Source: an uncultured Bacteroidales bacterium (GTDB taxonomy: Bacteria > Bacteroidota > Bacteroidia > Bacteroidales > Muribaculaceae). From it: 41,029 bases of DNA. The first letter of the stretch is position 1, and every line of letters begins with the position of its first letter. Location of the stretch: contig CACZVR010000009.1 of NCBI GenBank assembly GCA_902784675.1, forward strand, positions 1 to 41,029, read 5' to 3'. Positions 1-41,029 of the stretch are shown here, piece after piece. The notes beneath the pieces were generated by a model. The model was not told the DNA's origin. It made no database searches and saw nothing but the letters and a program-made list of their open reading frames with translations. A program made the position numbers and the translations under genes.

Positions 1-1074
1 ATGGGGTTGGCGCGACGCAGTGCCGCCGCCATTGCACGCCAGCTCGAGGCATCGTCCTGGCGCATGGTTGCCTCGGCACCCGCGACAGCGACACTCACGG
101 GGAGCGATTTCGTGCCCGCGACCGAGTCCTGGTCGCTCACCGCCGAGCAGTGTGCCGCCACCGGTGCGATGACACGCGTTGCCGGGCTGGTGTGTGCCAC
201 TGCGGCAGGCGGGCGTCTGTATTGCTGCACGCAGGGTGGCGAAATCATTGTGAGTGCTCCCGGCAATGCCCTCACCGCTGCCCACTGTCGCAACGTGTTC
301 GGTGCGATGCCTCTGGCGATGGCTGTGTTGACCAAGCCCTTGTACTCGAGTGGCTTTGGGCGTTATCCAGTGTATGTGTTCACCGACGACGGCGTGTATG
401 CCATTCCGCAGAGCGCGACAGGCACCCTGGGCGAGGCGCGTCTGGTGGACCGCACCGTCATCGATGGCGCGGTTGGGCCTGTCGAGGGGGGCGGTGACGT
501 GTGGCTCATGTCGCGCCACCACCAGTTGTGCCGCTTGAGCGGTGCAAAGCTCACCGTGTGTGCCCGCGACATCGCGTGCACTGGTCTGGCGTGGTGCAAT
601 GCTCATGGCGAGCTGTGGCTGCTGCGGTCACAGGGAGATCCCATGGTGAGGCTTTCCAGCGGAGCGATGAGCGTGCGCACCGTTGCTGCCGTGCAGCTGT
701 ACAGCGACCCGCGTCATGCCGTGGCCGTGAGCGCTGACGGCGCTATCCTTGACCTGGAGCAAGAACAGGCAGCAAGCATGGCGGTGGAGTGGCGCAGCCA
801 CCCCGTGGCACTCACGCCGCTGCTGGGCTCATCGCTGGCACGCGTGGTGTGGCACTTGAATGGCGAGGCCGTTGACCTGGAGCTCAAGGTGACAGGCCAA
901 CGTGGCATCATGGCACAGAACCGTGAGGTGTGCCGCATCACTGTGACGGGCGACATTGAGCAGCCGCTGGCGAGCGCTCCCATGGCGGTGAGGGCCCGCA
1001 CCGTGCGGCTGCAAGTGAGCGGCACGGCGCGAACAGGCAGCTTGCTGTTGCCTACCTTGTTGTATTATCGCTAG
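1..1074 (+). CDS. Phage structural-type protein, possibly 5'-partial
   Basis: No family is recognised with certainty. The protein is 357 residues from the first base of the window, and the frame is open to the edge, so the true start may lie outside. It is rich in short beta-strand-like stretches alternating with small turns (for example 'VYVFTDDGVYAIP' and 'ELWLLRSQGDPMVRL'), which suggests a beta-propeller or beta-sandwich fold as in tail, stopper or DNA-stabilisation proteins of phages. It has no signal peptide and no membrane segment. A terminase gene follows after 29 bp on the same strand, which is the main reason to call it a virion protein. GC content is high, as in the terminase and unlike most of the host genes further on. 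It could also be a host beta-propeller protein, but the context argues against this. Confidence 0.5.
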   Translation: MGLARRSAAAIARQLEASSWRMVASAPATATLTGSDFVPATESWSLTAEQCAATGAMTRVAGLVCATAAGGRLYCCTQGGEIIVSAPGNALTAAHCRNVFGAMPLAMAVLTKPLYSSGFGRYPVYVFTDDGVYAIPQSATGTLGEARLVDRTVIDGAVGPVEGGGDVWLMSRHHQLCRLSGAKLTVCARDIACTGLAWCNAHGELWLLRSQGDPMVRLSSGAMSVRTVAAVQLYSDPRHAVAVSADGAILDLEQEQAASMAVEWRSHPVALTPLLGSSLARVVWHLNGEAVDLELKVTGQRGIMAQNREVCRITVTGDIEQPLASAPMAVRARTVRLQVSGTARTGSLLLPTLLYYR

Positions 1075-1103
1075 ATGGAGTGGAGTCATAAATAGTTTGA
1101 ACC

Positions 1104-2978
1104 ATGGAAAATACCACCTTTTTAAAAATAGAGGACATTGTTGCCGAGAATCGTCGGCGCAATGCCCTGTTAGCACAGGGCCACTATGACCCGCTCATGG
1201 GTGTGGGTTGTTGCGGCGACCGTGTCGAGGCCGGCGGTTGTCGTATCCCGCGAAATGTGCTGGCCCGTTGTCCCGATTATCTGGCATTGGAGCCGCTGGA
1301 GCAGCAGCGCCAGCGCATCGTGGACGACTTTGAATACTGGTGCGCGCGTTGCGTCACCATCAGGGACAAACATGAATGTTGCAATGTGCCCTTTGTGCTC
1401 AACCGGCCGCAGCGCCGTCTGCTGGCCGTGATGGAGGAGCAACGTGTGGCAGGCAAGCCGGTGCGTGTCATCTTGCTGAAAGCTCGCCAATGGGGCGGCT
1501 CAACGCTGGTGCAGATGTATTTGGCGTGGATGCAGCTGGTCAGGCACACGGGCTGGAACAGCCTCATCTGCGGTCACCAGCATGCCTCCAGTAAAGTTAT
1601 CAAGCGGATGTATAACCTGCTGTTGCGCAAGTATCCGCAGGAATTGCTCGAGGAAGGCGAGCAACTGCGCTTCACCAAGCTGGAGGGTCACCCCAACGTC
1701 CAGCAGATTGAGTCGCGAGACAGCTTGATTATCACAGGCAGTGCGCGCAGCGAGGATGCGGTGCGCGGCTATGACATCACGATGGCGCACCTGAGCGAGG
1801 TGGCCTTTTGGAAAGACAGCCCGATGCACCGCCCCGACGATGTGGTGCGCAGCGTGTGCGGCAGTGTCGCCCTCAAACCCGAGACGGTGATCGTGCTCGA
1901 GTCCACAGCCGACGGTGTGGGCGATTATTTCCACAGCGAATGGCTGCGCGCCAAGATGGGCTACAGTGACAAGGTGCCGGTGTTTGTGCCGTGGTATGAG
2001 ATCTCGAATTACAGTCATCCTGTTGATGACCCGCAGGCCCTGTGGCAGGCGATGGATGAGTATGAACGGAGGCTGTGGGACGAAGGACGCACGCTAGAGC
2101 AGGTGATGTGGTATCATGAGAAGCGTAAGGAGTTTCGCCGGCATGAGCTGATGATGAAGGAGTACCCGTCGAGCGCCAGCGAGGCCTTCACGGCAACGGG
2201 CAGCTGCCCGTTTGTGACCGAGGATCTGGATCGCCTGGAGGAATGCTGCCAACAGCCCGTGTTCACGGGCGACATCCAGGGCGAAGGGCTGGAAGGCGAG
2301 GAGGCCAAACGCAACATTCATCTGGTCAAGGATGCCGGCGGGCTGCTCAAGGTGTGGGAACAGCCCGAGCGCGATGCCCCAGTGCGCACGCGATATATCA
2401 CAGTGGTGGACGTGGGCGGACGCAGCGAGGACAGCGACTACTCGGTGATTGCTGTGTGGCGCGTGGGCAACGCAAACCGCAAACATGCCATTGTGGCGCA
2501 GTGGCGCGGGCACATCGACCATGACTTGCTGGCGTGGAAGGCGATGCAACTGTCGGTGTATTACAACAACGCCCTGCTGGTAGTGGAAAGCAACACCCTC
2601 ACCAACGAGGCGGCGAGGGCAGGGCAGAGCGACTATATCCTGCAAAGGGTCAATCGCGTGTATGGCAATGTGTATGTGCGCGAGGGTCGCAAACTGGGTT
2701 TCCACACCAACATCAAGACCAAGGGTGTGGCGATTGCATACCTCATTGCCGACATGCGTGACGGGAAGTATATTGAGCGTGACCTGGACGCGGTGAACGA
2801 GATGCGCGACTATGAGGAGCATAATGACAGGTACAGTGCTCGTGCCGGCAAGCATGACGACATTCTCATGACGCGCGCCATCGGGCTGCATGTGCTGCAT
2901 GACAAGCGGGTTAATCCCAAAAGCGAGTCGCCAGGCACGTCACTGGCTGTGGACCCGTGGTTTGCCACAGCAAGATAG
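1104..2978 (+). CDS. Phage terminase large subunit
   Basis: Predicted DNA-packaging motor ATPase and headful nuclease, 624 residues, the usual size for the family. The N-terminal ATPase half carries a deviant Walker A, KARQWGGST (residues 126-134), and a Walker B-like stretch ending in LSEVAFW (S231, E232), followed by a coupling-type segment 'VIVLESTADG'. The C-terminal half has the RNase H-like nuclease acidic residues: D436 in 'VVDVGG', E495 in 'VVESN' and the pair D585/D586 in 'KHDDI'. All key residues appear intact, so packaging function is not obviously lost. No small terminase, portal or capsid gene is visible after it. A terminator follows about 20 bp downstream and host-type genes begin at once, so this is the end of a prophage or a relic. 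The start is the ATG at 1104. Confidence 0.85.
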   Translation: MENTTFLKIEDIVAENRRRNALLAQGHYDPLMGVGCCGDRVEAGGCRIPRNVLARCPDYLALEPLEQQRQRIVDDFEYWCARCVTIRDKHECCNVPFVLNRPQRRLLAVMEEQRVAGKPVRVILLKARQWGGSTLVQMYLAWMQLVRHTGWNSLICGHQHASSKVIKRMYNLLLRKYPQELLEEGEQLRFTKLEGHPNVQQIESRDSLIITGSARSEDAVRGYDITMAHLSEVAFWKDSPMHRPDDVVRSVCGSVALKPETVIVLESTADGVGDYFHSEWLRAKMGYSDKVPVFVPWYEISNYSHPVDDPQALWQAMDEYERRLWDEGRTLEQVMWYHEKRKEFRRHELMMKEYPSSASEAFTATGSCPFVTEDLDRLEECCQQPVFTGDIQGEGLEGEEAKRNIHLVKDAGGLLKVWEQPERDAPVRTRYITVVDVGGRSEDSDYSVIAVWRVGNANRKHAIVAQWRGHIDHDLLAWKAMQLSVYYNNALLVVESNTLTNEAARAGQSDYILQRVNRVYGNVYVREGRKLGFHTNIKTKGVAIAYLIADMRDGKYIERDLDAVNEMRDYEEHNDRYSARAGKHDDILMTRAIGLHVLHDKRVNPKSESPGTSLAVDPWFATAR

Positions 2979-2999
2979 GATTGTTTTTAGTGTAAACGA

Positions 3000-3030
3000 A
3001 AAACCGCGGGTCCAGTGGACTCGCGGTTTT
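3000..3030. terminator. Bidirectional terminator between terminase and secreted protein
   Basis: Arms AAAACCGCG (3000-3008) and CGCGGTTTT (3022-3030) enclose a second small stem GTCC/GGAC. There is an A-run on the left and a T-run on the right, so it can end transcription from both convergent genes. Confidence 0.85.
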
Positions 3031-3053
3031 TATTTCAAAATAAGTTAATTGAC

Positions 3054-3980
3054 TTACTTGATCACCTTGCAGGTGTGGGTGGTACCATCGTTGTAGGTGG
3101 TCACCTTGATGTTAACACCGTCGAAGGGAACATTGCTCTCCATACCGGCAATGTTGTAGTACTTCACGTTGTTGATGGTCTTCTCAGCGAGGTTCTCGAT
3201 CACGTCAGCGCCGCCCCAGATACCTACGCGGTGCAGATACATCTTGCGGTTCTCAACACCGTTACCACCGGTGCCATAGAAGAAGATGTCCTCAGTCTCC
3301 TTGAGGGTGAGGAGGGTCTGACCGAAGATCATATCCTGATCCAGACGGCCGGTAGCCTCTTCCATGTTGTTCTGCAGATAGATACCGAAGAGCTTGGAGT
3401 CCTTCTTGAGGCAGCCGTCGGTCTCATACTTTTTACCAGTCTTGCTTGAGAAGTGGGTACCCAGTTCTGACATGTTGAAGCAAAGCAGGGTGTAAACGTC
3501 GTAGTTCAGACCGTCGATAGTGGTGGTGCCAGTCTTGCTGAACTGGAACTGAGCACTGTTGGGCATGCGGTCACCCTTCTGCCAATCGAAGGTGTTGCCT
3601 TCCTCGTCCTCATACTGAATCATCTCGATGCCAGCGGGCAAGTAGAGGTTAGTCTGGAACGAGTTGTAAGTGATCTCATTGTAGGGCTTGCCTGCCAAAT
3701 ACTCGCTGGGGGTGAGGGCCTGGATAGCCTCGTTCTCGTAGATAGCATCATCATCGAGATAGATCCAAACGAGCTGCATGTTGTCGCTCTTGAAGCTTAC
3801 AACGTCCTCGTAGGTAGCAACCTCGCCCATGTCGTCATAGTCACCACGAGCAAAGAAGTGATCCTTGGTGGGAATACCATTCTTGGAATCAACCTCTTCG
3901 TAGGTCTGCAGGTCCTGAGCAAAAGCAGACATACCGAGCGAAGCGGCAGCAGCAATAAGAAGTAAATTTTTAATCTTCAT
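3054..3980 (-). CDS. Secreted protein with T9SS-type sorting tail
   Basis: Function unknown. The 308-residue product begins with a clear signal peptide, MKIKNLLLIAAAASLGMSAF, with probable cleavage after AFA (before Q22). The middle part is acidic and rich in aromatic residues, without a family I recognise. The last 40 residues ('YYNIAG', 'FDGVNIKVTTYNDG', 'KVIK') match the pattern of a type A C-terminal sorting domain, so the protein is probably exported by the type IX system and attached at or released from the surface. It is monocistronic, ending at the bidirectional terminator shared with the phage region. The start codon is fixed by the signal peptide. The leader upstream is AT-rich, but no convincing TAnnTTTG element was found close by. 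Confidence 0.8.
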   Translation of the reverse strand: MKIKNLLLIAAAASLGMSAFAQDLQTYEEVDSKNGIPTKDHFFARGDYDDMGEVATYEDVVSFKSDNMQLVWIYLDDDAIYENEAIQALTPSEYLAGKPYNEITYNSFQTNLYLPAGIEMIQYEDEEGNTFDWQKGDRMPNSAQFQFSKTGTTTIDGLNYDVYTLLCFNMSELGTHFSSKTGKKYETDGCLKKDSKLFGIYLQNNMEEATGRLDQDMIFGQTLLTLKETEDIFFYGTGGNGVENRKMYLHRVGIWGGADVIENLAEKTINNVKYYNIAGMESNVPFDGVNIKVTTYNDGTTHTCKVIK

Positions 3981-4300
3981 AGTGTAATGAATTAAAATTG
4001 TTAGTAATAATGTTAATTAATATTTTTTGTTGTTTTGTTGTTGTCCATTGCGCCATGACACACACCAATCGCTAGCAACCGGGATGACATGACTGTTCAT
4101 AATAAATTACTGAAAATGAGAAAACTACACAAGAAATGCGTGGTTTTGCTCTAATTTCAGAGTACAATATTACTAACTTTTTTTGAACTGGCAAAATTTT
4201 TTTGAAAAATCGGCGATTTTTTAACAGAAAAGTTATCAACATCCCGTAGGGTCTCACCTAAAGGTGAAAGGGGATGAATGCCGATTCGTGTCACATCAAG
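3981..4300. other. AT-rich intergenic region with small inverted repeats
   Basis: No credible gene is seen. It holds the leader of the secreted protein, an AT-rich inverted repeat AAAAATCG/CGATTTTT (4205-4212 and 4214-4221), and a small cruciform-like element: CATCCC (4240-4245) pairs with GGGATG (4271-4276) around TCACCT/AGGTGA. These may act as terminators for the operon arriving on the minus strand, or be a dispersed repeat. Confidence 0.4.
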
Positions 4301-4438
4301 TCAGCGCTTGATTTTGAAGGACTGTTGGGCCTGTGCCGCCAACTGGCGGAAGTGTTTGTACCATCCCGGCGGAACGGCGGGACGAGGCTTGGGGATGATG
4401 GTCGAGCGTCGTGGACGGTTGAAAGGCTTCTTCATCAT
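4301..4438 (-). CDS. Possible small basic protein (45 aa) at the operon end
   Basis: A 45-codon frame starts with an ATG that overlaps the stop of the DUF6048 gene in the 4-bp arrangement ATGA, exactly the junction used twice upstream in the same operon. The peptide is very basic and proline-rich at its start (MMKKPFNRPRR) and carries PGWYKHFRQLAAQAQQ near its end. It has no signal peptide or membrane segment. No known family is recognised. The evidence is only the junction, the composition and the position; it could be chance, because the frame lies downstream of, not inside, the preceding gene. Confidence 0.4.
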   Translation of the reverse strand: MMKKPFNRPRRSTIIPKPRPAVPPGWYKHFRQLAAQAQQSFKIKR

Positions 4439-5313
4439 GGTTGTGAGGGTGTTGTGCTGCTCGGTGCCGAGCTGCGGTGAAGGGGTAGTGTGTAATAGAG
4501 TCCCAACGAGAGTCCCAAAGAACTGTTTCTTGGTCCGTAACCAGGTATGAACCAGGGTTTTGAATTGTCGTTCTTGCCGTAGTTGAACAGGTTGTGATAA
4601 CGGATCATCCAGCCCATGGAGAGACTGTTCCACAGCTTGACCTTGATGCCGACGCCCGCCTCGCCCCAGAGGGCGTGAGAACGTTGGCCGAAGAGGTCGA
4701 AGCGCTGCTCTTCCTGCCAGAAGCTGTTCCAGTAGTGGACATCGGTCACGTCATAGCTGAAAGTGCTGTAACCCAGTCGAATACCGATGTATGCCTGGTA
4801 GTCGGGGCTGTTCTTGAACATGAAGTTGTAGTTGGCGCCCACCTTGAAGTAGAGGGATGGCTTGCCCTTGTAGGTGAAGTTCATGTCGTCGGGTGTGCTT
4901 TTTGCCCATCCCAAGCCCAGCTCGACAGTGGGTTGGAGACGGTTCCACATGTTGAGTGTGGCGCTCACGTCGGCACTGGCGTAGCTCTGCCCGAATGCCA
5001 TGAAGAACGGCTCGATGAAGTTGACGCCGAATGACAGGTCGGTGAGGCGCGGATAGCGCTTGTAGATGCGGCGCAACGAGTCGCGTCGAGCCTCCTGCAT
5101 GGCCGCTGTGCTGTCGCCGGTGATGTATTGCTGGATGATGCGCTCGTCGGTGCCCTTGGGTGGCGGCTTGACCTGGTTGGTCTCGGGCTTGACGGGCGTG
5201 ACATGGCGCTTGTCGGGCTCTTGTGCCAGGGCCGACAATGATAACAGTGAAAGCGTCATCAAAAGAACCGTCCCTTTGATGACATTTCGGGCAATATGGC
5301 GGAGTGCTGTCAT
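4435..5313 (-). CDS. DUF6048 family outer-membrane-like protein
   Basis: 292 residues with an N-terminal signal sequence (hydrophobic 'GTVLLMTLSLLSLSALAQ', cleavage after ALA). A Lys/Pro-rich linker follows, then a C-terminal part with alternating aromatic/polar strands ('SLGLSLGLYYTLPL' at the end), consistent with a small outer-membrane beta-barrel. It resembles the DUF6048 family, which in Bacteroidetes commonly lies beside DUF6452 lipoproteins; the biochemical role is not known. The start overlaps the preceding stop by 4 bp (5310-5313), implying translational coupling. By analogy with its partners (glycosyltransferase and lipoprotein) a role in envelope biogenesis is plausible but is inference only. 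Confidence 0.75.
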   Translation of the reverse strand: MTALRHIARNVIKGTVLLMTLSLLSLSALAQEPDKRHVTPVKPETNQVKPPPKGTDERIIQQYITGDSTAAMQEARRDSLRRIYKRYPRLTDLSFGVNFIEPFFMAFGQSYASADVSATLNMWNRLQPTVELGLGWAKSTPDDMNFTYKGKPSLYFKVGANYNFMFKNSPDYQAYIGIRLGYSTFSYDVTDVHYWNSFWQEEQRFDLFGQRSHALWGEAGVGIKVKLWNSLSMGWMIRYHNLFNYGKNDNSKPWFIPGYGPRNSSLGLSLGLYYTLPLHRSSAPSSTTPSQP

Positions 5314-5807
5314 TGGCTGAAGTCGGTGAAATGGATGCGCAACGCGGGGACGCGCGCATTGGTGACTAGCGGGGTGAGTACAACCACCGAGTCAATGCCG
5401 TGGCTGGTGTGGCTCACGTTGTTGATATCGAAGTTGTACATCGCTCCACACTCGGCCGAGTGAAAATATGGAACTACCTTATAATCAAGTGTTAACGTGT
5501 CTTGAATGATGACCGTGGTGGTGTTGACGGTGGTAGTGCGTGACAAGGCGAAACTGGTCTGGGAAACGCTGGCGCGCAGGGGCAGATAGACCTCGTCGAT
5601 GGAGCTTGACTGGGCAAGCACGCTGTCGCCCGGCGCGTTGATGCCAATGATGGCAAGGCCCGGGATGGACTGCTGGCGGTTGCCCATGTATAGCGTCGCC
5701 AACGGCAGACTGCTGCCGTTGTCATAGCAGCTGTCGTTGCTGCATGCTGCCAAGACAAGCGCCAAGGCGATGAGCAGGAATGCGGCTATGTGTGTGAGAC
5801 GTGTCAT
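5310..5807 (-). CDS. DUF6452 family lipoprotein
   Basis: 165 residues with a lipoprotein signal (hydrophobic run ending LVLAAC, lipidated Cys at about residue 22). The remainder is a beta-rich domain with a conserved-looking 'LYMGNRQQSIPGLAIIGI' segment and a terminal 'RIHFTDFSQ'. This matches DUF6452, a Bacteroidetes family usually next to DUF6048. Function unknown; it should sit in the periplasmic leaflet or on the outer membrane. Both ends are fused to its neighbours by 4-bp ATGA overlaps (5804-5807 with the glycosyltransferase, 5310-5313 with DUF6048), so the three are one translationally coupled unit. Confidence 0.75.
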   Translation of the reverse strand: MTRLTHIAAFLLIALALVLAACSNDSCYDNGSSLPLATLYMGNRQQSIPGLAIIGINAPGDSVLAQSSSIDEVYLPLRASVSQTSFALSRTTTVNTTTVIIQDTLTLDYKVVPYFHSAECGAMYNFDINNVSHTSHGIDSVVVLTPLVTNARVPALRIHFTDFSQ

Positions 5808-6856
5808 TGTGCGTTGACAGAGGCAACGTTTGTCTTCTTTTCCTCGACACCGACGGGCAAGTCGCGCTCGAGCTGCCGCGGAGGCAGGGCGGCGGTGTCG
5901 TCGTTGATGATCTCCTCGCCGATCTCATAGTGGTTGCGGTCGTTGCTGTGGCGAATGATGAGTTCGCCCAGGAAGCCCGTGAGGAACAGCTGTGTACCCA
6001 GCAGCATTGACGTCAAGGCCAGGTAGAAGTAGGGTGATTCGGTGACCAGGCGGTAGCTGTGGCCGCTGTGCATGTTGTAGAGCTTGAGAGCGCCCACCAC
6101 GATGACGGCAATGAAACCCAAGAGGAACATCAGGCTGCCCAGCAGACCGAAGAAGTGCATGGGCTTGACACCGAACTTGGCCTGGAACCACAGGGTGAGC
6201 AGATCCAGGTAGCCGTTGACGAAGCGGTCGAGGCCGAATTTGGTCTCGCCATATTTGCGTGCCTGGTGTTTCACCTCTTTCTCGCCGATGCGGGTGAATC
6301 CGGCAATCTTGGCCAGATAGGGGACATAGCGGTGCATGTCGCCATAGACCTCGATGTGCTTGACCACCTCGCGGCGATAGGCCTTGAGGCCGCAGTTGAA
6401 GTCGTGCAGGTTGTGGATGCCGCTCACGCGACGTGCTGTGGCGTTGAACAGCTTGGTGGGAATGGTCTTGCTCAACGGGTCATAGCGTTTCTTTTTCCAT
6501 CCGCTCACCAGGTCGTAGCCGTCCTGGGTGATCATCTTGTAGAGCGCGGGAATCTCGTCGGGGCTGTCCTGCAAGTCGGCATCCATGGTGATGATGACAT
6601 TGCCCTGTGCACGGTCGAAACCCGTGTTCAAGGCTGGTGACTTGCCGTAGTTGCGCCTGAAGGCCACACCCTTCATGCGCGGGTTGGCCTGATGCAGCCG
6701 CTTGATGACCTGCCACGAGTCGTCGGTGCTGCCGTCGTTGATGAACAACACCTCGTAACTGTATCCGTTCTCGTCCATGACGCGTTCAATCCACTGCGCC
6801 AGTTCGGGCAGGGACTCGGCCTCGTTGAACAAGGGAACCACAACTGAAATATCCAT
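5804..6856 (-). CDS. Family 2 glycosyltransferase, polyprenol-phosphate type
   Basis: 350 residues. The GT-A domain starts at residue 1 ('DISVVVPLFNEAESLPELA'), with 'FINDGSTDDS' near 38-47 and the nucleotide-sugar DxD motif in 'TMDADLQDSPDE' (D92, D94). Two membrane helices (about 234-258 and 276-300) follow, ending in a charged cytoplasmic tail. This layout is that of dolichol/undecaprenyl-phosphate sugar transferases (DPM1/ArnC/GtrB-like), which load a sugar onto a lipid carrier at the inner membrane. The exact sugar cannot be told from sequence. In Bacteroidetes such genes often follow a DUF4199 gene, as here (20-bp gap), and this one leads into DUF6452 by a 4-bp overlap. Confidence 0.88.
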   Translation of the reverse strand: MDISVVVPLFNEAESLPELAQWIERVMDENGYSYEVLFINDGSTDDSWQVIKRLHQANPRMKGVAFRRNYGKSPALNTGFDRAQGNVIITMDADLQDSPDEIPALYKMITQDGYDLVSGWKKKRYDPLSKTIPTKLFNATARRVSGIHNLHDFNCGLKAYRREVVKHIEVYGDMHRYVPYLAKIAGFTRIGEKEVKHQARKYGETKFGLDRFVNGYLDLLTLWFQAKFGVKPMHFFGLLGSLMFLLGFIAVIVVGALKLYNMHSGHSYRLVTESPYFYLALTSMLLGTQLFLTGFLGELIIRHSNDRNHYEIGEEIINDDTAALPPRQLERDLPVGVEEKKTNVASVNAQ

Positions 6857-6876
6857 ATACTTTAATTAATAGTTTT

Positions 6877-7431
6877 TTACATGTTGTTATTGCCGTAACG
6901 CTTGCCGCGCTTGAGCGAACGACGTGCGAAAATCGCTGTGATGGCGCTCAAAACCGAGCCGCCGAAGGTGACAAACCAGAACGCGTTGAACACCGTCTCG
7001 ATGGGCGAGGGCAGCAAGCGCTTGTTCACGGCTTGTTGCAGCACGCGCAGTATCTCGTTGTCGGCCATCTCGGGAATCTTGCTGTAGGCATCGATGACAG
7101 CCTGGGCCTGTTCGTACATGAAGTTGGGCCTGAAGTGCTGCAGCACGAGATAAACGATAAAGCCCGACAGCACCGAGCCCAGGATGAACAGCATGATGCC
7201 CAGCATCCACAAGGTTGCATGCTCGCTGAAGCCGTCATCCTCGATGAACTTGCGCCGCTGGAAGTAATAGACGACAAACGGTGTGCCAAAGAACAGAATC
7301 AGGAAAAGGAAGCTCAATGGCGCGAACCAGTCGGCAAAAACCGATGTGATCGCCGCGCATGCCAGATAGAGGCCAAAGGGTACGCCCCATTCGCCAGCTC
7401 GCTGATAGATGCTCTTTTTTTCTCCGGTCAT
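6877..7431 (-). CDS. DUF4199 membrane protein
   Basis: 184 residues from the chosen start (MTGEKKSIYQRAGEWGVPFG). Three or four hydrophobic helices are visible: two near the N-terminus ('LYLACAAITSVFADW', 'LSFLFLILFFGTPFVVYYF'), one in the middle ('MLGIMLFILGSVLSGFIVYL') and one at the end ('FGGSVLSAITAIFA'). This is the DUF4199 pattern; the function is unknown. The frame is open to an ATG at 7464, but a TAATTTTG promoter element (7441-7448 on the minus strand) lies inside that extension, so ATG 7431 is preferred. That leaves a leader of only a few bases. It is the first gene of the glycosyltransferase-DUF6452-DUF6048 operon. Confidence 0.75.
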   Translation of the reverse strand: MTGEKKSIYQRAGEWGVPFGLYLACAAITSVFADWFAPLSFLFLILFFGTPFVVYYFQRRKFIEDDGFSEHATLWMLGIMLFILGSVLSGFIVYLVLQHFRPNFMYEQAQAVIDAYSKIPEMADNEILRVLQQAVNKRLLPSPIETVFNAFWFVTFGGSVLSAITAIFARRSLKRGKRYGNNNM

Positions 7432-7440
7432 ATCAAACTG

Positions 7441-7448
7441 CAAAATTA
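7441..7448 (-). promoter_or_regulatory. -7 element TAATTTTG for the DUF4199 operon
   Basis: It matches the Bacteroidetes -7 consensus TAnnTTTG and ends 9 bases before the chosen ATG, so the transcript would be nearly leaderless. No good -33 TTTG is seen at 17-21 bp. Confidence 0.5.
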
Positions 7449-7564
7449 CGCATTTTCTTGACATGTCATTCCCGTTTGTAGCAAAAAAAACTGAAATCTT
7501 GATGCAAGTCCCACCATGAAGGGTAAAAAATGAGAGCGTGAGTAAAAAAAAGACTGAAAATGTG

Positions 7565-7593
7565 TTGAAAGGCCAATAATTATGCTACATTTG
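7565..7593 (+). promoter_or_regulatory. Promoter of the hybrid two-component gene
   Basis: TTG (7565-7567) and TACATTTG (7586-7593) are separated by 18 bp, a good Bacteroidetes sigma-ABfr promoter. The start codon lies 34 bp further on. Confidence 0.7.
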
Positions 7594-7627
7594 CCGTTGA
7601 ATTTCACTAAGCGAGATTACTTGCGTA

Positions 7628-10507
7628 ATGAAAAAACACATTGACGGTTATGGAAATCTCTCCAGGGCACTTGTTGTTGTGCTGCTGGTTGTGCTGGTGA
7701 CGTTGGCGACGACGTTGTCCTCTTGCCGTCATGGAAAATCGTCGGCTGTCGCTCAAGACCCGCATTATGTGCTTCTTGACAGTGTGCTGTCCACGATGAA
7801 TGATGTGGACTCGTTGGCAGCAATGACCCAGCGCTACCATGCCTGTGGCGATTTGGTGGGCGAGATGCTCTCGCTGAAACGCGAGGGTCAGGAATTGTGC
7901 ATTCTCTCACGCCATGACGAGGCGATCAACGCATTCAACAAGTGTCTGGAAATCGCGAACCAACGAGCCGACACCATCGAGATGATAAACGCCATCAACG
8001 GATTGGGCATGGTTTACCGTCGCATGGACAATTTGAGTCTTGCCTATGGCTACCTCTACCAGGCGTTGAAACTGAGCGACCGTTACAGCGACTCTGAAAA
8101 CGAGATGGCGCTGAAGGCCCGCGTGTCGGTACTGAACAACATCACCAACATTGAGATTGAGTCCTGTGACTATCAGGATGCTGACAGCGTGGTGCGGCTG
8201 TCGATGGCGGTTGTGGAACGTTTGGGCGACAACCGGTACATCGCAAGGAACTACGGCTACATGGGAATGATCAAGCACGGTTTGGGCAACAGAGATTCGG
8301 CTTGGTTGTGTTTCCGCAAGTCGATGGAATACAATGAGTTGGCTGATAATAAGGTGGGAGTGGCAATTTGCCATCTTCACTATGGTGCCATGCATGAGGA
8401 TGAGCGCCGTTTCTCGCATGCGATTGAAGAGTATGAAATCGCCTATGAGTCACTGAAGCAGCTAAACGACAGCTGGCACTGGGTGGAGGCTGGAATTTCG
8501 CTAGCGCGTATCTATATTTTGTTGGGTGAGGATGCCCAGGCTTACCACTATCTGAAAGAAGCCGAGGGCGAGGCCGAGCGCATGGGGAGCAAGGAATACT
8601 TGTCGGATGCGAGCATGTTGCACTATGAACTGTCGCTGCTCCAGGGCAAGAAGGATGAGGCCTTGGAACACTATGTGCGCGCCACCAAGTTGCTCGACAG
8701 TATCCATGGTAAGGCACAGGCAAGTGCGATGCGTTCACAACGCATTGACTATGAGCGCGTCAGCAATACTGATAAAGTGGACAACTTGAACCGTGACATC
8801 GATAAATTGAAGCGATCGAACAACATGCGCATGCTGCTGTCCTTCATGTTGTTCCTCATGGCTGCAGCAGTCATCGGAGCGTTGGCCTATGCCATCCGTG
8901 TGAGGTTGCGCACAAATCGGCTGATGCAACAGGTCGAGGAGACGCGCTCGCTGTTCTTCACCAATGTGGTGCACCAGTTGCGCACCCCCTTGACCGCCAT
9001 CATGGGAACCATCGACAACATGCTTGTCTGTGGCGGCAAAGCAACAACAGATTATAACGAAGAACAACGCCAAGATGCCATGGTGATCGAGCGTCAGGGC
9101 AAGAACCTGCTGACGCTTGTGGACCGCATCCTTGAGGTGGGTGGTGTGCGCAGTGCCATCAGGGAACCCGAGTGGCGTCGCGGCGATGCTGTGACCTTCA
9201 TCAGGATGGTTGTGGAGCGTTACCAGGACAAATGTGCCGAAAGGCATATCGAGATTGCCTATGCGCCCCAAGAGGCGAGCATCGACATCGTCACCGTGCC
9301 TCGCTACCTGAGTACCATCGTCGGCAATTTGTTGGAGAACGCTGTCAACTACTGCAGCGATTACGGTAAAATCAGGGTCACCACGAGCGTTAAAAACGGG
9401 ATGCTCAGAATCCGTGTCGCTGACGACGGCATCGGTATCAGCCATAAGGACCTGCCCCATGTGTTTGAGCCCTTCTACCGTGGTGCCGCTGCCGAGCAGC
9501 TTGTTGATGGCATAGGCATCGGTTTGACCGTTGTCAGAGATATGGCTATGGCAATGGACGGCACGGTGGATGTGGAAAGCGTGAAGAACCAGGGCACGGT
9601 GTTCACCGTGGAGTTGCCGTGCAAGCGAGACAACGTGAAGGAACGCTTCGATGCGTTGTCGGCATCGCTGCGTGAGCTGCCGTTGCGCAAGAATCTTCAT
9701 GATGAACCCGTAGCGCAGATCGATAATACCGACAAGCCAGTGGCGCTCGTTGTCGAGGACCAGAACGATGTGGCGCGACTGGTGGGCATGGTGCTGAGCG
9801 AAATGTGTCAAGTGCACTATGCCACCGATGGCGAGCAGGGTCTCGCTAAAGCCTGGGATGTGCATCCCGACGTGATTGTCACCGACGTGAAGATGCCGCT
9901 CATGGATGGACTGGAGATGTGCCGCATTCTGCGTAAAAACGAACAGTTGTGCCACATTCCAGTGATTATGGTCAGTGCGCGCACGTCGGATGCCGACCGC
10001 ATCCGTGGCATTGAGGCTGGCGCTGATGCTTATCTGCTCAAGCCGTTTGTGCGCGATGAATTGCTGGCTTGGGTCAAGCGTTTTTTGTCGAGCAGGCGTT
10101 TGTCACAGCCAAGCGTTGAAGAAAATTCAGGACGTGTTCAGGAGGGCAGGCCCGTCACAGAGTCAGTTGACAATCAGGCGGCCAACGAGGCGTTCTTGGC
10201 GGCATTTGCCCTTGAGTTGGACAAGGAGTTCGGCTCGGGCAACAAGCTTGTTCTGGATCATATCGCCCGCAAACTCAAGATGGGCGAAACCCAGTTGCGT
10301 CACAAGATTCAGGAAATCACTGGCAAGAATGTTCCTGCTTACATCACCCAGTTGCGCATGGAGAAAGCCATGCGTCTGCTGATTGAGTGTCCCGACTGCC
10401 TCATCGGCGACATCGCCGAGCAGTGCGGTTTCCAGGATGTAGCCTATTTCTCACGCGTGTTCCGTCAATACTATGGCATGACGCCCACGCAGGCGCGCAA
10501 CCAGTAA
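7628..10507 (+). CDS. Hybrid two-component sensor/regulator with TPR sensor
   Basis: 959-residue one-protein signalling system. The N-terminus has a hydrophobic signal with a lipobox-like 'LSSC'. Residues about 60-370 are helical TPR-like repeats (for example 'AINAFNKCLEIANQRADTIE' and 'NALNGLGMVYRRM'-type units), placed in the periplasm by a membrane helix at about 399-422. A dimerisation/phosphoacceptor helix follows (FFTNVVHQLRTPLTAI, His near 448), then a HATPase domain ('NLLENAVNYC', 'DDGIGISHKDL', 'GIGIGL'), a receiver with phosphoacceptor D753 in 'VTDVKMP', and a C-terminal AraC-type DNA-binding domain ('GDIAEQCGFQDVAYFSRVFR'). HTCS proteins for glycan utilisation normally carry a two-component beta-propeller sensor; here TPRs replace it, so the ligand is unknown. 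No polysaccharide-utilisation genes adjoin it. Confidence 0.9.
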   Translation: MKKHIDGYGNLSRALVVVLLVVLVTLATTLSSCRHGKSSAVAQDPHYVLLDSVLSTMNDVDSLAAMTQRYHACGDLVGEMLSLKREGQELCILSRHDEAINAFNKCLEIANQRADTIEMINAINGLGMVYRRMDNLSLAYGYLYQALKLSDRYSDSENEMALKARVSVLNNITNIEIESCDYQDADSVVRLSMAVVERLGDNRYIARNYGYMGMIKHGLGNRDSAWLCFRKSMEYNELADNKVGVAICHLHYGAMHEDERRFSHAIEEYEIAYESLKQLNDSWHWVEAGISLARIYILLGEDAQAYHYLKEAEGEAERMGSKEYLSDASMLHYELSLLQGKKDEALEHYVRATKLLDSIHGKAQASAMRSQRIDYERVSNTDKVDNLNRDIDKLKRSNNMRMLLSFMLFLMAAAVIGALAYAIRVRLRTNRLMQQVEETRSLFFTNVVHQLRTPLTAIMGTIDNMLVCGGKATTDYNEEQRQDAMVIERQGKNLLTLVDRILEVGGVRSAIREPEWRRGDAVTFIRMVVERYQDKCAERHIEIAYAPQEASIDIVTVPRYLSTIVGNLLENAVNYCSDYGKIRVTTSVKNGMLRIRVADDGIGISHKDLPHVFEPFYRGAAAEQLVDGIGIGLTVVRDMAMAMDGTVDVESVKNQGTVFTVELPCKRDNVKERFDALSASLRELPLRKNLHDEPVAQIDNTDKPVALVVEDQNDVARLVGMVLSEMCQVHYATDGEQGLAKAWDVHPDVIVTDVKMPLMDGLEMCRILRKNEQLCHIPVIMVSARTSDADRIRGIEAGADAYLLKPFVRDELLAWVKRFLSSRRLSQPSVEENSGRVQEGRPVTESVDNQAANEAFLAAFALELDKEFGSGNKLVLDHIARKLKMGETQLRHKIQEITGKNVPAYITQLRMEKAMRLLIECPDCLIGDIAEQCGFQDVAYFSRVFRQYYGMTPTQARNQ

Positions 10508-10534
10508 TTAATACTGTCGCCTGTAACAAGAAGG

Positions 10535-10591
10535 AATGATATAGCTAAAGGTTGGCATTAAAAAATCTTTCAGGGTCAACGCTATATCATT
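10535..10591. terminator. Long inverted repeat between convergent genes
   Basis: Perfect 11-bp arms AATGATATAGC (10535-10545) and GCTATATCATT (10581-10591). An inner GTTG/CAAC stem is offset by a 5-base bulge on the left. There is no long T-run directly after either arm. A terminator for both convergent genes is the simplest reading, but a processed RNA hairpin is possible. Confidence 0.5.
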
Positions 10592-10597
10592 GAGCAA

Positions 10598-11905
10598 TCA
10601 CTTTTTCTCGTTTTCTTTGTTTGGCTGTTGAGGGTTGCCCCAGCGGCTGTGTTGGCGTGCGGCCATCTGGTTTTCGCTGGGGTTGTCCTGCGGGTGCCAG
10701 ATTTGCGGGTGGTGCAGTTCCTCGGGCATATATTCCTGGCGCACGAAGTGCCCGGGAAAGTCATGGGCATATTTGTAGTCCTTGCCGTAGCCCAGTTGTT
10801 TCATCAGGCCTGTGGGCGCGTTGCGCAAGTGCAGGGGTACGGGCGCGTTGCCCGTCTGGTTCACGAGTGCGAGGGCATCATCGATGGCGAGATAGGCGCT
10901 GTTGCTCTTGGCGCTGGTAGCCAGATAGATGGCGCACTCGCTCAAGGGGATGCGTCCCTCGGGCCAACCGATCTTGTTGATGATGTCGAACGTGGCGTTG
11001 GCCAGCAGCAGGGCGTTAGGGTTGGCCAGGCCGATGTCCTCGGCGGCAAGGATGCACAGGCGGCGTGCGATGAATTTGGGATCCTCGCCACCGGCAATCA
11101 GGCGTGCCAGCCAATAGACGGCTGCATCGGGGTCACTGCCGCGGATGCATTTGATGAAGGCCGAGATGATGTCATAGTGCATCTCGCCGTCCTTGTCGAA
11201 GGCGAGGGGATTCTGCTGCAAACGGTCGGTGACGATGTCGTCGGTGACGACGAACGGCTCACCGTCCTGCAACGACTGCAGAATCAGGTCCAGGATGTTG
11301 AGCAGCTTGCGTGCATCGCCTCCCGAGAACCGCAGCAAGGCCTCGGTCTGCTCGATGCGAATCTCACGCCCCTTGAACGCCTTGTCGGTCTTGATGGCGT
11401 GGTCGAGTAGCTGCAGCAAATCGTCGCGGTCGAGCGGGTTGAGCACATAGACCTGGGCACGGGAGAGCAGGGGACGGATGACCTCGAACGACGGATTCTC
11501 GGTCGTGGCGCCGATGAGCGTCACCGTGCCACGCTCCACGGCGCCCAGCAGCGAGTCCTGCTGTGACTTGTTGAAGCGGTGAATCTCGTCGATGAACAAG
11601 ATGGGACGCCCCTTGGTGAACACGCTGCGGGCATCGGCCTGACAGCGGTCGAGTACCTCGCGCACGTCTTTCACACCCGAGGTCACCGCGCTCAACGTGT
11701 AGAAGGGCACTTGGGTCATCTCGGCGATGATGCGCGCCAGTGTGGTCTTGCCCACACCCGGCGGCCCCCACAGGATGAAAGAGGAGATGTTGCCGCTCTC
11801 GATCATGCGGCGGATGATGGCACCCTCGCCCACAAGGTGTCGCTGCCCGATGTAGTCATCGAGCGTGCGCGGGCGCAGGCGTTCGGCAAGTGGCTCGTAG
11901 GTCAT
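10598..11905 (-). CDS. rarA: Replication-associated recombination protein A (AAA ATPase)
   Basis: 435 residues from the chosen start (MTYEPLAERLRPRTLDDYIG). Walker A is GPPGVGKT (residues 47-54) and Walker B is ILFIDEIHRF (about 102-111). 'GATTENPSFEV' is the sensor region, and the arginine-finger/lid follows. The C-terminal tetramerisation part ends with the typical 'HDFPGHFVRQEYMPEEL', plus a polar tail rich in Gln/Asn/Lys. RarA/MgsA acts at stalled replication forks with SSB and RecA in the cytoplasm. The frame is open to an ATG at 11956, which would overlap msrC by 17 bp; the family N-terminus and the short spacing favour 11905. Probably co-transcribed with msrC upstream. Confidence 0.92.
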   Translation of the reverse strand: MTYEPLAERLRPRTLDDYIGQRHLVGEGAIIRRMIESGNISSFILWGPPGVGKTTLARIIAEMTQVPFYTLSAVTSGVKDVREVLDRCQADARSVFTKGRPILFIDEIHRFNKSQQDSLLGAVERGTVTLIGATTENPSFEVIRPLLSRAQVYVLNPLDRDDLLQLLDHAIKTDKAFKGREIRIEQTEALLRFSGGDARKLLNILDLILQSLQDGEPFVVTDDIVTDRLQQNPLAFDKDGEMHYDIISAFIKCIRGSDPDAAVYWLARLIAGGEDPKFIARRLCILAAEDIGLANPNALLLANATFDIINKIGWPEGRIPLSECAIYLATSAKSNSAYLAIDDALALVNQTGNAPVPLHLRNAPTGLMKQLGYGKDYKYAHDFPGHFVRQEYMPEELHHPQIWHPQDNPSENQMAARQHSRWGNPQQPNKENEKK

Positions 11906-11939
11906 GGTGTTGTCAGTGTTTTTTCCTGAGGTGTTACCT

Positions 11940-12395
11940 TTATAACGTGCGTTCAATCACTCGGGCGATTTCTTCGAGCCAATGAGCGTCGGTCTCATCA
12001 AAGGTCGCCAGGTCCTTGCTGTCGATGTCGAGAACACCGGTTACCTCGCCGTCGCTGTTGCGCAGGGGCACCACAATCTCGCTGCGCGAGAGACTGCTGC
12101 ACGCGATGTGTCCCGGAAACTGCTCCACGTCGGGGACGACGATGGTGCGGTTCTCGGCCCAGGCGGTACCGCACACGCCACGCCCGTGCTTGATGCGATA
12201 GCATGCGATGGGGCCCTGGAAGGGACCTAACTGCAGTTCACCGTCCTTGATGAGGTAGAAGCCTGTCCACCACCAGCCCATGGTCTCGTGAAGTAGTGCC
12301 GCGGCATTGGCGAGCTGTCCCACGGTGTTGTTTTCTCCTTCAAGCAGGCTTTCCACCTGCTTGACCACCAATTCGTAAGTCTTGTTCTTGTCCAT
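11940..12395 (-). CDS. msrC: Free methionine-(R)-sulfoxide reductase (GAF fold)
   Basis: 151 residues, a single GAF domain. Cysteines C65, C75 and C99 lie in 'GPIACYRI', 'GRGVCGTA' and 'GHIACSS', with the 10- and 24-residue spacings of the catalytic/resolving cysteines of the E. coli enzyme (YebR, C84/C94/C118). 'SEIVVPL' follows, as in the family. It reduces free Met-R-sulfoxide in the cytoplasm, recycled by thioredoxin. The frame extends to an ATG at 12422, but a TACTTTTG promoter element (12400-12407, minus) sits in that extension, so the ATG at 12395 is preferred and the mRNA should be essentially leaderless. The rarA gene follows on the same strand. Confidence 0.9.
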   Translation of the reverse strand: MDKNKTYELVVKQVESLLEGENNTVGQLANAAALLHETMGWWWTGFYLIKDGELQLGPFQGPIACYRIKHGRGVCGTAWAENRTIVVPDVEQFPGHIACSSLSRSEIVVPLRNSDGEVTGVLDIDSKDLATFDETDAHWLEEIARVIERTL

Positions 12396-12399
12396 AGTG

Positions 12400-12431
12400 C
12401 AAAAGTAACACAATTTTCGCAAACAGGCAAA
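12400..12431 (-). promoter_or_regulatory. Promoter of msrC-rarA
   Basis: Read on the minus strand: TTTG (12431-12428), 20-bp spacer, TACTTTTG (12407-12400). Only 4 bases separate the -7 element from the ATG at 12395, which fixes the start and predicts leaderless translation. Confidence 0.65.
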
Positions 12432-12450
12432 TCAAAGCAGCATTTACAGA

Positions 12451-12617
12451 CTTGGCATCCGCGTTCTTTTTTTAACGGCGAATTATGCGGATTTTACTGA
12501 TTTGGCGTCCGCGTTCTTTTTTAACGGCGAATTATGCGGATTTTACTGATTTGGCATCCGCGTTCTTTTTTTCGACGGCGAATTGTACGGATTTTACGGA
12601 TTTGGCATTTGCGGCCG
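12451..12617. repeat. Tandem repeat, about 50-bp unit, three copies plus a partial
   Basis: Units begin at 12451, 12501, 12550 and 12601 (the last partial), giving a period of 49-51 bp. Each has a 'TTGGCATCCGCGTTC' core, a T-run, 'ACGGCGAATT' and 'GCGGATTTTAC', with few substitutions (the third copy has GTACGGATTTTACGG). The array lies in the 430-bp gap between msrC and the fusion oxidoreductase. A reading frame crossing it (12485-12784) is low-complexity and not a credible gene. Confidence 0.85.
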
Positions 12618-12765
12618 TTTTTTATCAACAACTGAATAATCTGATTTTTCTGAAAGGGTGCACATGTTGGTTGGCAAAAAAAACTTTTAGGGTCAAGTTT
12701 TGTTTTGTTACTGAAAAAAATCTCAATAATTTTGATTCTTGGACACAAGATACAAAAAAATGCGT

Positions 12766-12773
12766 TATCTTTG
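12766..12773 (+). promoter_or_regulatory. -7 element TATCTTTG of the fusion oxidoreductase
   Basis: A consensus TAnnTTTG element 82 bp upstream of the ATG. A TTG at 12739-12741 is 24 bp away, longer than usual, so the -33 assignment is weak. Confidence 0.55.
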
Positions 12774-12855
12774 TGGACATCTAGAGTTATCTGTTTGCTT
12801 CCAGTGGTGTGGTAAACTGCTGAATCATAGACATTAAACCATTAAACTAGTCAAT

Positions 12856-15800
12856 ATGTATAAAATTGAGAACCATCCTATTCTTGACCTTCCAAAAGAA
12901 GAATATGTAGAATTCCAATTTGAAGGGAGAACCGTTCGCGGTCAGAAAGGTAAAACCATCGCTGCCGCTCTTCATCAGGCCGGATTAATCGTTCACAGCC
13001 ACAGTACCACGGGCCGAAACCGCAGTTTGGAGTGCGGTATCGGCAAGTGCGGTGCGTGCGAAATGCTTGTCGACGGTCAGGTGCGCCGCATCTGCATCAC
13101 CAGCGTTGACGGCGTGAAAGAGGTGCGCGAGATTCCCAAGGATTATCTGCCCGAGGGCAAGGCCCGTGCAGCCAGCGAGACCAAGGTCTATAAGACCACT
13201 GTAGCCATCATCGGTGGAGGCCCTGCCGGACTGGCATGCCGTGAGCAGCTCACCGCGCTGGGCATTCCCAACATCGTGGTGGACAACAACGCTACCGAGG
13301 GCGGTCAGTTCAACATGCAGACGCACCAGTTCTTCTTCTTTGAGAAGGAGCAGAAGTTTGGTGGCATGCGCGGTTTTGACATCGCCAAGACGCTTGCCGG
13401 CGACAATCACGACGGCATCCTGCTGAACAACACCGTGTGGGATCTGCTCGAAGGTCGCCGCATCGCGCTGAAGAACATCGTCACCCAGGAGGTGAGCTAC
13501 ATCGACGCCGACCATCTGGTGGTGGCCACGGGTGCCGTGCCGTTCATGCCGGTGTTTGAGAACGATGACGTGCCCGGTGTTTACACCGCTGCAGTGTTCC
13601 AGAAGATGATGAACCAGGAGCACACCCTGCTGGGCAAGCGCGTGCTCACCGTGGGTGCCGGCAACATCGGTTACCTGACGAGCTACCAGGCCATGCAGGC
13701 TGGAGCTACCATCAAGGCCATCATCGAGGGTATGGATCATGAGGGTGGTTTCCCTGTGCAGGCCAACCGTGTGCGCCGTTTGGGTATTCCCATCATGACA
13801 TCGCACGTGCTCATCCGCGCCATCCCCAACGAGGACTATACCGGCGTTACCGGTGCTGTGATTGCCGAGTGCAAGAACTTTCAGCCCATTCCCGGCACCG
13901 AGCGCGTGATTGACGACATCGACATCATCAACATCTGCACCGGTCTGATTCCCGACAACCAGCTGCTCGTGAAGGGCCGTTCGGTATTCGGCCGCAACGT
14001 GTATGGCGCCGGTGATGCCGTTCGCATCGGTGAGGGCACCAGTGCCGTGCTGCGTGGCAAACAGGTGGCCTATGAGGTGGCCCAGGAGATGGGTATCCGC
14101 TTCGCCTATGAGGACTATTTGGAGGTTTCCCGCCAGTATATCGACTCTCAGCAGCGCCCCGTGCGCTTGCTGGACGCGCCGCGTGTTCCCGATGAGGAGC
14201 GCATGGCTGCAAAGCCCTATGTGCAGATCAACTGCCTGTACGGCTTCGCTTGCAATCCTTGCACCTTTGCTTGCCCGCAGGGTGCTATCACCAAGCCCAC
14301 CACCTCGTCGGTGCCCATGGTCGATTATGACAAGTGCATCGGCTGTATGCAATGCGTGAACCATTGCCCTGGTCTGGCCATCTTCGGCTATGACAAGCGC
14401 AAGAACGTAGTGTTCCTGCCTGTAGAGTATGAGGTGGAAGAGGGCAAGGAAGTCTTCCTGGTTGATGACAACGGCGCCAAGGTGGGCGAGGGTGTCATCG
14501 AGAAGGTGCTCAAGAAAGACAACAAGACCAATGTGGCCCGCGTTCAAGCCACCCAGGCCGATGAGTTGAACAACGTGAAGGGCTTTATCCTCAAGGAGCG
14601 CTATCCCGAGCCCTTGAACCTGCGTCCGCTCACCAACCCCGAGGAAGGCAAGTCATTTGTCTGCCACTGCGAGGATGTGGACGTGCAGACGTTGCTCGCT
14701 GTTGTGGGTGACCGCAAGTATATCTCGGTTGACGAGCTCAAGCACACCACCCGCATGGGTATGGGTCCATGCCGCGGCAAGCGTTGCGTGTCGCGCGCCA
14801 AGCAGATCCTGCGTGCTCACGGCATCGAAGTGACCGGCGAGAGCACCCCGCGTGCACCGTTGGCCAACCAGGTCACTCTGGGTGATGTGTACAATGGCGA
14901 GAGCAAGGAGACCTTCGTGTTTGAGCACGGCTCCATCATCGAGAAAGCCGAGACCGAGATCATCGTCGCTGGCGGTGGTATGGCCGGTAGTGCTGCATTC
15001 CGTTACTTTGCCGAGGCCGGCAAGCGTGTCATCCTGGTCAACTATGACCGCGGTTCAACGTGGCGCTGCATCGGTGGCGGACGTCCCGCGTTCTCCAACC
15101 CCGACATCAGCGACATCGCGATGCACAACTTGGAAATCTTCCGCGACGACCAGGCACATTGCAACATCGACCTGAAGATGACCCGCTATGTCAACCTCGT
15201 TCATGACGACGCCACCTATCGCTCGCTTGACGCTTCTCGCGCATGGAGCGAGGCCTACATGATCGACCGCAAGGACTTCACCGAGAAGATTTCGCCCTAC
15301 TGGAATCCCAACGATAACATCTACAGCCACGCCTTGATCTCGGAGAACTGCTGGCAGGCCACGCCGGGCCGCACCATCGAGTATGTGCGCACCGTGGGCA
15401 AGCAGCATGGCGGCGAGGTGCTCGAGGACTGCGAGGTGATGAGCGTTCAGCGCGCTGGCGACAAATACCGCGTGCTGGTGCGTCGCCACGACAAGCACTA
15501 TGTGGAGTACACCTGCGACCACTTTGTCAATGCTATGGGTTGGGGCTCGGAGAAGTTTGCCGACATGCTCGGTATCGACACCCAGCTCTATCCTGTCAAG
15601 CATCAGGCATTCATCACCCGCCGATTGCCCAACATGGGTGTGAACGGTGATTCGCTCGACATGATCATCGACCGTCGTCACTACAAGGGCTTCAACGCCG
15701 TCTATGGTCAGCAGTTCCTGCACACGGGCCAAATCATCGGTTGCGCATCGCCCGACTGCGACGCCTATGAGGCACGTCAGAACCTGAAGTACAACAGTCA

Positions 15801-16077
15801 GGCCTTCCTGAAGATCGTGAGCGAGATGTTCGCCCAGTGGATACCCAACCTGGCATCCGTCGGCTTCCATGCCGTATGGGCCGGCTACTACATTGAGCCG
15901 CGCTACATTATCGATCCCGAGGTTGGTCTGTTGACCGGTCTGCGTGGTCACGGCTTCATGCTTGGCCAGTACCTGGCAAAGCTCTATGTGGACAAGTATC
16001 TGGGCAAGCCCGTTCCCGAGTACATGAAGGACCTCGCCATCGGCGGCAAGGGACTGAGCGAGAACGCTTTCCAGTAA
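12856..16077 (+). CDS. Five-domain Fe-S/FAD fusion oxidoreductase (amine/amino-acid dehydrogenase type)
   Basis: 1073 residues joining parts that are usually separate subunits. Residues about 18-100 are a [2Fe-2S] domain with C60, C65, C68 and C80 (C-x4-C-x2-C-x11-C). Residues about 114-440 are a pyridine-nucleotide-disulfide-type FAD domain (VAIIGGGPAGLACREQL, second nucleotide fold 'VLTVGAGNIGYLTS' near 260). Residues 457-510 form a double [4Fe-4S] ferredoxin (C460, C466, C469, C473 and C494, C497, C500, C504). A BFD-like [2Fe-2S] domain has C603, C605, C639 and C644. From about 697 there is a DAO-type FAD domain ('EIIVAGGGMAGSAAFRYFAE'). The order matches HcnABC, octopine/nopaline oxidase and archaeal dye-linked proline dehydrogenase subunits fused into one chain. 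All cluster ligands are present. Probable role: cytoplasmic oxidation of an amino or imino acid, with electrons passed to an unknown acceptor. The substrate cannot be deduced. Monocistronic, ending at a strong terminator. Confidence 0.85.
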   Translation: MYKIENHPILDLPKEEYVEFQFEGRTVRGQKGKTIAAALHQAGLIVHSHSTTGRNRSLECGIGKCGACEMLVDGQVRRICITSVDGVKEVREIPKDYLPEGKARAASETKVYKTTVAIIGGGPAGLACREQLTALGIPNIVVDNNATEGGQFNMQTHQFFFFEKEQKFGGMRGFDIAKTLAGDNHDGILLNNTVWDLLEGRRIALKNIVTQEVSYIDADHLVVATGAVPFMPVFENDDVPGVYTAAVFQKMMNQEHTLLGKRVLTVGAGNIGYLTSYQAMQAGATIKAIIEGMDHEGGFPVQANRVRRLGIPIMTSHVLIRAIPNEDYTGVTGAVIAECKNFQPIPGTERVIDDIDIINICTGLIPDNQLLVKGRSVFGRNVYGAGDAVRIGEGTSAVLRGKQVAYEVAQEMGIRFAYEDYLEVSRQYIDSQQRPVRLLDAPRVPDEERMAAKPYVQINCLYGFACNPCTFACPQGAITKPTTSSVPMVDYDKCIGCMQCVNHCPGLAIFGYDKRKNVVFLPVEYEVEEGKEVFLVDDNGAKVGEGVIEKVLKKDNKTNVARVQATQADELNNVKGFILKERYPEPLNLRPLTNPEEGKSFVCHCEDVDVQTLLAVVGDRKYISVDELKHTTRMGMGPCRGKRCVSRAKQILRAHGIEVTGESTPRAPLANQVTLGDVYNGESKETFVFEHGSIIEKAETEIIVAGGGMAGSAAFRYFAEAGKRVILVNYDRGSTWRCIGGGRPAFSNPDISDIAMHNLEIFRDDQAHCNIDLKMTRYVNLVHDDATYRSLDASRAWSEAYMIDRKDFTEKISPYWNPNDNIYSHALISENCWQATPGRTIEYVRTVGKQHGGEVLEDCEVMSVQRAGDKYRVLVRRHDKHYVEYTCDHFVNAMGWGSEKFADMLGIDTQLYPVKHQAFITRRLPNMGVNGDSLDMIIDRRHYKGFNAVYGQQFLHTGQIIGCASPDCDAYEARQNLKYNSQAFLKIVSEMFAQWIPNLASVGFHAVWAGYYIEPRYIIDPEVGLLTGLRGHGFMLGQYLAKLYVDKYLGKPVPEYMKDLAIGGKGLSENAFQ

Positions 16078-16104
16078 ACTGACAACCAGATTGCCGAATA
16101 TGAG

Positions 16105-16139
16105 GCGCCCCCGAGAGTTTTTCCGGCTCTCGGGGGCGC
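16105..16139 (+). terminator. Strong terminator after the fusion oxidoreductase
   Basis: A 13-bp GC-rich perfect stem GCGCCCCCGAGAG/CTCTCGGGGGCGC (16105-16117 and 16127-16139) with a 9-base loop, followed by TTTGTCTT. Confidence 0.9.
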
Positions 16140-16237
16140 TTTGTCTTGCTGTTCAGTGCTTGTGGTTCTCCTGACTTGTCGCTTTTCATGCAACTGGCAA
16201 GCATCAAGCCAGTCAGCAGTGTTCTGCAGATGGGTTG

Positions 16238-16831
16238 TCATTTATCAAGATTCACAAGCGTGTAAGTCTTTGAACCGAGTCCTATCTGTTCGGCATAGTC
16301 GGTGATGTAGGTGCCGTGCTGGCGGTTGATGCGCTCGATGAGTGGATTGTTGTCATCGCCCGGCTTGCCCTGATGGCTAAACACCATGTCAAGACATGCT
16401 TGGTCAACGGCAACCGGGTCGAATGATGCCATGATGCCCATGTCGAGCAATTCGGGCTTTGCGGGATGACCGTCACAGTCGCAATCGACCGACATGTTGT
16501 TCATCACATTGATGTAAATGACGTGACCCCTGAAGTAGTTGTGCACCGCTTGGGCAGCTGCAGCCATCGACTCGAGAAAACCGTCTTGGTCGTCGATGTG
16601 ATTCCACATCTCGGTTGCGTCTTCGGTAATGCCTGCTGAATGGATGTTAGCCTTTCCTGCTGTTGAAGCGACACCGATGCTGGCGTTCTTGAGCACGCCG
16701 CCAAAGCCGCCCATGGCATGGCCCTTGAAGTGGGCGAGATTAATCATGAAGTCGTAGTTGGGCAGGTGGTTGCCAACGATGTTGTAACGCAGATGCTTTA
16801 GGGCGTTATCGCAAGCCTGGGAACCAAATGG
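16238..16831 (-). pseudogene. 5'-truncated DUF362 iron-sulfur protein
   Basis: The open frame runs from a TGA at 16832-16834 to the stop at 16238. Its sequence is the C-terminal part of a DUF362 protein: 'NYDFMINLAHFKGHAMGGFG', 'KNASIGVASTAGKANIHSAG', 'INVMNNMSVDCDCDGHPAKP' and 'GIMASFDPVAVDQACLDMVF'. Family members are normally well over 300 residues, and about the first 150 are missing. The first ATG in the remaining frame is at 16747, giving 169 residues that lack the N-terminal half of the domain. Homology seems to stop near 16825, where a different frame begins on the other strand. This looks like a deletion or rearrangement scar; a misassembly at this point is also possible. Confidence 0.7.
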
Positions 16832-17214
16832 TCATCAATCTGTCCGACAGCGTGACCATTGCCGACCCCTCGGAAGAAGCTATTGTGACCATGCGACCCG
16901 AAGATGATTTTTACCGCGGTTATCGCTTTTTCATCATCAACCTGCAGTGTTTCACCTCGAGGCGTTTTGTGATCGGATTCAGAACCGATACGGGACCTGT
17001 GAGAGGGCCGATGAAATACTACAAAGGATGCCGTCCCATGGGTAGAGGAAGGGGCATCAATGGCCAGGAATGGAACCTGATAGAATGTGATGATGCTTTG
17101 AGTGACGACAATCTAGCCATCATCAGCAATCAACTTGACGGTGACGGCACAATCGAAATTTGTGATTGGATTGATGATAAGAATCAGCGGGTGATTTTTA
17201 GGTGCAACTATTAA
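16828..17214 (+). CDS. Orphan reading frame of unknown function, possibly truncated
   Basis: 128 residues, no family recognised. The sequence is acidic and aromatic in a protein-like way ('RPEDDFYRGYRFFIINLQCF', 'GQEWNLIECDDALSDDNLAI', 'DGTIEICDWIDDKNQRVIF'), and the base composition is lower in GC than its neighbours. The ATG lies exactly at the point where the DUF362 homology on the other strand breaks off. The frame stays open upstream of it and there is no promoter or ribosome-binding site. It may therefore be the 3' piece of a gene cut by the same rearrangement. Confidence 0.4.
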   Translation: MVINLSDSVTIADPSEEAIVTMRPEDDFYRGYRFFIINLQCFTSRRFVIGFRTDTGPVRGPMKYYKGCRPMGRGRGINGQEWNLIECDDALSDDNLAIISNQLDGDGTIEICDWIDDKNQRVIFRCNY

Positions 17215-17280
17215 GATGAGTTTTGCAAGTTGATAACATGCTCGCTGTTTAAGAACCAAAATTCAAAACTGTTTAATCAC

Positions 17281-17769
17281 ATGATAACGGTCAGGGAATA
17301 TCAGCAACGAGACATGGCCGCGGCCATGGGCATTTGGAACGAGGTGGTGCGTGAGGGCGTGGCGTTCCCGCAGGTCGAGGAATTGACCAAGCTGGAGGCC
17401 GATGACTTTTTCACCAGCCAAACCTATACTGCTGTTGCCGAGGACAGCGAGACGGGCGAGGTCGTCGGGCTCTACATCCTGCACCCCAACAATGTGGGCC
17501 GTTGCGGACACATCGCCAACACCAGCTATGCCGTCAGATTGGACAAGCGTGGGCTGCACATCGGTGAGCTGCTCGTGAAAGACTCGCTGGTGATGGGGGC
17601 GCGACTGGGTTTCCGCCTCATGCAGTTCAATGCGGTCGTGGCTGCCAACGTCCATGCCCTGCACCTGTATGAGCGCCTGGGCTTCACGCAACTGGGCCGC
17701 ATCCCCAAGGGCTTCCTCATGAAGGACGGCCACTATGAGGACATCATCCTCCTGTATATTGAATTGTGA
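17281..17769 (+). CDS. GNAT family N-acetyltransferase
   Basis: 162 residues. The N-terminal 'ITVREYQQRDMAAAMGIWNE' is the GNAT strand 1/helix 1 pattern. The central acetyl-CoA region is 'YAVRLDKRGLHIGELLVKDS', where the usual R/Q-x-x-G-x-G/A is R-G-L-H-I-G. The C-terminal 'VAANVHALHLYERLGFTQLG' is the typical alpha4-beta6 segment. The substrate is unknown. The frame is open to a TTG/ATG-like position at 17230, but the ATG at 17281 matches the family start. It stands alone between the scar region and the metal-uptake genes, followed by an AT-rich stretch. Confidence 0.85.
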   Translation: MITVREYQQRDMAAAMGIWNEVVREGVAFPQVEELTKLEADDFFTSQTYTAVAEDSETGEVVGLYILHPNNVGRCGHIANTSYAVRLDKRGLHIGELLVKDSLVMGARLGFRLMQFNAVVAANVHALHLYERLGFTQLGRIPKGFLMKDGHYEDIILLYIEL

Positions 17770-17820
17770 CAATTATTTTTTGTGTTTTTTGCACTAAAAT
17801 TTTATTTTTGGCCTTCAGAA

Positions 17821-17850
17821 TTTGGCGTTTGATAAAATTCTATATCTTTG
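17821..17850 (+). promoter_or_regulatory. Promoter giving a leaderless transcript
   Basis: TTTG (17821-17824), an 18-bp spacer and TATCTTTG (17843-17850) make a near-ideal Bacteroidetes promoter. The ATG of the next gene is only 6 bases downstream, so transcription should begin at or beside the start codon. This rules out an upstream TTG as start. Confidence 0.8.
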
Positions 17851-17856
17851 CGGCCA

Positions 17857-18231
17857 ATGAAGCACAGGCTGACACATAACGGCATCACTCGCAGGCAGCA
17901 ATTGTTTGCGTGGATGATACTGTCGGTATATGTGCCGATGGTGTTGCTTGCGTCGCTTCATGTGCACTCCATCAACGACTTCTCAAGGGTTATTGACTGC
18001 GATCAATGCCACACGGCGGTTCACCACTCGGGTCACATCACTACCAGCAACCATCACATCGATGAGTGCTTGTCGTGCCGGTTCCTAGGCACTCAGATAG
18101 ATGTTCCCCGCACGGTAGCCACCATTGTGGTGAGGCCAGTTGCTGTCCATTTGGAGTTTTTCCTGGCCACTGCGCCTGTCGTCAGGATTGTGGCCCAACC
18201 GTCGTTGCGTGCACCGCCTAGCATTCTGTGA
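17857..18231 (+). CDS. Small membrane-anchored Cys/His-rich protein upstream of a TonB receptor
   Basis: 124 residues. One hydrophobic helix ('LFAWMILSVYVPMVLLASLH') near the N-terminus should direct the rest to the periplasm. A metal-ligand-rich stretch follows: 'CDQCHTAVHHSGHITTSNHH' and 'DECLSCRF', i.e. two CxxC motifs flanking six His. A further hydrophobic C-terminal part has no cysteines. No named family is certain; similar small His/Cys-rich proteins are found just before TonB-dependent receptors in Bacteroidetes, sometimes DUF2946-like. Binding of zinc, copper or haem and hand-over to or sensing for the receptor is an inference from the motif and from the receptor gene 90 bp downstream. 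Confidence 0.7.
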   Translation: MKHRLTHNGITRRQQLFAWMILSVYVPMVLLASLHVHSINDFSRVIDCDQCHTAVHHSGHITTSNHHIDECLSCRFLGTQIDVPRTVATIVVRPVAVHLEFFLATAPVVRIVAQPSLRAPPSIL

Positions 18232-18321
18232 TACAGAGATATATTAGTGCTTGCCAGATAGTCTGCTACGGATTATCCGGCCCTATTACCATCCCGTTTA
18301 ATTGTTAAATATTATCACAGA

Positions 18322-20424
18322 ATGAAATCATACCTTTCGATTCTTCTGCTGCTGGCGTGCGTGGGCACGATGGCAGCTCAAGAGACGGTCGTGCTTGACT
18401 CGACCGACGTGTTCTTTCGCCACATAGAACTGAAACAAGTGGTCGTCACCGGTCCGACCGGTGCAGTAAAGATGCAAGACATGTCGATGCCTGCAGGAAT
18501 CGTTGACCGTAACAGCCTGCGCATGACTCCTGCCACCAACATCGTTGATGCGGTGGCCAAGCTGCCTGGTGTGGCGCAGGTGAGTACCGGCAGCGGCATT
18601 TCCAAGCCCGTCATCCGCGGACTGGGATATAACCGTGTGGTCGTTGTTGCCGACGGCGTGCGCCAGGAGGGGCAGCAATGGGGCGACGAGCACGGTGTGG
18701 AGATTGACGGCAATGCCGTGAGTTCGGTCGAGGTGCTCAAGGGACCCGCGAGCCTGCTCTATGGCTCTGACGCACTGGCGGGTGTCCTCAAACTCAACAC
18801 CGATCCCGTAGTGCCGTTGGGCAAGATGCGCTTGAATGTGAACACTGAATATCATTCCAACAGTGGTCTCGTGAACTACTCGTTTAACTATGGCGGCAAC
18901 AAGCAGGGTTGGGCATGGAACATCCGCTATGGTGACAAGTTTGCCCATGCCTACAAGACCCCGGGTGACGGCTATGTGCCCAACACCCAGTTCCGCGAGC
19001 GTGCCCTGTCGGGTATGTTGGGTGTCAACAAGACCTGGGGTCACACGCGCCTGATAGGGTCCTATTTCCACGTCACACCCAGTATTGCCGAGGGTGAGCG
19101 TGACCCGCAGACAGGTGAACTGGAACAACCCTATGCCGACGCCAAGACCTATCACCACGGTCTGCCTTACCAGCAGGTGTATCATTACAAGGCCGTGCTT
19201 GACAACGCTGTCTATTTGGGAGAGGGGCGATTCAATGCCGTGTTGGCTTATCAGCAGAACCGTCGCCAAGAATTTGAGGAGCCCGATGAGTATGGGCTTT
19301 ACATCAAGCTGCACACGGTGAACTACAACATCCACTATGTGACACGACGCTTGGGTGAAGACTGGCGCATCACCAGTGGCGTGAGCGGCATGTGGCAACG
19401 CTCGCTCAACGAGGGCGACGAGTTCCTGATTCCTGACTACAGCCTGTTTGACTTCGGTGCCTTCGTCACCACGACGGCCAACGTCGGCCGTTGGGCTCTG
19501 AACGGAGGTCTGCGCTTTGACAACCGCCACCTCGACAGCAGTGAGCTGATGGATGACGGGGACCTGCGCTTCCAAGCCTTCAAGCGCAACTTCAACGGTT
19601 TTACCGCCAGCGTGGGTGCCGTGTGGCATGCCACCGATCATCTCGATTTGCGGGCAAATGCCGCTCGCGGTTTCCGCGCTCCCAACATCAGTGAGTTGGC
19701 CAGCAACGGTGTGCATGAGGGATCGCTGCGCTACGAGGTGGGTAACCGTGACCTCAAACCCGAGTTCAGCTTGCAGTTTGACCTGGGTGCTGAATTGACC
19801 ACGTCATGGCTCGATGCACAGCTGTCGTTGTTCAGCAACCGCATCGACAACTACATTTTCATCCATCGCTCGGGCGAGATCATCGACGATGAGTTCATGA
19901 CCTATCGCTACGACAGTGGTGACGCCCAGCTGCTGGGCGGCGAACTTGCATTGGATATCCATCCCTGGCACTTCCTGCACCTGGGCACCAGTTTTTCTCT
20001 GGTCAATGCCGTGCAGCTGCACCAGCCCGAGGAATCCAAGTACCTGCCGTTCACCCCGGCGCCGCATTGGCAGAGCGATATCAAATGGGAAATCCTGCAT
20101 GACGGACGCGTGTTGAACAACGCCTTCGTCTCGCTGGGTGTAGATTATAACTTCAAGCAGGATCATTACTACCGTGCCGATGACACCGAAACGGCCACTC
20201 CGGCCTATTGCCTGCTGAATGCAGCCATCGGCACCGACATCATGTGCAAGGGACGTCGTGTGGCATGCCTGAGTTTGATGGGGACCAACCTCACCAACAA
20301 GGCCTACCAAAACCACTTGAGCCGCCTCAAGTATACCGACGTTAACCCCGTCACCGGGCGCCAGGGCGTCTTGAATATGGGGCGCAACATCATCGTCAAA
20401 CTCGCCATTCCGCTCGAGTTCTGA
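18322..20424 (+). CDS. TonB-dependent outer-membrane receptor, probable metal or metallophore uptake
   Basis: 700 residues with a signal peptide (MKSYLSILLLLACVGTMAAQ). The plug domain is at about 35-155 ('VVVTGPTGAVKMQDMSMPAG', 'VRQEGQQWGDEHGVEID', 'VEVLKGPASLLYGSDALAGV'). A beta-barrel follows, ending in the aromatic 'IIVKLAIPLEF'. It lacks the N-terminal carboxypeptidase-like domain and the SusD partner of glycan receptors, and its length is that of siderophore/zinc/copper receptors (ZnuD/CirA class). Several His-rich loops ('TYHHGLPYQQVYHYK', 'KQDHYYRADD') also point to metals. The substrate is unproven. It follows the Cys/His-rich membrane peptide, probably in one transcript, and ends at a terminator shared with the convergent gene. 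Confidence 0.85.
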   Translation: MKSYLSILLLLACVGTMAAQETVVLDSTDVFFRHIELKQVVVTGPTGAVKMQDMSMPAGIVDRNSLRMTPATNIVDAVAKLPGVAQVSTGSGISKPVIRGLGYNRVVVVADGVRQEGQQWGDEHGVEIDGNAVSSVEVLKGPASLLYGSDALAGVLKLNTDPVVPLGKMRLNVNTEYHSNSGLVNYSFNYGGNKQGWAWNIRYGDKFAHAYKTPGDGYVPNTQFRERALSGMLGVNKTWGHTRLIGSYFHVTPSIAEGERDPQTGELEQPYADAKTYHHGLPYQQVYHYKAVLDNAVYLGEGRFNAVLAYQQNRRQEFEEPDEYGLYIKLHTVNYNIHYVTRRLGEDWRITSGVSGMWQRSLNEGDEFLIPDYSLFDFGAFVTTTANVGRWALNGGLRFDNRHLDSSELMDDGDLRFQAFKRNFNGFTASVGAVWHATDHLDLRANAARGFRAPNISELASNGVHEGSLRYEVGNRDLKPEFSLQFDLGAELTTSWLDAQLSLFSNRIDNYIFIHRSGEIIDDEFMTYRYDSGDAQLLGGELALDIHPWHFLHLGTSFSLVNAVQLHQPEESKYLPFTPAPHWQSDIKWEILHDGRVLNNAFVSLGVDYNFKQDHYYRADDTETATPAYCLLNAAIGTDIMCKGRRVACLSLMGTNLTNKAYQNHLSRLKYTDVNPVTGRQGVLNMGRNIIVKLAIPLEF

Positions 20425-20440
20425 TCATTCCAAGAAATAC

Positions 20441-20474
20441 AAAGGGTGCAGACTGCCATAGTCCTGCACCCTTT
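20441..20474. terminator. Bidirectional terminator
   Basis: Perfect arms AAAGGGTGCAG (20441-20451) and CTGCACCCTTT (20464-20474) with an inner ACT/AGT pairing, between the receptor gene and a convergent secreted-protein gene. Confidence 0.8.
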
Positions 20475-20497
20475 GTTATGTGATGTTTGGTTAACCG

Positions 20498-21010
20498 TTA
20501 TAATGCGTAGAATGGCATTTCGCGGCCATTGTCAATCTTGAGGATGAGTTCCCTGTTGGTTAACTTGACGATCTTCATGTTGTGCATCTTGGGCATGCCG
20601 TCAAGCATGGTTTTCTTGAATTCGCCTTTCAGACTATTGAGTTCATTTCTGATTTGCTTGTCCATCAGCTCCTTGGTTTTGGCGTCCATTCCCTTGATCT
20701 CATAGTCAAAATCGACCTCGGCTTTGCCTCGGTTAAGGTCCATGGTCAGGTCTTTGTCATTCAAGGTATAGGTGCCGGGAACGGCTACACTGCCCAGGAT
20801 GTCGATGGGCACACCGTCCTCTTTCATCTGGTGCTCAGCCCCGACGAGGAGTTCGCAAGTCCCGTTTTTCTCAAAAGTCAAAGACACGAGCACATCTTTG
20901 CCGTCGTCATCGGCAAGTTTAGTGCCCCATTGATGGGCTGTCAGGCTCTGGGCATTGAGAGCGATTGCCGACATGAGTATCAACATCAAGGTTAAAAATG
21001 ATTTCTTCAT
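20498..21010 (-). CDS. Small secreted protein of unknown function
   Basis: 170 residues starting with a signal peptide, MKKSFLTLMLILMSAIALNA, cleaved before Q21. The mature part reads like a small lipocalin-type beta-barrel ('LTAHQWGTKLADDDGKDVLV', 'SLTFEKNGTCELLVG', 'PGTYTLNDKDLTMDLNRG', final 'NRELILKIDNGREMPFYAL'), resembling the copper-resistance-NlpE/lipocalin-like proteins of Bacteroidetes in style only. The frame is open upstream to 21121, but the signal peptide fixes the start at 21010. A TAATTTTG element lies at 21080-21087 on this strand. Monocistronic, and divergent from the detoxification operon. Confidence 0.75.
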   Translation of the reverse strand: MKKSFLTLMLILMSAIALNAQSLTAHQWGTKLADDDGKDVLVSLTFEKNGTCELLVGAEHQMKEDGVPIDILGSVAVPGTYTLNDKDLTMDLNRGKAEVDFDYEIKGMDAKTKELMDKQIRNELNSLKGEFKKTMLDGMPKMHNMKIVKLTNRELILKIDNGREMPFYAL

Positions 21011-21079
21011 AGTCCGGATAGTTATTTGACGTGAGTTAATTGGTAGTATCTTGTTGTGGGCAATGGCAAAGTGCCGCCA

Positions 21080-21087
21080 CAAAATTA
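21080..21087 (-). promoter_or_regulatory. -7 element TAATTTTG of the small secreted protein
   Basis: A consensus match on the minus strand, 69 bases upstream of the start. No clear -33 element. Confidence 0.45.
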
Positions 21088-21158
21088 TGAAAAATAATTT
21101 AATAAATGCCGAATAGGGCATAATATTTCAGGAAACGATAGATTAGCGAAAAAATCGT

Positions 21159-21166
21159 TATCTTTG
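21159..21166 (+). promoter_or_regulatory. -7 element TATCTTTG of the four-gene detoxification-type operon
   Basis: A consensus match 27 bases upstream of the lipoprotein start. No clear -33. The next three genes have gaps of only 10-20 bp, so this is probably their only promoter. Confidence 0.6.
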
Positions 21167-21193
21167 CCCACCGAGAAAGATAAAACTTGATTT

Positions 21194-21553
21194 ATGAAAC
21201 ATATTGTCATTACATCTGCATTGATCGTTTTGCTGCTGTGTTCATGTCGGCCTGATACCTCACAGGGCACGATTACGGCCGAAAAGGCCTATGAAGGCGT
21301 GAACAACTATTGCCACAGCGAATATGATTGGAGCGTGGCTGCCGACAATCCCTCGATAATGTCTGTCACGATGGGGGAGGAGACCGAAGCTGAGTATCAA
21401 GTCATCTTCCGCAGTTACACGGGCTCATTTGTGGTTTTCTTTGTCGAAAAAGCCACTGGTCAGACGCGCATTGTTGAAACGGTTCCGGCACTGGACGTTG
21501 ATAGTGTTGTCGGCACCATCAATGTGTTGGATTACATAGACAAGGCGAACTGA
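21194..21553 (+). CDS. Small lipoprotein of unknown function
   Basis: 119 residues. The N-terminal 'ALIVLLLCSC' is a lipobox with the lipidated Cys at position 18. The mature domain of about 100 residues has no recognised family ('AYEGVNNYCHSEYDWSVA', 'AEYQVIFRSYTGSFVVFFV', 'DVDSVVGTINVLDYI'); it looks like a small alpha/beta domain. It is the first gene of an operon with an acetyltransferase 11 bp downstream. The link to drug modification is by position only. Confidence 0.75.
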   Translation: MKHIVITSALIVLLLCSCRPDTSQGTITAEKAYEGVNNYCHSEYDWSVAADNPSIMSVTMGEETEAEYQVIFRSYTGSFVVFFVEKATGQTRIVETVPALDVDSVVGTINVLDYIDKAN

Positions 21554-21564
21554 AAAAAGAATTT

Positions 21565-22212
21565 ATGGAAATAAAAAACAGACCCAATCCAAACGTGGCA
21601 TTTCCGAATCCTAAGATTCCAAGCCTGTGCTTCATCAAGAACGTGGTGAAGAACCCGCGTATTATCATCGGCGAGTACACCTATTACGATGATGTGGATG
21701 GTGCTGACCAGTTCGAGAAGCATGTCACTCATTTCTATGACTTCATTGGTGATCGGCTGATTATCGGAAAATTTTGCGCGATAGCTCGAGGAGTTGAGTT
21801 TGTCATGAACGGTGCCAATCACAGGATGGACGGAGTGACAACCTATCCGTTTTACGTCATCGGTGGTGACTGGGGCAGCGCCATAGCTCCAGTGAAAGAC
21901 GAATTGCCCCTGAAGGGCGATACAGTTGTGGGCAATGACGTCTGGATTGGGCAGAATGTTACTATCATGCCAGGCGTTCACATTGGCGATGGAGCCATTA
22001 TTGGTGCCGACTCGGTGGTGGCCTCGGATATTCCTCCATACGCTGTTGCCGTGGGAAATCCCTGTCGGGTGGTCAGGATGCGTTTTGACGACGAGTTCAT
22101 CGCCTATCTGCTGGACCTGAAGTGGTGGGATTGGAATATCGAGAAGATAGAGGCCAATTTTGAAGCCTTGTCAAGTGGTGACTTGTCGTTGATCAGGAAG
22201 ATTAATCAATAG
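21565..22212 (+). CDS. Vat/CatB-like xenobiotic O-acetyltransferase
   Basis: 215 residues, left-handed beta-helix (hexapeptide) acetyltransferase of the XAT class. The catalytic loop 'FVMNGANHRMDGVTTYPF' carries the His used for acetyl transfer in VatD/CatB, and the hexapeptide coils 'GDTVVGNDVWIGQNVTIMPG' and 'HIGDGAIIGADSVVASDIPP' form the acetyl-CoA site. The 'VAVGNPCRVVRMRF' segment and the C-terminal helix 'LLDLKWWDWNIEKIE' complete the family signature. Length agrees with streptogramin A or chloramphenicol acetyltransferases, but substrate cannot be assigned; many chromosomal members have no proven drug substrate. It lies 11 bp after the lipoprotein and 10 bp before the kinase-GNAT fusion. 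Confidence 0.88.
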   Translation: MEIKNRPNPNVAFPNPKIPSLCFIKNVVKNPRIIIGEYTYYDDVDGADQFEKHVTHFYDFIGDRLIIGKFCAIARGVEFVMNGANHRMDGVTTYPFYVIGGDWGSAIAPVKDELPLKGDTVVGNDVWIGQNVTIMPGVHIGDGAIIGADSVVASDIPPYAVAVGNPCRVVRMRFDDEFIAYLLDLKWWDWNIEKIEANFEALSSGDLSLIRKINQ

Positions 22213-22222
22213 TTTCACAGTT

Positions 22223-23311
22223 ATGGTTATACTGATAACAGGAGCGTCACACACCGGGAAAACTCTCTTGGCACAGCGGATGCTGGAAAAATACAACTTT
22301 CCGTATCTGTCCATTGATCATTTGAAAATGGGCTTGATTCGCAGTGGCAATACACCCCTTACTCCTGAAGACGATGAGGCCCTTACCGATTATCTGTGGC
22401 CAATTGTCCGTGAGATGATCAAAACAGCGATTGAGAATCATCAGCATCTCGTTGTGGAAGGTGCCTATGTTCCCTATAACTGGAGGGAAAGCTTTGACGA
22501 GCAGTATCAGAGTTCTATCCGTTTTATTTGTCTTGCCATGACAGATGAATTCATTGAAAACCATTATGTTGAAATCAAAGAGCATAGTTCAGATATTGAG
22601 AATCGGCTGGATGACAGCAATTGCACGATAGCCAGTCTTAAGGCCGACAACAAGGACTATATCAATGGTTTTAAAGCCGCAGGTGAAATGGTCTTTTTAA
22701 TCAATTCAGACTATGAACAAATGATTCAAACTATTTTGGATGATACAATAGGAAATAATGACTTAAAACGAAATGCAATGGAAACAGAAGTAAAGCTGAT
22801 CAGGCTCATTGAGGAGCGGGTCATCGAGTTCAAGAATGAGATGCAGGAGGCATTTGAACGTGGCTTCCAGGGGCATGTCAGAGATGACGGCGATGACGGC
22901 GAAAACCAGTGGCAGGTGTTGCCCGACGGGGACTTCTATCAGGCGATGCGGGCCGAGGGCGCCGAGGCCTATGAGGCTGTTGACGCCGACGGCCAGCGTG
23001 TGGGTGGTGCCATCATCAACATCGATGGAGCAAAGCGTCATGGCGAGCTGGCGTTCCTCTATGTGAAATCGGGTGCGCAGAGTAAGGGCATCGGCCAGGC
23101 CATCTGGAAGACCATTGAAGCGATGCACCCCGAGGTGGAGGTGTGGGAGACCTGCACTCCCTATTTCGATCGCCGCAACATCCATTTTTATATCAACTGC
23201 TGCGGTTTCCATGCCATCGAGTTCTTCAATGCACATCATCGTGACCCGAACATGCCTGAACAGTTTGATCCCAGCGATGGCCTGTTCGTGTTTGAGAAAC
23301 GCATGAAATAA
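22223..23311 (+). CDS. P-loop kinase-like domain fused to a GNAT acetyltransferase
   Basis: 362 residues in two halves. Residues 1-180 are a small P-loop kinase: Walker A in 'LITGASHTGKTLLAQRML', then 'YLSIDHLKMGLIRSG' (substrate/LID-like Asp-His) and 'HLVVEGAYVPYNW' (Walker B-like), resembling shikimate/chloramphenicol-phosphotransferase-type or zeta-toxin-like folds. After a linker, residues 186-362 (starting at an internal ATG, 22778) form a GNAT domain: 'ELAFLYVKSGAQSKGIGQAI' is the acetyl-CoA loop (Q-S-K-G-I-G) and 'FDRRNIHFYINCCGFHAIEF' the C-terminal half. The first half is clearly more AT-rich than the second, as if two genes were joined recently. The frame is continuous. Substrates are unknown; independent translation of the GNAT half from 22778 is possible. 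Confidence 0.8.
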   Translation: MVILITGASHTGKTLLAQRMLEKYNFPYLSIDHLKMGLIRSGNTPLTPEDDEALTDYLWPIVREMIKTAIENHQHLVVEGAYVPYNWRESFDEQYQSSIRFICLAMTDEFIENHYVEIKEHSSDIENRLDDSNCTIASLKADNKDYINGFKAAGEMVFLINSDYEQMIQTILDDTIGNNDLKRNAMETEVKLIRLIEERVIEFKNEMQEAFERGFQGHVRDDGDDGENQWQVLPDGDFYQAMRAEGAEAYEAVDADGQRVGGAIINIDGAKRHGELAFLYVKSGAQSKGIGQAIWKTIEAMHPEVEVWETCTPYFDRRNIHFYINCCGFHAIEFFNAHHRDPNMPEQFDPSDGLFVFEKRMK

Positions 23312-23331
23312 CCGCTAACATTAGTTTCAGT

Positions 23332-23829
23332 ATGACAGACTTCAGACCCATGCGCCGCAATCGGCAGCAATTATCTAGAGAAGAATGTGAGCGCATCCTT
23401 GGCCGTGGCACTTCGGGCGTGCTCGCGCTGGCGGGCGACGGCGGTTACCCTTACGCCGTGCCGCTCAGCTATGTCTATGCCGATGGGGCGATCATTTTCC
23501 ACTCGGCCATGCAAGGGCACAAGGTCGATGCCATCAGGCGCGACAGCCGTTGCTCGTTTTGCGTCATCGAGCAGGACGAAGTCAAGCCTGCCGAGTTCAC
23601 GACCTACTTCAGGAGCGTGATCGCCTTTGGCCGCATCAGCATACTTGAGAATACCGACGAGAAGGTGCAAGCCTTGCGCCTGTTGGGGCGCCGATACTCA
23701 CCCGGTGACGAGTCCGGCCTGCAACACGAGATTGACAAATCGCTGGACCACGTCCTGCTCCTGCGCCTTGACATCGACCACCTTTCCGGCAAAGAAGCCA
23801 TCGAACTGGCAAAGACAAGAAAACTGTAA
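23332..23829 (+). CDS. Nim-like pyridoxamine-5'-phosphate-oxidase-fold flavoprotein
   Basis: 165 residues. 'FRPMRRNRQQLSREECERIL', 'GTSGVLALAGDGGYPYAVPL', 'SYVYADGAIIFHSAMQGHK' and 'DAIRRDSRCSFCVIEQDE' follow the order seen in NimA-type nitroimidazole-resistance proteins, which bind FMN in a split-barrel dimer. The terminal 'HVLLLRLDIDHLSGKEAIEL' also fits. Chromosomal relatives are widespread, and resistance is not proven by sequence. It is the last gene of the operon (20-bp gap) and is followed by a weak inverted repeat AGGTGAA/TTCACCT (23839-23845, 23893-23899) ahead of a T-run. Confidence 0.85.
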   Translation: MTDFRPMRRNRQQLSREECERILGRGTSGVLALAGDGGYPYAVPLSYVYADGAIIFHSAMQGHKVDAIRRDSRCSFCVIEQDEVKPAEFTTYFRSVIAFGRISILENTDEKVQALRLLGRRYSPGDESGLQHEIDKSLDHVLLLRLDIDHLSGKEAIELAKTRKL

Positions 23830-23959
23830 ACCCAGTTGAGGTGAATCATTAAATGAGAGTAAAACCTTGATTGGTTGGATGCTCTTGTTTCTTTCACCTG
23901 TTTTTGGGGAAGACGTTCATGCTTTTGGTGGTTTAACAAAGTATAACACGTTTTCATGA

Positions 23960-23988
23960 TTTGTTTAGCTGAGTAGGGCGTAATTTTG
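23960..23988 (+). promoter_or_regulatory. Promoter of the NRPS gene
   Basis: TTTG (23960-23963), a 17-bp spacer and TAATTTTG (23981-23988), 52 bases ahead of the NRPS start. The leader holds no obvious structure. Confidence 0.65.
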
Positions 23989-24040
23989 TAGATTATTCCG
24001 GCCGCATGTTTTTTCAGATAATTTTTAAACTATCAATGAT

Positions 24041-27000
24041 ATGAAACTATATCCTTTGCTTCAATCACAACTGGGTGTATTTTATGACTGCATGAAATTT
24101 CCGAAAGTGATGCAGTACAACATCCCTTGCATCGTGCCTCTGACCGGCGACATCGACGTTGACCGCGTTGAGTCCGCGTTACAAACCATTTTCGCTGTAA
24201 GGAAGGAATTGAAAACACGCTTCCTCATTGACGATAATGGCGAACCCAAGCAGTATGTCGATGACAACAAGACTTTGACCGTTGTGCGTCGCGAGATGAC
24301 GGAATCTGACTTCCAGAATTATGCCCACCACGACTTCTGCCGCCCCTTCGACATCATGGGTGACGAGCCGCTGATCAGGGCCGAGATTGTGACGACTCCC
24401 GAGAAGAACTACCTGCTGGTGGACATCCATCACATGGTGACCGACGGCACGAGTTATCTGGTGCTGTTCCCGCAGCGCGATTTGCCGCTGGCCTACGAGG
24501 GGAAGCCCCTGCCCGTGCAGGAGTACGGAATGATGGAGGCTGCTGCCGACGAGAATGCCCGGTTGGGCGACGAGGAATACCAGCGTGCCAGGAGCGTGAT
24601 GAAGGAAAAATATGCAGGTGTGGATTTAGCCTCGATTTCAAGCCATCCCGAGAATCCTGTGGGTGAAATGGGGCAGGAGTCGGCTTACATCAGCAGGGCG
24701 GTGGTTGACGGCTGGTGCAAGGAGCAGGGTTTTGCTCCCTATCAGATTTTCCAGGCGGCATTCAGCTATGTGCTCGCCAGAATCGTCCGCGAGGACAAGG
24801 TGGCCTATACCACTATCTATCACGGACGCCGCGACCCGCGCGTGCGCGAGGCTCACGGCATGTTTGTACGCACCATCCCGTTCATGATGGAAATAAAACC
24901 GCAGCAGACTGTGCGCGAGTATATCGCCGCTGTTCACACCGAAATGAAGGACACGCTCTCACAGTTGGCCTATCCGTTCTCGCACTTCTGCCGCGACCTG
25001 GGCGTGCAGCCGGGCATCTCGTTCAACTTTACCGCTCTGCCCGGTTGGGAGGAGGAATACCACTTTGGCGACAAGCATTGTGCGTTTGTGCAGCAAGACC
25101 GTGGTGACGTGTTCTATGACATGCTGGCGCACATCTTCATCGTGGGTGCCGATGTCGTGGGCGACACCTCTTCAAACGATGAATATTACGACATCCGCAT
25201 GGAGTCGAGCCTGGCCATGAACAGCCGCAAGACTATGCGTATGATGGCCGATGCCATCAAAGCCACCGTGCAACGTATGATGGCGAACCTCGACAAGCCT
25301 ATCGACAGCATCAGCATCGTCAGCGACGATGAGGCCGAGCGCATCATCAAGATCGGCACGGGCAAGGACATTGATGTTGACCTGAGCAAGACGTTCGCCA
25401 ACCTCTTTACCGAGCAGGCCAAGCGCACGCCCGATGCCCCTGCCGTGGTGGATAAAGACAGCCAGCTGACCTATGGCGAGATGGACCGCTACTCCAACAT
25501 GCTTGCCCACCGGCTCATCGAGTTCGGCGTGCGGCCCGACGACTTTGTCTGTGTCATGCTTGACCGCACCAAGGAATTCCCGCTGTCGGTTTTGTCCATC
25601 CACAAGGCAGGTGCTGCCTATACGCCCCTTGACTTTGAATATCCTAACGAGCGACTGAGCTACATGCTCGAGAACTCCGAGTCTAAGGTGCTCATCACGT
25701 CTCATGATGTGTTGGCCGCCAAAAAGGCCGAAGGCAACTTTGATACTGCTGCTGCCCGCACGTTCTTCATCGACGATTTTATGGCCGGGGTGGACGAGGC
25801 TTCTCCAGTGGGGGCTATCGACCTCTCGCGTCCCGATGGCCTGGCCTACATGATCTACACATCGGGCTCCACGGGCAAGCCTAAGGGTGCGATGCTGCAT
25901 CAGGCTGGCCTGCGCAACTTCATCGCCGTCGTCATCGACATGGAGAAACTCACCGCAGCCGACCGCATCAGCGGTCACCGCTCATTCTCCTTTGATGCGC
26001 ACATCGAGGACATGTATCCCGTGCTCACCCTGGGCGGCTCGTTCCACGTCATGCCCACCGAGATTCGCAAGGACCTGAATGCCATTCGCCAGTTCCTCAT
26101 TGACCATCAGATTACCGGTGGCGGCTACTCCACGGCCATGACTTGCCTGCTGCTCAACACCTTCGATGACCTGCCCATCCGCTTCACCACTGGAGGTGGC
26201 GAGAAGATGGATGGCGTCTATAGCGACCACATCGAGATTATCAATGTGTATGGCCCGACGGAGTGCACCGATGACACGTCTTACTATAGCATCCCGCCTG
26301 GCCAGCGCATCGAGAACATCCCCATTGGCCAGAGTGTGGCCAACAACTGGAACTTCATTGTCGACACGGCCGGCAATCTGGTGCCCCAGGGTGTGACCGG
26401 TGAACTGTGCTTCGCCGGCATCCAGGTGGGCCGCGGCTATTGGCGGTTGCCCGAGCGCACGGCCAAGTCGTTCGTCGATTGTCCGTTCGTGAAGGAAGAC
26501 CGTTGGGGACGACCGGTGCGCATGTACCACACCGGTGACCTGTGCCGCTGGAACGAGGAAGGCCAAATAGAGTATATGGGACGCATCGACACGCAGGTGA
26601 AGCTGCGCGGCTTCCGCATCGAGCTGGGCGAGATTGAAAGCAAGGCGCTCAACATCGAGGGCGTCCGTCAGGCTGCTGCCGAGGTGCGCAAGGTGATGGG
26701 CAACGAGCATCTGGTGCTCTATTATACCGTGGTCGAGGGTTCCAATATCGATGATGAAAGCCTGCGTGCCGCACTTGCCGCGTCGTCGTTGGCCGAATAC
26801 ATGGTGCCCGACACCTATATGCGACTCGATACCATGCCGATGACGCCCAACGGCAAAATCAACCGCAAGACGCTGCCCATGCCCGAACTCAAGCGCAGCA
26901 TCGACTATGTGGCTCCCGAAGGCGAGACCGAACAGCTCTTTGCCCGCATCTTCTCGGAAGTTTTGGGCATCGAGCAGGTGGGTGCTCTCGACGATTTCTT

Positions 27001-28384
27001 CGAGATTGGCGGCACCAGCCTTAATGCCATCAAGGTCATCGTCGAAGCCAGCAAAAACGGCGTGCAGATTGTCTTCAACGACCTGTTCAACAACACGACG
27101 CCAAGGGCATTGGCTGCCTTTGTGAAAGAAAAGGGTGAAGACGATGCAGCATCGAGTGCGACGGGTGAAGTGAAGGACGTGAAGAGCGAAGCGGCGGCAG
27201 CAGCCAACCCTCAACTCTCGGCCCTCAATGCTCAGCTCAAGCGTAACAACCTCAAGAGCTTCCTTGGTGGAGAGCGCCAACCTGTGGGCGACGTGTTGCT
27301 CACAGGCGCCACTGGCTATCTGGGCATGCACATCCTCAACGAGTTGCTCACGACCCACGACGGGCACATTTTGTGTCCGCTGCGCGTCAGTGGTGGCGAA
27401 GATCCGCTGCGCCGCCTCAAGACCATGTACTTCTATTACTTCGGCGAGACCGAGGCGTTCAGGCATTTCGATGAGCGCGTTTCGGCATTTGCCGCCGAGG
27501 TGACCAAGCCTGGTGCCCTAGATTCCATTGACAGCAAGGGTCTCACCGTTGTCAATTGCGTGGCCAACGTGAAGCACTTCTCGGCCGGCAACGATATCGA
27601 ACTGGTCAACATCGAGAGTGTGCGCCACCTCATCACCTTCTGTCTGCGCACCGGTTCGCGTCTCATCCACATCTCCACGACCAGCATTGCAGGCCTGAGT
27701 GTCGATGGTGTGCCGGGACCTGATGTCAAACTCACCGAGCAGGATTTGTGGCTCGGCCAGAACATCGACGCCAACAAGTATGTCTATTCCAAGTTCAAGG
27801 CCGAAGAACTGGTGCTTGACGCCATTTTCCATCACGGCCTCGATGCCAAGATCATGCGTGTGGGCAACCTCTCGGCTCGCCAGAAGGACGGCGAGTTCCA
27901 AATCAACTTCAATACCAACAACTTCCTGGCATTGCTGCGCGCCTATGTCATCATCGGCATGGTGCCTTACGAGGCACTCAGTCAGACCTTCGAGTTCTCG
28001 CCAATCGACGATGTCGCTCATGCCATCATGTTGTTGGCCACGGCCCCCAAGGACTGCATCGTCTTCCATCCCTATAACATCCACCACCCGTACTTTGCCG
28101 ATATCCTCAACGGCTTTGCCGACGCCGGCATCACATTGAAGCGAGTGGAAAAGGAAGAATTCCAGGAGGCTTTGGATCGGATGATGGATAATCCCGACCT
28201 TGTCACCCTGCTGCGACCGCTCATGGCCTACAACCTGAGCACCACCCACCAGATGCGCTGGATTGAAGCCGACAACGACTATACCACCCAGGTGCTCTAT
28301 CGCTATGGCTTCCAATGGCCCGCCACCGCCCGCGACTATGTCCACCGCTTCGTCGACACAATCGTCGCCTTCGACTACTTCTAA
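24041..28384 (+). CDS. Single-module nonribosomal peptide synthetase, C-A-T-R
   Basis: 1447 residues. Condensation domain at about 1-430, active site HHMVTDG (from H130). Adenylation domain at about 450-930: 'YMIYTSGSTGKPKGAML' (A3), 'NVYGPTEC' (A5), 'YHTGDLCRW' (A7), 'GRIDTQVKLRGFRIELGEIE' (A8) and 'TPNGKINRKTLP' (A10, catalytic Lys). Carrier domain with the phosphopantetheine Ser 993 in 'EIGGTSLNAI'. Terminal thioester reductase from about 1075 with 'LLTGATGYLGMHIL' (NADPH) and the catalytic 'YSKFK' at 1249-1253. Reading the pocket by eye against GrsA gives D-A-E-G-T-G-V-D-D: acidic residues that hint at a basic amino acid (weak). Reductive release should give an N-acylated or dipeptidyl amino aldehyde or alcohol. 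The N-terminal C domain needs a donor (fatty acyl or another carrier) not encoded nearby. No 4'-phosphopantetheinyl transferase or exporter is in the window. Own promoter and terminator, so monocistronic. Confidence 0.93.
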   Translation: MKLYPLLQSQLGVFYDCMKFPKVMQYNIPCIVPLTGDIDVDRVESALQTIFAVRKELKTRFLIDDNGEPKQYVDDNKTLTVVRREMTESDFQNYAHHDFCRPFDIMGDEPLIRAEIVTTPEKNYLLVDIHHMVTDGTSYLVLFPQRDLPLAYEGKPLPVQEYGMMEAAADENARLGDEEYQRARSVMKEKYAGVDLASISSHPENPVGEMGQESAYISRAVVDGWCKEQGFAPYQIFQAAFSYVLARIVREDKVAYTTIYHGRRDPRVREAHGMFVRTIPFMMEIKPQQTVREYIAAVHTEMKDTLSQLAYPFSHFCRDLGVQPGISFNFTALPGWEEEYHFGDKHCAFVQQDRGDVFYDMLAHIFIVGADVVGDTSSNDEYYDIRMESSLAMNSRKTMRMMADAIKATVQRMMANLDKPIDSISIVSDDEAERIIKIGTGKDIDVDLSKTFANLFTEQAKRTPDAPAVVDKDSQLTYGEMDRYSNMLAHRLIEFGVRPDDFVCVMLDRTKEFPLSVLSIHKAGAAYTPLDFEYPNERLSYMLENSESKVLITSHDVLAAKKAEGNFDTAAARTFFIDDFMAGVDEASPVGAIDLSRPDGLAYMIYTSGSTGKPKGAMLHQAGLRNFIAVVIDMEKLTAADRISGHRSFSFDAHIEDMYPVLTLGGSFHVMPTEIRKDLNAIRQFLIDHQITGGGYSTAMTCLLLNTFDDLPIRFTTGGGEKMDGVYSDHIEIINVYGPTECTDDTSYYSIPPGQRIENIPIGQSVANNWNFIVDTAGNLVPQGVTGELCFAGIQVGRGYWRLPERTAKSFVDCPFVKEDRWGRPVRMYHTGDLCRWNEEGQIEYMGRIDTQVKLRGFRIELGEIESKALNIEGVRQAAAEVRKVMGNEHLVLYYTVVEGSNIDDESLRAALAASSLAEYMVPDTYMRLDTMPMTPNGKINRKTLPMPELKRSIDYVAPEGETEQLFARIFSEVLGIEQVGALDDFFEIGGTSLNAIKVIVEASKNGVQIVFNDLFNNTTPRALAAFVKEKGEDDAASSATGEVKDVKSEAAAAANPQLSALNAQLKRNNLKSFLGGERQPVGDVLLTGATGYLGMHILNELLTTHDGHILCPLRVSGGEDPLRRLKTMYFYYFGETEAFRHFDERVSAFAAEVTKPGALDSIDSKGLTVVNCVANVKHFSAGNDIELVNIESVRHLITFCLRTGSRLIHISTTSIAGLSVDGVPGPDVKLTEQDLWLGQNIDANKYVYSKFKAEELVLDAIFHHGLDAKIMRVGNLSARQKDGEFQINFNTNNFLALLRAYVIIGMVPYEALSQTFEFSPIDDVAHAIMLLATAPKDCIVFHPYNIHHPYFADILNGFADAGITLKRVEKEEFQEALDRMMDNPDLVTLLRPLMAYNLSTTHQMRWIEADNDYTTQVLYRYGFQWPATARDYVHRFVDTIVAFDYF

Positions 28385-28418
28385 AGTAGGAGCATCATCT
28401 TGCGGCCCTGTTTAACGA

Positions 28419-28473
28419 CAACTCAAACAACTTAAACAACTAATATGATAGTTGTAAAAAGTTGTTTGAGTTG
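28419..28473 (+). terminator. NRPS terminator
   Basis: 15-bp arms CAACTCAAACAACTT (28419-28433) and AAGTTGTTTGAGTTG (28459-28473) with an inner CAACTA/TAGTTG stem, followed by TTTTTTA. Confidence 0.9.
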
Positions 28474-28561
28474 TTTTTTATATTATGGGTCGATAAGGCG
28501 AGGCTCTACAATGCGACTGCCAAATTAGCTAAATTAGCGTAATTCGTAGTTTGTTTTTTTC

Positions 28562-29944
28562 CTATGTCAGTCGTCGGTGCCGAAGAGGGGGTCTTCGGGC
28601 ATGACCATCACGGGTTTGGTCTCGGCGGCCTTGAGGATGTGCTGCGGCACATATTTCTTGTCCACACCACTCGTTGGTCATGATGATATATCCCTTGTGT
28701 CCGCTGTCGCCACCCCATGAGTTCTCTACTTTCCACTTGACGGGATTGCCGTTCTCGTCAAGATCGACGGCACAGAGCGTCATGGCGTGCGTCGAGCCGC
28801 TGTCGAAGGTGGCAATGCGCTGGGCCTTGTCCATGGGGAATGTGGTGCCGAACAGGGTCGCATAGTCAAAGTTGTCGAGGGCAAGATAGCCGTTGTCGCG
28901 GTTGAGCTGTTTGCCCACGTCGAAGCTGGCATAGAGCTTGGTGGAGTCCTTCAACGAAGCGATGGCCATGGCTGCGATATCCTCCATGGGCAGGTTGACG
29001 TAGCGCCAGTTGTGGCCGTCGTAGGTGTGACGGTCATATTCCACCTCGTAGGTCTTGTAGTATTCCCTGCGGGGGTCGTTCATCGCCATGATGAAGGTGC
29101 CGTTGATGGGACCGCCCACCGTCTCGCGGTAGAATTCCAGCGGGGTGTAGGTGCGTGCGGGGCCTACTGCCTTGCCGTTCTTGTCGCGGAAGGCATAGGT
29201 GAACGACTTGATGGGCTCGCCCAGCGTGAGCGAGAGCATCGAATAGATGGTGCCCAGCATCTCGGTCTTGCGCTGGTTGATGGCTTTTTTGCTCTTTTTG
29301 TCAGCCACCATCTGCCGCAGCTCCAGGCCGAATTCACGCAGCTTGGATGCAACGAGTTGGCTCATGCGTGAGGTGCGTTCGGCCGAGTAGGTCTCGGGCT
29401 GTACCTCAACGGGCACGAGGCCGTATTTCTCGGCAAGGTCGGCAGCGCCGCAGAAGGTGCCGCCGTCGTTCATGGGATGGTGAAAGAAGAACTGCACGCG
29501 TGTGTCGTCAATGGGCTTGTCGGCACAGTCGATCACGCCTTGCAGCATGAGGTTGGCCTTCTCGAGCTGGTCGTAGAAGAAGAGGTAGTCGTGAGAGAAC
29601 TCCACAGCGATGGAGTCGCCATGCTGACGAGCGAAGTTGGCACGCAGCACGTTGAAACTGGAGTACATCCAGCAGCGCCCGCTCTGTCGCTGGTTGTGAA
29701 TCGACTGTTTGGGCGTCTCGATGCTGAAGTGGGTGTCAGTAACCTTGTTGTTGTGGTAGTTACGGGCAAGATCGTCGATGGAATTTGTCGCCATGGCATT
29801 GCTGATGGCCTTGTTTTGGTTGCTTGCCGAGGTGGCGACGATTTGGCGCATCATGTCGGGGCTGATGCCGCCTTGGGAACGGTCTTGTGCAGAGCCGGCA
29901 AAGGCGAGGCCTAATGCCAGAGCGAGTGTGATGAATTTGTTCAT
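28562..29944 (-). CDS. Secreted bleomycin-hydrolase/PepC-type cysteine peptidase with shifted 3' end
   Basis: 460 residues from the chosen start. Signal peptide MNKFITLALALGLAFAGSAQ. Papain-fold C1B peptidase: catalytic Cys91 in 'NQRQSGRCWMYSSFNVLR', catalytic His near 385 in 'GSTHAMTLCAVDLD' and Asn near 407 in 'KVENSWGGDSG'. The frame changes at 28666. After 'IIMTNEW' the annotated frame reads a nonsense basic tail, whereas the next frame encodes 'VDKKYVPQHILKAAETKPVM' and 'PEDPLFGTDD' with a stop at 28567, the expected family ending. By comparison with relatives about 26 bp seem to be missing. The lost tail normally reaches the active-site cleft and defines aminopeptidase action. The start at 29944 is set by the signal peptide; the frame continues to 30223 through repeats, which is not credible. 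Confidence 0.85.
   Translation of the reverse strand: MNKFITLALALGLAFAGSAQDRSQGGISPDMMRQIVATSASNQNKAISNAMATNSIDDLARNYHNNKVTDTHFSIETPKQSIHNQRQSGRCWMYSSFNVLRANFARQHGDSIAVEFSHDYLFFYDQLEKANLMLQGVIDCADKPIDDTRVQFFFHHPMNDGGTFCGAADLAEKYGLVPVEVQPETYSAERTSRMSQLVASKLREFGLELRQMVADKKSKKAINQRKTEMLGTIYSMLSLTLGEPIKSFTYAFRDKNGKAVGPARTYTPLEFYRETVGGPINGTFIMAMNDPRREYYKTYEVEYDRHTYDGHNWRYVNLPMEDIAAMAIASLKDSTKLYASFDVGKQLNRDNGYLALDNFDYATLFGTTFPMDKAQRIATFDSGSTHAMTLCAVDLDENGNPVKWKVENSWGGDSGHKGYIIMTNEWCGQEICAAAHPQGRRDQTRDGHARRPPLRHRRLT
28666..28669 (-). other. Frameshift/deletion point in the C1B peptidase
   Basis: Downstream of the codon for Trp in 'TNEW' (28667-28669) the conserved C-terminal coding resumes one frame off. 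It may be a true deletion or a sequence error. Confidence 0.7.
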
Positions 29945-30012
29945 ATTCGGTTGTGAAATGGTTATGCGCACGGCACTTGGCCTATGCGCAGGATTAATAG
30001 CTTCTTTGACTG

Positions 30013-30044
30013 CAAAGGTAGTGCAAGTCGAAGACAATGCCAAA
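30013..30044 (-). promoter_or_regulatory. Candidate promoter of the C1B peptidase inside a repeat
   Basis: On the minus strand, TTTG (30044-30041), a 20-bp spacer and TACCTTTG (30020-30013), 68 bases before the start codon. The -7 element is part of the repeat end described at 30013-30152. Confidence 0.5.
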
Positions 30045-30152
30045 TTTATTTGAGCATTGTTGAGGCGCAGCCTACCTTGGCCGCCAGGCAACGGAGTGCA
30101 AGCCGAGCGGAAAACAAAATTTATTTTGATTTTCCCGAGTCGCCGCCTACCT
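30013..30152. repeat. Two diverged copies of a hairpin-ended intergenic repeat
   Basis: Copy A (about 30013-30078) starts CAAAGGTAGTGCAAG and ends GCGCAGCCTACCTTGG, so its ends are inverted. Copy B (about 30096-30152) has GTGCAAGCCGAGCGG and ends CGCCGCCTACCTA. Each has an AAATTTATTT-like centre. These resemble dispersed repeats common between genes in Bacteroidales. Confidence 0.65.
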
Positions 30153-30155
30153 AAA

Positions 30156-30376
30156 TAAAAGGAAAACAATAAGTACAATAAATACAAGACCATGCGGTGC
30201 GTAGCTCTAGTTAAAGACAACACGAACGACTAATAATAAAACCTTAGCGTCTTTGCGTCTTAGCGTGGGGCAAAGGTATGCGATGGCAAAGGTATGCGAT
30301 GGCATTTGTGTAATTCGTAGTTTGTTTTCAACGGTGCGGATGCCTTTGTACTTATTGTATTTATTGTTTTCTTTTT
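30156..30376. repeat. Inverted repeat pair around a 16-bp tandem duplication
   Basis: A T-rich element containing 'TTTATTGTACTTATTG' is found on the minus strand at 30156-30187 and, with the two hexamer variants swapped, on the plus strand at 30346-30376. Between them GGCAAAGGTATGCGAT occurs twice in perfect tandem (30269-30284, 30285-30300). Confidence 0.65.
30308..30327 (+). repeat. Direct repeat shared with 28539-28557
   Basis: The string GTAATTCGTAGTTTGTTTT occurs here and at about 28539-28557, on either side of the C1B peptidase gene. Confidence 0.6.
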
Positions 30377-30486
30377 CTCTTGAGCGAGGCGCTCAATTCT
30401 TAACAAAGCATAAAAGTGAGTTTTCTAATCTGCTGATTTGTCCAATTCTAACATCAAGGTGCGTAGCGAACATTTCGGGCGGTTCA

Positions 30487-30516
30487 TTGTGGTTCGGAAC
30501 ATCGTTAGTAACTTTG
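30487..30516 (+). promoter_or_regulatory. Promoter of the HxlR-cupin operon
   Basis: TTG (30487-30489), a 19-bp spacer and TAACTTTG (30509-30516), 55 bases before the regulator start. Confidence 0.65.
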
Positions 30517-30571
30517 CAACCGAAACGAGAGAAAAGTTAGTATAACTGATAATCAGAATGAAAAATGAAAT

Positions 30572-30952
30572 ATGTTACGAGACATTATAGTTGATCCTTA
30601 TTTTCCTGATTGCCCGATACGAAATATTCTGTCGCGCATCAGTGACCGCTGGTCGATGCTGATACTGTACACGCTCGACGGCAAGGACACGGCGATGCGG
30701 TATTCCGACATCCTCGCAGCCATCCCCGACATCTCACAGAAGATGCTCACCGTGGCGCTGCGAAACCTGGAGGCCGACGGGCTGGTGTCGAGGCAGGCCT
30801 ATGCCGAGATACCGCCGCGTGTGGAGTACAGCATCACTGAGCGTGGCAAGTCACTCATGCCGCACATCAACAGTCTGATTGAGTGGGCGCTGGCCAACCT
30901 GACCGACATCTTGAATGACCGTAAGAAATATTCATCCAATAAAAACCATTAA
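30572..30952 (+). CDS. HxlR family transcriptional regulator
   Basis: 126 residues, a winged-helix HxlR domain over the whole length: 'CPIRNILSRISDRWSMLILY' (conserved Cys near 14, R-W-S-x-L), 'RYSDILAAIPDISQKMLTVA' (recognition helix), 'LRNLEADGLVSRQAYAEIPP' and 'VEYSITERGKSLMPHI'. HxlR regulators bind DNA as dimers, and several sense electrophiles or disulfide stress through this N-terminal cysteine. It is followed 17 bp later by a cupin gene, its likely target and operon partner; autoregulation is expected but no palindrome was identified at the promoter. Confidence 0.9.
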   Translation: MLRDIIVDPYFPDCPIRNILSRISDRWSMLILYTLDGKDTAMRYSDILAAIPDISQKMLTVALRNLEADGLVSRQAYAEIPPRVEYSITERGKSLMPHINSLIEWALANLTDILNDRKKYSSNKNH

Positions 30953-30969
30953 TCACATTTAACTACACA

Positions 30970-31425
30970 ATGAAACAGATTGAAAAGATTGCACAGGGTG
31001 CAAATTTTGCCGCCATCAACGTTGGCCGCATCAGCGAGATTATTGAACACGAGTTGCCCATGGGCCCGGACTTCACGATTCAGGGCAAGGTCTTCGGCGG
31101 ACAGGCCGTGGGCGCCGCCGCCAGCGAGTTCTCTTTCCAGACGCTCGTTCCCGGACAGGACAGCGGTTTCCTCCACACCCACAAAACCCACGAGGAGCTC
31201 TACTTCATCCTGCGTGGCGAGGGTCAGTACCAGGTCGACGGCGAAATCTTCCCCGTCAGCGAGGGCAGCGTGATTCGCGTTTCGCCCAACGGCAAGCGCG
31301 CGTTGAAGAATACCGGCAACGAGGATCTGACCATGCTCTGCATCCAGTACAAGGCCACCCCGTTCACCGAGGCCGACAGCCCCATGACCGACGGCAACAT
31401 CCTGCAAGAGCCCCTCAACTGGTAA
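30970..31425 (+). CDS. Cupin domain protein
   Basis: 151 residues. The central cupin barrel has motif 1 'HTHKTHEELYFILRGEGQYQ' (metal ligands His, His, Glu) and motif 2 around 'SEGSVIRVSPNGKRALKNTG', where the usual second His is not obvious. 'VPGQDSGFLH' precedes motif 1. Enzymatic activity is unknown; such proteins next to HxlR regulators are common in Bacteroidetes and are often linked to quinone or stress metabolism, which is inference here. The gene ends before a strong terminator. Confidence 0.85.
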   Translation: MKQIEKIAQGANFAAINVGRISEIIEHELPMGPDFTIQGKVFGGQAVGAAASEFSFQTLVPGQDSGFLHTHKTHEELYFILRGEGQYQVDGEIFPVSEGSVIRVSPNGKRALKNTGNEDLTMLCIQYKATPFTEADSPMTDGNILQEPLNW

Positions 31426-31455
31426 ATTCAGGGCCTCAGGTGATGTCTATATACA

Positions 31456-31483
31456 CCGAGCGCACCCACAACGGTGCGCTCGG
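31456..31483. terminator. Terminator after the cupin gene
   Basis: 11-bp perfect stem CCGAGCGCACC/GGTGCGCTCGG (31456-31466, 31473-31483) with a 6-base loop, followed by a T-rich run. It may also serve the convergent gene. Confidence 0.85.
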
Positions 31484-31506
31484 GATTTGTTTTATCTGTT
31501 GTTGTT

Positions 31507-32205
31507 TCAGTCCGCGGGGCTCTCGATATTGCGGACGACGGTTTGCTTGTTGACGGCCTTATAGAGGTTTGCTGCCACGCTGTTGCGGGCGCGTTCGGTC
31601 AGCATGGCTGCGGCTCTCTCAATTTCCATGGTATCATAAGCGAAGAGAAATATCAGCGCTGCTGCGGCATCCTGGTCGGGATGAGCCTTAATGTAGTTGT
31701 GCACTTCATTAATCAGCACATCATTATAGAGCCTGAGGCACAACATGTTATACAGATTATATTCATCCCAAGTTAAGGACCCGAATTCACCACTCAGATG
31801 CTTATTGCACTCATTTAAGCCAAGCAGAATCGGCTCAATGGTCTGCTGGGCTTCATCATAGTCCACGTAGAATTGTGAGCCTCCCAGATGGGTGACCTTG
31901 TGGTCGTTTTGATAAAAGAGGAGCGTCTCCCCTGGGATAGCAGGAAGTACCGTGGTAAGCCCTTTCACGTCGGTGACTGAGAACAATCCAGCATCATTCA
32001 GATCGAAGGTGAGTTCATGCATCTCACCCGTGATGGGGCGTGTTTCCTTGGCGATAGTTTTCCAGCTGTTCACATCCACCAGTTCGAGGGTCACCGAGTC
32101 TTTGCGGCCCTCAAATGTTCCTTTCACAGTGAATTTGCCCCCTTGGGCCAGAGCACCCAGGGTCATCATGCCCATGAGCATGGTGATTAATAGTTTCTTT
32201 AACAT
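31507..32205 (-). CDS. DUF4369-like secreted protein without thioredoxin domain
   Basis: 232 residues from MLKKLLITMLMGMMTLGALA (signal peptide, cleaved before Q21). The N-terminal 100 residues ('KFTVKGTFEGRKDSVTLELV', 'TGEMHELTFDLNDAGLFSV', 'AIPGETLLFYQND') resemble the DUF4369 domain found at the front of Bacteroidetes TlpA/ResA-like thiol-disulfide proteins. A helical segment follows ('GSLTWDEYNLYNMLCLRLYN', 'AAAALIFLFAYDTMEIERAA') and the protein then stops, where a thioredoxin-like domain is usual. No CxxC motif is present. It may therefore be a stand-alone binding module or a shortened member. The ATG at 32211 is an alternative start, two codons earlier. Confidence 0.7.
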   Translation of the reverse strand: MLKKLLITMLMGMMTLGALAQGGKFTVKGTFEGRKDSVTLELVDVNSWKTIAKETRPITGEMHELTFDLNDAGLFSVTDVKGLTTVLPAIPGETLLFYQNDHKVTHLGGSQFYVDYDEAQQTIEPILLGLNECNKHLSGEFGSLTWDEYNLYNMLCLRLYNDVLINEVHNYIKAHPDQDAAAALIFLFAYDTMEIERAAAMLTERARNSVAANLYKAVNKQTVVRNIESPAD

Positions 32206-32211
32206 GTCCAA

Positions 32212-32630
32212 AAAGTTTATTAAATGATACTTGAGTTCAGTGAGACATTGGCTTGCTCACTTTTTTTAGAGGTTAAAGATTTACCATCATGTATCTGAAT
32301 TGGGTTGCTTATAAAAATAGACTTTCATTGATATTATTATAACGAGAAACGCACCCAGTTATTGCAATGATTTTCATCATTAGGCGTGATGAGAAAACTG
32401 GTCAGCCTCAACCCGTAAAAAGGGGTTTTCCCGTGGACTGTTTATGTCTGACTACGGCATAGGCGGGGAGGTCAGGCGCTACATGCCTGTTAAGGCGGGA
32501 CTGTGCCCAGCGGAGGTAGGGGGGGAGAAAACGATGGTGGCAGGGTAAGGGTCCCCTCCCCACGGCTTGAGAAAGTCATTGAACGGGGATAGCTTCTAAA
32601 AGAAAAACCATTACCTTTGCAAAAAGATTT
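32212..32630. other. Intergenic region with a GC-rich, structured noncoding island
   Basis: No credible gene. The AT-rich parts hold the two divergent leaders. From about 32385 to 32590 the sequence is GC-rich with several possible stems: TTTTCATCA/TGATGAGAAAA (32371-32397 region), AACCC/GGGTT (32410-32427), CAGGC/GCCTG (32473-32489), CCGTGG pairing with CCACGG (about 32431 and 32559), and a G-rich stretch at 32516-32526 able to pair with CCCCTCCCC near 32552-32561. This may be an RNA gene or a decayed element; no known RNA family was recognised. Confidence 0.35.
32612..32619 (+). promoter_or_regulatory. -7 element TACCTTTG of the DUF3667-protease operon
   Basis: A consensus match ending 11 bases before the ATG, so the leader is very short. 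No -33 at the usual distance. Confidence 0.55.
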
Positions 32631-33602
32631 ATGGGAATGACTTTAAAAGAGAGATATAAACGATTCAAGGCATGGCAACTCGAGCCCTTTGATTGGAGTT
32701 ATGACGAGAACGAGCGCCATCATTGCGTGAATTGCGGGTATGACTTCGCCGGCAAGTTTTGTCCGCATTGCTCGCAAAAGGCAGGCTTGAAAAAGGTGTC
32801 GTGGAAGAGTGTGCTTCAAAGCACCGCCGAGGTGTGGGGAATGGGCAACCGCTCTTTGCTATACTCCCTGTGGCAGCTGATTTGGCGTCCCGGATATTTC
32901 ATCAGCGACTATATCAACGGCAAGCGGCAAGTGTCGTTCCCGCCAGTGAAAATGCTGGTTCTCATGGGGGTGATAAGTGTCATCATGGATCATTTGTTCG
33001 GCATCAATGAATTTAAGGTAGTTGAAGGCGACACTTCCTGGGTTGCTCAGTTCTTTGCATGGATAAAGTCCAGTCCGGGATGGGGAGGGTTGTTTCTGGC
33101 GGGCTTCTTCATGATTCCCACATGGTGTCTCTTCCGCTATGCGCCACGCAACACCAAGCACACACTGCCGCAAGGCTTTTTCATCACGGTGTTCATGGCC
33201 ATTCTGGCTCTCATTGTAGAATGTCTTATCGACTTGTTCGGCTACTATTTCTATATTATGATCCCCCTATGCTATTTTTATGTCTACAGGCAGTTGTTTG
33301 GCTATGACTACTGGGGGAACTTTTGGAGAGTGGTTATTACATTGGGTAGCGGTTTCTTGTTAGCTGCTTTGGCACTGACAATAGCCGAACTGCTGACGAC
33401 AACACCCAAATCTTATGCTGATGAATTCATAGCAATGAGAGATCTGACACTTTATTCGGTGGTACCCATTCTTGTTGGAATGTTTATCAGCAAAAAAACA
33501 TTTGACTTTAGGGAGAAGAGGAAACAGACTGTGTTCCAATACTTGAAAATGAAATTTCAAGCCATCAGACAGAGGAAAAAACAAAACAATCATGAAGAAT
33601 AG
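32631..33602 (+). CDS. DUF3667 membrane protein with N-terminal zinc ribbon
   Basis: 323 residues. A zinc-ribbon-like motif near the N-terminus uses C32, C35, C44 and C47 ('CVNCGYDFAGKFCPHC'). A conserved 'NRSLLYSLWQLIWRPGYFIS' leads into 'DYINGKRQVSFPPVKMLVLM', and about five membrane helices fill the rest. This is the DUF3667 family, of unknown function. The gene ends inside the start of the protease gene (11-bp overlap, 33592-33602), so the two are translated as a unit and may work together at the envelope. Confidence 0.85.
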   Translation: MGMTLKERYKRFKAWQLEPFDWSYDENERHHCVNCGYDFAGKFCPHCSQKAGLKKVSWKSVLQSTAEVWGMGNRSLLYSLWQLIWRPGYFISDYINGKRQVSFPPVKMLVLMGVISVIMDHLFGINEFKVVEGDTSWVAQFFAWIKSSPGWGGLFLAGFFMIPTWCLFRYAPRNTKHTLPQGFFITVFMAILALIVECLIDLFGYYFYIMIPLCYFYVYRQLFGYDYWGNFWRVVITLGSGFLLAALALTIAELLTTTPKSYADEFIAMRDLTLYSVVPILVGMFISKKTFDFREKRKQTVFQYLKMKFQAIRQRKKQNNHEE

Positions 33603-35697
33603 ACTATTACAAATTTTATTATTTGCTGTTATTGCTTGCTCTTGCGCTCTCATGTCGAGTGCACACAGCAAACTCACCCCTAACGCACAGCTGTCGTTAC
33701 TGCAAAAACAGACAGCACGATATGACTCCAACGGCAAGAGAATCAAAGCACTTGAAGCCAATCCGAGCATCAGACTTGTGGTGGTGGTTGATTCCCAAGA
33801 TGCGACGAGTACGTTTGCACAAATCCGCGAGGCTGGCGCTACCGTGTTGTCAAAACTCGGGCATCAGGCTGTGATCAGCATTCCTGCCGACAAGGTGGAT
33901 GCCCTCGTTGCCATCGAGGGTGTGAACAAGGTGGATGCGACCAGTAAAGGGGAGTTGAAAACCGATGTCTCGCTTGTGGAGACGGGCGTGAGCCTGATTG
34001 ACGGCACCATTCCTGACCTTGAAGAGGTTTACACCGGCAAAGGCGTCACCATCTGCCTTGTCGATGCGGGATTCGACTTGCAGCACCCGGCATTCAAGGA
34101 TGCCGACGGCAATAGCCGCCTGCGCTGCGTCTATCTCCCAGGTAATGACAGCGGCCGTAAGTTCATCGTCGAGGATGGCGAGGCCGGAACGATAGAGTAT
34201 CCCGGCTCGGTGTTCGATACGCCCGAACTCATTGCCACGCTCACCACCGATGCCGAGAATCTTACACATGGCACACACACCGCCGGCATTGCAGCTGGCA
34301 CACGCTCGCCGCTGGGGTTTGGCGGCATGGCTCCCGATGCCGACATCGTGCTTGTGTCGATTGTGGGAGAGAGAGATGCAACCGAGATAGCCTTCCAATT
34401 CGTAGCTCATTACGCCCAGCAAATCGACGCTCCCGTAGTGCTCAGTGCAAGCTTGAACTCACACGAAGGCCCGCATAATGGTACAGGCACAATGCCGGAA
34501 CTGATTGATGAGTTGTCTCATCATGTCATTCCCGTGCTCAGTGTGGGAAATGAAGGTAATAAACTGCTTCACATCTACAAGGCATTTGATGAAGAGAACA
34601 GCAGCCTGAAGGCGTTTCTTCCCCGACCGTTTCCTTTCTTTGATGAGCAAGGCAATATCTCAAGATCTATTGAATCGGCATTATGTGGCTATTCACGCAA
34701 CGTGTTGGGCGAGAATGATACATTAAGTGTCCAGATAGGCATGCTAAATCGCAGCAGTGACGAAATTGTGTGGCAAACAGCCCCATTAACTATCACCCCG
34801 TCTCAGGAGGAGGTCCATATTGAAGTATTGAGCGACGATGACGAGATACTGGGAGAATATATGCATGGTGGCATAGTGTTTATCTATGGCAACGTCATTG
34901 ATGGCAAACTTGAACTGCGTACTATTGTGAATGGTATTCTCGATCGACGATGGCCTTTCTTCATTTCGCTGTCGTCATCTTCACCCATCGAGATGGACTT
35001 GTGGGAAACGACAGTTGGATTTGATGCATTTGACAACATGGAGGGTTACACCTATGGCGACAGCGATATCTCGTGTGGCGATTGGACGTCCACCCCAAAT
35101 GTTATCAGCGTAGGCGATTATGTGGCAAACACCACCAAGCGAGATTACACTGGCGATGTCTCAGATGAGAGCGGCAGTTACACGCTTAACAACATTGTTC
35201 TCTATTCAAGCTACGGCGTGTCCATAAACGGTGTGGCTCAACCAACTGTTACCGCTCCAGGCACCAACGTCGTGTCGTCGTTAAGCCACTATACCTGTAA
35301 CCAGGAGATTGCCGAGTGGATGCAGTGGCAGGGGTATCCCTATGGTGCCATGAGTGGCACCTCGATGTCGTGTCCCACGGTGAGCGGCATCATCGCCCTG
35401 TGGCTTCAAGCCGACCCCACACTCACATTAGATGACATCAAAGAAGTGCTCGCCGCCACCTCACGCAACGACGAGTTCACAGTCGACAACCCCATCAGGT
35501 GGGGTTATGGCAAGATAGATGCGGCAGCCGGCATTGAGTACATCAAGAAGGCAACCACTGCCGTCAACAGTATCGAGAGCGATAAGCCAGTCGTTGACAG
35601 CAACCTCTGGTTCGACATCACAGGCCGCACCTACAACACCAAACCCACGGCCCCCGGCATCTACATCAACTCAGGCAAGAAATACATCATCAAGTAA
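33592..35697 (+). CDS. Secreted S8 (subtilisin-like) serine protease with sorting tail
   Basis: 701 residues. A signal peptide (hydrophobic 'ILLFAVIACSCALM') is followed by a propeptide-like region ('RLVVVVDSQDATSTFAQIRE'). The catalytic triad is D158 in 'CLVDAGFD', H226 in 'HGTHTAGIAAG' and S591 in 'GTSMSCPTVSG'. A 300-residue insertion between His and Ser probably includes a PA-like or beta domain. The C-terminal 'WFDITGRTYNTKPTAPGIYI' and 'SGKKYIIK' is a type IX sorting tail, so the enzyme should reach the cell surface. It follows the DUF3667 gene with an 11-bp overlap. Confidence 0.92.
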   Translation: MKNRLLQILLFAVIACSCALMSSAHSKLTPNAQLSLLQKQTARYDSNGKRIKALEANPSIRLVVVVDSQDATSTFAQIREAGATVLSKLGHQAVISIPADKVDALVAIEGVNKVDATSKGELKTDVSLVETGVSLIDGTIPDLEEVYTGKGVTICLVDAGFDLQHPAFKDADGNSRLRCVYLPGNDSGRKFIVEDGEAGTIEYPGSVFDTPELIATLTTDAENLTHGTHTAGIAAGTRSPLGFGGMAPDADIVLVSIVGERDATEIAFQFVAHYAQQIDAPVVLSASLNSHEGPHNGTGTMPELIDELSHHVIPVLSVGNEGNKLLHIYKAFDEENSSLKAFLPRPFPFFDEQGNISRSIESALCGYSRNVLGENDTLSVQIGMLNRSSDEIVWQTAPLTITPSQEEVHIEVLSDDDEILGEYMHGGIVFIYGNVIDGKLELRTIVNGILDRRWPFFISLSSSSPIEMDLWETTVGFDAFDNMEGYTYGDSDISCGDWTSTPNVISVGDYVANTTKRDYTGDVSDESGSYTLNNIVLYSSYGVSINGVAQPTVTAPGTNVVSSLSHYTCNQEIAEWMQWQGYPYGAMSGTSMSCPTVSGIIALWLQADPTLTLDDIKEVLAATSRNDEFTVDNPIRWGYGKIDAAAGIEYIKKATTAVNSIESDKPVVDSNLWFDITGRTYNTKPTAPGIYINSGKKYIIK

Positions 35698-35735
35698 TAA
35701 CGACCATCCATACGATAACAGATGCGAGAAACCGC

Positions 35736-35743
35736 TATCTTTG
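35736..35743 (+). promoter_or_regulatory. -7 element TATCTTTG of the crcB operon
   Basis: A consensus match 31 bases before crcB. The 77-bp gap after the protease gene contains no recognisable fluoride riboswitch. Confidence 0.55.
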
Positions 35744-35774
35744 ATTTTTAGGTATATCAATTGCTATTTGTTAT

Positions 35775-36146
35775 ATGACCATATTAAAGGATATACTTCT
35801 TGTCGGTGTCGGCAGTTTTTTCGGCGGCATTGCTAGATACTTGATATCGTTGGCCATGAAGGGCATGGGGTCTGCATTCCCGTGGGCAACGATGACAGCC
35901 AACATTGTCGGTTGTCTGCTCATCGGTTTACTCTGGGCAGCCTTCAATCGCGTTAATGCCTCGTCGCAGTTGAACCTGCTGTTAATTGTCGGGTTTTGTG
36001 GTGGTTTCACCACATTTTCCACCTTTTCAAAGGAAAGCTTGTGCCTGTTGCAGGCTGGCAATTATTCCTCATTCATCCTGTACGCTCTGGGCAGTGTTGT
36101 TTTGGGTATCGTTGCCGTCGCCCTCGGCTATGCATTGGCAAAGTAA
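35775..36146 (+). CDS. crcB: Fluoride channel CrcB/Fluc
   Basis: 123 residues, four membrane helices. Family marks: 'GSFFGGIARYLISL' at the N-terminus, 'FPWATMTANIVGCLLIGLL' with the conserved Asn in helix 2, and 'GFCGGFTTFSTFSKES' with the Phe residues lining the fluoride pore and the sodium-binding break in helix 3. Fluc proteins export fluoride as antiparallel dimers. Four bases separate it from the DUF5714 gene, so both form one operon. Confidence 0.93.
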   Translation: MTILKDILLVGVGSFFGGIARYLISLAMKGMGSAFPWATMTANIVGCLLIGLLWAAFNRVNASSQLNLLLIVGFCGGFTTFSTFSKESLCLLQAGNYSSFILYALGSVVLGIVAVALGYALAK

Positions 36147-36150
36147 TAAT

Positions 36151-36849
36151 ATGATCATGAAAGAAGAGTGTTTGATATGCAAGGCTCCATTGGAGTATCT
36201 CGAGAACGATGAACTCATGGAATGCGCCATCTGCCACAAGAAGGAGAGCAGCAAGACCCGCTGTGTCCATGGACACTACGTCTGCAACGACTGTCACACG
36301 GCAGGGCTGGATACCATCATCGGGCTTTGCCTCGCCGAGACGTCCCGAAACCCTGTTGAGATCATTGAGAAGATGATGTCGCAGCCCTTCTGCCACATGC
36401 ACGGCCCCGAACATCATGTGATGGTGGGGGCTGCCTTGCTCACGGCCTACAAGAACGCTGGGGGCGAGCTCAACCTGCCCATGGCCTTGAACGAGATAAT
36501 GTCGAGGGGGAAGAGCGTTCCTGGCGGAGCTTGTGGCTTTTGGGGCGCCTGCGGTGCGGGCATCAGCACGGGGATGTTCGTGTCAATCATCTCCAAGTCC
36601 ACGCCGCTGGCCAACGAACCTTTTGCCTTGTCACACCAGATGACGGCAAAGTCACTCGGAGAGATAGGTCACATCGGTGGCTCGCGCTGCTGCAAACGCG
36701 ACTCGTTCCTTTCCATCCTTGCTGCCGTCGATTTCGTCAAGGAACATTTCGGCGTAGCGATGGAACGCCCCGAGATTATTTGCCGTTATTCGAGCAAGAA
36801 CAACCAGTGTATCGGTCGGCGCTGCCCCTTTTCTCCTGCAAACCATTAA
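36151..36849 (+). CDS. DUF5714 family Cys-rich protein
   Basis: 232 residues. Function unknown. Four clusters of cysteine and histidine suggest metal or Fe-S binding: 'CLICKAPLEYL' and 'ECAICHKKE' (zinc-ribbon-like), 'CVHGHYVCNDCH', 'FCHMHGPEHHVMVGAALLTA' and 'GGACGFWGACGAGIS', then 'GGSRCCKRDSFLSI' and 'QCIGRRCPF' near the end. This matches what is known as DUF5714, reported near methyltransferases in bacteria and archaea. The frame is open further upstream through crcB in another phase, but the ATG at 36151 (or 36157) is right after the crcB stop. A SAM methyltransferase lies in the facing operon. Confidence 0.75.
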   Translation: MIMKEECLICKAPLEYLENDELMECAICHKKESSKTRCVHGHYVCNDCHTAGLDTIIGLCLAETSRNPVEIIEKMMSQPFCHMHGPEHHVMVGAALLTAYKNAGGELNLPMALNEIMSRGKSVPGGACGFWGACGAGISTGMFVSIISKSTPLANEPFALSHQMTAKSLGEIGHIGGSRCCKRDSFLSILAAVDFVKEHFGVAMERPEIICRYSSKNNQCIGRRCPFSPANH

Positions 36850-36876
36850 CAGCCGCTTACGTTCATTTTCCATGAA

Positions 36877-36889
36877 CTGGGAAACCCAG
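36877..36889. terminator. Small hairpin between convergent operons
   Basis: CTGGG-AAA-CCCAG in the 44-bp space between the DUF5714 and ZIP genes. It is weak, with no T-run. Confidence 0.3.
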
Positions 36890-36893
36890 GTCG

Positions 36894-37673
36894 CTAACCC
36901 ATCACCACGTCGAGTACCATCATCAAGACGAAACCGATGGCAAAGCCTATGGTGCTGACATTGGTGTGCTGACCGCTTGAGGCTTCGGGTATCAGTTCCT
37001 CAACGACCACATAGAACATGGCACCCGCAGCAAAAGCGAGCATATAGGGCAGAACGGGCAAAACCAGGGATGAGAGCAACAATACAGCAAGGGCACCGAC
37101 GGGTTCAACGGCACCGCTCAGGGAGCCGATGAGGAAAGATCGCCAGCGGCTGTTTCCCGCCGCGCGCATTGGCATTGCGATGATGGCCCCCTCGGGGATG
37201 TTCTGGATGGCAATACCCAACGATACCGCAATGGCACTGGCCAGCGAAATGTTTGTAATACCGCTGTCGGCGCCGGCAAAGACGACGCCCACAGCCATGC
37301 CTTCGGGCAGGTTGTGGATGGTCACCGCCAAGGCCAACATCGCCGTTCGGGACAGGTGGGAACGGAGGCCCTCGGGCTTGCTGCTCCCGAGATGCAGGTG
37401 CGGGGTCAACTCATCAATCAGCAACAGGAACCCGATGCCCAAGAGGAAACCTACGGCAGCGGGCAACACCGCCCATGCGCTCCCTGATGTCTCCATCTCC
37501 ATTGCGGGAATCAGCAATGACCAGACCGAAGCTGCCACCATTACGCCCGAAGCAAAGCCCAGTAGAGCCTTCTGCAGCCTCACGGACATCTCGCCCTTCA
37601 TCATAAAGACGAAGGCCGACCCGAGCATGGTGCCCAACAAAGGTATGAGTAAACCGATAACCAGAATGGTCAT
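36894..37673 (-). CDS. ZIP family divalent-metal transporter
   Basis: 259 residues, eight hydrophobic helices. The metal path in helix 4 is 'AVTIHNLPEGMAVGVVFAG' and in helix 5 'GIAIQNIPEGAIIAMPM'; a third acidic patch, 'MFYVVVEELIPEA', is in helix 7. A short His-containing loop 'ELTPHLHLGSS' lies between helices 3 and 4. These are the ZupT/GufA-type ZIP signatures; zinc, iron or manganese import is expected and the metal is not fixed by sequence. Two bases separate it from the methyltransferase stop, so the two are co-transcribed from the promoter at 38324. Confidence 0.9.
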   Translation of the reverse strand: MTILVIGLLIPLLGTMLGSAFVFMMKGEMSVRLQKALLGFASGVMVAASVWSLLIPAMEMETSGSAWAVLPAAVGFLLGIGFLLLIDELTPHLHLGSSKPEGLRSHLSRTAMLALAVTIHNLPEGMAVGVVFAGADSGITNISLASAIAVSLGIAIQNIPEGAIIAMPMRAAGNSRWRSFLIGSLSGAVEPVGALAVLLLSSLVLPVLPYMLAFAAGAMFYVVVEELIPEASSGQHTNVSTIGFAIGFVLMMVLDVVMG

Positions 37674-37675
37674 GA

Positions 37676-38299
37676 CTATTCCTTCAATGCCTGTTTTAGA
37701 CCGGTAATGGCAGCATACGAGGGTTTCTTGCGGTGGATTGCAGTATCAAAGAAGCCCGCCTCGTCAAGCAACTTTTTCAGTTGGTCTGGCGAGTAGGCCG
37801 TCATGCCTTCCACCACGTCAGTCCACATCGAATCACCTTCAATGACCTCCACCATAATGGCGAAACGGCCACCCGGCTTCAGCACACGTCGCACTTCCTG
37901 CAGGCACACGGGCAGGTTGGGCCAGAAATACACTGTCTCGACCGCTGTCACGAGGTCGAACTTCCCGTCCTCGTAGGGCAGTTTCTCGGCAGATCCTTGG
38001 CTGACGAACACCTGCTTGTCGAGCACGGCGGCATTCACTTTGCGGGTCTTCGCCACGCTTTCCTCCGAGATATCCATGCCATAGACCTGTGCTCCGTCGC
38101 TGCGCTTGAGCAGTCTCTTCAGTGTCGCTCCGCCACCGCAGCCGATGTCAAGCATTGTCCAGCCTGGCTGGAACTCCACAAGGTCAAGTCCCCAGTTTGT
38201 CAGCGGCGCGTGACCGAAGTTCATGAACCGCAGCATCATTCTCCCCATCATCCCTCTAGGATGTGCACAATTAGTAAAGAACGTTTTTAATATTCCCAT
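37676..38299 (-). CDS. Class I SAM-dependent methyltransferase
   Basis: 207 residues. Motif I 'MLDIGCGGGATLKRLLK' (from residue 49) binds SAM. 'VYGMDISEESVAKTRKVN', 'GSAEKLPYEDGKFDLVTAVE' and 'EVRRVLKPGGRFAIMVEV' are the later motifs. The N-terminal 'CAHPRGMMGRMMLRFMNFGH' is typical of a widespread subgroup whose substrate is unknown. There is no ArsM-type cysteine pattern. The frame extends to 38350, but a TACATTTG promoter element lies within that part, so ATG 38299 is preferred. First gene of the MTase-ZIP operon. Confidence 0.87.
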   Translation of the reverse strand: MGILKTFFTNCAHPRGMMGRMMLRFMNFGHAPLTNWGLDLVEFQPGWTMLDIGCGGGATLKRLLKRSDGAQVYGMDISEESVAKTRKVNAAVLDKQVFVSQGSAEKLPYEDGKFDLVTAVETVYFWPNLPVCLQEVRRVLKPGGRFAIMVEVIEGDSMWTDVVEGMTAYSPDQLKKLLDEAGFFDTAIHRKKPSYAAITGLKQALKE

Positions 38300-38323
38300 A
38301 TAATTTAGTTTTTTAGTTGGCTG

Positions 38324-38331
38324 CAAATGTA
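38324..38331 (-). promoter_or_regulatory. -7 element TACATTTG of the MTase-ZIP operon
   Basis: Consensus match on the minus strand, 24 bases before the ATG. A TTG about 21 bp upstream lies in the left outer arm of the nested inverted repeat. Confidence 0.6.
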
Positions 38332-38345
38332 CAATGGGAATGACA

Positions 38346-38396
38346 TTCATGGCAATACCAAAATATTGGTATTTTATTCGCTTTTATTGCCATGAA
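38346..38396. promoter_or_regulatory. Nested inverted repeat, candidate operator
   Basis: Outer perfect 12-bp arms TTCATGGCAATA (38346-38357) and TATTGCCATGAA (38385-38396). Inside and overlapping the left arm is a second pair, AATACCAA (38354-38361) and TTGGTATT (38366-38373), with a 4-bp spacer. It covers the expected -33 position of the MTase-ZIP promoter. Confidence 0.6.
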
Positions 38397-38486
38397 AATA
38401 GGAGAAAACGCTTCAAGGAGCCCCATAGCCCAGTCTTCGGTTTCCAAGATACCCCATCGTTTTTTGGGGGCGGTTAGGATAAACGG

Positions 38487-39311
38487 CTATTCTATCGGTA
38501 TCTGAATGATTGAGAGCCATTTCTCGGGATCCTCCTGGTTCCAGACTCCATCAACGTAGCAGGTGCGGAACTGACCAACAGGCTTGTAACCATGCTCCTC
38601 TATGTAACGGAAAGCTTCTATGTACGATTCGTAGAATCTTTCATACGGGCCGACGTGCTTCATGCAGAGCGCCTTGGGCACTGCGGGCAGACGCTTGAAC
38701 TGGATGATGGCACTGTCCTCTCCCATCTCCTCTACCTGTTCGCAATACTCAATGTCCACGTCCGTCGGCTTGTACTCCCTGTGATGTTCAACAGTAAAGC
38801 AGTAGCCTGGCGGTGGGCACTTGCAGCCGAGACGCTGCATTTCGGGAGCGATTATCTCTACACACATGGAGCCGATAGCGGCGTAGTCGGGAAGGACTTC
38901 ACGATGACTTGCCACGATGATTTCGGGCAGTGACTGAATGCTGAATTTTTCCATTGTCTTCATCTCTTTGCGAGTGTTCCTCCAGTCGAGCAGTCGGTTG
39001 CGGCGGGTTATCAGCTGCTTCAGCTGCGCTTCCGTTTCCTTGATTTTCTCGGTCAGTTGCCGGATGCTTGGGATATGCGAGTTGTCCTCGAACAAGTCCT
39101 TGATCTCATCCAACGAGAATCCAAGGCGCTGCAGGTCGCGGATGGCCTGCAACTTCTGCATCTGGTCGATGCTGTAGTAGCGGTAGCCTGTCCACTCGTC
39201 CACCTCGTCAGGCAACAGCAGACCCTTTTGCTCATAATGACGCAAAGTTTTTATTGTGACTTGCATCAACTGGGAGAACTCTCCGATTTTTAACCTTGTT
39301 TTCTTACCCAT
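38487..39311 (-). CDS. MerR family regulator with GyrI-like effector domain
   Basis: 274 residues. The N-terminal winged helix begins 'LKIGEFSQLMQVTIKTLRHY' and 'YRYYSIDQMQKLQAIRDLQR'. A coiled-coil dimerisation helix follows ('TEKIKETEAQLKQLITRRNR'), then from about 115 a GyrI-like/AraC-effector small-molecule domain ('GSMCVEIIAPEM', 'MKHVGPYERFYESYIEAFRY'). This is the BltR/BmrR-like plan for drug- or small-molecule sensing. The ATG at 39311 suits the family; a longer frame to 39350 runs through a TAACTTTG element. It faces the same direction as the MTase-ZIP operon 190 bp downstream and may act on its nested repeat. Confidence 0.88.
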   Translation of the reverse strand: MGKKTRLKIGEFSQLMQVTIKTLRHYEQKGLLLPDEVDEWTGYRYYSIDQMQKLQAIRDLQRLGFSLDEIKDLFEDNSHIPSIRQLTEKIKETEAQLKQLITRRNRLLDWRNTRKEMKTMEKFSIQSLPEIIVASHREVLPDYAAIGSMCVEIIAPEMQRLGCKCPPPGYCFTVEHHREYKPTDVDIEYCEQVEEMGEDSAIIQFKRLPAVPKALCMKHVGPYERFYESYIEAFRYIEEHGYKPVGQFRTCYVDGVWNQEDPEKWLSIIQIPIE

Positions 39312-39321
39312 ATCGCGCGAT
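39312..39321. promoter_or_regulatory. Palindrome ATCGCGCGAT at the merR-type start
   Basis: A perfect 10-bp palindrome directly ahead of the start codon of the regulator, between it and its TAACTTTG element (39348-39355, minus). It could be an autoregulatory site. Confidence 0.35.
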
Positions 39322-39347
39322 GTAATGAAGCAATTGCTAAGTGAAAG

Positions 39348-39355
39348 CAAAGTTA
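39348..39355 (-). promoter_or_regulatory. -7 element TAACTTTG of the MerR-type gene
   Basis: Consensus match on the minus strand, 36 bases before the ATG. Confidence 0.5.
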
Positions 39356-39544
39356 ATGTGTGCCCTTAGGGACGAGTCAAGAGAGAATGACGTTTTTAAC
39401 ATGACTTTAACAGATCGGTGCACCGTCCTCTTTACTCCCAGCCGGTAGCACTATGCAATAATGGCGGGAACGAGAGATGAGATACATCGCAGCCAATTAA
39501 AGTCAAAGATACAGATAATGCCTTCAATCAGAGCACGAAATGCC

Positions 39545-41029
39545 TTATCGGGAATTGTTTGACAAGGACAGACCTACGCTAAAGATCAGGTTCACGTTGG
39601 ACAATGTGCCACTCAGGTCCCAGTCCTCACGGTACTCGTCACATGGTTTGTGATACCATACCGGCATGGGATATTTATTGGGCTTGCTCACATCAACAGG
39701 ATGCTGGCCGTTTTCCAACACCACGGCACGCACGCCCTTTTTCACGAAATTATAGTGGTCGGAACGGTAAAACCAGCCGTCGGAGTTGTCATCGTCGAAG
39801 TAGATATACCTGCCCTGTGCAGCAGCGGCAGCGACATAATAATTGTCCAGGTCGCTTTCCCCGCCACCCAGAATCACGACATCGCGCGTGAGTTCGGCAG
39901 GACCAATGCTCTCAAAGTTAAGGCAGGCCACAGTCTTCGCCATCGGCACGGCAGGGTGATCGCAGTAATAAGCCGAGCCGAACAGTCCGCTCTCCTCGGA
40001 CGATGGGAAAATGAACAACAGGTCTCGTTGCGTCTGGGACATCTCCTTGAACTTCTTGGCAACGAGCAAAGTGCCGGCCATGCCCGATGCATTGTCTGAA
40101 GCACCGTTATATATCGTGTCGCCGTGCTCATCGGCTTTCCCGATGCCCAGGTGATCCCAGTGGGCGCAGAACACGACAGCCTCACCATTCTGATTGCTCC
40201 CGCGAAGGATGCCGCCCACATTGCGCGTCTGCTGAATGCCGTAAGTCACATTCATCTTCACATCACCTCTCACGTTCAGGGGGAAACTCTTGAAGCCCGG
40301 CTTTTTGGCATCAGCCAGTGCCTTGTCCATGTCCATGCCGGCCGCAAGAAACAGTTTCAGGCAACCGTCCTCATGCAGCCACCCCCTGACAGCCAATTCG
40401 CCAGCATTGCGGGTATCCGGATCATAGATGGCGAGATTGTCACTCAGGTGGCCATTCACGCAGACATGCCACCCGTAGCTGGCGGCTTCGGTATGGTGGA
40501 GCACCAGACAACCGGCAGCACCCTGGCGCTGGGCCTCTTCAAACTTATATAACCAACGGCCGTAGTAGGTCATATTGCGTCCTCGGAACAGCTGACTGTC
40601 ATAAAAGCCGGGGTCGTTGACCATCACGACTACGATCTTGCCTTTCACATCGATGCCCTCGTAGTCATTCCAGCCGAATTCAGGCGCGTTGATGCCAAAA
40701 CCGCAGAACACATACTCCGCCTTCTTCAGGTCGATCTTCTCGGTGGCGCGGGTCGTCCAGATGATCAAATCGTCGGGATAGCGGAGCACCGATTTCTTCT
40801 TCCCGCTCACTGTGAGCCTGCCACCCACGGGCTTGGCCGTAACGGCAATCATCTCAAAGGGCTGGTACCAACTGCCGTCGAAGGCAGGCTCCAAACCTAA
40901 TACCTCCAACTGCTTGGCAAGATAGTCCACGGTCTTGTCCTCAAAGGGTGTCATGGGCTTTCTTCCGCCAAACTCATCACTGGCAAGCACCTTTGTCCAT
41001 TCCCTCAGCAGTTGTTCGTCACTTCCGGT
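39545..41029 (-). CDS. M28 family zinc peptidase with PA domain, 5'-partial
   Basis: The frame runs unbroken to the window edge, so the N-terminus (probably a signal peptide) is outside; a GTG at 40990 is not the start. About 494 residues are visible. A PA-like insert ('VFCGFGINAPEFGWNDYEGI', 'VVVMVNDPGFYD', 'GAAGCLVLHH') comes before the metallopeptidase core. Zinc ligands and catalytic residues are seen in 'CAHWDHLGIG' (His), 'NGASDNASGMAGTL' (Asp), 'PSSEESGLFGS' (Glu-Glu) and 'WYHKPCDEYRED' (final His). It should be an exported aminopeptidase or dipeptidase. No neighbouring gene clarifies its substrate. Confidence 0.9.
   Translation of the reverse strand, partial: TGSDEQLLREWTKVLASDEFGGRKPMTPFEDKTVDYLAKQLEVLGLEPAFDGSWYQPFEMIAVTAKPVGGRLTVSGKKKSVLRYPDDLIIWTTRATEKIDLKKAEYVFCGFGINAPEFGWNDYEGIDVKGKIVVVMVNDPGFYDSQLFRGRNMTYYGRWLYKFEEAQRQGAAGCLVLHHTEAASYGWHVCVNGHLSDNLAIYDPDTRNAGELAVRGWLHEDGCLKLFLAAGMDMDKALADAKKPGFKSFPLNVRGDVKMNVTYGIQQTRNVGGILRGSNQNGEAVVFCAHWDHLGIGKADEHGDTIYNGASDNASGMAGTLLVAKKFKEMSQTQRDLLFIFPSSEESGLFGSAYYCDHPAVPMAKTVACLNFESIGPAELTRDVVILGGGESDLDNYYVAAAAAQGRYIYFDDDNSDGWFYRSDHYNFVKKGVRAVVLENGQHPVDVSKPNKYPMPVWYHKPCDEYREDWDLSGTLSNVNLIFSVGLSLSNNSR

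What the first reader, a model, noticed from the sequence alone, without database searches (positions are those of the whole stretch)
24041..28384. Stand-alone single-module C-A-T-R synthetase, a probable amino-aldehyde factory
All four domains are complete by motif, and nothing else biosynthetic lies nearby. A reductase at the end predicts an aldehyde or alcohol product, and the leading condensation domain must join a donor that this locus does not encode (fatty acyl-CoA/ACP or a second synthetase elsewhere). Gut clostridia are known to make NRPS-derived peptide aldehydes and pyrazinones; a one-module version in a Bacteroidales genome would be a different route. The pocket residues read by eye (D-A-E-G-T-G-V-D-D) suggest a cationic amino acid, weakly.
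Basis: partly seen in the sequence, partly recalled or inferred. Interest (0 to 1): 0.78.

Follow-up and report, generated by a model that had tools for sequence, protein, structure and literature searches.

The report
One-module peptide-aldehyde enzyme from rumen bacteria
A gene shared by a group of rumen bacteria encodes a complete one-step enzyme that probably joins an acyl group to an amino acid and releases the result as a reactive aldehyde, a kind of molecule that can block protein-cutting enzymes.

Summary
In detail: window 24041-28384 encodes an intact 1447-aa C-A-T-R synthetase. It is a conserved subfamily. 27 of 30 related named loci carry an uninterrupted one-module gene; 14 of 101 genomes of the genus have its C domain. 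All four domains are under strong purifying selection (median dN/dS 0.05-0.09; T-R linker 0.49). The A-pocket code DAEGTGVDDK is the same in 28 of 29.

In this genus a dimodular NRPS sits in an operon with a Cache-SpoIIE phosphatase, a STAS protein and an outer-membrane barrel. All 7 genomes with the stand-alone gene (one as a fragment) but no other NRPS, the window's own included, keep these three genes without an NRPS. In two other loci the three genes flank the stand-alone gene directly.

Best reading (0.45): an acyl group from acyl carrier protein or CoA is joined to a cationic amino acid and released as an N-acyl amino aldehyde. Donor, substrate and product are inferred; C-domain typing was inconclusive. 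New variant of a known kind.

The parts
24041..28384 (+). stand-alone C-A-T-R nonribosomal peptide synthetase gene, 1447 aa
24047..25345 (+). condensation (C) domain, aa 3-435; HHMVTDG at 24428-24448
   Evidence: Pfam PF00668 156.6 bits; AlphaFold2 mean pLDDT 90.4; dN/dS 0.067
25406..26443 (+). adenylation (A) domain core, aa 456-801; YTSGSTGKPKG at 25856-25888; pocket code DAEGTGVDDK
   Evidence: PF00501 222.4 bits; code; dN/dS 0.049
26630..26857 (+). A-domain C-terminal subdomain, aa 864-939, with the A10 lysine K939
   Evidence: PF13193 21.8 bits, below its cut-off of 24.5; NGKINRK invariant
26942..27124 (+). thiolation (T) domain, aa 968-1028; GGTS with the phosphopantetheine serine at 27008-27019
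   Evidence: PF00550
27131..27280 (+). T-R linker, aa 1031-1080, weakly constrained (median dN/dS 0.49)
27299..28381 (+). terminal thioester reductase (R) domain, aa 1087-1447; TGATGYLG at 27302-27325, YVYSK at 27779-27793
   Evidence: PF07993 96.9 bits; 6vtj and 4f6c alignments; invariant residues
23981..23988 (+). TAATTTTG, a match to the Bacteroidota -7 consensus TAnnTTTG (consensus recalled), 60 nt before the start codon: possible own promoter
   Evidence: no chance expectation was computed

Best explanation
A functional one-module NRPS that primes itself from general metabolism. Shown by sequence: a PPTase-dependent T domain, an A domain with an unusually fixed acidic pocket, a C domain with an intact HHxxxDG that is under strong purifying selection, and an NADPH-type reductase with its Thr-Tyr-Lys residues. 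Inferred: the A domain loads a cationic amino acid (lysine-, ornithine- or arginine-like) on the T domain; the C domain acylates its amino group with an acyl group carried by the fatty-acid acyl carrier protein or CoA; the R domain releases an N-acyl alpha-amino aldehyde. The enzyme belongs to the same system as the genus's dimodular NRPS: a periplasmic-sensor (Cache) SpoIIE phosphatase with a STAS partner as control and an alginate-export-type outer-membrane barrel as likely exit or uptake route. In genomes such as the window's, where the dimodular NRPS is gone, the stand-alone enzyme is the only NRPS left for that machinery. The likely activity of the product is inhibition of serine or cysteine proteases by the aldehyde.
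For: Architecture and motifs; orthologs. Median dN/dS over 210 gene pairs, saturated pairs dropped: C 0.067 (154 usable), A 0.049 (191), T 0.088 (168), R 0.075 (179), linker 0.487 (118): the C domain is in use. Code identical in 28 of 29 A domains. No partner NRPS: no other C domain in the own assembly nor, above the cut-off, in G447, G563, G571, G610, G682. Few carriers: the own assembly has three PP-binding matches (AcpP, a 77-aa ACP beside a FabH-like gene, and the T domain itself), and G447 (96% complete) has two, an 87-aa ORF taken to be AcpP and its own T domain, so an aminoacyl-carrier donor other than a second copy of itself is lacking there. In L116 a C-A-T with the sister C domain stands first, before a separate C protein: an initiating position. 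Partner link: Cache-SpoIIE, STAS and the barrel persist in 7 of 7 stand-alone genomes lacking another NRPS; barrel present in 69 of 75 NRPS-bearing and 1 of 9 NRPS-less genomes of the genus; the three genes flank the stand-alone gene in L095 and L110 and precede a dimodular NRPS plus stand-alone gene in L100.
Against: The C domain is not placed with lipid-starter domains: by sequence and fold it is nearer TycC, Txo, LgrA and DhbF (76.6, 61.0, about 49 and 48 bits; TMq 0.76-0.84) than the starters CDA-C1 and RzmA (19.7 and 18.2 bits; TMq 0.73-0.78). The dimodular C1, initiating by position, ranks alike, so this is inconclusive, not supportive. Substrate call rests on a pocket code with no close labelled match. 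Carrier and C-domain absences come from draft MAGs (own 86% complete). In the window no partner gene is adjacent, and no neighbour family recurs in more than 6 of 30 loci. G698 has the C domain but no barrel match, and no PPTase was found in G682. The 84-genome co-occurrence is not corrected for descent. No product, expression or activity data.
Confidence: 0.45

Rival explanations
1. Self-donation: one copy's aminoacyl-T domain serves as donor for the C domain of another, giving a homodipeptide aldehyde that closes to a dihydropyrazinone or pyrazinone, as from two-module synthetases of the AusA kind.
For: The C domain ranks nearer to elongation-type domains than to lipid starters; nearest NCBIfam model is AusA, its second module (601.9 bits); in G447 the only carriers are an AcpP-like one and its own T domain.
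Against: No second A or T domain in the protein; the sister C domain in L116 stands at an initiating position before another module; no example of such self-donation was looked for or found in the passages read.
Confidence: 0.15
2. No condensation: the C domain is a passenger and A-T-R releases a free amino aldehyde that dimerises to a pyrazine, as described for ATRed of Xenorhabdus indica.
For: A-T-R minimal NRPSs that do this are in print (abstract and passages of PMC7586950; passages of PMC8658869).
Against: The C domain keeps HHxxxDG and evolves under a median dN/dS of 0.067, about as constrained as the R domain.
Confidence: 0.1
3. It is a detached module that takes its donor in trans from the dimodular (or trimodular) NRPS of the same cell.
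For: 7 of the 13 genomes tested with the Condensation model, all stand-alone bearers, also have a dimodular NRPS; in L100 the two genes are 21 nt apart on one strand, in L109 a trimodular NRPS lies upstream.
Against: Those large NRPSs end in their own R domain, so they release their product; six genomes with an intact or near-intact stand-alone gene, own included, show no other C domain above the cut-off.
Confidence: 0.08
4. Siderophore-type product: two aryl or acyl groups on one lysine, released by reduction, like myxochelin from MxcG.
For: Same C-A-T-R order and nearly the same length as the MxcG model (aligned 4-1443 to 5-1435 of 1442); E239 suggests a basic residue.
Against: MxcG score 379 against a cut-off of 2300. 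Besides this A domain the own assembly has only two AMP-binding matches, both nearest to acyl-CoA ligase models, none to an aryl-acid ligase. No siderophore synthesis genes were seen in the window; a heme-type TonB receptor at 18322 is not specific.
Confidence: 0.05

Closest known systems
AusA / gut C-A-T-C-A-T-R peptide-aldehyde synthetases (aureusimine, phevalin; Guo et al. 2017, seen only through papers that cite it)
   Same: terminal R domain of the same family; the second module C-A-T-R of the AusA model aligns end to end (601.9 bits); gut anaerobes
   Different: one module, not two; score far below the AusA cut-off of 2500; A code not that of an aromatic or branched-chain A domain in our set
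dimodular NRPS of the same genus (for example L081, L083, about 2415 aa)
   Same: R domain 45-49% identical and A domains 34-60%; same accessory genes
   Different: separate C-domain clade (support 100) and different pocket codes: dimodular A1 DAMFLTxVFK-like, A2 DAQSVACVAK-like
ATRed of Xenorhabdus indica and other A-T-R reductase NRPSs (abstract and passages of PMC7586950)
   Same: one module, reductive release
   Different: ATRed lacks a C domain; here a constrained C domain is present
MxcG (myxochelin)
   Same: C-A-T-R, about 1440 aa
   Different: 379 of 2300 bits needed; no aryl-acid ligase found in the assembly
OaaC-type fatty-acid-amide condensation enzymes of gut Clostridia (passages of PMC13142362)
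   Same: proposed acyl-ACP donor, gut bacteria, minimal NRPS logic
   Different: free-standing C domain with DHxxxDS and free amine acceptors; here HHxxxDG, a T-bound acceptor and reductive release
terminal reductase 6vtj (host Methanobrevibacter ruminantium recalled)
   Same: closest solved R domain, 181 bits over aa 23-412 of the query
   Different: part of another, larger NRPS (recalled)

Membership tests
NRPS module with reductive release (C-A-T-R) | C domain with HHxxxDG | tested here: met
   HHMVTDG aa 130-136; 12 of 13 aligned sequences HH, one QH
NRPS module with reductive release (C-A-T-R) | A-domain core motifs with the A10 lysine | tested here: met
NRPS module with reductive release (C-A-T-R) | T domain with GGxS | tested here: met
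   GGTS 990-993
NRPS module with reductive release (C-A-T-R) | R domain with Gly-rich NADPH site and Thr/Tyr/Lys | tested here: met
   TGATGYLG, STxS, YxxxK invariant in 13 of 13
NRPS module with reductive release (C-A-T-R) | PPTase in the genome | tested here: met
   two matches in the own assembly; none found in G682
NRPS module with reductive release (C-A-T-R) | aldehyde or alcohol product | not testable with these tools
   needs expression and mass spectrometry
AusA-type two-module peptide-aldehyde NRPS | two A-T modules in one assembly line | tested here: not met
   one A and one T domain; no other C domain in the assembly
AusA-type two-module peptide-aldehyde NRPS | NCBIfam NF047350 cut-off | tested here: not met
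   601.9 of 2500 bits
MxcG (myxochelin) | NCBIfam NF038078 cut-off | tested here: not met
   379.1 of 2300 bits
lipid-starter (C-starter) condensation domain | clusters with known starter domains | tested here: inconclusive
   own clade with L116; deep placement unsupported; no labelled lipid starter could be added to the tree; nearest solved structures are not starters, but neither are they for the positional starter dimC1
fatty-acid-amide (OaaC-type) condensation domain | DHxxxDS motif, no T-bound acceptor | tested here: not met
   HHMVTDG with T and A domains in cis; definition
lysine-type A domain | code close to DAESIGSV | tested here: inconclusive
   4 of the first 8 positions match

The most novel reading that the evidence does not exclude
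A two-locus, ruminant-adapted chemical system: a single-module NRPS makes an N-acyl basic amino aldehyde, a periplasm-sensing Cache-SpoIIE/STAS partner switch controls it, and a dedicated alginate-export-type outer-membrane barrel carries it. The same control-and-export module serves either a two-module or a one-module synthetase, and in several lineages the two-module enzyme was deleted while the one-module enzyme took over the machinery from a distant locus.
Probability: 0.3. Interest if true: 0.72.

Novelty: new variant of a known kind. Interest (0 to 1): 0.5.

Why it matters
Aldehyde-releasing NRPSs are known from gut bacteria as two-module enzymes. A conserved one-module relative in rumen Bacteroidales gives a small, tractable enzyme (one polypeptide) for asking what the N-terminal C domain of such synthetases does, which the passages read leave open. 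The co-occurring sensor-phosphatase, STAS and outer-membrane barrel offer genetic handles for when the compound is made and how it leaves the cell. Prevotella NRPS clusters were among those more expressed in less feed-efficient steers (passages of PMC8241843); whether this gene is one of them is unknown.

Tried and rejected
Partner NRPS in the own genome: looked for with the Condensation, AMP-binding and PP-binding models; none found. A conserved gene neighbour: 30 loci compared (window plus 29; L121 dropped because no NRPS ORF was called); no family recurred in more than 6, and the link to the regulatory and barrel genes emerged only from the genome-wide search. C-domain typing by tree, by PDB sequence search with dimodular C1 and C2 as controls and by fold: not decisive. 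Labelled lipid-starter domains were sought in plasmid records; only a bacillomycin cluster, whose first gene BamA is a PKS/NRPS hybrid, and no fengycin cluster turned up in the stretches read, so none was added. Aryl-capped or siderophore product: no aryl-acid ligase. Free amino aldehyde with an idle C domain: disfavoured.

Literature: ten searches showed no paper on this subfamily in the library held, which lacks most subscription journals; Guo et al. 2017 is not held. For every paper cited I saw passages found by term (with the abstract where a passage lay in it), not the whole text.
Full report
What is there. Window 24041-28384 (+) is one open frame of 1447 codons with Pfam Condensation, AMP-binding, PP-binding and NAD_binding_4 domains in that order. 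Catalytic motifs of all four domains are present, and in an alignment with 12 orthologs (71-95% identical by domain, 79-91% over the whole length) they are invariant at the catalytic positions, apart from one QH in place of HH in the C motif of L069. The reductase aligns with the solved NRPS reductases 6vtj (181 bits) and AusA 4f6c (96 bits) with nucleotide-binding and Thr/Tyr/Lys positions kept.

How widespread. The window is a whole contig of a 2.70-Mb draft genome, 86% complete. A scan of one genome per species gave 31 loci, of which 30 are relatives: 27 carry an uninterrupted one-module gene matched over essentially the whole query, L115 is cut by the contig end, L121 has its frame interrupted, and L116 (55% identity) is a C-A-T without an R domain in the same ORF. 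Eight of the 30 record titles name the rumen or a ruminant stomach chamber (roe deer, yak, goat, water buffalo, sheep; one 'Rumen coassembly'), 18 bear RUG names (rumen uncultured genomes, recalled), and four give no source. In the genus, the C domain is in 14 of 101 genomes; G455 has in addition a fragment with the R end of the gene at a contig edge. Most sampled genomes of the genus instead or also carry a dimodular C-A-T-C-A-T-R NRPS of about 2420 aa whose second module is typically 35-40% identical.

Is it in use. Over 21 stand-alone genes (210 pairs, saturated pairs dropped) median dN/dS is 0.067 for C, 0.049 for A, 0.088 for T, 0.075 for R and 0.487 for the T-R linker. Four dimodular genes gave 0.06-0.19 for their domains on 3-5 usable pairs of 6. 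So the C domain is maintained. The pocket code is DAEGTGVDDK in 28 of 29 stand-alone A domains and DAEGIGVDDK in L100; nearest others are DAGGIGVNDK (A2 of L078, A domain 60% identical) and DAQSMLGDLK (L116). Against codes in print, DAESIGSV for lysine matches at D, A, E and G; DVGEIGSIDK for ornithine less. A basic amino acid is plausible, not shown.

Donor. No other C domain is in the own assembly. Of 12 other genomes with the stand-alone gene tested, G447, G563, G571, G610 and G682 have no second C domain above the cut-off (G447 has one 18-bit match below it), and seven have a dimodular NRPS as well. PP-binding matches in the own assembly are three: AcpP beside FabF (NCBIfam 127.6 bits), a 77-aa ACP beside a FabH-like gene and the T domain itself. 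G447, 96% complete, has two: an 87-aa ORF like the AcpP ORF, and its T domain; G571 and G610 have three, G563 four, G682 five. So an aminoacyl donor from another NRPS is not generally available, and acyl-AcpP, acyl-CoA or a second copy of the enzyme remain. Two acyl-CoA-ligase-like genes are in the own assembly. Against a lipid starter: the C domain scores highest with TycC, Txo1/2 and LgrA and poorly with CDA-C1 and RzmA, and Foldseek ranks LgrA, Txo, TycC and DhbF first. As a control, the dimodular C1, which initiates by position, ranks alike, and C2 does too with higher scores, so similarity ranking does not type these domains. In the tree (88 rows, short search) the stand-alone C domains and the first C domain of L116 form one clade (support 100), apart from the dimodular C1 and C2 groups; deeper placement is unsupported. 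L116 places this kind of C domain in a first module, behind a MATE-type gene and before a separate C protein.

Partners at a distance. In L081-L083 the dimodular NRPS lies in an operon-like row with a SpoIIE phosphatase carrying a Cache-type sensor and an ATPase domain, a STAS protein, an outer-membrane barrel (Pfam Alginate_exp), a MATE transporter, a PPTase and, in L081 and L083, a PaaK-like ligase. In the own genome this row exists on contig C4 with the NRPS cut out: SpoIIE, STAS and barrel genes, then a 233-aa ORF made of the first 52 residues of the NRPS fused in frame to MATE residues 249-438, then a PPTase. This is a deletion or an assembly artefact; the tools cannot tell. All seven genomes that bear the stand-alone gene (G455 as a fragment) and no other NRPS keep SpoIIE, STAS and barrel genes, three of them with the PPTase. 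In L110 the barrel gene ends just before the stand-alone gene and SpoIIE, ATPase and STAS genes follow; in L095 barrel, SpoIIE and STAS genes lie on either side; in L100 the row SpoIIE-STAS-barrel-dimodular NRPS is followed after 21 nt by the stand-alone gene; in L109 a trimodular NRPS and a PaaK-like gene precede it. Over the genus the barrel is found in 82 of 101 genomes. NRPS status is known for 84 of these: barrel in 69 of 75 with an NRPS and in 1 of 9 without (Fisher p 6e-7; 7 of 7 stand-alone-only against 1 of 9, p 0.0014). Common descent is not corrected for. Exceptions: six NRPS-bearing genomes and G698 lack a barrel match, and G660 has the barrel without an NRPS.

Reading. The likeliest mechanism is loading of a basic amino acid, N-acylation by the C domain with an AcpP- or CoA-borne acyl group, and reductive release as an N-acyl amino aldehyde, under the control and export machinery that the dimodular NRPS also uses. 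Loading, acylation and release are inferred from domain logic; the partner link rests on synteny and co-occurrence. Protease inhibition is the natural guess from related aldehydes (passages) and is untested. A C1-type aminopeptidase gene lies within two genes of the stand-alone gene in 5 of 30 loci, on different sides; it could be a target or an immunity gene, or just a neighbour.

Known or new. It is an NRPS with reductive release; it is not an AusA or MxcG equivalog by cut-off, not an ATRed (it has a C domain), and not an OaaC-type amide synthase (HHxxxDG, not DHxxxDS). Rumen Bacteroidaceae NRPS clusters are known in bulk (934 in PMC8241843, passages), but none of my ten literature searches showed this subfamily. 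I file it as a new variant of a known kind.

Noticed in passing
L131 (own genome, contig C4: 8000-27900), L131:9911-10612: The genome's dimodular-NRPS operon lacks the NRPS: its first 52 residues are fused in frame to the second half of a MATE transporter, with SpoIIE, STAS, barrel and PPTase genes intact. Deletion or assembly artefact.
   Followed up: partly
window 28562-30223 (-): Secreted-looking C1-type aminopeptidase (PF03051, 381.6 bits) 177 nt downstream; within two genes of the stand-alone NRPS in 5 of 30 loci, on different sides. Possible target or immunity gene of a peptide aldehyde.
   Followed up: no
window 23332-23829 (+): PNPOx-fold gene close to the NimIJ nitroimidazole-resistance model (225.5 bits, cut-off 270), 211 nt upstream.
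   Followed up: no
window 21565-22212 (+): Acetyltransferase just under the cut-off of the Vat streptogramin acetyltransferase model (299.6 of 300 bits).
   Followed up: no
window 22223-23311 (+): Fusion of an AAA-type kinase-like domain with a GNAT acetyltransferase.
   Followed up: no
window 18322-20424 (+): TonB-dependent receptor closest to the heme/hemoglobin receptor models, below their cut-offs.
   Followed up: no
window 12856-16077 (+): 1073-aa multidomain FAD/iron-sulphur oxidoreductase with DAO and Pyr_redox_2 parts.
   Followed up: no
L116:1499-8114: Sister form: MATE with an ATPase domain, a C-A-T protein and a separate C-domain protein at the contig end, apparently the same logic split over several proteins.
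   Followed up: partly
L010 and L022 (other families of the order): Distant C-A-T-R-like single proteins (28% and 26% identity) with DVGEIFSIEK and DVGEVFSIEK codes, close to the printed ornithine code: unrelated one-module enzymes.
   Followed up: no
L121:3963-8347: Ortholog at 74% identity whose frame is interrupted in the C-domain region.
   Followed up: no
140 nt before the start codon in 27 orthologous loci: TAnnTTTG occurs in 16 of 27 (window at -60), suggesting an own promoter in many; chance rate not computed.
   Followed up: no
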